Positions 1 through 41,785 of a stretch of 41,785 nt of DNA are shown here, piece after piece. The DNA is from Flavobacteriales bacterium (GTDB taxonomy: Bacteria > Bacteroidota > Bacteroidia > Flavobacteriales_F > PHOS-HE28). Position 1 is the first letter of the stretch. The number at the start of each line of letters is the position of its first letter. Made by a program: the position numbers and the translations under genes. Location: contig JABWBQ010000025.1 of assembly GCA_013360395.1 (NCBI GenBank), forward strand, positions 1-41,785. The letters are read 5' to 3'. The notes beneath the pieces are model-generated. The model ran no database searches. It saw nothing but the letters and a program-made list of their open reading frames with translations, and was not told the DNA's origin.

Positions 1-486
1 GTCATCGCAGGCCGTACCGGGCAGCGCAGGTCCACCGGCCACGCCCAGGCAGTCGATGGCCTGACCGACGCAGTTGCAGTTGTTGTCCCAGGTGTCGTTG
101 CCGGTGTTGGCGTTGCCGTCGTCGCAAGCGGATCCCGGCAGGGCCGTACCACCAGCGATGCCTAGACAGTCGATGGTCTGGCCGACGCAGTTGCAGCTGT
201 TGTCCCAGGTGTCGTTGCCGGTGGCGGCATCACCGTCGTCGCAGGCCGTACCCGGCAGGTCAGTACCACCGGCCACGCCCAAGCAGTCAATGGTCTGACC
301 GACGCAGTTGCAGCTGTTGTCCCAGGTGTCGTTGCCGGTGTTGGCGTTGCCGTCATCGCAGGCCGTACCCGGCAGCGCAGTACCACCGGCCACACCGAGG
401 CAGTCGATGGTCTGGCCGACGCAGTTGCAGGTGGCGTCCAACTGGTCATTGGCGGTATTGGCCTGGCCGTCATCGCACGGCGAACC
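1..486 (-). repeat. 117-bp tandem coding repeat (39 residues per unit)
   Basis: The marker gtc(a/g)tcgca recurs at 1, 118, 235, 352 and 469, an exact 117-bp period with near-identical units. Each unit encodes CDDG-NANTGND-TWDN-CNCVGQ-IDCLGVAGG-LPG. The last unit (469-486) diverges into the upstream sequence. The array continues past the left edge, so its copy number is unknown. Confidence 0.95.
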
Positions 487-3400
487 CACCTGGCCGATCA
501 CGGTGGGGCAGGAGTCGCATCCATCGGGAACGCCGTCGGTATCGTCATCGATCAGGTCATTGTGGCCCGGGCAGATGTCGTTGCAATCCGCGACTCCGTC
601 GCCGTCCCCATCGTCGTCAGCCACACCACAGCCGCATTGGCCAGGATCGTGCTTCAGCGGGTCGGAAGGACACAGGTCGCCGTCGTTCGGGACGTAGCCG
701 GTCGGGGCCACGCAGGCTGGTACACCTGTGCCAGGGTCTCCGTAGCTGTCGCCGTCCGCATCGGCATACCAGGTCACCATGTTGTCCTCGGTCACGATAA
801 CCGAGGCACTGTCGTTGAGGCATGGTGCGTTGCCGGGAACGATGTAGGTGTAGATGCCGCTGTCGTGGACGGCGGGGTCGTAGGTCCCGCTCATGGCCCC
901 GAGGGGGCCGGTCCAGGTGCCACCGGTCGCTGCACCCGGGCCCAGCAGTGCGAACAGGTCCGTCGGACCGGCATTCTCGCAAACGGTAAGCGCCGCATCC
1001 GTTCCGGCTTCGGAGGCGGCCTCGATCAGCAGGCCCACGGTCGTGCTTTGCGGGCAGGGGCCGGCCATGGTATAGGTGATGCTGTGCGAACCGAGGGGGG
1101 CGGCCTGTATGTCGATCACACCGGTGGACGGATCGATCGCCATGCCCAGGGACGCGGAACTGAAAAGACCGCCCACCGGTGCGGTCACCGTGGGAGCGAT
1201 CGCCGCCGCCGTGGCGCAGACCGCCGCCGTGCCGTAGCTCAATACGGGTGCGGGGGCGGGCTGAACGTCGATGGTGAACGAGCAGGAGAGACTGTCCGGA
1301 CCACTGGCCACCGTGTAGGTGATCGTGGTCGATCCGATGGTTATCTGGCTGCCGCTGGCAGGCCCGCTGTGCCAGAGCACGGCCGTGCAGATGTCCGAAT
1401 ACACCGGTTCGTCCCAGGTGACGGCAGCACCGCAACGGCCCGGCAGGGCCATCACGCTGATGTTCGACGGACAGGGCCCCAGGGTGGGGGGGGTGTCATC
1501 CACCACCCGCACCATGAATGCACAAGAACCGGTGTTGCCGTCGGCATCCGTGGCGGTGTAGATCACGGTGGAATCACCGACGGGCCACGCACCGTCCGTG
1601 GCGTTCGAGGTCCAGGTCACCGATCCGCAGTCATCCAGCACGGCCAGCGGTGCGGGCAGCGTTACCTGGCCAAGGCAGCCCGCGTCAGCCGGGATCAAGA
1701 GCGTGTCCGGACAGGTGATCTGTGGCCCTGCGGTATCGACCACCACCACTTGGTCCGAGTTGGTGGAGATGTTCCCCGCGGCATCGGTGATCGTCATCGT
1801 GGCCGTGAAGGATCCGCTCACCGTGGTGCCGGGAGGCGGGTCCTGTACCACGGTGAACGCACTGCAATCCGAGAAGGTGATGCTGTCCACCAGGTTCGGC
1901 ATCACCGCCGCGCAGCCGGCTCCGGCGGGAAGTATCACCGGGTCGGACAACGGGCAGTAGAAGGTGACCGGTGCAGCGTCGACGACGTGGACCGCCAGGG
2001 TGCACGTGCTCATGTTCCCGCCGAGGTCGAGCGCGGTGTAGTGCACCACGGAGTCGCCCACGGGCCACATACCGTCGGTGGCGTCCATCGTCCAGGTCAC
2101 CGTACTGCAAGTGTCCAGCAGGATCTGCGGTGCGGGCAGCGATACGGGCCCGAGGCAGCTGGCATCAGCCGCGACCACCAGCGTGTCCGGGCAGATGATC
2201 GTCGGTGCGATGTTATCGACCACCTGCACAGACCAGGTGCAGACGCTCGTGTTGCCCGCGCCGTCCGTCACCGTGTCGGCGAACTGGTGTGTGCCGGGCC
2301 CGAGCAACAGCAGCATCCCCGCGTCGGCCATGAAGGCCGAGGTGGCGAACACCAACGGGGAGGTGCTCAGCACCATCGCACCACCGGGCAATACGGTGAT
2401 CTGCGTGCTGCTCAGCTCGGCCGCGTTGCAATTGTCCGTGTAGGTGATGACCGGCACGGTGTACGGTACCAGGCATTCGGTGACGGGCAGATCGATCACG
2501 GTGACCGAAGGCGGGCAGGTCGCCGTGGGCGGAACGGTGTCCAGGACGCTCACCGTGTCGATGGAGCTCAGTGCGATGCCGCAATCGCCGCCGTCGACCA
2601 CTGCGCGGAACTGCACGCTTCCGTTGAGACCGCTCCAGGGTTGCGATGTAGAGGTGTTGGCAATGACCGTCCAGGTGACGCCGCCATCATCGCTCCGCTC
2701 CCAGCGCAGCACCGGGCCCGAATGACCGGTCAGCATCAACATGCCGGCATCCGTGGGGCAGAAGGCGCCGCCGCCGCTCACGGTGCCGCCCACGGGTGCC
2801 GGGATCACGGTCACCACCCGCGAGGTGCTGTACGTACAGCTGCCTTGCACCACGGTGTAGGTGATCGGGAAGCTGCCCGGCCCGGTGGGGCTGAAGATGC
2901 CGGTAGCCGTGACGTACGGCCCGCCGCTCCACAAACCGCCGGCCGCCGTGCTGCCCAGGTAGCGCACCGCATCGACGAGGAACGCGCCATAGGTGGCTGA
3001 GGTGTGGCGTTGCAGCCGCAGATAGCGCACGTCGGCACCCACCGTGTGGAACAGGCTGCTCCAGGACCCGGAGGAGGTCTGGTACTGCGAGGCTGCGCTC
3101 CAGGTCACCCCGTCCATCGAGGTCTGGACGTACATCCGCGCCTGCACCAGGTTGGTCTGGCTGCGCCAGGTCAGGGTCAGGACCTCCCCTGCGGACAGGG
3201 TGTCGCCCAGGTCCAGGGTAAGGGCGGCACCGGGCGAGGCGAACAAGGCTCCCGCACCATCAGGTGCGCCCACGGCCTGTTCCGCCGCGGTGATGCCGGT
3301 GGCGATCAGGGCCGAATCCGCGTAAGCCACCAGGTAGGCATTGAGGTCCACCGCCGGCACGCCCTCACAGAAAGGGCCCGGCTGCGCGAAGCGGGCCGGG

Positions 3401-4857
3401 TTGTTGGCGGCGTTCGACCATCCGGGATCGGTGAAGCCCGCCACGAAGAGATTCTCGCTGCTGCCCCCGGGATGGACCATGGAGCCGAGCACCAGCGAGG
3501 TCTCGTACTTCCCGCCCGCCACGAAGTCGCCCTGCACCGTGGTGGCCATCGCCATCACCATCTCATCCTGGTCCTCCACCTCCCGCTCCATCCAGACCGG
3601 GGTGCCGTTCGAGCTGAACCGGGCCACCATCACGTCCGGGTCATCGTCCCCGGTGATCACGGTGCCCTGGTCGGTGGTCACGGTCCCTTCCAGGGCCCCG
3701 CCCACGTAGGGCTGCTTGTTGCGGCCGATGGTGATGTCGTACCCGATGGCGCCGTGCGGTTCGTTGCTCGACGCCGTGCGTACCCACGCGGTGTTGCCGC
3801 TCGCGGGGTCCAGTGCGGCCAGGAAGAAGTAGTCGTGCACCCCGCCCACTGTACGCTGCACCCCGCCCGGAAAGGTGGAGCCGTCGTGCGTGTGGCCGGT
3901 GATGTACACCGCCTCGCAGCTCACGGCCACTCCGTTGCACTCCGAGGCCGCATCACCGGGGTTGTCGATCAGTTCGGACCAGAGGACCGAACCCCCCGCG
4001 CTGACGGCCGAGATGTAGAGGGCATTGGGGTTGGTGGTGTTCACTGTCGTGCTGAAGGTGCCGCCCTGGTTCATCCAACTGAAGGCCGACCCCGTGGTCT
4101 CTCCCGTGACATACACCACCGTGCCGTTGGTGGCGATGCGTTCGCTGAGGATGTCGCCCGGGGAGATGGCCGTCTTCGACCAGCCGAGCGTGCCACCCAG
4201 GCTGTAAGCGTTCAGAAAGGCATAGGCCTGACCATAGTACAGGCCTGTGGCCGAAGGGATCCCGGTCAAGCCGGTCGCATGCGTGAATGTGCCGTACGCG
4301 ACCACCATACCGCCCGCGAAGCACACGCCGGTGCCTTCGTCGTCCTGGGTCCCCCCCATGGTACGTACCCACTGAAAGACACCATTGGGGTCGTACAGCG
4401 CCACGAAGGCATCATGCCCGCCGACGGAGGAGATGCCCAGGTTGGCCGTCCAGCCGCTCAGGTGGCCGGTCACGGCCACCATCCCGGAAGGGGACACGTC
4501 CACCCCAAAGGCGCCATCGTCCCAGTTGCTGCCGAGACCCTTGCTCCACAACACCGCGCCCGAGGCGTTCAGCTTGGCCAGGAAGGCATCGGGAGTTCCG
4601 TTCACCGAGGCGGGCAACCCGAACGGCGCCCCGACGACCGTGGCGCTCTGGTACACGCCGACCACATAGATGGCACCGCTGGCCTGGTCCACGGCGATGT
4701 CGCGCACGAACTCGATGTTCCCATCGTCCACGGCATGCGCCCAAGTCCAATCGGGACCCTGGGCCAGCACGGCGGGACCGTGCCCCAAGGCCAGAAGGCC
4801 GATGATCAACGGCGCGCGTCGCGCCCATTCTTCCAAGTGCCGGAGAGTGTCGGCCAT
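1..4857 (-). CDS. Giant secreted multidomain protein with MopE/TSP3-like repeats (3' end outside window)
   Basis: At least 1619 residues; the stop codon lies left of the window. The ATG at 4857 is followed by a short charged segment and a hydrophobic stretch ending near ALAQG, which looks like a signal peptide. Visible regions in order: about residues 25-470, propeller-like repeats resembling SBBP repeats (recurring GxxYVxGxT and WSK-type strands); about 505-635, a discoidin-like beta sandwich; about 700-1200, Ig/HYR-like domains, several opening with a CP motif and closing on a VVD boundary; about 1360-1455, TSP3-like acidic loops (WYADADGD, DDDGDGDGVADCND); from about 1458, a 39-residue repeat with CDDG, TGNDTWDN and CNCVGQ. 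These are features of Bacteroidota surface or extracellular proteins. Calcium binding and T9SS export are inferred; the sorting domain would lie outside the window. No enzymatic motif was seen. Confidence 0.85.
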   Translation of the reverse strand, partial: MADTLRHLEEWARRAPLIIGLLALGHGPAVLAQGPDWTWAHAVDDGNIEFVRDIAVDQASGAIYVVGVYQSATVVGAPFGLPASVNGTPDAFLAKLNASGAVLWSKGLGSNWDDGAFGVDVSPSGMVAVTGHLSGWTANLGISSVGGHDAFVALYDPNGVFQWVRTMGGTQDDEGTGVCFAGGMVVAYGTFTHATGLTGIPSATGLYYGQAYAFLNAYSLGGTLGWSKTAISPGDILSERIATNGTVVYVTGETTGSAFSWMNQGGTFSTTVNTTNPNALYISAVSAGGSVLWSELIDNPGDAASECNGVAVSCEAVYITGHTHDGSTFPGGVQRTVGGVHDYFFLAALDPASGNTAWVRTASSNEPHGAIGYDITIGRNKQPYVGGALEGTVTTDQGTVITGDDDPDVMVARFSSNGTPVWMEREVEDQDEMVMAMATTVQGDFVAGGKYETSLVLGSMVHPGGSSENLFVAGFTDPGWSNAANNPARFAQPGPFCEGVPAVDLNAYLVAYADSALIATGITAAEQAVGAPDGAGALFASPGAALTLDLGDTLSAGEVLTLTWRSQTNLVQARMYVQTSMDGVTWSAASQYQTSSGSWSSLFHTVGADVRYLRLQRHTSATYGAFLVDAVRYLGSTAAGGLWSGGPYVTATGIFSPTGPGSFPITYTVVQGSCTYSTSRVVTVIPAPVGGTVSGGGAFCPTDAGMLMLTGHSGPVLRWERSDDGGVTWTVIANTSTSQPWSGLNGSVQFRAVVDGGDCGIALSSIDTVSVLDTVPPTATCPPSVTVIDLPVTECLVPYTVPVITYTDNCNAAELSSTQITVLPGGAMVLSTSPLVFATSAFMADAGMLLLLGPGTHQFADTVTDGAGNTSVCTWSVQVVDNIAPTIICPDTLVVAADASCLGPVSLPAPQILLDTCSTVTWTMDATDGMWPVGDSVVHYTALDLGGNMSTCTLAVHVVDAAPVTFYCPLSDPVILPAGAGCAAVMPNLVDSITFSDCSAFTVVQDPPPGTTVSGSFTATMTITDAAGNISTNSDQVVVVDTAGPQITCPDTLLIPADAGCLGQVTLPAPLAVLDDCGSVTWTSNATDGAWPVGDSTVIYTATDADGNTGSCAFMVRVVDDTPPTLGPCPSNISVMALPGRCGAAVTWDEPVYSDICTAVLWHSGPASGSQITIGSTTITYTVASGPDSLSCSFTIDVQPAPAPVLSYGTAAVCATAAAIAPTVTAPVGGLFSSASLGMAIDPSTGVIDIQAAPLGSHSITYTMAGPCPQSTTVGLLIEAASEAGTDAALTVCENAGPTDLFALLGPGAATGGTWTGPLGAMSGTYDPAVHDSGIYTYIVPGNAPCLNDSASVIVTEDNMVTWYADADGDSYGDPGTGVPACVAPTGYVPNDGDLCPSDPLKHDPGQCGCGVADDDGDGDGVADCNDICPGHNDLIDDDTDGVPDGCDSCPTVIGQVGSPCDDGQANTANDQLDATCNCVGQTIDCLGVAGGTALPGTACDDGNANTGNDTWDNSCNCVGQTIDCLGVAGGTDLPGTACDDGDAATGNDTWDNSCNCVGQTIDCLGIAGGTALPGSACDDGNANTGNDTWDNNCNCVGQAIDCLGVAGGPALPGTACDD

Positions 4858-4872
4858 GGTCGAGGCGTTTTG

Positions 4873-4903
4873 CCATGCACGGGGTGTCCAGACCTATGCA
4901 TGG
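4873..4903. repeat. 7-bp inverted repeat upstream of the giant secreted protein
   Basis: CCATGCA at 4873-4879 is mirrored by TGCATGG at 4897-4903 with a 17-bp spacer. It lies 16-46 bp upstream of the ATG at 4857, in a 147-bp intergenic gap. It could be an operator or chance. A weak -7-like TAGGTCTG (minus strand, 4889-4896) lies between the arms. Nothing else was recognised in this gap. Confidence 0.3.
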
Positions 4904-5004
4904 TTGAGCGCTTCAACGGGAGAAATGGTCGCGGGTTACCGCCAACGGCACATCACACGGCCGGAGCGAGCGGCCGCGCAGGCCGTCAGGCCACGAGGTC
5001 GGCC

Positions 5005-8000
5005 TCAGGGAAGCTGGGCGTTCCGCACCGCCGAGGGCACGGCTCCGCCCACGGCCAGCAGAATGGGATCCCGGTCGTTGTTCGGGCCGGTGTACTTCGC
5101 CACACCGTCCAAGGTGATGTCCGTGAGGTGGTATCCCGGCAGGGTGGCCGTGGGTACCGACCCCCCGATCGCCACCAGGATCAGGTCGCGGTCATTGGCG
5201 CCTCCGGCATACTTCACCTGCCCGTTGCCGTTCGCATCCCCCGCCCAAAGGACCCGCACCCCGGCGATGTCGCGCAGGGCATTGCTGCCATACGTCGCCG
5301 TGGCGGGCAGGTCGAAGCGGACCTCGGCGGCGACCCCGGGTTGCAAGGTGCGCGTGGTGCCCGTCATCACCGGCAGATGGTTCCGGTGGCGGAGCGCGAT
5401 GTGGTACTCCCCGGTCGGAACGTAGAGATGCACGGGCGAGGTGCCGTCCAGGTCCACCACGTCGCCATCGCGTTGCAGCAGGCAGCTCCTTGTCGCCAGC
5501 ACGGTCGCCGGGTTGGTGGCCGACCGCACTTCCAGGAACACCCAGTCCACGATGGCCTCGGGCCCCGTGACGGAGAGGACGGCCGGAGCGATGGCCTCAC
5601 CACCGCCCTGGGCCTGGTGGGTGAAGCCCAACGCCGTGTACGGTTCGGTCAAGGGGACCAGCCCGGCGTTGCGCATGCCGTCGGCCATCATGTTGGGCAG
5701 CGGACCATAAGGCCCGCCCAGGAAGGCTTTCACCAGCAGCTGCACCGTGGTCCCCGCGCATTGGCAGGCGTTGTCCAACAGGTCGTTCGTCGTGTACGGG
5801 TCGCCGTCGTCGCAGGAGGCACCGGGATAGCTGGCGCCGTCGCCGTCGTTGCAGTCCGTGCCGTCGGCCACCATGCCGGGCGGGGCTTCACACGCCATCA
5901 CCAGCGTACCGGGATCGCCGCGACCGTCACCGTCCGCATCGGCATACCACGCCGTGGTGGTGCAGGCCCGGTGCACGTTCAGGGAGCGGCCTGGGAAGCC
6001 CTGGGCCTGGGCGAACCCACCACCGATCAACAGCAGGTCGTCCGTGCCCAGCAGGCCCAGCACCGGGCCGGAGCCCAGCGCCGGATCGAACGGCGCCAAT
6101 GCACCGGTGGCGGGCATCAGGGCGGCTGCGCCGTGGCGCGCCTGCCCGTCCACCTGGGTGAAGGGTCCGCCGATGAACACCTGGGACCCCTGCACGACGA
6201 GCGCCGACACGGCTGCATCGGCCGGGGCCGCCTCGAACAGCGTGTCCACCACGCCCGTTTGTGCATGCGCACGGGCCACGTGCGTGGCCGGCACGCCGTT
6301 GAGGGTGCTGAACTGGCCCCCGACCAGCAAGGTGCTGTCCGTGCGGTGCAGCGCACGGCAGATGCCCGCCGGGTCCAGGTCGAAGAGCACCGGCAAGGCC
6401 GCGCCGCTGGTGCGGTCAAGCACGGCCACCCCACGCCGACCGGCGCCGCCGATCGTGTTGAAGGAACCACCGGCATGCACTTCCTGGCCATGCACGGCCA
6501 GCGCCAATACAGGTCCGTCCGGTGCCGGGTCCCAGGTCGTCGCCGCATCCGAAGCCGGGTCCAGCAGCGCCAGGCCGTTGCGCGCGGCACCGCCCACCTG
6601 GGTGAAGGTCCCGGCGACGAAGAGACCGGTGCTGTCGGCCCGGAGCAGGTCCACGGGCCCGTCGGCCGTCGGGTTCCACGCATCGAGCGCCAGCGACACC
6701 GCGTCGAACGACAGCAGCCGCTGCCGTGGGGTGGTGAAGGCCCCTCCGGCGAACCAGCGCCCACCCCGGTAGGCCAGGGCGTGCACGGCCGCATCCGTCC
6801 CCAGCACGGGTTGTTGCAGTTTCCCGGCACCGGTGCCCAGGTCCAGCAAGGCCAGGTTGTTCACCGACCGACCGCCGCAACTGGTGAAGAGGCCACCGGT
6901 GAACAGACCTCCCGGCGACACGGCCAGGACGGTCGCCCAGTTCTCGTACCGCACATCCAGGGGGTCCAGGGCGCTGGTGACCGTGTTGTACACTGCGAGC
7001 CGCCATCGGGCCTGGCCTGCGGCGAACTTGAAGTTGCCGCCGACGAACAAGCGGGTGCCATCCGCGGAAAGGGCCATGGAGAGCACCGGGCCGGTGGGGG
7101 GCAGCGGTTGTTGGGGCAGCAAGGCTCCGGTGTTGCGGTCCACCGTGGCCAGCCGCGTGGCGGGTTGGCCTTGCACGGCCGTGAACGATCCACCGATGTG
7201 GATGCGGTCCGGGGCTATGGCCACCCTCAGCACGCCGCCGGGCGGGGCGGTCACCTGCGGGTCCCACGCCAGCAATGCACCGGCGGTGGTCACGGCGGCA
7301 CAGCCGTTCCGCGGCGAGCCATCGATGCTCGTGAAAGGGCCGGTCATCACCAAGGTGTCGCCCGACGCCCACAGGCCGTCAACATGATGCGAGGCTTGGG
7401 GGGCCCAGCTGCGCATGTCCCCGGTGGGCAGCCCGACCGCCATCAACCCCGCTCGCGTGTACAGCGTTCCCTGCACGGTGACCGCACCGATCACACCGCC
7501 TACGTACAGCGTGTCACCGACCCGGCAGAGCCTTCGGTAGGTGTTCCCCGGTGCGTTGGACGCACCCTGCCAGAACGGGGTCAGTGCCCCGGAGGCGGTG
7601 TCCACGGCCGCCAGGCGCGACCGAAGGCTGCCGTTCACCAGGCCGAATTGTCCTGCCAGGTATATCGTTGCACCAACGCGCAGCAGGTCGAGCACCGGTC
7701 CGCTCGCGGTTGGCGCCCAGGCCCCCACCGTGCCGTCGGCCAGGATGTGGGCCAGGCCGGACCGCAACGAATCGCCCACCCGGGTGAACGACCCGCCGAT
7801 GAACCAACCGCCGGCCCCATCGCTCACCGCAGTGTTCACCACCCCGTTGATCCGCGGCCGGTCGGTCCGCACCGCTCCAGTCCCCAGGTCGATCTCCGCA
7901 CCGTGAGGGTTGTTGGGCCCAACATAGGTGAAGGTGCCGCCCAGGGCCACGGTGCCCGAGGCCGTGTCCACGGCCATGGTGCGCACGGTGCCGTCGGTGA

Positions 8001-8088
8001 TCCACCAGGCGGGGCGTGGTTCGGTGTACTGCGAGCGGACCGGGGCGCCCAAAGCGGCGACCGCAAGGAGGGCGGTGATCGTTCTCAT
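5005..8088 (-). CDS. Secreted beta-propeller protein with MopE-like motif and duplicated dockerin-like C-terminus
   Basis: 1027 residues. The ATG at 8088 is chosen because it begins a clear signal peptide (MRTITALLAVAALGAPVRS) and avoids overlap with the divergent gene at 8177. Residues about 25-700 are repeats of the pattern GGxFT-VxG-xRxGLAxLD-xTGAL-W-P, resembling delta-60 (DUF5122) propeller repeats. Residues about 712-776 carry an acidic MopE-like segment (WYADADGDGRGDPGT, CNDGD, CDDGDPYTTNDLLDNAC) related to the repeat in the neighbouring giant protein. Residues 780-945 look like a beta-sandwich. Residues 950-1027 contain two copies of a D-x-NG/LDG-x-x-KY-x-G-xNDRD-xIL-xxGG-xVP unit, ending in QLP. 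Export is certain from the signal peptide. The T9SS route and calcium binding are inferred. No catalytic motif was seen. Confidence 0.85.
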   Translation of the reverse strand: MRTITALLAVAALGAPVRSQYTEPRPAWWITDGTVRTMAVDTASGTVALGGTFTYVGPNNPHGAEIDLGTGAVRTDRPRINGVVNTAVSDGAGGWFIGGSFTRVGDSLRSGLAHILADGTVGAWAPTASGPVLDLLRVGATIYLAGQFGLVNGSLRSRLAAVDTASGALTPFWQGASNAPGNTYRRLCRVGDTLYVGGVIGAVTVQGTLYTRAGLMAVGLPTGDMRSWAPQASHHVDGLWASGDTLVMTGPFTSIDGSPRNGCAAVTTAGALLAWDPQVTAPPGGVLRVAIAPDRIHIGGSFTAVQGQPATRLATVDRNTGALLPQQPLPPTGPVLSMALSADGTRLFVGGNFKFAAGQARWRLAVYNTVTSALDPLDVRYENWATVLAVSPGGLFTGGLFTSCGGRSVNNLALLDLGTGAGKLQQPVLGTDAAVHALAYRGGRWFAGGAFTTPRQRLLSFDAVSLALDAWNPTADGPVDLLRADSTGLFVAGTFTQVGGAARNGLALLDPASDAATTWDPAPDGPVLALAVHGQEVHAGGSFNTIGGAGRRGVAVLDRTSGAALPVLFDLDPAGICRALHRTDSTLLVGGQFSTLNGVPATHVARAHAQTGVVDTLFEAAPADAAVSALVVQGSQVFIGGPFTQVDGQARHGAAALMPATGALAPFDPALGSGPVLGLLGTDDLLLIGGGFAQAQGFPGRSLNVHRACTTTAWYADADGDGRGDPGTLVMACEAPPGMVADGTDCNDGDGASYPGASCDDGDPYTTNDLLDNACQCAGTTVQLLVKAFLGGPYGPLPNMMADGMRNAGLVPLTEPYTALGFTHQAQGGGEAIAPAVLSVTGPEAIVDWVFLEVRSATNPATVLATRSCLLQRDGDVVDLDGTSPVHLYVPTGEYHIALRHRNHLPVMTGTTRTLQPGVAAEVRFDLPATATYGSNALRDIAGVRVLWAGDANGNGQVKYAGGANDRDLILVAIGGSVPTATLPGYHLTDITLDGVAKYTGPNNDRDPILLAVGGAVPSAVRNAQLP
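5008..5241 (-). repeat. Duplicated dockerin-like C-terminal module
   Basis: The last 78 residues of the propeller protein are two related units of about 40 residues. Unit 1 has DANGNGQVKYAGGANDRD; unit 2 has TLDGVAKYTGPNNDRD. Each is followed by (L/P)IL(L/V)A(I/V)GG-(S/A)VP. The D-x-N-G-N-G loop resembles dockerin or EF-hand calcium loops, but the conserved KY-G-NDRD part is not a standard dockerin helix. Confidence 0.7.
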
Positions 8089-8108
8089 GACCAGGACCGT
8101 TGGGGTGC

Positions 8109-8116
8109 TCAAGGTA
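8109..8116 (-). promoter_or_regulatory. Putative -7 element (TACCTTGA) for the propeller gene
   Basis: TACCTTGA on the minus strand resembles the Bacteroidota -7 consensus TAnnTTTG. It ends 20 nt before the ATG at 8088. No convincing -33 TTTG was seen. It shares an 88-bp divergent region with the S46 gene. Confidence 0.4.
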
Positions 8117-8150
8117 GCGGATCCATCCCATTGGCGAAGGCGGACAGTCC

Positions 8151-8158
8151 TACCTTGC
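8151..8158 (+). promoter_or_regulatory. Putative -7 element (TACCTTGC) for the S46 peptidase
   Basis: TACCTTGC ends 18 nt before the ATG at 8177. A TTGG at 8131-8134, 16 nt upstream, could serve as a poor -33 element. Confidence 0.4.
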
Positions 8159-8176
8159 CGACCTGGACCCACGACC

Positions 8177-10375
8177 ATGAACCGACCGTTCCGGACCGCG
8201 CTCTTCCTGCTGCTGCTGCCCCTCTTCACCTCGGCCCACGAGGGCATGTGGCTGCCCACCGTGCTGGGCAGCATCCAGGATCGCATGCAGGCCGAAGGGC
8301 TGAAGCTCACCGCCGAGGACATCTATAGCGTCAACAATGGCAGCCTCAAGGACGCCATCGTGCTCTTCGGCGGGGGGTGCACCGCCGAGGTGATCTCCGC
8401 CGAAGGCCTCATTCTCACCAACCACCACTGCGGCTTCGGCGCCATCCAGGAGCACAGCACCGTGGAGCGGGACCTGCTGAAGAACGGCTTCTGGGCGATG
8501 GACCGCTCGCAGGAGCTGCGCAACGCGGGCCTCACCGCCACCTTCATCATCCGGATGGAGGACGTGACGGACCGCATGCTGCAGGCCGTGCCGGCCGGTG
8601 CCGATGAGGCGGCGCGGCAGCAGGCGCTCGGCGCCCGTGGGCAGGAGTTGGCGCGCGAGGCCACGACCGGAAGCCACCACCAGGCCGTGGTGCGGGCCTT
8701 CAACTACGGTCTGCAGTACATCCTCATCGTCAGCGAGGTCTTCCGCGATGTGCGCCTGGTGGGCGCCCCGCCGGGGGCCATCGGCAACTTCGGCGGCGAC
8801 ACGGACAACTGGATGTGGCCGCGGCACACGGGCGACTTCAGCGTTTTCCGGATCTATGCCGACGCCGATGGCCGCCCCGCCGATCCCGCACCGACCAACG
8901 TGCCCTTCAAGCCACGCCACGTGCTGCCCATCAGCATGCAGGGCGTCAAGGAGGGCGATTTCGCCATGATCTTCGGGTTCCCGGGCAACACCCAACGTTA
9001 CCTGCACAGCAGTGCCGTGGCCTACATCACCACCGTGGGCGACCCGCTCCGCATCCGCATGCGCCGGGCAAGCCTGGCGGTGATCGACGGGGCCATGCTC
9101 GCCAGCGACCGCACACGCATCGCCTACGCCGACAAACAGAAGGGCATCAGCAATGCGTACAAGAAATGGATCGGCGAGCTGCGCGGCCTCGAGGAGCTGC
9201 GCACCGTGGACCGCAAGCGGGAACTGGAGGCCACCTATGCCGCGCGTGCAAGGGCGGCAGGGCGCAGCGACCTGCTCGCGGTGCTCGATTCGCTGGAACG
9301 CTGCTACGCCGGGTTCACCGCCCTGGCGAAGGCGCGCGACCTCCACGTGGAGTTCTTCCTGGTGGGGGCCGAGCTTTTCCGCTTCGCCCAGTCCTTCCAC
9401 CAGCTGGCCGATGCCGGCGGCAGGGCCGCGTTGGAGAAGGAGGGCAAACTGAAGCAGGAGATGGAGCGCCTCCGCGCCCGGGCCGCCGCCTTTCACAAGG
9501 ACTTCGATCCTGCCGTGGACCAGCGCGTGCTGCTGGCCCAGTATCCGATCTACCGCGAACATCTTGACCCCGTGCTCGGCCCCGACCTCAGCGACCTGGA
9601 CACACGCTTCAAGGACGCCCGTGCCTGGGCCGAACACGTTTACACGCGCTCCCTCTTCGCCGATGCGTCGGCCTTGGACGCGATCCTCGCCTCCGGCAAT
9701 GCCAAGGCCCTGCGCCGCCTGGACAAGGATCCGGCACTGGCCTTCGCCAGGCGGCTTTCCGAAGCCTATGCCACCCGGGTGAAGCCCGCCTTCGATGCCC
9801 TCGGCCAGCGCATCCAGGTGCACATGCGCGGTTACGTGGGCGGCCTCATCACCCTGTTCCCGGAAAAGGAACACTGGCCCGACGCCAACAGCACCCTGCG
9901 GCTCAGCTACGGCAAGGTGGAAGGCAGCCGCCCGCGGGACGGCATGACCTACGAGCCCTTCACGCATCTGGGCGGAGTGATGGAGAAGTACCGCCCCGGC
10001 GATGCGGAGTTCGAAGTGCCCGCCCGGCTGCGCGAGCTGTACGCCGCCCACGACTTCGGCGCCTATGGCAACACCGACGGCACCATGCCGGTGTGTTTCA
10101 CCTCCAGCCTGCACACCACCGGAGGCAACAGCGGCAGCCCGGTCCTCAACGGCAGGGGCGAGCTCATCGGCATCAACTTCGACCGCAGTTGGGAGAGCAC
10201 CATGAGCGACATCCAGTTCGATCCTGCCAAGTGCCGCAACATCAGCACGGACATCCGCTATGTGCTGTTCGTGATCGACAAGGTGTGCGGGGCCGGTCAC
10301 CTGGTGCAGGAGATGCAGCTGGCCTATCCGCCGAAGGCCCCGGGGTTCCTCATCGACCTGCCGATCCACCGCTGA
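8177..10375 (+). CDS. S46-family dipeptidyl-peptidase (DPP7/DPP11-like)
   Basis: 732 residues, the usual S46 length. The ATG at 8177 opens a signal peptide (MNRPFRTALFLLLLPLFTSA) followed by HEGMWLP, a conserved S46 start of the mature chain. The catalytic His lies in TNHHCGFGAIQ (about His84), the Asp in GGDTDNWMWPRHTGDF (residues 208-220), and the Ser in TTGGNSGSP (Ser652). A mostly helical region (about 300-560) separates the two halves, as in S46 exopeptidases that remove dipeptides from the N-termini of peptides in the periplasm. Eighteen residues after the Ser is Arg670 in FDRSW; in the family this position is Arg in Asp/Glu-specific DPP11 and Gly in DPP7, so an acidic-residue preference is inferred. 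Only 3 bp separate its stop from the next gene. Confidence 0.95.
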   Translation: MNRPFRTALFLLLLPLFTSAHEGMWLPTVLGSIQDRMQAEGLKLTAEDIYSVNNGSLKDAIVLFGGGCTAEVISAEGLILTNHHCGFGAIQEHSTVERDLLKNGFWAMDRSQELRNAGLTATFIIRMEDVTDRMLQAVPAGADEAARQQALGARGQELAREATTGSHHQAVVRAFNYGLQYILIVSEVFRDVRLVGAPPGAIGNFGGDTDNWMWPRHTGDFSVFRIYADADGRPADPAPTNVPFKPRHVLPISMQGVKEGDFAMIFGFPGNTQRYLHSSAVAYITTVGDPLRIRMRRASLAVIDGAMLASDRTRIAYADKQKGISNAYKKWIGELRGLEELRTVDRKRELEATYAARARAAGRSDLLAVLDSLERCYAGFTALAKARDLHVEFFLVGAELFRFAQSFHQLADAGGRAALEKEGKLKQEMERLRARAAAFHKDFDPAVDQRVLLAQYPIYREHLDPVLGPDLSDLDTRFKDARAWAEHVYTRSLFADASALDAILASGNAKALRRLDKDPALAFARRLSEAYATRVKPAFDALGQRIQVHMRGYVGGLITLFPEKEHWPDANSTLRLSYGKVEGSRPRDGMTYEPFTHLGGVMEKYRPGDAEFEVPARLRELYAAHDFGAYGNTDGTMPVCFTSSLHTTGGNSGSPVLNGRGELIGINFDRSWESTMSDIQFDPAKCRNISTDIRYVLFVIDKVCGAGHLVQEMQLAYPPKAPGFLIDLPIHR

Positions 10376-10378
10376 GCC

Positions 10379-10633
10379 ATGACCACCTGGACCGAGCATG
10401 ACGGCAGGCTGGAACGCAGCTTCCGCTTCGCCGACTTCAACGCGGCCTTCGGCTTCATGGTGCGCGTGGCCATGGAGGCCGAACGCATGGGCCATCATCC
10501 CACGTGGACCAACACCTGGGACCGTGTGCATGTGGTCCTCACCACGCACGACGCCGGCAACGTGGTGACCGCGAAGGACCGTGCCCTGGCCGAAGTGATG
10601 GACCGCATCGCGGCCGCGATGGGCGCGCGCTGA
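10379..10633 (+). CDS. 4a-hydroxytetrahydrobiopterin (pterin-4-alpha-carbinolamine) dehydratase
   Basis: 84 residues, short but typical for a bacterial PCD. It dehydrates 4a-hydroxytetrahydropterin during cofactor recycling by aromatic amino acid hydroxylases. The family signature is complete: EAERMGHHPTW (His39, His40), VHVVLTTHD (His57) and VVTAKDRALA near the C-terminus. There is no signal peptide, so it is cytoplasmic. Its ATG follows the S46 stop by 3 bp, so the two are probably co-transcribed, though no functional link is evident. No hydroxylase partner is visible in the window, so its physiological substrate here cannot be stated. A strong hairpin follows at 10693. Confidence 0.95.
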   Translation: MTTWTEHDGRLERSFRFADFNAAFGFMVRVAMEAERMGHHPTWTNTWDRVHVVLTTHDAGNVVTAKDRALAEVMDRIAAAMGAR

Positions 10634-10692
10634 TCGGCGGGACGCCGCAGGTCCCGAGGATCGTCATCGGGCCGGCCGGGCGCACCGGTAAA

Positions 10693-10722
10693 GAACAAGC
10701 CCGGCCGGGGCCGGGCTTGTTC
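10693..10722. terminator. Perfect 13-bp stem hairpin between convergent genes
   Basis: GAACAAGCCCGGC (10693-10705), loop CGGG, then the exact complement GCCGGGCTTGTTC (10710-10722). It lies between the stop of the PCD gene (plus, 10633) and the stop of the DUF1573 gene (minus, 10740). No T-tract follows on either strand. By position it is probably a bidirectional terminator or 3'-end stabiliser. Confidence 0.8.
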
Positions 10723-10739
10723 GCATGGGGAAATGAGGC

Positions 10740-11282
10740 TCAGCCGACCTTCTGCACGTTGGCCTTGATGCGCAGGGTGGTCTGCTTGGGCTCCGTGTTG
10801 GCCGTCACCGTCACGGTCTTGTTCTGCTGGTTCTCCTGCTTGCCGGGCTTGTACACCACTTCGATCTGGCCGGTGGCGCCCGGAGCGATGGGCTCCTTGG
10901 GGTAGTTGGGCACGGTGCAACCGCAGCTGCCCTGCGCATTCTCGATCAGCAGGGGCTCCTTGCCGGTGTTGGTGAAGGAGAACACATACTTGTTCTCCGA
11001 GTCCTGCTTGATGTTGCCGAAGTCGTGCTCGTAGCTGGCGAAGCTCACCGTGGTCTTGGGCCGGTTGTCGATGGCCGCCTGGGCCTGCTGGGCCAGGGGG
11101 TCGAAGGCCTTGGCATCGGTGGCCGGGTTGGTCAGGGTGGCGGGCTTGGCGGCGGAGGCAACACTGCTGGCGGTGCTGGCGGTGGCCTCGGCGGTCGGGG
11201 CGGTGCCGGTGCCGCGAACGGCCATGAAGATCAGCGTGCCGGCGATCACGGCCAGCAGGGCGATCTTGATCGTCTCTTTCAT
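10740..11282 (-). CDS. DUF1573 domain-containing envelope protein
   Basis: 180 residues. MKETIKIALLAVIAGTLIFM is a membrane anchor or uncleaved signal. It is followed by an Ala/Thr/Ser-rich low-complexity stretch (residues 27-75) that probably spans the periplasmic or wall space. Residues about 80-178 are the DUF1573 beta-sandwich, with HDFGNIKQ near its start, FTNTGKEPLLI, the conserved GSCGCTVPNYPKEPIAPG and a terminal strand. Proteins of this family are widespread in Bacteroidota; their molecular role is not established and none is claimed here. It has a good -7-like element of its own at 11317. Its 3' end faces the PCD gene across a hairpin. Confidence 0.9.
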   Translation of the reverse strand: MKETIKIALLAVIAGTLIFMAVRGTGTAPTAEATASTASSVASAAKPATLTNPATDAKAFDPLAQQAQAAIDNRPKTTVSFASYEHDFGNIKQDSENKYVFSFTNTGKEPLLIENAQGSCGCTVPNYPKEPIAPGATGQIEVVYKPGKQENQQNKTVTVTANTEPKQTTLRIKANVQKVG

Positions 11283-11316
11283 CGCTCCAGGGATTTTGTT
11301 GGTCTGTATGGGGCCG

Positions 11317-11324
11317 CGAAAATA
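11317..11324 (-). promoter_or_regulatory. Putative -7 element (TATTTTCG) for the DUF1573 gene
   Basis: TATTTTCG on the minus strand differs from TAnnTTTG by one base and ends 34 nt before the ATG at 11282. No TTTG was found at the expected -33 distance. Confidence 0.45.
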
Positions 11325-11351
11325 GGGATGTGACGCCCGCGGGGGAAGGCC

Positions 11352-11366
11352 TTAACGATCCGTTAA
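11352..11366. repeat. Inverted repeat TTAACG-atc-CGTTAA
   Basis: A perfect 6-bp palindrome with a 3-bp spacer in the 112-bp gap between the S41 peptidase stop (11395) and the DUF1573 start (11282). It lies about 28 bp upstream of the DUF1573 -7-like element, so it could be an operator. It may also be chance. It is AT-rich in an otherwise GC-rich region. Confidence 0.35.
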
Positions 11367-11394
11367 CAGCACGGGTCGCGGGTCTGCCGTGCGC

Positions 11395-13014
11395 TCAGGG
11401 CCGGCGCGCCAGGCCCATGCGTTCGTACGTGTCGCCCTGCAAAGCCTCCAGCGCCTTGCGGTAGCTGCTGTCGATGGGATTGTCCGCGTTGACGGCCTGC
11501 CAGTAGGCCGAGGTGTCCCACAGGTCGCGGGCCAGCAGGGCCTTGAGCCGCAGGGCGATCAACGGTCGCGAAACGGCGAACCCCGCGGCATCGGGCTCCA
11601 CGCCATCGGCCTTGCCGGCCGCCACCAGCCCTTCCAGCAGCGCATCGTCCACCTGATAGCGTTGGATGAAATCCTCCGCCCGCGGGTATTGGCGCAGCAG
11701 GTGCTCGCGCTCGCGGTCCACGTGGGCCAGGGCGAAGGTGTTCAAGGTGCCCTTGCGCACCAGCTTGCCGAAGTATTCCGAGCTCAGGCTGGTGTCGATG
11801 GCCACGAAGATGTCCGGCATGATGCCCCCCCCGCCATAGACCACGCGCTTGTTCATGGTGAAGTACCGCACGGTGTCGGCCACCTCGATGCTGTCGGCGT
11901 GCATGAGCTCGCCCTTGGCCAGGCGTTCCGCGCGCTCCTTGCGGTAGGCCTCCACCCCCTCCTCGTAGGGTTTCTGGATGCATCGGCCGCTGGGCGTGTG
12001 GTAGCGGCTCACGGTGAGCCGGACCGCCGAGCCGTCAGGCAGCATCACCGGGCGCTGCACCAAGCCCTTGCCGAAGCTGCGCCGCCCCACCACCAGCCCG
12101 CGGTCCCAGTCCTGCACCGCACCGCTCACGATCTCGCTTGCGCTGGCGCTGCCTTCGTCCACCAGCACCACCAGCCGCCCCTTCTCGAACCGCCCTTCCC
12201 CGGTGGCGAAGGTGTTCTCCCGCGGGGAGTTCCGTCCCTCGGTGTACACGATCAGTTTGCGGTCGGCCAGGAACTCATCGGCCATCTCGATCGCCGAACG
12301 CAGGTAGCCGCCACCGTTGCCCTGCAGGTCCAGCACCAGGTCCTGCATGCCCTTGGCGCCGAGCGCGTCGAGCTTCTCGCGCAGTTCCTTGGTGGTGGTG
12401 GCGCTGAAGCGGCTCACCTTGATGTAGCCGATGGTGGGCGTGGCCATGTACGCCGCCTCCACACTGTAGATGGGGATCTTGTCCCGTGTGATGGTGAACT
12501 CCAGGGGAGCGGCCTCCCCGCGCCGCAGCACGGTGACGTTCACCTTGGTGCCCTTGCGGCCACGCAGCCTCTTCATCACATCGGCGTTCTTGAAGCCCAC
12601 GCCGGCCACATTGTCGCCGTCGATCCCCGTGATGCGGTCACCAGCGCGGATGCCCAGGCGCTCGCTCGGTCCTCCCGCAATGGCGTCCACCACGTAGATG
12701 GTGTCCTTCACGATGTTGAACTGGATGCCCACCCCCTCGAAGTTGCCCTTCAGCGGTTCGTTCACCTCCTCCAGTTCCTCCTTGGGGATGTAGATGGAGT
12801 GTGGATCGAGCTCTTCCAGCATGGCCACGATGGCGTCCTCCACCAGCTTGTCCTGGTCCACGCTGTCCACATACATGCGGTCGATGTGGTAGAGCAGCGC
12901 CTCGAGCTTGCTGGCCGGGGAGGGCTTGGGGGCCTGGGCCATGACCGGCAGGCCGGTGATCAGCAGGGTGGCCACGAGCGTTGCCAGGGTGCGGGTCGGA
13001 AGGGGAGGGTGCAT
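11395..13014 (-). CDS. S41 C-terminal processing peptidase (Ctp/Prc-like)
   Basis: 539 residues. The ATG at 13014 begins MHPPLPTRTLATLVATLLITG, a signal peptide ending at AQA; a TTG two codons upstream is less likely. Order: an N-terminal helical segment (about 30-90), a PDZ domain (about 95-180; GVGIQFN, LGIRAGDRITGIDG), then the S41 fold. The catalytic Ser is Ser291 in GSASASEI and the general-base Lys is Lys316 in RSFGKGLVQ, the same 25-residue spacing as in E. coli Tsp. The strand motif DLQGNGGGYL is also present. This is a periplasmic protease that degrades or trims proteins from their C-termini. It is the third gene of a PBP1C-MORN-S41 unit and may regulate peptidoglycan enzymes, which is inferred from context. 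Confidence 0.95.
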   Translation of the reverse strand: MHPPLPTRTLATLVATLLITGLPVMAQAPKPSPASKLEALLYHIDRMYVDSVDQDKLVEDAIVAMLEELDPHSIYIPKEELEEVNEPLKGNFEGVGIQFNIVKDTIYVVDAIAGGPSERLGIRAGDRITGIDGDNVAGVGFKNADVMKRLRGRKGTKVNVTVLRRGEAAPLEFTITRDKIPIYSVEAAYMATPTIGYIKVSRFSATTTKELREKLDALGAKGMQDLVLDLQGNGGGYLRSAIEMADEFLADRKLIVYTEGRNSPRENTFATGEGRFEKGRLVVLVDEGSASASEIVSGAVQDWDRGLVVGRRSFGKGLVQRPVMLPDGSAVRLTVSRYHTPSGRCIQKPYEEGVEAYRKERAERLAKGELMHADSIEVADTVRYFTMNKRVVYGGGGIMPDIFVAIDTSLSSEYFGKLVRKGTLNTFALAHVDREREHLLRQYPRAEDFIQRYQVDDALLEGLVAAGKADGVEPDAAGFAVSRPLIALRLKALLARDLWDTSAYWQAVNADNPIDSSYRKALEALQGDTYERMGLARRP

Positions 13015-13058
13015 TGCCAATGGAACGCGGTTGGGGGTTCAGGAGTTGCCTGCGGGGC

Positions 13059-13598
13059 TCAACGTCCGGCGGCTTTGATGCCCAGGAAACGATACCGGCT
13101 CCCCTGGAGGAGCTTGCCTTTGTACCACTTCTCCACCCGGGCCAGGCGACCGTTCTCGTAATACCGCCACCGGCCATGGGGCACGCCATCCTTGTACTGC
13201 CCCACGATCCCCTTGTCGCGGAAGGCCCAGGTGCCCTCGCGCAACCCCGCGCGGTATTGTCCTTTCAGCACGATCCGGCCCTGCTCGTCGAACTCGGTCC
13301 AGTCGCCGTGCAGCGAGCCCCAGCCGTACACGGCGAAGATCAGGGGGCGCCCGTCGGGGAAGTAAGCGCGGTACACGCCGCTGGGCTTGCCGCGTTTGTA
13401 GCTCACGGTGCAGGCCGTGCGCGTGGTGTCGAAGGCGAAACGGCTGGTGCGCACGAAGGCCACCGTGTCGCGCAGGGGCTCATGCACCAAGGGGAAGGCG
13501 TACACCGTGTCGCCCGAAGGGATGTAGAGCGTGTCCGGCTGGGCCCGGAGGGCACCGGCAAGGGCGAGGATCAGCAGGACGATCGGCAGGCGGTTCAT
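13059..13598 (-). CDS. Secreted MORN-repeat (YwqK-like) protein
   Basis: 179 residues with a signal peptide (MNRLPIVLLILALAGALRAQ). Residues about 70-165 contain MORN-type repeats of the GxYRAYFPDGRPL, GDWTEFDEQGRIVLKGQYRAGLREG and GRWRYYENGRLARVEKWYKGKL pattern. Its ATG overlaps the stop codon of the PBP1C gene by 4 bp (13595-13598), so translation is probably coupled. Such proteins are common in Bacteroidota and are often labelled antitoxin YwqK, but the signal peptide makes an intracellular antitoxin role unlikely. Co-expression with a cell-wall synthase suggests an envelope role, which is inference. 44 bp separate it from the S41 gene, and I see no promoter there. Confidence 0.85.
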   Translation of the reverse strand: MNRLPIVLLILALAGALRAQPDTLYIPSGDTVYAFPLVHEPLRDTVAFVRTSRFAFDTTRTACTVSYKRGKPSGVYRAYFPDGRPLIFAVYGWGSLHGDWTEFDEQGRIVLKGQYRAGLREGTWAFRDKGIVGQYKDGVPHGRWRYYENGRLARVEKWYKGKLLQGSRYRFLGIKAAGR

Positions 13599-15952
13599 CG
13601 GTCGGGCCCCGGATAGGCCACCCGGAAACGGACCGTGACGGACCGGCCCTCGGTGTCGGACAAAGTTAGTTGATGCGGACCCGGAGCCAGGGGCAGGGCC
13701 GTGCGATGGACGTGGCGGGTGGTGGTGAGGTAGCGCCCATCGGCATGCCAGTGGATCACGGCGCCGGCCTCGCGGTGGGCGGCTTCGGCCACCACACTTC
13801 CCCGGCGGCCGTCCAGTTCACGGGCCAGCACCACCACCGAGCCGGGTTCGGGATACACCACTTCGAGCAGGTCCTCCACATCGTCCCCGGCGGTGCCGGG
13901 CAGGGGCGGGGGCAGGCGGCGGTACAGGGGGTCGAGCGGGGCGTGGTAGGCCTCCATGGCGGGGGGCAGCACGAACCAGGGGCGGGGCATGCCCCCGGCG
14001 TGTGCCGGAGCGCGGTGGGCGCCGTCGGCCGTGCACCATACGATGCGGTGGTAGGGGCAGGGCGGGGTGGCGAGCCCCGATCGCGGGATGGGCACGGTGT
14101 CCACTTCCGGGCAGGCGGCCTGGGCCCGGTGCCCGCTGCGGCGGCACACGGGCCAGCGCACCAGCAGGTCGTGGGGCGGTTGCGGTGGGGGGCCGTCCTC
14201 CACCAGGCCGAAGAGCTCGAACAGGACCGGGGCCGCCACGCGACCGCCGGTGAGCCCGGGGCGCCCCTCCCCATCGGCGTTGCCGCACCACACCCCGATG
14301 GCATGCCGGCCGTTGACGCCCACGGCCCACGCATCGCGATGCCCGTAGCTGGTGCCGGTCTTCCAGGCGATGCGCCGCGCTCCGGCGAACCGCTGCCAGC
14401 CGGCCTCCTCCGGCGGGCGGGCCACATGGGTGAGGGCCTCCAAGGCGAAGTGCGCCCCGGAGGCCGTGAGCGGGGAGGGGCCCGACCACCCGGCATGCCC
14501 TTGCAGCACCGTGGGTGTGCGCACCGTCCGGGCCTGGTCCGCCACCGAGCGGCCGTGGTCCGCGCGCACCCGGGCCAGGCTCGCATAGGCACCGGTGATC
14601 TCCAGCAGGCTGGTCTCGCCACCGCCCAGGATCAGGCTCAGGCCGTAGTGCCCGGCAGGGCGGTCCAGGCCCTCGATCCCCAGCGCGCGGAACAAGGCCA
14701 GCGAACGGTCGATGCCATGCTGGCGCAGGGCGCGCACGGCCGGCACGTTCAGCGAACGGGCCAGCGCGGCCGATGCGGGGACGGCACCCAGGTAACGCCC
14801 GTCGTAGTTGCCCGGGGCGAAGCCGTCGTAGTGCACGGGCAGGTCGGCCACCAGCATGTCCGGCAGCAGTTCCCCGGCATCGAGCTGCGCGGCATGGAGG
14901 AACGGCTTGAGCAGGCTGCCGGTGCTACGCCGCGCCTGCACCAGGTCCACCTGGCCCCCGTCCTGTGGTCCTGCACCGGGCGCGTTGCCCACGTAGGCCA
15001 GCACCTCGCCGGTGGCGATGTCCACCACCACGGCGGCGGCGTTCATGATGCGTTCGGTCCGCAGGCGTGCGGCGTGACGGGCCACCACGGCCGTGGCGCG
15101 TTCCTGCAGGGAGGCCGACAGCGTGGTGCGCAGGCTGCCGGTGTGGTCGCGGCCCAAGGTGGCCAACAGATGCGGGGCCCGGTCGGGCAGGCGCAGAGGG
15201 GCCTCGGGCAGGGGCTCTTCGCGGGCCAGCGACCATTCCAGCGGGGTGAGGAGGCCGTCGGCCAGCAGACGGTCCAGGAGCCGGTCGCGTTTGGTGCGCA
15301 GCGACCCGCGTCGGCGCCCGGGATGCACCAGCGCCGGGGCGTTGGGCAACACGGCCAGCGTGGCCGCCTCGGCCCAGCTGAGCTGCTGCGGGCCGTGACC
15401 GAAATAGCGCCAGCACGCGGCTTCCAGGCCCACCACGTTGCCGCCGAATGGGGCGTTGGCCGCATACAGGCCCATCAGCTCGTCCTTGCTGTAACGCAGC
15501 TCCAGGCCCACCGCCAGGGCCATGTCCAGGAGCTTGTTGCCCACCGTGCGCGGCCCGCCGCGCACCATCCGGGCCACCTGCATGGTGAGGGTGCTGCCCC
15601 CGCTCACCACGCGGCCGGCCCGCAGGTTGATCCACAGCGCACGCATCAGGGCCACCGGGTTGATGCCGGGATGCCGGCGGAAGTGCCGGTCCTCGTAGCG
15701 GATCAGGCAGACGGCGAAACGCGGGTCGGGCGCCGTGGGCCCAGGCTCCAGCCGCCACTGCCCATCGGCCGCGACGCGGGCACCCAGCAACCGTCCCTCC
15801 TGGTCCAACAACGCCACCGACCGTTCCGCCGTGAAGAGCGGCCTGCCGCCCCAGACCCAACAGGCCGACAGGCCCACGAGGATGGCGACGAGCGCACGGC
15901 CCGTCCATGTTCGGAACTTCCCGGACAACCGCCGGGGCGGGGATGCCGTCAT
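13595..15952 (-). CDS. pbpC: Penicillin-binding protein 1C (bifunctional transglycosylase/transpeptidase)
   Basis: 785 residues, as expected for PBP1C. There is one N-terminal membrane anchor (residues about 18-36). The GT51 glycosyltransferase (about 60-230) has the catalytic Glu87 in YEDRHFRRHPG, plus SGGSTLTMQVARM and KDELMGLYAANAPFGGN. The transpeptidase (about 290-560) has Ser346-x-x-Lys349 in STGSLLKPF and Lys531-Thr-Gly-Thr in WKTGTSYGHRDAWAVG. A C-terminal BiPBP_C-like beta domain follows (about 690-785). It polymerises and potentially cross-links peptidoglycan at the inner membrane. In many bacteria pbpC sits next to an alpha-2-macroglobulin gene; here that gene is on the same strand at 21210-26774 but separated by plus-strand genes. 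No clear -7 element was seen before the ATG. Confidence 0.95.
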   Translation of the reverse strand: MTASPPRRLSGKFRTWTGRALVAILVGLSACWVWGGRPLFTAERSVALLDQEGRLLGARVAADGQWRLEPGPTAPDPRFAVCLIRYEDRHFRRHPGINPVALMRALWINLRAGRVVSGGSTLTMQVARMVRGGPRTVGNKLLDMALAVGLELRYSKDELMGLYAANAPFGGNVVGLEAACWRYFGHGPQQLSWAEAATLAVLPNAPALVHPGRRRGSLRTKRDRLLDRLLADGLLTPLEWSLAREEPLPEAPLRLPDRAPHLLATLGRDHTGSLRTTLSASLQERATAVVARHAARLRTERIMNAAAVVVDIATGEVLAYVGNAPGAGPQDGGQVDLVQARRSTGSLLKPFLHAAQLDAGELLPDMLVADLPVHYDGFAPGNYDGRYLGAVPASAALARSLNVPAVRALRQHGIDRSLALFRALGIEGLDRPAGHYGLSLILGGGETSLLEITGAYASLARVRADHGRSVADQARTVRTPTVLQGHAGWSGPSPLTASGAHFALEALTHVARPPEEAGWQRFAGARRIAWKTGTSYGHRDAWAVGVNGRHAIGVWCGNADGEGRPGLTGGRVAAPVLFELFGLVEDGPPPQPPHDLLVRWPVCRRSGHRAQAACPEVDTVPIPRSGLATPPCPYHRIVWCTADGAHRAPAHAGGMPRPWFVLPPAMEAYHAPLDPLYRRLPPPLPGTAGDDVEDLLEVVYPEPGSVVVLARELDGRRGSVVAEAAHREAGAVIHWHADGRYLTTTRHVHRTALPLAPGPHQLTLSDTEGRSVTVRFRVAYPGPDR

Positions 15953-16004
15953 CGATTACGGAACACGGTGGGCCCGAAGATCCGTCGATGTTCCGAGGGA
16001 ACCT

Positions 16005-16012
16005 TATCTTCG
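16005..16012 (+). promoter_or_regulatory. Putative -7 element (TATCTTCG) for the CHU_C-type protein
   Basis: TATCTTCG, one mismatch from TAnnTTTG, ends 19 nt before the ATG at 16032. It lies in the 79-bp divergent gap with pbpC. No good -33 TTTG was seen. Confidence 0.45.
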
Positions 16013-16031
16013 ACCGCCTGAACGAACCGCA

Positions 16032-19000
16032 ATGCACCGTAAACTGCTGGCCCTGGCCGCTTTGGCAACGCTCTCCTGGCAGGAGGCGAAAGCCACCCAC
16101 GTATCCGGAGGGGAGATCATCTACGAATGCCTGGGCAACGGGGAGTACCAATTCACGCTGATCGTCTATCGCGACTGCTTCGGCACCACGCTGGGCACCT
16201 CCTACGACCTGACCTTGGAGAGCCCCTGCGGCAACCAGACCGTGACGGTGACGCAGGAGAGCTTCACCGAGGTCAGCCAGCTCTGCCCCGAGGAATTGCC
16301 CAACAGCACCTGTAACGGGGGCAACCTGCCCGGCTTGGAGCAGTACATCTTCACGGGCACGGCCACGGTACCGCCCTGCGACTTCTGGACCGTGTCCTGG
16401 TCGCTGTGCTGCCGCAACGACGCCATCGTCAACCTTCAGCAGCCCGGCAACGTGGAGGGGTACATCGAGACCACCTTCAACAATGCGGATTATCCCTGCG
16501 AGGATTCGCCGGTGTTCACCAGCGCGCCCATTCCCTATGTGTGCCTCAACCAGCCGGTGATCTACAGCTACGGCGTGTACGACCCCAACGGCGACAGCCT
16601 CAGCTATGCCCTCAGCCCGGCGCTTGACATGGGCGGTGTGCCCATCGGCTACGTGTTCCCCTATTCGCCCAACGAGCCCATCACCGGCCTCACCCTCGAC
16701 CCGGTCACCGGCCTGCTCACCTTCACGCCGAACGCGGTGGGCAACTTCGTGGTGGTGGTGATCGTGACCCAGTACGATGAGGACGGCAACGTGATCGGCA
16801 CGGTAATGCGCGACATGCAGTTCGTGGTGATCCCCTGCACCAACCAGGCGCCCGACCCCAACTATTGCATCACCAACTTCTCGGGCACGGCCGTGCAGGT
16901 GAGCTGTTCGGGGATCGAACTGTGCGAGTCGGATAACTTCTGCTTCGATGTGGTGATCAGCGACCCGGACCTGGGCGACACCCTCGCTGTGGAGAGCAAC
17001 GTACAGCAGAACCTGCCGGGCTCCACCATTTCGTGGACGGGCACCAACCCGGTGACCGTATCCGTGTGCTGGACCGCCCAGCCGGGCAACAACGGCTTCT
17101 ATCCGTTCACCATCACCGTGGAGGACCAGAACTGCCCGATCAGCGCGTTCCAGACTTACGTCTTCAACACGAACGTGCTGCAACGCACCTCGGCCGGCCC
17201 GGACCAGACGATCTGCGGTCCGCAGGTGGCCGAGATCGAGGCCGAAGGCGGGGCCAACTTCGTGTGGTCCATCCTGCCGGGTGGCGACCCGATCACTCCG
17301 CAGAACTTCATCTGCCTCGATCCGCCGTTCTGCTCGGAGGTCATCGCCGACCCCAACAGCACCACCACCTATGTGGTCGTCAGCGACCTGGCCGGCTCCT
17401 GCATCAATTCCGATACGGTCACCGTGTTCGTGGTGAGCGACTTCACCTTCGCCATCACCCAGAGCGACGATACGCTGTGCCTCGGTGAGACGGCCCAGAT
17501 CAACGTGACCACCAACCCGGGTGTGCCGGGCTACACCTTTGAATGGAGCCCTTCGCTCGGGCTCTCGGACGACGATATCGCCAACCCCATCGCGGGCTAC
17601 AGCCAGCCGGGCACCTACGAGTACACCGTGGAGGTCACCAGCCCCGACGGTTGTGTGAAGCAGGATTCGAGCCTGTCGCTGGTGGTGCTTCCCGGCTTCG
17701 TGCCGGACTTCACCGTCACGGTGGCCGATGATTCCTTCTGCGAAGGGCAGGGCACCACCTTCACCGTGGAGATCGACAACTCCCCGCCCACGTACTGCGG
17801 CCAGAACTTCGGCGGATGCACCTCGGGCATCGTGGCCGACTTCGAGCTGGGCACCGGCACTGTGCAGGGCACCACCACCTCGTGGCCCGCGCCCTTCGGC
17901 AACTGGTACAACAGCGCCAAGCACCAAGTGCTCATCCGCGCCAGCGAACTGGTCGCCCTGGGCTTCACGGGCGGTACCATCAACGAGCTGGCCCTCAACG
18001 TGGCGGCGGTCAACGGCCTCTCGACCTATCCGGACTGGCAGATCCACATGGGTTGCACCACCCTGGATTCGCTGAACGTCGACCAGGGCTTCGTCACCGG
18101 CCTCTTCCCGGTGTTCGGCCCCACCGATGTGCCCATCACCGTCGGCTGGAACACCTTCGCCCTGAACCCGGGCTTCAACTGGGACGGCGTGTCCAACATC
18201 ATCGTGGAGTTCTGCTTCAGCAACTACCCGAACGGCTTCAGCCAGAACTCGCCCACGCTGGCCACCAACACTGGATACACCTCGGTGCTCTATCACTACA
18301 CGGATGGGGCCAACCTGTGCGACACGATCCCGCCGGCCTTCTTCAACCAGGGTGAGAGCACCGAGCGCCCCAACATGCGCTTCCGCGTCTGCGCCGGGGT
18401 GAACGAGGACCTGCTCAGCTACACCTGGTCGCCCACCGTGGGCCTTTCCGACCCGAACGGCGCCGTGACCGATGTGGTGCCCGTGACCTCCCCGGCCACG
18501 TACACGGTGACCGTGGGCGACCCCGGTCTGGGCTGCTACGGGACGGCATCGGTGACCACCACCTGGGACCCGCCGGCCGACGTGAGCTTCGTGCCCATGC
18601 CCAACGAGGGTGTGGCGCCGCTGGATGTGTTCTTCGACAACACTTCCTCGGGCAACGTGGTGTCCTTCACCTGGAACTTCGGCGACACCACCGGCACCTC
18701 CACCGAGTTCGAGCCTTCGTACGTCTTCAACGAGCCCGGCGTGTACGTCATCACCCTCAACGGGGTGAGCGACCAGGGCTGCACCGGCTTCTACCAGGAC
18801 ACGGTGATCGTGCTGCCCGACCCCATCGTGGTCATCCCCAACGTGTTCAGCCCCAACGGCGACGGCAACAACGATGCCTTCGAGTATGCCGACCTGCGCG
18901 GTTGGAAGAGCGTGGAAATGACGATCTACGACCGGTGGGGCACCAAGGTGCATACCGCGCCGCAGACCACGAACAACAAGGTGATCTGGAAGCCGGCCTC

Positions 19001-19097
19001 CAACATCTCGGAGGGCACCTACTATTTCGTGTTCGTCGGAACGGGCAACGACGGTTCCGAGGTGAAACATCAAGGCCACATCACCCTGCTGCGGTGA
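16032..19097 (+). CDS. Large secreted protein with PKD-like and gliding-motility-type C-terminal domain (T9SS substrate)
   Basis: 1021 residues. The signal peptide MHRKLLALAALATLSWQEAKA is followed by THVSGGEIIYECLGNGEYQF, a start common among Bacteroidota surface proteins. Residues about 21-290 are a Cys-containing beta region (CCRNDAIVNL, GDSLSYALSPAL). About 385-560 are Ig-like repeats (SAGPDQTICG; SDTVTVFVV). About 587-788 is a distinct module with many aromatic residues (PFGNWYNSAKHQ, FNWDGVSNIIVEFCFSNY). About 850-925 is a PKD domain (FTWNFGDTTGTS). About 935-1021 is the CHU_C/gliding-motility C-terminal domain, with VFSPNGDGNNDAFEY, MTIYDRWGTKVH and SEGTYYFVF. That domain type is a T9SS sorting signal, so cell-surface attachment or release is expected. 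No catalytic motif is visible; an adhesin-like role is inferred. A strong terminator follows. Confidence 0.92.
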   Translation: MHRKLLALAALATLSWQEAKATHVSGGEIIYECLGNGEYQFTLIVYRDCFGTTLGTSYDLTLESPCGNQTVTVTQESFTEVSQLCPEELPNSTCNGGNLPGLEQYIFTGTATVPPCDFWTVSWSLCCRNDAIVNLQQPGNVEGYIETTFNNADYPCEDSPVFTSAPIPYVCLNQPVIYSYGVYDPNGDSLSYALSPALDMGGVPIGYVFPYSPNEPITGLTLDPVTGLLTFTPNAVGNFVVVVIVTQYDEDGNVIGTVMRDMQFVVIPCTNQAPDPNYCITNFSGTAVQVSCSGIELCESDNFCFDVVISDPDLGDTLAVESNVQQNLPGSTISWTGTNPVTVSVCWTAQPGNNGFYPFTITVEDQNCPISAFQTYVFNTNVLQRTSAGPDQTICGPQVAEIEAEGGANFVWSILPGGDPITPQNFICLDPPFCSEVIADPNSTTTYVVVSDLAGSCINSDTVTVFVVSDFTFAITQSDDTLCLGETAQINVTTNPGVPGYTFEWSPSLGLSDDDIANPIAGYSQPGTYEYTVEVTSPDGCVKQDSSLSLVVLPGFVPDFTVTVADDSFCEGQGTTFTVEIDNSPPTYCGQNFGGCTSGIVADFELGTGTVQGTTTSWPAPFGNWYNSAKHQVLIRASELVALGFTGGTINELALNVAAVNGLSTYPDWQIHMGCTTLDSLNVDQGFVTGLFPVFGPTDVPITVGWNTFALNPGFNWDGVSNIIVEFCFSNYPNGFSQNSPTLATNTGYTSVLYHYTDGANLCDTIPPAFFNQGESTERPNMRFRVCAGVNEDLLSYTWSPTVGLSDPNGAVTDVVPVTSPATYTVTVGDPGLGCYGTASVTTTWDPPADVSFVPMPNEGVAPLDVFFDNTSSGNVVSFTWNFGDTTGTSTEFEPSYVFNEPGVYVITLNGVSDQGCTGFYQDTVIVLPDPIVVIPNVFSPNGDGNNDAFEYADLRGWKSVEMTIYDRWGTKVHTAPQTTNNKVIWKPASNISEGTYYFVFVGTGNDGSEVKHQGHITLLR

Positions 19098-19114
19098 TGC
19101 GCGCTCTCTGATCC

Positions 19115-19146
19115 GCAAGGGGCCCGCACGGGCCCCTTGCTTTTTT
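19115..19146 (+). terminator. Rho-independent terminator after the CHU_C-type protein
   Basis: GCAAGGGGCCCG (19115-19126) pairs perfectly with CGGGCCCCTTGC (19129-19140), directly followed by TTTTTT (19141-19146). It is 18 nt after the stop codon. This is the most canonical intrinsic terminator in the window. Confidence 0.92.
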
Positions 19147-19177
19147 GGGCGGGTGGCTTCGCTTCTGCCTATTTTGG
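19144..19177 (+). promoter_or_regulatory. Putative -33/-7 promoter (TTTG, TATTTTGG) for the secreted protease
   Basis: TATTTTGG at 19170-19177 resembles TAnnTTTG, and TTTG at 19144-19147 lies 22 nt upstream, about the -33 position. The TTTG is built from the T-tract of the preceding terminator. The -7 element ends only 3 nt before the ATG at 19181, so the transcript would be nearly leaderless, or translation starts at the ATG at 19208. Confidence 0.5.
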
Positions 19178-19180
19178 GGC

Positions 19181-20812
19181 ATGCTGCACAAGTTCCCCGC
19201 CCGGGTCATGGCCTTCGCCGTGATGTTGCTGGCCGTGGTTCGTTGGGGACCCGGGCTCCAGGCCCAGGATGACGGGGAACAGGCCGCCATGCCCACCGTG
19301 ACCGCATTGCCCTTCGTGGAGGCCGAGGCCCTCGCCATGGACAGTGCAGGGCACCTCCTTGGCCTGCCGCCGGCCTACGGCATGGTGCTTACCGTGGACC
19401 CTGCTTCGCGTTCGACCGACCTGCGCAGCGCCCGGATCTGCTCCGAAGGAGCGTTGGCCGTGGAGCCCTTCCTGGTGGATGTTCGCCTCGCCCCCGGGGA
19501 GCGCTTGCTCCTGCGGGATGACCGGAACATGGCGGTCCTTTGGAGCATCACGGCGCAGGAGGTGGCGGCCAACGGCCGGGTGGCCCTGCCGCCGGCGCCC
19601 GGCCCCTGCTGCGTCGTCGAGATCGTCGGCGCGCACGCGGGACTTCCGCAGGGGGCGTTCACCGTGGCCGAATTGGGCCACACCTACCGCGGAGAAGCCG
19701 CGTGGAAGGCCGACGCCTGCGAGGTGGATGTGAACTGCACCGAGGGCCAGGCCTGGACCGACCAGCGCGATGCCGTGGTGCGGGTGGGCGTGCGTGCCAA
19801 CGGGGCGCTGCTTTGGTGCACCGGCACCCTGATGAACAACACCGCACAGGACTGCCGGCCCTTCATTCTCACGGCCCTGCACTGCGGCATCAACTCCACG
19901 CCATCGGACCTGCAGGACTACAAGTTCTACTTCGGCTACCAGCGCACTGGTTGCGGCACCGGACCGGCCGATCTCAGCAAGGTCCTCACCGGTTGCCACC
20001 GCCGGGCGGACAGCAACGACGGCGGCCTCAACGGTTCGGACTTCTTGTTACTGGAGGCCTACAACGCGGTGCCCCCCGGTTTCGATCCTTACTGGGCCGG
20101 CTGGGATGCGTCCGGGGCGCCGTGCAACAGCGGTGTCACCATTCATCACCCCACCGGGAGCGAGAAGAAGGTGAGCACCTTCGCCATGAACCTGCTCACT
20201 TCCCAGTGGATCGCCGGCGGACCGTACAGCCACTGGTACGTGAAGTGGACCGGCACCGCCAACGGGCACGGCGTCACCGAGCCCGGATCATCGGGCGCAC
20301 CGCTGATCGACGGCGCGGGCCGTGTGATCGGCACACTGAGCGGGGGCACCAGCTGCTGCGTGGAAGATGGCTGCAACCTGCCGGGCTCCGGACCCAACGC
20401 GCCGGATTACTACGGGAAGATGAGCTTCCACTGGACACAGAACCCGAACACCGCGGCCCAGAAGCTCAAAGCATGGCTTGATCCGTTGGACCTCGGCGTA
20501 CCGGTGCTGGACGGGGCGCGTTCACCGTGCGCCATCGGCCTGGCCGAGCAATGGGATCGGGAGCCGCGGCTCTTCCCGGTGCCCGCCTCCGATCGTCTGG
20601 TGGTGGAGTGGGGGACCGCGGAGGATGTCGTGGTGACGCTCCACGCCATGGACGGTCGCTTGGTGCGGCGGGTCCCGGCACGCGGACGCGCCGAGCTGAC
20701 CGTGGCGGACCTGCCCGCGGGCAGCTACGCGCTGGTCCTCACCCGGCCCGATGGCGCGCGGTGGTCGCGCCGCGTGGTGCTGCTCGGTGCATCAACGGAA
20801 AAGGCGCCCTGA
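19181..20812 (+). CDS. Secreted lysyl-endopeptidase-like serine protease with C-terminal sorting domain
   Basis: 543 residues from the ATG at 19181; an ATG at 19208 is an alternative. The first start gives a signal peptide with a basic n-region (MLHKFPARVMAFAVMLLAVV, then GPGLQAQ). Residues about 35-190 are a pro-region. The S1-type fold has His234 in LTALHCG, Asp287 in NGSDFLLLEA and Ser371 in EPGSSGAPLID. The surrounding Cys residues (CTGTL, DCRPFI, CCVEDGC) resemble Achromobacter lysyl endopeptidase relatives; cleavage after Lys is inferred only from that resemblance. The last about 85 residues (LFPVPASDRLVVEW, HAMDGRLVRRV, LPAGSYALVL) match a T9SS type-A sorting domain, so export to the surface or medium is likely. 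Its stop codon sits in the loop of a hairpin. Confidence 0.88.
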   Translation: MLHKFPARVMAFAVMLLAVVRWGPGLQAQDDGEQAAMPTVTALPFVEAEALAMDSAGHLLGLPPAYGMVLTVDPASRSTDLRSARICSEGALAVEPFLVDVRLAPGERLLLRDDRNMAVLWSITAQEVAANGRVALPPAPGPCCVVEIVGAHAGLPQGAFTVAELGHTYRGEAAWKADACEVDVNCTEGQAWTDQRDAVVRVGVRANGALLWCTGTLMNNTAQDCRPFILTALHCGINSTPSDLQDYKFYFGYQRTGCGTGPADLSKVLTGCHRRADSNDGGLNGSDFLLLEAYNAVPPGFDPYWAGWDASGAPCNSGVTIHHPTGSEKKVSTFAMNLLTSQWIAGGPYSHWYVKWTGTANGHGVTEPGSSGAPLIDGAGRVIGTLSGGTSCCVEDGCNLPGSGPNAPDYYGKMSFHWTQNPNTAAQKLKAWLDPLDLGVPVLDGARSPCAIGLAEQWDREPRLFPVPASDRLVVEWGTAEDVVVTLHAMDGRLVRRVPARGRAELTVADLPAGSYALVLTRPDGARWSRRVVLLGASTEKAP

Positions 20813-20823
20813 GGCGCCTTTCC
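20797..20823. terminator. Hairpin terminator whose loop contains the protease stop codon
   Basis: AAGGCGCC (20801-20808), loop CTGA, GGCGCCTT (20813-20820), with flanking GGAA/TTCC giving partial extension. The protease stop TGA is 20810-20812, inside the loop. The convergent small gene ends at 20848, so it may serve both strands. Confidence 0.7.
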
Positions 20824-20847
20824 GGCCGGCTTCGGGGAAGCCTGTTA

Positions 20848-21165
20848 TCACTTGAGGAGCTTCACCTTGCGGCCGCTGCTGCGGTACTTGGCCTCCATCT
20901 CGGCACGCGACCGTTGGGCGTCCTCCATGCTGGCCACACGCACCACCTGCCAGCGCCCGGCGGGCACCGTGGTGGGAAGCTGGCCGAAACGTTCGAGCAC
21001 CGCCGCGTTGGAGAGGTCGGCCTCCACGGCGACAGGCTGGGAGAGCACGACCTGACCGCCCCGCTCATCGCCCACGAGGAAGGCGGCGGTGACGGGCTGC
21101 TGCGCACGGGCGGCGACGCTGAGGAGGGCGCAGGCGGCGCCGAGGACGAGGTGGCGAAGGTTCAT
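20848..21165 (-). CDS. Small secreted protein, possibly with a SPOR-like fold
   Basis: 105 residues. The signal peptide MNLRHLVLGAACALLSVAARA is followed by a mature chain of about 83 residues. The second half (GRWQVVRVASMEDAQRSR, YRSSGRKVKLLK) has the strand-helix-strand look of a SPOR-type domain: a Q-x-x-V-A-S strand, an acidic/Arg helix and a final basic strand. The identity is not secure and no function is claimed. It lies 44 bp downstream of the alpha-2-macroglobulin gene on the same strand. TAACATTG (21185-21192) may be a weak -7 element, 19 nt from the ATG, so co-transcription and independent expression are both possible. Confidence 0.7.
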   Translation of the reverse strand: MNLRHLVLGAACALLSVAARAQQPVTAAFLVGDERGGQVVLSQPVAVEADLSNAAVLERFGQLPTTVPAGRWQVVRVASMEDAQRSRAEMEAKYRSSGRKVKLLK

Positions 21166-21184
21166 GGGCCGGGGTTTGTTCCTG

Positions 21185-21192
21185 CAATGTTA
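21185..21192 (-). promoter_or_regulatory. Weak putative -7 element (TAACATTG) for the small secreted protein
   Basis: TAACATTG on the minus strand is one base from TAnnTTTG and ends 19 nt before the ATG at 21165, the same spacing as at several other genes in the window. Confidence 0.3.
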
Positions 21193-21209
21193 CGCAACCG
21201 CCGCCACGC

Positions 21210-24200
21210 TCACCGGGCCGCACGGGGTTCGGCGCCCGGCGCGAGCACCTCCACGGTGCCCCCTTGGGCACGCGCGTGGATGCGCGCGTCGTACATGGCC
21301 TCCACCTGGGCGCCGGGGGCATGGTAGCGCCCGGCATACGCCGCCGTGAGGCGCAGGTGGAACACGGCACGCTGCCCGCGGGCCAGGTCGAAGTAGGTCA
21401 GCACACGGTCGTCCCGGATGTCCTGGTAGCTGTACGGGCTGTCCGGCAGGACATGCTCCATCCCTTCGAGGCGGGCGTTGCGCACCTCCCAACCGGACGG
21501 GAACACCTGCGTCAACGCCAGGTTGGGGTACACGGCCTCGGTGCCGGTATGCGCCACCTCCACCTTCACCAGCATGTCCGTGCCTTGGGAGAGCAGCGCC
21601 GGGTCCAGCGGTGTCCCGTCCAGCCGGGTGAACACCGTTCGGATGGAAAGACCGTTGGACGAGGCGGCCTCCACGCCCTGGGCAGGGGTGCCCGTGCGCG
21701 TGATGCGGGTGAAGACCATGCCGGTGCCGCGGTTGTGCACCTGCACATGATGCGGGCTGTCGGGGGCGTCCAGGACCGTTCGCCAGATGGACCGCGCGCT
21801 CTTGACGGTGATGGGCTTGCCGTCGATGTCGATCGTGAGGTCGAGCCCGGTGGCCTGGCCGTTCGCTTCTGTGAACCGTGCAACGGCCAGCAGGCCGAAG
21901 GCCGTGCCCTGGGTGCTGAGCCATTGGTCGCTGCCGAGGCGGCTTGCGATGCGCTGGACGACAGGGCCGGCCTCGGCGAGGCGGCCGGTGCGCAGCAGGC
22001 ACAAGGCGATCAAGGCCTCGTCGCGGATGGCGCTGCCGTACGTGCCGCCGAGTTCCGCGTAGTCCGCAAGCGTCGCCGGGGGGCCTGTGATCAGTGCGGA
22101 GGCGGCGTCCGGGCGGCCCAGCTCCGCATAGGCCGCAGCCAGGGTCCAGCGGGCCATGGGGTCGAGCGCCGGCAGCACCCGCAGGCGGTTCATGGCGGCG
22201 GGCTCTGCGGCACCGGCCACCGCCAGGGCCAGCAGACGGTAAGCCTGCACAAAGGCCGATCGGGCATCGTTCTGCGGCGACCAGGACCGGGCGGCCCGGC
22301 GTTCGGCGTTTGTCCAGGCACTGCGCATGGCGCCGGGCACGGCATGGCCCGCCTTGGCAGCCTCCACCAGGAAGTGACCGGCATAGATGCTGGCCCAGTC
22401 GTCGGTGCTGGCACCACCGGGCCATGGGGCGAAACGGCCATCGCCCCGCTGGAAGGCGCCAAGTTTGCCCACCGCCGTCATCACGTTCGCCCGGGATGCC
22501 TCCTTCGCGGCGGGAGAGAGATCCACCAGGCCGGCGAGATAGAGCTGCGGGAAGGCCTTGGAGACCGTCTGTTCCAGGCATCCGTGAGGATAGCCGAGCA
22601 GTTCACCCAGGCGGCGCTCCAGGCCGAGCGGTGGCAGCCCGGAGACCTCGACCACCGCCCTGTTGGTGCCCGGCACACCGGCCGGGGCCACGGCCAAGGC
22701 CACCTGACCACCGGCCGACACCGTGCCGTCCTCCGACCGGGTGATCGGCAACATGGGCGACCGAACACCGATGTCGATGGTCGCGGTGGCGCGTTCTTGT
22801 CCCGAGCGCGCGCTGACCTTCACCTGCGCGGCACCGATGCGGTCCTGCGCCCGCAGCCGGAACCGCAGCACCTGCTCGCCGATCCCCTCGGAACGCAAGG
22901 TGCGCTCCATGGCGCCATCGCCGGTCACCGCACCGGAGAGCTCCACCTTCACCGCCACATCGCGGGCGGCCTTGTCCATCACGAACACGGTCACAGGCAG
23001 GTCCACGGTCTCCCCAGGCCCCAGCACGCGGGGCAGGGTGGCCAGCACCATCAGCGGCTGGCGCACGGGTACGGTGCGTTCGGCGTTGCCGTAGGCCCCG
23101 TCAGGGTGGCTGGCCACCACCATCAGGCGCACGCTGCCCACGTAGTTGTCGATGGTGAAGCGGTGGGTGCCCCGCTGGCCGGGGCCCAATGCCAAGGGGC
23201 CGGCATGCAGCACCACCGGCTTGAACCGGCCGATGCGGCTTGGGTCCATCGGGCCGCCGCCATCGCTGCCCCCGACGGCCAGCACACGACCGGCCTCCAC
23301 CCCGAAGGCGCCGATCACCTGGTCGTAGAGGTCGAAGCTGTGCACGCCGAGCGCCTCACGGGCGTACATGGCGGCCCAGGGGTCGGGTGTGCGGAAGCGC
23401 GTGAGGTCAAGCAGGCCCTCGTCCACCGCATAGAGCATGTAGTTCATCGCGCGACCGCCCTGTTCGGCCACGGTGATCGTGAACTCGCGACCCGGCTTGA
23501 TCTCCGCCGGGGCATCGATCACCGGCTGCAACCGGGTGCCGGGGTCCTCCACGGCGATGGGCACCACACCGCGGAGCCGGATGGGCAGGTCGTTGGCCAC
23601 CTCGCCATGGGGTTGCAGCAGGGTGACATGGGCGTAGATGTTGGGCAGCATGGCGGCCGTGACCTTGAAGCGGTGCACGGTGGTGCCTTCCTTCAATGCG
23701 ATCCGCTCGATGGCCAGCACGCGGTGGCCGTTCTCCAGGCTCACGATGGCGCTGCCTTGCTGCGGGGACGGGATGGTGAGCTGCACTTCGTCGCCCGGCG
23801 CGCAGGTGGTCCGGTCGGCACGGAGGTCCAGCCTTGTCGCCGCCGGGTCCCTGCCTGGTCCGGTGCCGGCATCGTCCGCTGCACCGTAGTGCACCGAGGC
23901 CACGGCCACATGCCCGCTGGCGGGATCTTCCACACGCACCAGGTGCCGGCCCCGGGCAGTGGGCTCCACGCGGATGTCCGCCACGGCCCGCCCCCGGTTG
24001 TCGGTGCGCACCAGTTGGGAGGAGACCTCGCGCAGCCCCTCACCGGTCCTGCCGCTCGTGGGTCCGTCCATGGCGCCCTGCCACCAACGCTCTTCGTCCA
24101 CCTGCAGCACCTGCACGTTCAAGGGGTGGTCGGCCACGGGCTTCCCGGTGCCGTCCACGCCCACCAGCTCGAAACGGTGGGTGCGGCCGGGGACGTAGTT

Positions 24201-26774
24201 GTCCCACGCACCGTCCGGCGCCGGGGCGCGTACCCCGGCGTAGGTGCGGTAGGGATGGAGCATGGTTTCCTGCTGATCCATGCTGGCGTCCCCACCGGGG
24301 TCGCTCACACGGCTGATCACCGTGAGCCGCAGGGCCGCCGGTGCGCCGGGGACGGGTTTCAGGTCGAACGGGAAGAGGGCCAGGCCCTGGGCGTCGGTGC
24401 GGCCTTCGAAGACCACCGTTTCGCCGTCGATGGTCCCATGGCCCAGGTCGTCGAACACGAACCCGTCGTACCCCTTGGGCCGGAACTCCGCAGCGGCCAT
24501 GCCCACGGAGACCGTGGTCGGTGCATGGGCGGCCGGCGCGCCGTGCAGCCAGGTGGCTTGCAGCCGGGTGGCGCGTGGCAGCTGGTCGGCGGTGAGCGGG
24601 CCTGCACCCAGGTCGAGGGTGATGCGCATGCGGTTGGGTTTCACCGTCTCGATGCGCAGGTTGCGATGGAAGGTGGCATCGCCCACCGTAACACGGCCCA
24701 GCCAGGTGCCCGTGGGGGCGTCCGGCGCCGTGGTGCACGGAAAGGCGTACTGGTCGCCCGTGGCCTGCCGGCGCACCGCGCGGTGCGTCACCCGGCCGCG
24801 GGGGTCCACCAGCTCGAACACCACGGGGTGGTCCGCGGGCAGCCGCTTCTCCCGGTCGTGCAGGATGAAGGCCAGGTGGAGCGTATCACCGGGGCGCCAC
24901 ACGCCGCGTTCGCCATAGAGGAAACCTTTGAGCCCTTCGGGGAGGGCGTCCCCGCCCACGTCGAAAGCGCTCAGGTCCAACGCGGACCCGTCGTCCACGC
25001 GCAGGTAACCGCGCTGCTCCTGGGTGCGGGCCACCACCAGGAAGGGGGTGCGCGCCGGTTCCTTCAGCACGGCGATGCCCTGCCCATCGGTGGTCAGGTG
25101 GCCCAGGTCGCGCAGTTGGGGGTCGAGCACATCGACCGTGGCGCCGGAGACCGCCATACCGGTGCGCAGGTCGCTCACCACCACGTGCAGCGCCCCGGCG
25201 GCATCGCGCTTGGCCAGCAGGCCCAGGTCGCTGGAGAGCACGTTGCGCGAAACCTTGCGCCGGCGTCCGTAGTAGCTCGCCGAGCAGGGGTTGTCGCGCT
25301 GTTCATGGTCGTAGTCATCGGCGTACCACGGGTCCTCGTCGTAGTAGTAATAACCCACGCGGTCGAAGGCGCTGTCGTCCAGGGGCGGCGGTGCGGTGCG
25401 TCCGCTCATCCATTGCTCAGGGCCCGGAGTGGTGTTGTCCCCGCAGGGGAACACGGACTGGTCCTGCCGGAAGCCGAGCTCCACGCGGTGAATGGCGCCC
25501 GGCTCTGCGGCGACCAGGCGGTCGAGGTCCAGGAAGTAGCGGTTCCAGGTGCCCGGGTCGGGCGCATCGGTGGCCACCAGCGGCACATCCTGTTCGGCCA
25601 CCAGCCGTCCCACCCGGGCCAGTTCCTCGCCACCGGTCAGGTCGTTCACCTGCAGGAATTGCGGGATGTTGTCCGCATGGATGCGGATGATGCGGACGGT
25701 CACCGCGCGCAGGTTGACGGCCTCGAAGGGCAGCTTGCGCCCTCCTGTGGTGGGCAGCACCACCCCATCCCCGGTGAAGCGCACCGCAGGCCCGGGTTCG
25801 GGGAAGCGGATGCGCACCGTGGTGTCCCGGAGCAGGGTGACCCCTGCTGCCGTGCGCAGGCCTGAGGCGGCGAAGACATCGGCCTCACCGTGCATGGGAC
25901 CGGGCGGGTGGATCACCAACGTATTGCCTGCCACGGCGATCCGCGCGGGGGCTTCGGCGGTGATGCCGGCCAGGCCGGCGGTCTCCTGGGCGGGGTCCGG
26001 TGGTTCGGAGAACAGCAGGCGCACCTGCTGCTCGCCGTCCTGCACCGCACGGGCGTGGATCAGCTGCATCCGTCCGGTCGGCGGCAGGGCGAGGGCGGTG
26101 CGTCCTTCGTCGGCGCTGCCGATGGCCTCACCGTTCCAGTCCAGTTCCAAGGTGGTGCTGCCCGGCCCGCGCGCCACGCTGTCCGCAGTGAGCTCGTGGT
26201 GCAGCCCATCGCCGGTGCCGGTGATGCGCACCTTCACCGCACGCCCGTCCTGTCGGGCTTGGAAACACTGCACCAGTCGTTCGGAACGTACCTGGTCCGC
26301 GGTGGTCACCTGCCAGGTGACGCTGTTGAAGCGCGCATCTCCGGCCTCGAGCGGGGCCAGGTCCGCCAGGTCCACCGCCAGGTGTTGTTCCAGGGTGTGG
26401 AAACCGAAGCGGAAACGGGCCAGGGGATCGGGCACGGCGACGATGGCGCCCAGGTGGAAGGTGACCGCGTGGTCCCGGCCCTGGGCCAGGGGCTCCTTGG
26501 GCACGAAGGCCAGCGTGCGGGCATCGTGCCAGCGCACCGTGCCTTCCACCGCGGGATCCAGTTCAAAGAGGGTCGCGAGCTTGGCCGCACCCGTGTCGGT
26601 CAGCGTCAGCCCCTCGGCGAGGCGCACCAGCACCGGGGAAGCGGCGGAGACCGGTCCTGCGGTGAAAGCGGTGATGTAGGGGGCGAAGGCCGGATCGGGC
26701 TTGGGGAGGGCGGTGCGGCCGCAGGCCACCAAAAGGAGTGCGGTGCCGAGGGCCAGGGGCCAGGTCCGGATCAT
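21210..26774 (-). CDS. Bacterial alpha-2-macroglobulin lipoprotein
   Basis: 1854 residues. The ATG at 26774 is chosen because it starts a lipoprotein signal (MIRTWPLALGTALLLVACGR) with a LVAC lipobox; upstream in-frame starts would read through the -7-like element. The chain has the expected order: N-terminal MG domains, a bait-like segment with an acidic/Tyr-rich loop near residue 485, an MG2-type extended region (EGLKGFLYGERGVWRPGDTL), and the thioester region with Cys1399-Leu-Glu-Gln1402 in GYPHGCLEQTVSKAFP. An alpha-helical TED domain and C-terminal receptor-like domain (VFPSGWEVRNARLEG) follow. Such proteins sit in the periplasm and trap attacking proteases through bait cleavage and thioester coupling. 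They are commonly paired with PBP1C; here pbpC is about 5 kb away on the same strand. Confidence 0.93.
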   Translation of the reverse strand: MIRTWPLALGTALLLVACGRTALPKPDPAFAPYITAFTAGPVSAASPVLVRLAEGLTLTDTGAAKLATLFELDPAVEGTVRWHDARTLAFVPKEPLAQGRDHAVTFHLGAIVAVPDPLARFRFGFHTLEQHLAVDLADLAPLEAGDARFNSVTWQVTTADQVRSERLVQCFQARQDGRAVKVRITGTGDGLHHELTADSVARGPGSTTLELDWNGEAIGSADEGRTALALPPTGRMQLIHARAVQDGEQQVRLLFSEPPDPAQETAGLAGITAEAPARIAVAGNTLVIHPPGPMHGEADVFAASGLRTAAGVTLLRDTTVRIRFPEPGPAVRFTGDGVVLPTTGGRKLPFEAVNLRAVTVRIIRIHADNIPQFLQVNDLTGGEELARVGRLVAEQDVPLVATDAPDPGTWNRYFLDLDRLVAAEPGAIHRVELGFRQDQSVFPCGDNTTPGPEQWMSGRTAPPPLDDSAFDRVGYYYYDEDPWYADDYDHEQRDNPCSASYYGRRRKVSRNVLSSDLGLLAKRDAAGALHVVVSDLRTGMAVSGATVDVLDPQLRDLGHLTTDGQGIAVLKEPARTPFLVVARTQEQRGYLRVDDGSALDLSAFDVGGDALPEGLKGFLYGERGVWRPGDTLHLAFILHDREKRLPADHPVVFELVDPRGRVTHRAVRRQATGDQYAFPCTTAPDAPTGTWLGRVTVGDATFHRNLRIETVKPNRMRITLDLGAGPLTADQLPRATRLQATWLHGAPAAHAPTTVSVGMAAAEFRPKGYDGFVFDDLGHGTIDGETVVFEGRTDAQGLALFPFDLKPVPGAPAALRLTVISRVSDPGGDASMDQQETMLHPYRTYAGVRAPAPDGAWDNYVPGRTHRFELVGVDGTGKPVADHPLNVQVLQVDEERWWQGAMDGPTSGRTGEGLREVSSQLVRTDNRGRAVADIRVEPTARGRHLVRVEDPASGHVAVASVHYGAADDAGTGPGRDPAATRLDLRADRTTCAPGDEVQLTIPSPQQGSAIVSLENGHRVLAIERIALKEGTTVHRFKVTAAMLPNIYAHVTLLQPHGEVANDLPIRLRGVVPIAVEDPGTRLQPVIDAPAEIKPGREFTITVAEQGGRAMNYMLYAVDEGLLDLTRFRTPDPWAAMYAREALGVHSFDLYDQVIGAFGVEAGRVLAVGGSDGGGPMDPSRIGRFKPVVLHAGPLALGPGQRGTHRFTIDNYVGSVRLMVVASHPDGAYGNAERTVPVRQPLMVLATLPRVLGPGETVDLPVTVFVMDKAARDVAVKVELSGAVTGDGAMERTLRSEGIGEQVLRFRLRAQDRIGAAQVKVSARSGQERATATIDIGVRSPMLPITRSEDGTVSAGGQVALAVAPAGVPGTNRAVVEVSGLPPLGLERRLGELLGYPHGCLEQTVSKAFPQLYLAGLVDLSPAAKEASRANVMTAVGKLGAFQRGDGRFAPWPGGASTDDWASIYAGHFLVEAAKAGHAVPGAMRSAWTNAERRAARSWSPQNDARSAFVQAYRLLALAVAGAAEPAAMNRLRVLPALDPMARWTLAAAYAELGRPDAASALITGPPATLADYAELGGTYGSAIRDEALIALCLLRTGRLAEAGPVVQRIASRLGSDQWLSTQGTAFGLLAVARFTEANGQATGLDLTIDIDGKPITVKSARSIWRTVLDAPDSPHHVQVHNRGTGMVFTRITRTGTPAQGVEAASSNGLSIRTVFTRLDGTPLDPALLSQGTDMLVKVEVAHTGTEAVYPNLALTQVFPSGWEVRNARLEGMEHVLPDSPYSYQDIRDDRVLTYFDLARGQRAVFHLRLTAAYAGRYHAPGAQVEAMYDARIHARAQGGTVEVLAPGAEPRAAR

Positions 26775-26791
26775 GGGGTGGGAATGGGAGG

Positions 26792-26800
26792 CAAAAGGTA
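26792..26800 (-). promoter_or_regulatory. Putative -7 element (TACCTTTTG) for the alpha-2-macroglobulin gene
   Basis: TACCTTTTG on the minus strand matches TAnnTTTG closely and ends 17 nt before the ATG at 26774. It lies in the 70-bp gap after the upstream envelope gene. A small GCGCA-CAAT-TGCGC stem at 26828-26841, next to that gene's stop, could be a weak terminator. Confidence 0.5.
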
Positions 26801-26844
26801 CTCGTCCCCGTGCAACGGGGAAGCCGCGCGCACAATTGCGCTGC

Positions 26845-28911
26845 TCAGGGCTCCGCCAGCAGGCGGTCGGCCTCGTCGGCGGCGATGATCCGGTCGCCCA
26901 AGGCACCCACGGTGAAGGCGTCCGAGAGGCCCATGGCCTTCAGGCGTTCCCTGGCCGCATCGGCCTCGGCGCGGGTGCGGAAGGCACCGTGGTAGTAGCG
27001 CACGGCATCCACGCTCGGCACCGGCGTCACGTCGCCCACCTCGATGTACTTGTCCATGATGTCCATGGGCACGTTGCCCGCGAAGGTGCCCACCTGCACG
27101 CGGTAGCGGATGAGGCTCTTGTCGATGCCGCCGACGGGGGTGCTGCGCAGGTCCTCCGGACCGGTGAGGCGTGCGCCGGCCTCCTTGAGGCTCACGCGAC
27201 GACCGTTCCGGAAGGCCACGAGGAAGGCGCCCTTGAAGCCCTTCATCAGCATGTCCACCTTGTGCTTCGCCGCCGGGTTCACGTCCGTGAAGCTGCCGGT
27301 GTAATAGCGGGTCAGGCCGTCGTCGCCTTCGATCACCACCAGGTCGGCGATGCCGGTGAAGATGTTCTTCGCGAGCTTGTTGCGGAAGGCGCCCAGCTGC
27401 ACCCTTACCACCACCGCATCGGTCGGGGCCGTGCCGCCCTGGCTCGCGGTGCCTGGCGTGGCCCGACGCACTTCCTCGTCGATGTCGATCAACCGGCCGT
27501 CCTCCTCGGCCATCACCCGGCCGTCGATACCCTTGCCGCTCAAGGCCAACTGGCGCCGCAGCGCCTCGGGCAGCGCGTCGTAGTTGCCCACCACGAAGAA
27601 GGTGGTGTCGCCCTTCTCGAGCGTGCGTACGTCGGGAATGCTCAGGATCCGCTGGATGAGTTCATCGGGGATGCCTTCCAGCTGCTCGCCCACCTTCACC
27701 ACGTAGGTGCGTCGTTTGGCCGCCGCGGTACTGCGGCCACGCGGTCCGAAGGATTCCGCACGTGAGTGCACCATGTTCACGTTGGCGGAGTCCTTGTAGT
27801 TGAGCCAGGCCTTCAACAGGGCCTCGTCCGTCAGGGTCACGCCGTCGGCGTCCACCGGGGCCCCGGCGGCGGTGGCGGGTTCCAGGTCGCGATGGTCGGG
27901 CACCCCGTCGCCGTCACCGTCGAGCGGGCAGCCGTGGGCATCCACGGCGGCACCGGCAGGCGTACCCGGGCACTGGTCGTTCCAGTCGGTGACGCCGTCG
28001 CCGTCCTCGTCGTCGGCCAGCGCCACCAGGTCCATCTCCTCGGGCGACAGGGTGGGACCCTCCTTGTCGCGCGCCTTCCGTTGCCCGATGCCGTAGCTCA
28101 GGCAGAAGGAGCTGAAGAGGAAACGGTCCATGCGGGCGTCGCCCTGACGTTCCTCCCGGCTGTCCACCGTCACCCCGTCGATGAGGTCGGTGGTGGTGAA
28201 GTGCATGGTGGTGCCGATGCGCAGGTCGAAGCGGCCGCCCAGGTGCATGCGGGCGCCGATGCCCACGGGCACGGCCCAGGTGAGCTCCGGGTATTTGCCG
28301 AAGCCGTCCAGGTCCAGCTCGCGGATGTCGCTCTCGTAGCTGTAGTCGCGTTGCAGGTGCACGGCGTCGCCGGCAAGCGGGTCGTTCTCGGCCCGGTCGC
28401 GGATGGTGCCGTCGCTCCAGTAGTGGTAGGGTCGCCCCTCGGCGTCCAGACGGTCGGTCTTGCTGAGGAACTCCACGGCCTCGAACCCCACGGAGAGGTA
28501 GGGCTCCACGCGCCGGCCGGGGTTGAGCAGCTGGTGGAAGTTGTAGGTGAACTGGAACCCGCCCGTGGTGACGCGCGATTCGAAGTTGAGGTTGCGCACC
28601 AAGCTGCGCTCGTTGGCGCCCACGCGGCCGTGCAAGGCATAGAGGCCCACGTCCAACCAGGGGGTGAGCGGGGTGCCCACGCGCAGTTCATAGCCCACGC
28701 GTGTCAGCAGCGGGCTGTAGTTCCGCTGGTGGTCGCCGATATCGCCCAGGAAGGCGAACATGCCCACGCCCAGGCCGAAGGTGGGGCGGAAACCGTGACG
28801 GGTGCTGTCGACCTCCTGCGCCGTGCTGTCCACGGGCATGCCCAGCAAACCGCCGAGCACCGCGGCGCACAGGGTGCGCAGTACGGGCCGGTGGCTGGGC
28901 TTGGGCGGCAT
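26845..28911 (-). CDS. Outer-membrane barrel protein with TSP3-like segment and two SPOR-like domains
   Basis: 688 residues, signal peptide ending near DSTAQ. Residues about 33-290 alternate like an outer-membrane beta-barrel (GLGVGMFAFLGDIGDH, GYELRVGTPLTPW, YLSVGFEAVEF, GIGARMHLGGRFDLRIG). Residues about 299-355 carry TSP3/OmpA-linker-like acidic loops (DEDGDGVTDWNDQCPG, DGDGDGVPDHRD). Residues about 500-577 (VVRVQLGAF, RYYTGSFTD, FLVAFRNGRRVSL) and about 602-673 (RYRVQVGTF, RYYHGAFRTRAEADAARERL, DAFTVGAL) are two SPOR-like domains. No OmpA peptidoglycan-binding signature is visible; the SPOR-like pair may take that place, which is inference. It begins 25 bp after the next upstream gene, whose C-terminus carries a related module, so the two likely form a unit. 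Confidence 0.85.
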   Translation of the reverse strand: MPPKPSHRPVLRTLCAAVLGGLLGMPVDSTAQEVDSTRHGFRPTFGLGVGMFAFLGDIGDHQRNYSPLLTRVGYELRVGTPLTPWLDVGLYALHGRVGANERSLVRNLNFESRVTTGGFQFTYNFHQLLNPGRRVEPYLSVGFEAVEFLSKTDRLDAEGRPYHYWSDGTIRDRAENDPLAGDAVHLQRDYSYESDIRELDLDGFGKYPELTWAVPVGIGARMHLGGRFDLRIGTTMHFTTTDLIDGVTVDSREERQGDARMDRFLFSSFCLSYGIGQRKARDKEGPTLSPEEMDLVALADDEDGDGVTDWNDQCPGTPAGAAVDAHGCPLDGDGDGVPDHRDLEPATAAGAPVDADGVTLTDEALLKAWLNYKDSANVNMVHSRAESFGPRGRSTAAAKRRTYVVKVGEQLEGIPDELIQRILSIPDVRTLEKGDTTFFVVGNYDALPEALRRQLALSGKGIDGRVMAEEDGRLIDIDEEVRRATPGTASQGGTAPTDAVVVRVQLGAFRNKLAKNIFTGIADLVVIEGDDGLTRYYTGSFTDVNPAAKHKVDMLMKGFKGAFLVAFRNGRRVSLKEAGARLTGPEDLRSTPVGGIDKSLIRYRVQVGTFAGNVPMDIMDKYIEVGDVTPVPSVDAVRYYHGAFRTRAEADAARERLKAMGLSDAFTVGALGDRIIAADEADRLLAEP

Positions 28912-28917
28912 TGCGGG

Positions 28918-28925
28918 GAAAGATA
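28918..28925 (-). promoter_or_regulatory. Putative -7 element (TATCTTTC) for the barrel protein
   Basis: TATCTTTC on the minus strand is one mismatch from TAnnTTTG and ends 6 nt before the ATG at 28911. It lies in the 25-bp gap after the upstream gene, so it would be an internal promoter giving a very short leader. Confidence 0.4.
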
Positions 28926-28936
28926 GGCTTCCCGGC

Positions 28937-30331
28937 CTATTGGACCCAGCTTTGGCCGGAGAGCATCAGCGCCTCCTGCACGGTGATGCGCACCCCGTTG
29001 TTGTAGGCGGTGACGAAGGGACCGGGCAGTTCGTGGCCGGCGGCCACAAGCGCGGTACGCTTGTCGCGGGCATCGCGGTACTGGCCGAAGGAGCCGGTGG
29101 TGTACTTGATCCACCCTTCGTGGCGCTCGATGCTGAAAGGCTCGTGGAAACGATGGCGGCCCGCGAAATACTCCCGCCCCACCTCGCGGTGCGCTGCGGT
29201 GATCTGCACCTTGTAGGCGATGCCTTTCTCCGGAGCGGGCACTCCCTTGGAGGGGTCGGGCCGTGTGGCGACCGGCCGGGTCTCCGTGTCGGTCGCCCGG
29301 GCGGCGTCCGTGGTCTCCACCTTCTCGGGCAGGGCGATGTTCGTGTCCTTGGCTTCGGTGGGGTCCAGCTTGGCCTGGTCTTGTTGCAGGGCGCTGAAGG
29401 CCATGTTGCCGATGGTGAAGGTGGAGACGCCCAAGGGGACCCGCTGGGTCTCATCGTTCAGCAGGTAGCCGAACTCGCCGGCCACCGAATAGTCGCCATC
29501 GGGCAGGCCGTTGGCGCGGAGCTTGTAGGCCACCTTCAGCTCGGGCTCGGCCGGCAGGTTCAGCCATACGAACTTGACGATGCGGTCCTGGGTGGTGAAG
29601 ATGGCCTGTGCACTGTTCTTCTCCATGGGCGTGAACCCCGGCGGCAGGTTCTCCTGAAGCTTGCCGAAGCCACGGATGTCGCCCTTCTGGATCCGCACCT
29701 CCACCAGGAGCTCGCTGGCCGAGACCAGGGTCACCTTGCGTTCCACGGTCACACCGCCGGGGCCCTGACCGGGCGTGGCGGGCACGGGGGGCGGGACGGC
29801 GGCGGCCACCGGGGCGGCCCCCGAGGCGGACACCACGTCGTTGGACGGGTCGATGGCAGGCGCCGCAGGTGCGGCAGGTGCCGGGGTGGCGGCGGCCACG
29901 GCCGGATCGCCCATCACGGTGACGGTGGTGGTGGCCAGGTCGTAGGTGCGGCGCTCGTTGTCCAGGATGTAGCTGAAGCGGCCGTTGATGGGCATCTGGC
30001 CGGCGGCGGTGGCCGAGGCCACCAGGTTGTAGGACACCTTGAAGGAGGGCTGCGCGGGCAGGGCCATCCAGATGAACTTGGCCTTCTGATCGCTGAAGGT
30101 GAAAGAGGCCCCCTTGGTCTCGATGGCCGTGCAGGTGAAGCCCTCGGGCAGGTCGATCTGCAGCTTGGCGAACCCGCTCAGGTCGCCCTTCTCCACGGTC
30201 ACCGTCACCTTGGTCTCACTGCCCGGCATCACCGTGGCCGGTGCGTCCTGGGTGATCCTGATGTCGGCGAGGAACAGGAGTTCGAGGAGGAGGACGCCGA
30301 TAAGGTCAACGAGGACGAGCAGTTGGGCCAT
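28937..30331 (-). CDS. Envelope protein with two related beta-domains and a C-terminal SPOR-like domain
   Basis: 464 residues. The N-terminus (residues 4-22, LLVLVDLIGVLLLELLFLA) is a membrane anchor with no clear cleavage site. Two related domains, about 42-140 and 208-310, share G-(D)-(L/I)-x-GF-(A/G)-KLQ-x-x-LP-x-GF, then a (K)F-(I/V)W-(M/L)-x-LP strand and KV-(S/A)-Y. They are joined by a Pro/Ala-rich linker (141-195). Residues about 372-456 (AYKVQITAAHREVGREY, WIKYTTGSFGQYRDARDKR, PFVTAYNNGVRITVQEAL) resemble the SPOR-like domains of the next gene. I do not recognise the duplicated domain as a named family. Context suggests an inner-membrane or periplasmic partner of the barrel protein encoded 25 bp downstream; this is inference. 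Confidence 0.8.
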   Translation of the reverse strand: MAQLLVLVDLIGVLLLELLFLADIRITQDAPATVMPGSETKVTVTVEKGDLSGFAKLQIDLPEGFTCTAIETKGASFTFSDQKAKFIWMALPAQPSFKVSYNLVASATAAGQMPINGRFSYILDNERRTYDLATTTVTVMGDPAVAAATPAPAAPAAPAIDPSNDVVSASGAAPVAAAVPPPVPATPGQGPGGVTVERKVTLVSASELLVEVRIQKGDIRGFGKLQENLPPGFTPMEKNSAQAIFTTQDRIVKFVWLNLPAEPELKVAYKLRANGLPDGDYSVAGEFGYLLNDETQRVPLGVSTFTIGNMAFSALQQDQAKLDPTEAKDTNIALPEKVETTDAARATDTETRPVATRPDPSKGVPAPEKGIAYKVQITAAHREVGREYFAGRHRFHEPFSIERHEGWIKYTTGSFGQYRDARDKRTALVAAGHELPGPFVTAYNNGVRITVQEALMLSGQSWVQ

Positions 30332-30371
30332 GGTTCCGGAACGGTTTGCACGGCCCTTCGGTGGGCCTGAG

Positions 30372-30379
30372 CAAAACTA
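30372..30379 (-). promoter_or_regulatory. Putative -7 element (TAGTTTTG) for the 464-residue envelope protein
   Basis: TAGTTTTG on the minus strand matches TAnnTTTG exactly, 40 nt before the ATG at 30331, in a 122-bp intergenic gap. A short GAGGCC-ggagcg-GGCCTC stem at 30401-30418 lies upstream of it and may end the LOG transcript. No -33 TTTG was found. Confidence 0.5.
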
Positions 30380-30453
30380 CCGGGAGGCCGTGCGGGGCCT
30401 GAGGCCGGAGCGGGCCTCATTGCGAACAGCGCCGTGTTGAGAAGGGCCGGCCG

Positions 30454-31206
30454 TCAGAAGTTCGGCTTCAGCAGGTACCTGCTGTAGAAGGCATCGATGG
30501 CGTCCACGGCCTGCTGCGCGGTGTCCACCACGTTGATCAGGTCCAGGTCGGTGGGATTGATGTAGGCGTTGCGTTCACCCATGGTGTGCTTCACCCAGTC
30601 CAGCAGGCCCTTCCAGTAGTTGCTTCCGACCAGGATGATGGGGAAGCGGCCGATCTTCTGGGTCTGGATGAGGGTGAGGGCCTCGAAGAGCTCGTCGAGC
30701 GTGCCGAAACCTCCGGGCAGCACGATGAAGCCCTGGGAGTACTTGGTGAACATCACCTTGCGCACGAAGAAATAGTCGAAGTGCAGGCTCTTCTCCTTGT
30801 CGATGTACGGATTGGGGGCCTGCTCGAAGGGCAGTTCGATGTTGAGGCCCACACTGGTGCCGCCGCCGCGCTGGGCGCCTTTGTTGGCGGCCTCCATGAT
30901 GCCGGGGCCACCGCCGGTGATCACGCCGTAGCCATGGCCGGTGAGCAGGTAGGCGACCTCTTCGGCGAGCCGGTATTCCTCGCGCTCGGGGGCGGTGCGG
31001 GCGCTGCCGAAGATGCTCACGCAGGGGCGGATGCGCTGCATGGCCTCGAAGCCCTCCACGAACTCGCTCATGATCTTGAAGATGGCCCAGCTGTCGTTGG
31101 CCTTCACCTCGCTCCAGCCCTTCCGCTTGAAGGCCTTGCGGATGCGGCGTTCGCTTTCGTCCTGTGGGCTGTGCGCCGGGGTGGCCGGCCTGGTCTTGCG
31201 CTTCAT
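30454..31206 (-). CDS. LOG-family protein (TIGR00730-type; cytokinin riboside phosphoribohydrolase-like)
   Basis: 250 residues from the ATG at 31206. The Rossmann-like LOG fold is clear: SIFGSARTAP, GYGVITGGGPGIMEAANKGA and the signature PGGFGTLDELFEALTL (PGGxGTxxE). Plant and some bacterial LOG proteins release free bases from nucleoside monophosphates; many bacterial members act as nucleotide hydrolases of uncertain substrate, so substrate is left open. The first about 50 residues are basic and not part of the fold. Its ATG overlaps the uvrA stop codon by 4 bp (31203-31206), so it is translationally coupled to uvrA. An in-frame extension upstream to 31803 lies within uvrA and is rejected. 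Confidence 0.93.
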   Translation of the reverse strand: MKRKTRPATPAHSPQDESERRIRKAFKRKGWSEVKANDSWAIFKIMSEFVEGFEAMQRIRPCVSIFGSARTAPEREEYRLAEEVAYLLTGHGYGVITGGGPGIMEAANKGAQRGGGTSVGLNIELPFEQAPNPYIDKEKSLHFDYFFVRKVMFTKYSQGFIVLPGGFGTLDELFEALTLIQTQKIGRFPIILVGSNYWKGLLDWVKHTMGERNAYINPTDLDLINVVDTAQQAVDAIDAFYSRYLLKPNF

Positions 31207-34091
31207 CGCAGTTCGTTGCTGAGGTAGGTGGCGGTGTGGCCGCGCCCCATGCGCACGACCTCCTCGGGCGTGCCGCGGGCCACGATGCGGCCGCCGCCGT
31301 CGCCGCCTTCGGGGCCCATGTCGATCACATGGTCGGCCACCTTGATGATGTCCATGTTGTGCTCCACGACGAGCACCGTGTTGCCCTGGTCCACCAGGCG
31401 GTCGAGCACGGCGATCAGCTGTCGCACGTCCTCGAAGTGCAGGCCGGTGGTGGGCTCGTCCAGGATGTAAAGGGTGCTGCCGGTGCCGCGACGGCCCAGC
31501 TCGCTGGCGAGCTTGATGCGTTGGGCCTCGCCGCCGCTGAGGGTGGTGCTGCTCTGCCCCAGGCGCACGTAGCCCAGACCGACGTCCATCAGGGTGCGCA
31601 GCTTGTTGGCCAGCTGGGGCAGGTCGGCGAACAGGTCCAGGGCTTCCTCCACGCTCAGGTCGAGCACATCGGCGATGCTGCGGCCTTTGAAGCGCACCTC
31701 CAGGGTCTCCCGGTCGTAGCGCTTGCCGCGGCAGGTCTCGCAGGGCACGTCCACATCGGGCAGGAAGTTCATGGCGATGGTGCGCACGCCGGCGCCCTTG
31801 CATGTTTCACAGCGGCCTCCCGCGGTGTTGAAGCTGAAGCGCCCCGCCTTGTACCCGCGCACCTTGGCGCCCGGGAGCTGCGCGAAGAGCTCGCGGATGT
31901 GGTCGAACAGACCGGTGTATGTGGCGGGGTTGCTGCGCGGCGTGCGGCCGATGGGGCTCTGGTCCACCTCGATCACCTTGTCCAGCCAGCCCAGGCCGTC
32001 CACCTTGCGGTGGGGGAGCGGGCGCAGGTCGGCCCGGTGGAAGTGGCGGGCCAGCATGGGGTACAGGGTGTCGCCCACCAGCGTGCTCTTGCCACTGCCG
32101 CTCACACCGGTGACGCAGATGAAGGTGCCCAGCGGCAGCACCAGGTCCACGTCCTTCAGGTTGTGGCCGGTGGCACCCAGCAGCGAGAGGCGGTGACCGT
32201 TGCCCGCACGCCGCTGGCGCGGCACGGGGATGGCGAGCTCGTGGCGGAGGTAGCGGCCGGTGAGGCTGTCGGCCTGCCGCACCTGGTCCGGTGTGCCTTG
32301 TGCGACGATGCGGCCGCCGTGCTCCCCGGCCCCCGGACCGATGTCGATCAGGTGGTCCGCGCTGGTCATCATCTCTTTGTCGTGCTCCACCACGATCACA
32401 CTATTGCCACCGTCGCGCAGTTGGCGCAGGCTGGCGATCAGGCGGTGGTCGTCGCGCTGGTGCAGGCCGATGCTGGGCTCATCCAGGATGTAGAGCACTC
32501 CGGTGAGCTGGCTGCCGATCTGCGTGGCCAGGCGGATGCGCTGGGCCTCACCACCGCTCAGGGTGCGCGCGCTGCGGTCCAAGGTCAGGTACTCCAGGCC
32601 CACATCGAGCAGGAAGCGTGTGCGTGCGGTGATCTCCTTCACCACATCGCGGGCGATCAGGGCCTGGCGTTCCCCGAGGCGGTCGAGCAGGCCTTCGGTG
32701 TGGGCATGCAGGCGGTCCAGCGGCAGGGTGGCCAGCTGGTGGATGTTGAGGCCGTCGATCCGGAAGTGGAGCGCGATGCGCTTGAGGCGTGTGCCCTGGC
32801 ATTCGGGGCAGCTCACCATGTGGGTGAACTGGCCCGCCCATTTGCGCGCCTGGGCACCGCCGTCGCGGGCCTGTTCCAGGATGTAGGGGATGAGGCCCTC
32901 GAACTGCACGGTGCGGTCGCTGAGCCCGGCCTGACTGGCCACGCGCAGGGGCTCGTCCAGCCCGTTGAGCAGGGCGGCCACGACCTGGTCGCCCATTTCG
33001 TCCACGGGGGTGTCGAGGTCGTGACCGAAGGCCGAGAGCACGGCCTCCACCTGGCGGAACACCCAGGAGCTCTTGTAGCTGCCCAGCGGCAGCACGGCCC
33101 CGCGGCGGATGCTCTTGCTGCGGTCGGGGATGATCTTGGTCAACGCCACATCGGCCACCTGCCCCAGGCCGCTGCAGCGCGGGCAGGCACCGTAGGGGCT
33201 GTTGAAGCTGAACAGGTTGGGCTCGGGCTCCTCATAGGCGATGCCGCTGGTGGGGCACATGAGGTGGCGGCTCAGGTAGCGCGGCTGCCCGCCGTCCACC
33301 GGCAGGGCCATCAGGTTGCCCTTGCCCACCTTGAGGGCCAGGTCGCATGCATCGGTGAGGCGTTTGCGCGCCGCCGTGGAGGCCGCCTTGCCGGGCACCT
33401 TCAGCCGGTCCACCACCACTTCGATGTCGTGCACCTTGTAGCGGTCCAGGCGCGGGCGGGTGGTGAGGTCGATGACCTTGCCGTCCACGCGGGCGCGCAG
33501 GAAGCCCATGCGCAGGAACTGTTCGAAGAGCTCCTTGTAATGCCCTTTGCGGCCCCGCACCGCGGGTGCCAGGATCAGCAGTTCCTGCCCGCCGTGCTCC
33601 TCCAGGAGCAGTTCCAGGATCCGTGCGTCGGTGTAGCGCACCATGCGCTCGCCGGTCACGTGGGAGTAGGCGTCGGCGACGCGGGCGTACAGCAGGCGCA
33701 GCAGGTCGTAGATCTCCGTGACGGTGCCCACGGTGCTGCGTGGGTTGCGGCTGATGGTCTTCTGCTCGATGGCGATCACGGGGCTCAGGCCGGTGATCAG
33801 GTCCACGTCGGGCCGTTCGATGCCGCCGAGGAACTGGCGGGCGTAGGCGTTGAAGGTCTCGATGTAGCGGCGCTGTCCCTCGGCGTGCAGGGTGTCGAAG
33901 GCCAGGCTGCTCTTGCCGCTGCCGCTCAGCCCGGTGATCACCACGAGGCGGTCGCGCGGAATGGCCACGTCGACGTTCTTCAGGTTGTGCACACGGGCCC
34001 CGAGCACCTCGATGACGCTGTCACCGGCCGGGGCTGTGTCGGGGGCGGCGGGGGCGGCCGCGTCAATCGTCCTGGGCACCGTCCGCGGCAT
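31203..34091 (-). CDS. uvrA: Excinuclease ABC subunit A
   Basis: 962 residues, normal length. It is the damage-recognition ATPase of nucleotide excision repair. Two ABC modules are complete: Walker [16 protein letters not shown] near residue 50 and [15 protein letters not shown] near 660, with signatures [16 protein letters not shown] and [16 protein letters not shown]. The C-terminal zinc module has CETCKGAG and [14 protein letters not shown]. In the first zinc module the C-terminal pair CPRC ([10 protein letters not shown]) is present, but the N-terminal pair reads CPTSG, so its second Cys is missing; this seems usual in Bacteroidota homologues, from memory. Residues 1-25 are an Ala/Pro-rich extension before [14 protein letters not shown]. 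The first 29 bp overlap the 3' end of the lytic transglycosylase gene. Nothing else in the window belongs to the repair pathway. Confidence 0.96.
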
Positions 34092-35040
34092 CGAAGTCGG
34101 CGGCGGGCAGCAGCAGCTCGTAGCGCCGGCCCGCGGAATTGGTCAGGCGGGTCTCCCGCAGCCAGGGGTTAAGGAGCTTGAGCACCTTGTACGAGGTGCC
34201 CTGTTCGGCGGCGAAGGCGGCCAGGTCGCCCACCGGACCGTCGACGTTGACGGTGCGCACACGGTAGGGGGCATAGAGGTCCTTGCTGCGGATGTGGAAG
34301 CCGTAGCGGCCGGGGTCGGCCATGATCTCCTTCATGGCCAGGGCGCGGAAGACGTAACGGGAGGTCTCCTCGGGCAGCAGCAGGTCGTAATAATCGGTGG
34401 CCTTCTGCCGTCCGATCTGTTTGTCGAGCCCTGCGATGCCCAGGTTGTAGGAGGCCATGGCCATGGCCCATGTGCCGTACCGGGCGTAAGCCTCCTTGAG
34501 GTACCGGGCCGCGGCGCGCGTGCTCCTGGCCACGTGGTAGCGCTCGTCCACCTCGGCGTTCACCTCCAGGCCATGACGCGTGGCGGTCTCCTTCATGAAC
34601 TGCCAGAAGCCCGCCGCGCCCATGGGGCTCACCGCGGTGGTGAATCCGCTCTCGATGAGCGCGATGTACTTCAGGTCCTCGGGCACGCCCTCCTCGCGGA
34701 GCACCTGTTCGATCAGGGGGAACCACCGGGCCGCACGTTTGTGCGCCAGGATGGAGTTGCTTTGCCAGTAGGTGTTCACCAGCAGTTCGCGGTCCAGGCG
34801 TTCGCGCACGTCGAGCTTTTCCAGGGGCACGCGCTCCCCGCATAGGTCCACGGCGTGGGGCAGGGTGAGGGAGAAGATCCGGTAGCTGTCGTTGAAATGC
34901 CGCTGGTGGTCCACGTCGCTGTGCTCCTCGGTCACCGCGTAGGTGAGCAGGTTGGCGGCCAGCACCCCGGCGAGCAGGGCCGTGCCTGCGCCGGCGATGC
35001 GCAGGGCGTGCACGAGCGGGGAGCGGGTCTCAACGGGCAT
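34063..35040 (-). CDS. Membrane-bound lytic transglycosylase (SLT/MltD-like)
   Basis: 325 residues. The ATG at 35040 (MPVETRSPLVHALRIAG) is followed by a membrane anchor (about residues 14-32). Residues about 105-265 are an SLT domain: Glu130 in YIALIESGFTTAVSPMGAAG is the expected catalytic acid, followed by GFWQFMKETATRHGL and MAMASYNLGIAGL. It cleaves the peptidoglycan glycan strand, leaving 1,6-anhydro-MurNAc ends. The C-terminal about 60 residues (LAAFAAEQGTSYKVLKLLNPWL) look like one degenerate LysM-type unit, unlike MltD with multiple LysM domains. It overlaps the upstream phosphotransferase gene by 11 bp and uvrA by 29 bp. Coupling to the polysaccharide genes suggests local wall remodelling during polymer export, an inference. 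Confidence 0.9.
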   Translation of the reverse strand: MPVETRSPLVHALRIAGAGTALLAGVLAANLLTYAVTEEHSDVDHQRHFNDSYRIFSLTLPHAVDLCGERVPLEKLDVRERLDRELLVNTYWQSNSILAHKRAARWFPLIEQVLREEGVPEDLKYIALIESGFTTAVSPMGAAGFWQFMKETATRHGLEVNAEVDERYHVARSTRAAARYLKEAYARYGTWAMAMASYNLGIAGLDKQIGRQKATDYYDLLLPEETSRYVFRALAMKEIMADPGRYGFHIRSKDLYAPYRVRTVNVDGPVGDLAAFAAEQGTSYKVLKLLNPWLRETRLTNSAGRRYELLLPAADFDAADGAQDD

Positions 35041-36124
35041 GGTCGGGTGTTGCGGGACGCTTACGGCGGGTGGGCAGGTAGAGGAGCGCGAAGACCGCAA
35101 CGGCGTACAGAACGAAGATCGCCGTGTGAAGGTTCCGCCACACGCCCACGAAACGCAGCACGGCAAAGTTAAGGAAGAGGCTGAGGGCGCCGAGGGCGCC
35201 GAAGACCAGGGCCACCTGCGCATCGCTCAGGCCCAGGTAGCTCAGGTGGTGGGTGGTGTGGTCGCGCCCCCCCACGAAGGGGCTGCGGCCGCGTGCGATG
35301 CGGTTGATGGTCACGGTGGTGGTGTCCACGATCGGCAGCAGGAAGACCACCAGGGTCATCACCGCCTGCCGCCAGTGCTCGATGGCCCCGGTGCGTGGTG
35401 CCGGTGCGTTCCAGAAGCAGCTGATGCCCACATAGGCCAGGTAAACGCCTAGGAACTGGCTGCCGGTGTCGCCCATGAACATGCGGCTCGGATTCCAGTT
35501 GTAGAACAGGAAGCCCGCCAGGGCGGCGATGGTGCACACCAGGAGCACCAGGTGCACGCCCTCCACGGGCCCCAGCATGAGGTGGACCATCAGGCCGTTG
35601 GCCAGGATGAAAATGGAGACCAGCGTGGTGATGGCGTCCATGTTGTCCAGCATGTTGATGGAGTTCATGATGCCCACCACCCACACCACGGTGAGCAGGA
35701 CGTTGGCCCAGGGGGCGGCGAAGAGGCGGATGCCGTTGCCCGAGGCGATGAGCAGGGCCGCGCAGCCCACCTGGGCCAGGAACTTGAGCACGGGCCGGGT
35801 GTTGTACGCGTCGTCGGCCAGGCCCAGCAGGAAGCCCAGGGAGGTGGCGCCGATCAGGCCCAGCAGGGCGGGCCGCCAGAGGGGGTCGGTGGAGGGGAAC
35901 AGGGCGCCGTTCACCGAGAAGGCGCCCAGGAAGACGATGAAGAAGGCGATGCCGCCGAAGGCGGGCTTGTGGGTGGCGCTCCAGCGCACCAGGTCCGTGT
36001 TGTGCTCGCGCGAGCCCAGCGTGCGGGCGAAGCGCATGAACAGCGAGTTGATCAGCAGCGAGAACAGCACCGCGGCGAAGAACAGGCCGGAGTAGATCAG
36101 GAAGAGCTGTGCCGGGGTGTACAT
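35030..36124 (-). CDS. WecA/MraY-family UDP-sugar:undecaprenyl-phosphate sugar-1-phosphate transferase
   Basis: 364 residues with about 10-11 predicted membrane segments. The family motifs are present: cytoplasmic loop NMLDNMDA, the catalytic aspartate loop FMGDTGSQFLG, and GGRDHTTHHLSYLGLS at the position of the MraY/WecA His motif. These enzymes transfer a sugar phosphate from a UDP-sugar to undecaprenyl phosphate, starting O-antigen, capsule or teichoic-type polymers. Since the surrounding genes are for polysaccharide export, it is more likely a WecA-like initiator than MraY; no mur genes are nearby. It starts 9 bp after rfbC and overlaps the lytic transglycosylase gene by 11 bp. Confidence 0.9.
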   Translation of the reverse strand: MYTPAQLFLIYSGLFFAAVLFSLLINSLFMRFARTLGSREHNTDLVRWSATHKPAFGGIAFFIVFLGAFSVNGALFPSTDPLWRPALLGLIGATSLGFLLGLADDAYNTRPVLKFLAQVGCAALLIASGNGIRLFAAPWANVLLTVVWVVGIMNSINMLDNMDAITTLVSIFILANGLMVHLMLGPVEGVHLVLLVCTIAALAGFLFYNWNPSRMFMGDTGSQFLGVYLAYVGISCFWNAPAPRTGAIEHWRQAVMTLVVFLLPIVDTTTVTINRIARGRSPFVGGRDHTTHHLSYLGLSDAQVALVFGALGALSLFLNFAVLRFVGVWRNLHTAIFVLYAVAVFALLYLPTRRKRPATPDHAR

Positions 36125-36133
36125 GCGCCGGGG

Positions 36134-36682
36134 TCAGTGCAGGGTGGGCAGCAGGTCGCGCAGGCGGAGGCCGCCGCGGTCCTTGGCGTTCACCACCGGG
36201 TCGGTGAGCCCCCAGTCGATGCCGAGCTCGGGGTCGTTCCACAGCAGGGTCCGCTCGGCGGCGGGGTCCCAGTACTGCGAGCATTTGTACTGGAACAGGG
36301 TGTCGTCCTCCAGCACCGCCAGGCCGTGGGCGAAGCCTTCGGGGATGAACAGCAGCACGGGCTCGCGGCCGTCGAGGCGGATGCTGAAGTGCCGGCCCAG
36401 GGTGGGGCTGCCGGCGCGCAGGTCCACGCACACGTCCAGCACGGCGCCGCGCGCCACGCGCACCAGCTTGGCCTGGGCCGAGGCCCCCGCCTGCAGGTGC
36501 AGGCCGCGCAGCACGTTGCGGTGCGACAGCGATTCGTTGTCCTGCACGAAGCGGACCTCCCGGCCCGTGGCCGCGACGAAGGCCCGGTGGTTGAAGCTTT
36601 CCAGGAAGTGCCCGCGGTCGTCGCGGTGCACCGTGGGGCGCAGCACCAGCAGGCCGGCGAGGGGAGTGGTGTCGATCCGCAT
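36134..36682 (-). CDS. rfbC: dTDP-4-dehydrorhamnose 3,5-epimerase
   Basis: 182 residues, the family's usual length, cupin fold. It converts dTDP-4-keto-6-deoxyglucose to dTDP-4-keto-rhamnose in dTDP-L-rhamnose synthesis. Visible motifs are RPTVHRDDRGHFLESF, FVQDNESLSHRNVLRGLHLQ (active-site His in the RGLHxQ motif), KLVRVARGAVLDVCVDLR and EGFAHGLAVLEDDTLFQYKCSQYW. The other rhamnose genes (rfbA, B, D) are not in the window, so they lie elsewhere. Its ATG shares one base with the stop codon of the BY-kinase gene (TGATG), so the two are coupled. The product implies a rhamnose or related deoxy-sugar in the polymer, an inference. Confidence 0.95.
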   Translation of the reverse strand: MRIDTTPLAGLLVLRPTVHRDDRGHFLESFNHRAFVAATGREVRFVQDNESLSHRNVLRGLHLQAGASAQAKLVRVARGAVLDVCVDLRAGSPTLGRHFSIRLDGREPVLLFIPEGFAHGLAVLEDDTLFQYKCSQYWDPAAERTLLWNDPELGIDWGLTDPVVNAKDRGGLRLRDLLPTLH

Positions 36683-39162
36683 CAGGCCCTTCCCGTGAGT
36701 TTGCTCAGCAGCCCCCGGCGACGCCCGCCCTTGCCGCCCTTCTGCCCGCTGCGGTCCTCGTAGTAGCCGTAGCCCGTGCCGTAGCCATGGCCGTAGCCGT
36801 AGCCGTAGCCATAGCCGTAGCCGTAGTTGTAGCCGTACTTGTTGCGGTCGATGTCCACGCCGTTCAGGATGGTGGTGATGCGGGTGATGCGGTTCTCGTT
36901 GATCAGGCGGTCCACGTTGTGGATGAAGGCCTTCTTGCTGTAATCCGAGCGGAAGATGTAGATCGGGTAGTCCGCACGCTGGATCATGGCGATGCCGTCG
37001 GTGACCAGGCCCACGGGCGGGTTGTCGATCAGGATCACATCGTACTGATGCTTGAGCTCCTCGAGGATCAGGTTCATGCGCTCGCTGATCACCAGCTCGG
37101 AGGGGTTGGGCGGGATGGGCCCGGCGGTGATGAAGTGAAGGTTGGGCAGGGCGCTCTGCTGGATGCAGTTCTCAAGGGTGTCCTTGTTGATGAGCAGGGT
37201 GCTCATGCCGCGCACGTTGTCCACCCCGAAGCCCAGGTGGATCTTGGGCTTGCGCATGTCGAGGTCGAGCACGATGACGCGCTTTCCGCTGAAGGCGATG
37301 ATGCCGGCGAGGTTGATGGCCACGAAGGTCTTGCCCTCGCCGCTGATGGTGCTGGTGATGGCGATGAGCTTCGGCCCCGGGGTGTTGTCCACGAACTGCA
37401 TGTTCGTGCGCACCGTGCGGAAGCTCTCGGCGATGAGGCTCTTGGGGTTCTTGTCCACCAGCAGCTGGCTGATGGGGATCTCCTTCTTGTACTTGGGGAT
37501 CATGCCCAGGATGCCGATGGAGGCGCTGGAGGTCTTGGCGATGTCGTTCAGCGAGGTGATGTTGTCGTGCAGCACGTAGCGCACCAGCACGATCAGGAAG
37601 CTCACCACCAGGCCGGTGAGCAGGTAGGAGAAGATCACCAGGTTGCGGTTGGGCGCCATGGGCACCGTGGGGATCACCGGGCGCTCCAGCACCTTGTTGT
37701 CGGGCACGAAGCCGGCCCGGCTGATGCGGTACTCGATGTCCTTCTCCAGCAGCAGGGTGTAGTACTTCTCATTGATCTGGAACAGGCGGTCGATCCGTGC
37801 GAACTCCAGCTCCTTCTCCGGAAGGGTGAGGAAACGCGCCTCGTGCTGGAGGATGATGTCCTCATACTCCTTCACCTTTTCCGAGAGGCGTGAACGGAGG
37901 CTGCGGATGCTGTTCACCACCAGGCCCTTCTGCACCTCGATGCGGTGCTCCACGTCGCGCACCGCCTGGTTCATCGGGGTGGCCTCCAGGAAAAGCTCCT
38001 CCCGCTCCAGCAGCAGTTTCTGGAGCGATTCGATCATGGTGGTCAGGGACCGCTCGTAGGTGGTGCCCACCAGCAGGGGCATCAGGTTGTACACGTCGAT
38101 GTCGCCCAGGGCCTTGTCGGTGGACTGCTCGATGGCGGCCAGCAGGTCCAGCTCCACCCGCACCTCCAGGATGCGGTCCTCGTACTCCCGCACGCGGTTC
38201 AGGTAGATGGGCGTCAGCTCGCTCATGTCCGACACCTTGTTCTCCATCTTGAAGGCCTGCATGCGGTACTCCGATTCGCGCAGCTTGTCGAACACGGTGT
38301 CCTTCTGCGACTCGATGAACCGCAGGATGCTCTCGGCGCTCTCGCGCATGCGCTCCACGTCGTAGCCGATGTAGGTCTCGGCCATGGCCTCGGCCAGGTC
38401 GCGGGCCAGGGTGGGGTTGTTGTCGCGGCAGTCGATGGCCACGGTGCGGGCATCGTTGTCCAGGATCCGGGCGTCGATCTGCTTGGAGTACTGGGCCACC
38501 AGGCTGGCCGGGCTGTTGATGCGGAAGTAGGTGGAGCCGTCGGCCTCCATGCGTTCGCGCATGGCCACCTCGTCCACCCACACGCTGCACCGGAAATGGG
38601 GGGTCGTCACCCGCTCGTTGAGGTCGAAGGTGAGCGTGAGGGGCTGGCCGGCCACGGTGTAGGAGAGGGTGGCCTTGCCCTCGGTGTCCAGTTCGATGTA
38701 GACCGGCACGTCGCGCACCCGCGGGTCGAGCACCTCCACATCCTCGATGCGGAAGAAGGTGCCCGTGTACATCTCGTTGGTGAGGATCTGGCCCTTGTAG
38801 AAGTAGCTCACCTCCAGGGGGATCTTGCGCAGCACCTTGTCGATGAAGAACTTGGAACGCAGCAGCTCCACGTCGGCCAGCAGGTTCTTGTCCTCCACGA
38901 ACTGGTTCATCTCCAGCACCAGCTGGGCGTTGTTGCTCTCGCGGATCTGCAGCACGGCCCCGCTCTTGAAGATGGGGGCCGTGTAGCGCAGGTAGAGGTA
39001 GGCGGCCGCACCCGAGAGCAGGATGCAGAGCATGATCCAGACGGTGGAACGCCGGATGATGTACAGGAACAGCCCGAGGTCGAACTCGTTGCTGAAGTTC
39101 GTGATCCGCTCCCGATAGCTGTCGAGGGTGATGTTGCGTTGACTGACGTCCTCGCTCAGCAT
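36682..39162 (-). CDS. Wzz-BY-kinase: polysaccharide chain-length/co-polymerase tyrosine autokinase
   Basis: 826 residues. The N-terminal Wzz-type domain is flanked by membrane segments at about 40-60 and 505-525. A long periplasmic coiled-coil region (about 270-470) lies between them, with repeated acidic/Arg heptads. The cytoplasmic BY-kinase has Walker A STISGEGKT (Lys611), Walker A' VIVLDLDMRKPKIH and Walker B VILIDNPPVGLVTD. The C-terminus has a Tyr-Gly cluster (YGYNYGYGYGYGYGYGHGYG, about residues 775-800) followed by a basic tail; these Tyr residues are the expected autophosphorylation sites. In this family, cycles of phosphorylation control assembly and polymer length. It starts 7 bp after the export lipoprotein gene and shares a base with rfbC. 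Confidence 0.95.
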   Translation of the reverse strand: MLSEDVSQRNITLDSYRERITNFSNEFDLGLFLYIIRRSTVWIMLCILLSGAAAYLYLRYTAPIFKSGAVLQIRESNNAQLVLEMNQFVEDKNLLADVELLRSKFFIDKVLRKIPLEVSYFYKGQILTNEMYTGTFFRIEDVEVLDPRVRDVPVYIELDTEGKATLSYTVAGQPLTLTFDLNERVTTPHFRCSVWVDEVAMRERMEADGSTYFRINSPASLVAQYSKQIDARILDNDARTVAIDCRDNNPTLARDLAEAMAETYIGYDVERMRESAESILRFIESQKDTVFDKLRESEYRMQAFKMENKVSDMSELTPIYLNRVREYEDRILEVRVELDLLAAIEQSTDKALGDIDVYNLMPLLVGTTYERSLTTMIESLQKLLLEREELFLEATPMNQAVRDVEHRIEVQKGLVVNSIRSLRSRLSEKVKEYEDIILQHEARFLTLPEKELEFARIDRLFQINEKYYTLLLEKDIEYRISRAGFVPDNKVLERPVIPTVPMAPNRNLVIFSYLLTGLVVSFLIVLVRYVLHDNITSLNDIAKTSSASIGILGMIPKYKKEIPISQLLVDKNPKSLIAESFRTVRTNMQFVDNTPGPKLIAITSTISGEGKTFVAINLAGIIAFSGKRVIVLDLDMRKPKIHLGFGVDNVRGMSTLLINKDTLENCIQQSALPNLHFITAGPIPPNPSELVISERMNLILEELKHQYDVILIDNPPVGLVTDGIAMIQRADYPIYIFRSDYSKKAFIHNVDRLINENRITRITTILNGVDIDRNKYGYNYGYGYGYGYGYGHGYGTGYGYYEDRSGQKGGKGGRRRGLLSKLTGRA
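36759..36840 (-). repeat. Hexanucleotide (GCCGTA)n-type coding repeat in the BY-kinase tail
   Basis: A run of about 80 bp of tagccg/atagcc/gtagcc units encodes alternating Tyr and Gly. Unit length is 6 bp, so gain or loss of units keeps frame and changes the number of Tyr residues. Confidence 0.8.
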
Positions 39163-39169
39163 GCTGCCG

Positions 39170-39949
39170 CTATTGGAAGCCCCGGATGATGCCGATCACG
39201 AGGACCACGCTGGTGAGCAGGGTGATGACCGGGGTGATGTCGGCGAGCACCTCGCGCACCAGCTCCGGGTTGGGCTCCACGTACACCACGTCGTCGGAGA
39301 ACATCACCATGTCGGCGTATTTCAGGCCCTCGATGTCGGACAGGTCGAACTGGAACACCTTGCGGCGGCCGCCCGGCTCGCGCCGGAAGACCTTCACCTT
39401 GTGGGCGTTGCCGCGCTTGGCCACGCCGCGTGCGGTGGCGAGCACCTCCAGCAGGGTGGTGTTGGCATTTTCCAGGGGCACCACCACCGCGTCGCCGCCC
39501 CCGCCGGGGAAGACCACCACGCGCCGGTTGGTCACGCTCAGCTGCACGAAGGGCCGGTTGTAGAACTGGGTGTAGCGCTCCTCGAGCCACACTTCCGCCT
39601 CGCGCAGGGTCTTGCCCGAGAGGTCCACGCGGCCCAGCAGGGGCATCTTCACCTTGCCGTCGGGCTCCACCAGGTAGTTGAACTGCAGGCGCTGCAGGTT
39701 GCGCGCGTTGTCGGCCCCGGTGCCCATGGACACCATGTCGATCATCTTGAAGCCGTCGTTGGCGAAGAGGCGGAACTGCAGGTAGTCGTTGGGCTGGATC
39801 TTGAACGCCAGGTCCACCGAATCGGGCAGCGAGTCGAACGCATAACCCATCGGCGTGCGGAACATGATGTCCCGGTTGATCGTGCATCCACCGCCCATCA
39901 ACACCACCATCGCCACCGCCACCAGGGGCGCAAGCCGAGCCGTTCGCAT
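39170..39949 (-). CDS. Wza-like polysaccharide biosynthesis/export lipoprotein
   Basis: 259 residues. The ATG at 39949 starts MRTARLAPLVAVAMVVLMGGGC, a lipoprotein signal with GGC at the lipobox. Upstream in-frame starts would run back into the glycosyltransferase gene. A Poly_export domain follows (about 50-130; AFKIQPNDYLQFRLFANDGF, YLVEPDGKVKMPLLGRVDLSGKTL), then SLBB-type segments (VSVTNRRVVVFPGG region; ANTTLLEVLATARGV). A C-terminal hydrophobic helix (PVITLLTSVVLVIGII) could be a membrane segment. Such proteins form the outer-membrane exit channel for capsule or exopolysaccharide and work with the Wzz-kinase encoded 7 bp downstream. The preceding glycosyltransferase ends 23 bp away. Confidence 0.93.
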   Translation of the reverse strand: MRTARLAPLVAVAMVVLMGGGCTINRDIMFRTPMGYAFDSLPDSVDLAFKIQPNDYLQFRLFANDGFKMIDMVSMGTGADNARNLQRLQFNYLVEPDGKVKMPLLGRVDLSGKTLREAEVWLEERYTQFYNRPFVQLSVTNRRVVVFPGGGGDAVVVPLENANTTLLEVLATARGVAKRGNAHKVKVFRREPGGRRKVFQFDLSDIEGLKYADMVMFSDDVVYVEPNPELVREVLADITPVITLLTSVVLVIGIIRGFQ

Positions 39950-39953
39950 CGCG

Positions 39954-39961
39954 CAAAAGTA
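39954..39961 (-). promoter_or_regulatory. Putative -7 element (TACTTTTG) for the polysaccharide export gene
   Basis: TACTTTTG on the minus strand matches TAnnTTTG exactly and ends 4 nt before the ATG at 39949, within the 23-bp gap after the glycosyltransferase gene. No -33 TTTG was found at the expected distance. It would be an internal promoter giving a near-leaderless mRNA. Confidence 0.45.
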
Positions 39962-39972
39962 GCGTTCCGGGG

Positions 39973-41199
39973 TCAGTTCAGCAGGGCGTCGTAAAGGCGG
40001 GCGGTATCGTCCACCAGGCGGGTGAAGTGGTAGCGCTGGCGCACGAAGTCCCAGCCCTGCCCGCCCATGTGGTCCCGCAGCGCATCGTCCTCCACCACGC
40101 GCAGGATCGCCTCGGTCATGGCCGCCAGGTCGCCCGGGGGGCACAGCAGCGCCGAGCGGTCGCGCTGCACGACGTTCTCCACCCCGCCCACCTGGGTGGT
40201 CACCACCGCACGGTCCGAGGCCTGGGCTTCGATGAGGCTCACCGGCGTGCCCTCGTTCAGCGAGGTGAGCACCACCAGGTCGGCACCGGCGTAAACGATG
40301 TCCACCTCCTTGATCCACGAGGTGAAGGTGAGGGTGGCCCGGGGCACCATGGCTTCGCCGGTGGCGCCGTGGCCGAAGCCGTGGCCGTTGAACCGGGGGC
40401 CTGCCGCAAGGCTCAGGCCCAACTCGCGGGCCCGGGCCTCCAGGCGCTCGCGCTCCTCGCCGTCGCCCACGATGAAAGCGCGCACCCGGCGCTGCGTGCG
40501 GCGGGCCACGGCGGCGATGGCCTCCAGGAAGAGGTCGTGGTTCTTGATGGGCACCAGGCGGCCCACGATGGCGATGGCGATCTCGTCGTCGGCCACCCCG
40601 TACACCTTGCGGAAGAAGGCCCGCTTGTGCGCCCGGTCCTCGCGGAAGCGGCTCAGGTCGAAGCCCAGGGGGATCACGCTCACCTTGTCGCCCGGGCAGA
40701 TGCGGTGCTCATCCACCAGTTCCTGCTTCTGCCGTTCGCTGATGGCGATGATGCGGCTGGAACGGCGGGCCAGGAAGCGCTCGATGTTCTTGTACATCGC
40801 GGTGCGCACCGGCCCGAAATAGCTGTGGAACACGTGGCCGTGGAAGGTGTGCACGATGGCCTTCACACCCAGTTCGGCGGCGGCCATGCGGCCCACGGCA
40901 CCCGCCTTGGCGGCATGGGTGTGCACGATGTCGGGCTTGAACTCGCGGATCAGCTGCTTGATGCGCCGGTAGGCGCCGCGATCACGCCAGGGGGCCACTT
41001 CGCGCTGCAGCTCGGGCAGGATCCGGGCCTCCACCCCCAGGGCGTGCAGGATGTGGTGGCTGCCCTCCTCGGTGGCCTCCTGGCTGCCGCCCACCAGCAG
41101 GGTCTCGTACCGGTCGGGCAGGTAGCGGGTGAGGTACGCCGCGTTGTGGGTGGGCCCCCCGAGGTTGAAACGGTTGATGATGCGGAGAACGCGGGGCAT
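39973..41199 (-). CDS. GT4-family glycosyltransferase
   Basis: 408 residues, GT-B fold. The N-terminal domain starts RVLRIINRFNLGGPTHNAAYLTR and has VHTHAAKAGAVGRMAA and HTFHGHVFHSYFG. The C-terminal domain has AIVGRLVPIKNHDLFLEA and the GT4 EX7E motif in NEGTPVSLIEAQASDRAVV. It is a retaining transferase using a nucleotide sugar at the cytoplasmic face. The acceptor and sugar cannot be read from the sequence. It starts 30 bp after the AsnB-like gene, with a -7-like element in the gap, and ends 23 bp before the export lipoprotein, so it belongs to the polysaccharide unit. Confidence 0.93.
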   Translation of the reverse strand: MPRVLRIINRFNLGGPTHNAAYLTRYLPDRYETLLVGGSQEATEEGSHHILHALGVEARILPELQREVAPWRDRGAYRRIKQLIREFKPDIVHTHAAKAGAVGRMAAAELGVKAIVHTFHGHVFHSYFGPVRTAMYKNIERFLARRSSRIIAISERQKQELVDEHRICPGDKVSVIPLGFDLSRFREDRAHKRAFFRKVYGVADDEIAIAIVGRLVPIKNHDLFLEAIAAVARRTQRRVRAFIVGDGEERERLEARARELGLSLAAGPRFNGHGFGHGATGEAMVPRATLTFTSWIKEVDIVYAGADLVVLTSLNEGTPVSLIEAQASDRAVVTTQVGGVENVVQRDRSALLCPPGDLAAMTEAILRVVEDDALRDHMGGQGWDFVRQRYHFTRLVDDTARLYDALLN

Positions 41200-41213
41200 G
41201 GGCGTGCGGACGG

Positions 41214-41221
41214 CGAAGGTA
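41214..41221 (-). promoter_or_regulatory. Putative -7 element (TACCTTCG) for the glycosyltransferase gene
   Basis: TACCTTCG on the minus strand, one mismatch from TAnnTTTG, ends 14 nt before the ATG at 41199, in the 30-bp gap after the AsnB-like gene. Confidence 0.35.
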
Positions 41222-41229
41222 GCGGCCGC

Positions 41230-41785
41230 TCAGGAAGCGTGTTCCCGGCTGCGGCGCCACCACGCCAGATAGACGAGCAGGGCATGCACGGTTGCCTGCG
41301 CCTGGCCGGGCCGTGCCGAGGCCATTCGCGCGCGCACCGCCTGCACGGCCTCCCAGTTCAGGCCGGCCTCCAGGCACCGTTCGCGGGTGAGCAGCCCGTC
41401 CACCAAGGGGCGCAGGGGGCCCAGGAAGAGGTCGCGCAGCGGCACCTCGAAGCCCTGCTTGCGGCGCTCCGTGATGCCCGCGGGCAGCAGCGCGCCGAAG
41501 GCCTCGCGCAGAAGGGCCTTCCCCGTGCCGCGCCGCAGCTTCAGCGCCACGGGCAGCGCGAAGGCCAGTTCCACCACGCGGCGGTCCAGGAAGGGCGTGC
41601 GCACCTCCAGGGCATGGGCCATGCTGGTCAGGTCCACCTTGTGCAGCATGTCGTTGGGCAGCACGGTGTGCACATCGGCGAGCAGGTGGCCCTGAAGGCC
41701 CGGGAGCAGGGCGGTGCCGCGGGCCATGTGGTGTTCGCGCGCGGCCAGCGGGTGCGGCGTGGCGGGCTGCGGCAGCAGGGCGTCC
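41230..41785 (-). CDS. Asparagine synthase-like amidotransferase, C-terminal part (5' end outside window)
   Basis: 184 residues of the C-terminal synthetase domain; the N-terminus lies beyond the right edge. Recognisable segments are LLADVHTVLPNDMLHKVDLTSM, ALEVRTPFLDRRVVELAFALP and GKALLREAFGALLPAGITERRKQGFEVPL. These match AsnB-type enzymes, including those of polysaccharide clusters that amidate sugar carboxyls. The glutaminase domain (N-terminal Cys) is not visible. Its position at the head of the minus-strand run suggests sugar modification rather than asparagine synthesis, an inference. The 3' end is intact, with stop at 41230. Confidence 0.9.
   Translation of the reverse strand, partial: DALLPQPATPHPLAAREHHMARGTALLPGLQGHLLADVHTVLPNDMLHKVDLTSMAHALEVRTPFLDRRVVELAFALPVALKLRRGTGKALLREAFGALLPAGITERRKQGFEVPLRDLFLGPLRPLVDGLLTRERCLEAGLNWEAVQAVRARMASARPGQAQATVHALLVYLAWWRRSREHAS

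Follow-up and report, generated by a model that had tools for sequence, protein, structure and literature searches.

An X-dockerin-like C-terminal module with extended NDRD loops on secreted Bacteroidota proteins, and its pairing with genes for type A-CTD proteins

Many secreted proteins of a Flavobacteriales bacterium and of other Bacteroidota end in a C-terminal module whose last part is, on sequence grounds, kin of the dockerins via intermediate sequences. Computation delineates the family, its C-terminal place, this kinship, the predicted fold of the whole module and the pairing of its gene with a second gene. By the curated model the module falls outside Dockerin_1; it is a new dockerin variant that would work above all like the X-dockerins. 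The reading to which we lean sees in the tail an X-dockerin-type plug whose socket is a partner displayed by the T9SS.

The module ends a protein encoded in the window, by which the whole analysed stretch of 41,785 nucleotides is meant. A sequence-only reading had described two repeat units at 5008-5241 closing a propeller protein and had called them dockerin-like. Both units are seen on the minus strand, at 5134-5241 and 5008-5133, and a DUF5122 match supports the propeller. The extent of the unit had to be redrawn: the two repeats are real, yet 5008-5241 covers the tail only, that is the last 78 residues of a C-terminal module of about 240 residues to which a beta domain also belongs, followed by the two EF-hand-like repeats. 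According to alignments and the structural model, the conserved unit starts about 165 residues (about 500 bases) upstream of the tail in the gene, near 5745. The parts of the gene are:

5005..8088, minus strand: gene of the tail protein, 1027 residues, in an open frame of 5005-8322; the start ATG at 8086-8088 is proposed by eye from the signal peptide
8032..8088, minus strand: Sec signal peptide MRTITALLAVAALGAPVRS, read by eye, before a Gln and without a lipobox Cys
5950..8031, minus strand: beta-propeller part with DUF5122 repeats (PF17164, E 3e-15), outer limits approximate
5752..5949 (about), minus strand: acidic linker rich in Cys and Asp, from the sequence by eye
5251..5745, minus strand: the module's beta domain, X-module-like and marked by the conserved signatures DWV-ELR and RHRNHL, from alignments, the model and the X-dockerin match; limits approximate
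5134..5241, minus strand: repeat 1, EF-hand/dockerin-like, starting GDANGNGQVKYAGGANDRDLILVAIGGSVPT, from sequence, alignments and model
5185..5238, minus strand: predicted metal loop 1 in extended form, model residues D170 to D187, with NDRD at 5185-5196
5008..5133, minus strand: repeat 2, EF-hand/dockerin-like, the end of the protein, from sequence, alignments and model
5068..5121, minus strand: predicted metal loop 2 in extended form, model residues D209 to D226, with NDRD at 5068-5079
5008..5016, minus strand: the extreme C-terminal Gln-Leu-Pro, kept in related tails
5005-5007, minus strand: stop codon TGA, directly after repeat 2

Repeat 2 reads TDITLDGVAKYTGPNNDRDPILLAVGGAVPS...QLP, its final stretch being TDITLDGVAKYTGPNNDRDPILLAVGGAVPSAVRNAQLP. 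The linker at 5752-5949, which we take to resemble TSP3/MopE repeats, is visible by eye as the acidic stretch that had been given this name; the Pfam scan of the tail protein matched no family there. Elsewhere in the window, other proteins on the plus strand carry one type B (18834-19094) and one type A (20570-20758) T9SS sorting domain, and positions 1-4857 of the minus strand encode a large secreted-looking protein, truncated where the contig ends, whose Cys-rich repeats GTACDDGNANTGNDTWDNSCNCVGQTIDCLGVAGG are nearly identical.

The sequence-only reading had made its proposal depend on other proteins with the same tail, and such proteins were found in number. A 94-residue tail query located 27 places in the genome of the window (G000), of which 23 carry both repeats up to the end of the open frame, one of these (L011) being cut upstream at a contig edge; two further places are cut short in repeat 2, one is a half copy with repeat 2 only at the frame end and one is a remnant with a stop. 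The 23 full tails share 23 invariant columns, and 22 of them end in Q-x-P, the remaining one in AMP (the alignments of this genome were made without four of the 27 places, L024-L027, and the long one also without L011 on account of the contig edge). A chance repeat was ruled out, the conservation being too high. A scan of genome contigs returned at least 549 related stretches, the best 79 of which all come from Flavobacteriales or Bacteroidetes/Bacteroidota bacteria, and in each of these 79 kept loci the frame closes with Q-L/I/V/M-P-stop and nothing after it. Matches number 4-48 per genome and occur in 45/45 genomes of the order. At E <= 1e-4 the module is present in 52 of 395 sampled Bacteroidota genomes, a figure that, like all those for the phylum, is a presence count only because at most seven candidates were scored per genome. 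On one contig of the window's genome (G000:C115:47498-50435, L023-L025) three module ends follow each other in succession, two of which stop in repeat 2 just past NDR; one of the shortened ends closes with EQVPGP and may represent decay, an assembly error or a shorter form.

The proteins that bear the module in this genome are varied. Nineteen of the 23 were scanned at full length against Pfam, which revealed metallopeptidases of the M36, M43 and M12 types, one trypsin-like peptidase, three glucose/sorbosone dehydrogenases, a purple acid phosphatase, propellers of the FG-GAP/ASPIC, sortilin-like and DUF5122 kinds, a beta helix and PKD domains; two of the 19 gave no Pfam match. A Sec signal peptide was read by eye in 20 of 22 bearers, many with Gln at +1 and apparently without a lipobox. 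For the two exceptions, one start was not located and the other lies outside the open frame.

The metal loops were compared in 80 sequences of the wider set. Loop positions 1 and 5 hold an oxygen-type residue in both loops of all 80, and position 3 does so in 80/80 cases in loop 2 and in 46/80 in loop 1, where the ligand is absent in the other 34. N-D-R is identical in both repeats of all 80 sequences and is always followed by D or E. Within one protein, repeats 1 and 2 are 0.69 alike, against 0.64 and 0.66 for the same repeat between proteins (99 of 102 modules; three could not be cut into two repeats). This higher likeness within proteins fits a module that may be symmetric and under common selection. 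A six-residue insertion (consensus YxGxxN), peculiar to this subtype, probably separates loop positions 9 and 10; the position-12 ligand would thereby be replaced by the final D of NDRD, with D-R at positions 10-11. The latter are given as specificity determinants of cellulosomal dockerins in the available text of one paper (PMC8063739). NDRD may be read as part of a dockerin F-hand with an extended loop, and calcium binding by the tail repeats would be expected from their residues.

Direct searches do not place the module among dockerins. The window module and 22 modules of the same genome retrieved nothing credible in Pfam, NCBIfam or PDB sequence searches, and Dockerin type I (PF00404) matched neither the window protein nor any of the 22. 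The difference from cellulosomal dockerins that had been noticed at the outset holds, both in the NDRD signature and in the missing PF00404 match of the window version. Two Pfam rows were set aside as chance, Remorin_N (5/22 members, best 0.0023) and Pro_racemase (best 5e-4, below its cut-off).

The connection is made by intermediates. Distant homologues across Bacteroidota retain the beta domain, and many of them end, at the same C-terminal place, in canonical dockerin repeats (GDxNxDGxVxxxD, twice). In the wider alignment, from which L154 was omitted for an internal stop, 26 of 28 homologues have at most a few residues after the repeats and the other two run about 27-30 residues further; by our own count 19 of the 28 have V/L/I/M-P within three residues of the end. 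A profile was made of 14 wider tails picked for their canonical repeats. Searched against the PDB, it matched dockerins (2vn5 at E 4.2e-6); Pfam Dockerin_1 (PF00404) matches nine of the 14 picked tails at E <= 0.1, with a best value of 2.1e-5; and hhalign aligned the NDRD tail to the picked tails over 47 columns with a probability of 95.7 and E 1e-8. Loop forms of an intermediate kind, VNYIGGTNDREAIL and VKYSGSSNDRSPIL, occur in the wider alignment. In the tail of the relative L160 (G064:C11) the insertion at this place of the EF loop is far longer, VRAKQGTVGVFPNLTVVPSDRD, as though inserts of differing length could be accommodated.

Structure prediction, which the sequence-only reading had proposed as a check, yielded a confident AlphaFold model of the whole module (246 residues, pLDDT 96.9, pTM 0.92), in which residues 185 and 225 open the helices and short strands occupy 176-178 and 215-217. 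Type II X-dockerins fill all eight top places among its structural matches (Z 8.6-9.9, rmsd 3.5-4.0 A, 142-148 aligned residues, 8-15% identity), and the next-best row has Z 5.5. In the predicted model the beta domain stands directly before the dockerin-like repeats and the overall fold is as in a type II X-dockerin. The margin of the match is moderate, because according to the aligner's note a best Z of 7-8 is typical of models that match nothing clearly, so that Z 9.9 stands about 2 above that level. Foldseek with the whole module gave nothing under E 0.001; its X-dockerin rows range from E 0.03 to 0.9 and occupy the top two places with weak values of 0.03 and 0.04. A model of the tail by itself (pLDDT 81.7) had no structural match of Z >= 2 among 69 chains, which speaks against the dockerin reading; the fold claim therefore rests on the whole module. 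The dockerin-like character of the tail is accordingly supported by two lines, homology through intermediates and the predicted fold of the complete module.

A C-terminal place on exported proteins is also what the sorting domains of the T9SS have, of which types A, B and C are described in the available text of one source (PMC10202324). The genome of the window has SprA and, over the cut-offs, 102 type A and 30 type B matches with one place common to both. None of them lies at the 27 tail places, both kinds of domain being found on other proteins. The NCBIfam sorting domains (TIGR04183, TIGR04131) are likewise missing from the window protein, 22 modules of this genome and 28 wider modules. 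NCBIfam, which we take to include a ChiA-type C-terminal model, gave no match to this type C domain in the same proteins. The one hint is Por_Secre_tail (PF18962) in one of ten wider modules, at E 0.089 and below the cut-off. A match to a known T9SS sorting family, which would have spoken against the first proposal, was therefore not obtained over any cut-off. SprA is found in all 52 module genomes, and the module in none of the 92 SprA-lacking genomes among the 395 Bacteroidota (p 3e-7, not independent by descent). Since 165 of 171 sampled genera have SprA, this co-occurrence is weak and was rejected as proof of export by the T9SS.

These observations bear on a different explanation, that the module is a new T9SS C-terminal sorting class in addition to A, B and C, which the translocon or a shuttle would recognise and which the EF-hands would only stabilise. 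We judge it rather unlikely, even if several facts would suit it: the module ends the protein in 23 tails of this genome and in 79/79 close loci (the best 79 of at least 549), a Sec signal is read by eye at the start of its bearers, a lipobox is apparently missing from them and neither a type A nor a type B domain coincides with the tail, the genome uses the known sorting domains on the scale just given, and to this may be added the descent-dependent SprA distribution and the sub-threshold Por_Secre_tail row. It is opposed by the want of any NCBIfam sorting domain in the 22 and 28 modules, by the predicted fold and the homologues, which point to dockerins, and by the gene neighbourhood, where the usual companion gene encodes a further T9SS cargo instead of a PorP/SprF-like barrel. 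Genes for such barrels often accompany type B signals in F. johnsoniae, as stated in the available text of a further paper (PMC12618676).

The companion was looked for in 30 neighbourhoods of module genes from wider Bacteroidota, the first ten of which were chosen partly because cohesins lay near; counts refer to 29 loci from 28 genomes, L219 being left out for want of an intact module ORF. In 19 of the 29 an ORF with a type A CTD directly adjoins the module ORF on the same strand, 16 times downstream (binomial p 7e-13 against an assumed background of 10%). Seventeen of the 19 adjoining ORFs have 257-471 residues and the other two 227 and 741. Thirteen share an N-terminal beta domain, and 11 of these 13 seeded a profile of it (A10). 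This profile found the domain in 18 of the 395 genomes, 17 of which are module genomes and 14 of which had supplied seeds. Among the four non-seed genomes (G000, G190, G219 and G061) three carry the module, and the match in G061 has an internal stop. Five of nine non-seed matches adjoin a module match (G243:C18, G014:C45, G014:C63, G294:784441 and G219:C86) and four have none beside them.

Within the genus, the partner N-domain is present at E <= 0.01 in 39 of 44 genomes, with a single match, on C132 (open frame L273:1539-2582), in the genome of the window. Twenty genus regions were examined, three of them (G399:C45, G422:C173 and G000:C43) picked partly for known module genes; 19 contain the domain, and all 19 ORFs with it have a type A CTD. 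Three of the 15 best genus partner matches adjoin a module gene (G405, G435 and G412), and so do the three partly picked regions. A second copy in the genome of the window, on C43 (open frame L274:6803-8293), was found only in a local scan. There, at G000:C43:850-12300 (L274, L204, L194, L187), three module genes come after the partner ORF in the same orientation, the gaps along the run being about 27, 144 and 247 nt. Similar runs appear in the match lists of G435, G402 and G422. A cohesin identity of the partner N-domain was also considered and is not supported (hhalign probabilities 0.7 and 1.3); Pfam cohesin (PF00963) is missing from 20 members, and the best row against the PDB is a cohesin at E 0.16.

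The pairing could alternatively mean that the module protein binds the CTD partner already in the periplasm and leaves through the T9SS on a sorting signal lent in trans. The type A CTD on all 19 genus ORFs with the domain, the immediate adjacency in 19 of 29 wider loci and the lack of a CTD on the module proteins themselves agree with such a route. We nevertheless hold it to be improbable, as two partners face about 23 cargoes in the genome of the window and the loaded complex would have to pass SprA.

A cohesin-like partner, whose search had been proposed together with that for further tails, did not emerge in this lineage. PF00963 gave nothing over the cut-off in the genome of the window, a row at E 0.5 being rejected, and the cohesin profile gave nothing convincing in 44 genomes of the genus, where one row at 0.0068 with an internal stop was rejected as well. 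In the wider phylum, PF00963 exceeds its cut-off in 111 of 395 genomes. With E <= 0.001 as the limit it occurs in 33/52 module genomes versus 94/343 others (p 6e-7) and, among genomes with SprA, in 33/52 with the module versus 91/251 without (p 3e-4), both values ignoring descent. Cohesin domains lie inside the module ORF in four of the 29 neighbourhoods, and an ORF with a cohesin and a type A CTD lies near the module in three, all of them among the first ten; the cohesin profile for the neighbourhoods was built partly from those same domains. With PF00963 itself, two cohesins are recovered from the module ORF of G078, and the cohesin set of the neighbourhoods matches PDB cohesins at 1e-13. 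Clear cohesins are common in Bacteroidota also without the module (G377:C7, G259:C25 and G074:C7; L208-L210).

That the module would merely be a calcium-stabilised C-terminal cap against proteolysis, without a binding partner, is very doubtful: the great diversity of its bearers and the lack of a convincing cohesin in the genus would allow it, but cargoes of widely differing kinds keep NDR and RHRNHL unchanged or almost so, and in other Bacteroidota the module gene is linked to a T9SS type A gene and in some cases to a cohesin.

Docking as such, the identity of the partner and the route of the cargo across the outer membrane are what we infer for the favoured plug and socket. The tail would be the dockerin-like half of a C-terminal docking module of the X-module-dockerin type. 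Each repeat would be an F-hand, made of half a calcium loop (D-x-N-x-D-G-x-V), the six-residue insertion and D-R-D at the start of a single helix. The near-identical repeats would confer a two-fold symmetry, and the beta domain would support them in the manner of the X module of type II dockerins. Enzymes and propellers bearing the module would be exported by Sec, would pass the outer membrane and could then be plugged onto a few small surface proteins that combine a beta N-domain with a type A domain of the T9SS. Weighing against this reading are the tail model without a structural match, the lack of a cohesin over the cut-off in the genome of the window and the missing ligand at position 3 of loop 1 in 34 of 80 sequences. 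A more specific version, in which the small partner with its new beta domain and type A signal displays the cargo and may also carry it out in trans via the T9SS, one protein's secretion signal thus serving others in a widespread and as yet unnamed plug-and-socket system of the Bacteroidota, is put forward as a tentative suggestion only.

T9SS cargoes are normally recognised by their type A, B or C domains, and here a further large class of secreted proteins (23) ends in a module unnamed by Pfam and NCBIfam. If the favoured reading is true, assembly of the cellulosome type reaches deep into Bacteroidota and beyond cellulose degraders, the holding of peptidases, dehydrogenases and propellers at the surface is explained, and a new tagging pair for surface display becomes available.

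Among known systems, the T9SS sorting domains of type A (TIGR04183/PF18962), type B (TIGR04131) and type C (ChiA-type) share with the module the C-terminal place, the Sec signal and T9SS hosts, but the module has EF-hand-like repeats and no match to them over cut-off. Dockerin type I (PF00404) is likewise a two-repeat EF-hand module at protein ends with internal symmetry, to which homologues of the module match weakly, whereas the window module has NDRD in place of the x-x-D end of the loop. Dockerins outside cellulosomes have reportedly been treated by Peer et al. in 2009. The literature matches listed (titles and abstract starts) contain no description of the module, the extended NDRD loop, the partner domain or the pairing, which is no proof of absence, subscription papers lying outside. 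In their available text, a genome survey of cellulosomes does not name Bacteroidota or Bacteroidetes (PMC11557425), nor does a review name Bacteroidota (PMC12484212). The general idea of T9SS-anchored docking has a precedent, because for Ca. Stygibacter (Cloacimonadota), which has dockerin-ended enzymes, anchoring of a cohesin protein to the cell through a T9SS-type CTD has been proposed (PMC8542988, available text). That system belongs to another phylum and has tandem classical cohesins, and the available text mentions neither an X-like domain nor an NDRD loop (PMC8542988). Compared with the X-dockerins of cellulosomes, the module is borne by some 23 proteins of varied kinds in a Gram-negative host with a T9SS, in whose genome no cohesin was found; compared with type II X-dockerins, it has a probable six-residue insertion in each loop and 246 modelled residues versus about 156. 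The type II X-dockerin dyads of cellulosomal scaffoldins (PDB 2b59, 3kcp, 4u3s, 5k39 and others) are likewise C-terminal and join a beta domain to two F-hand repeats, as the module would.
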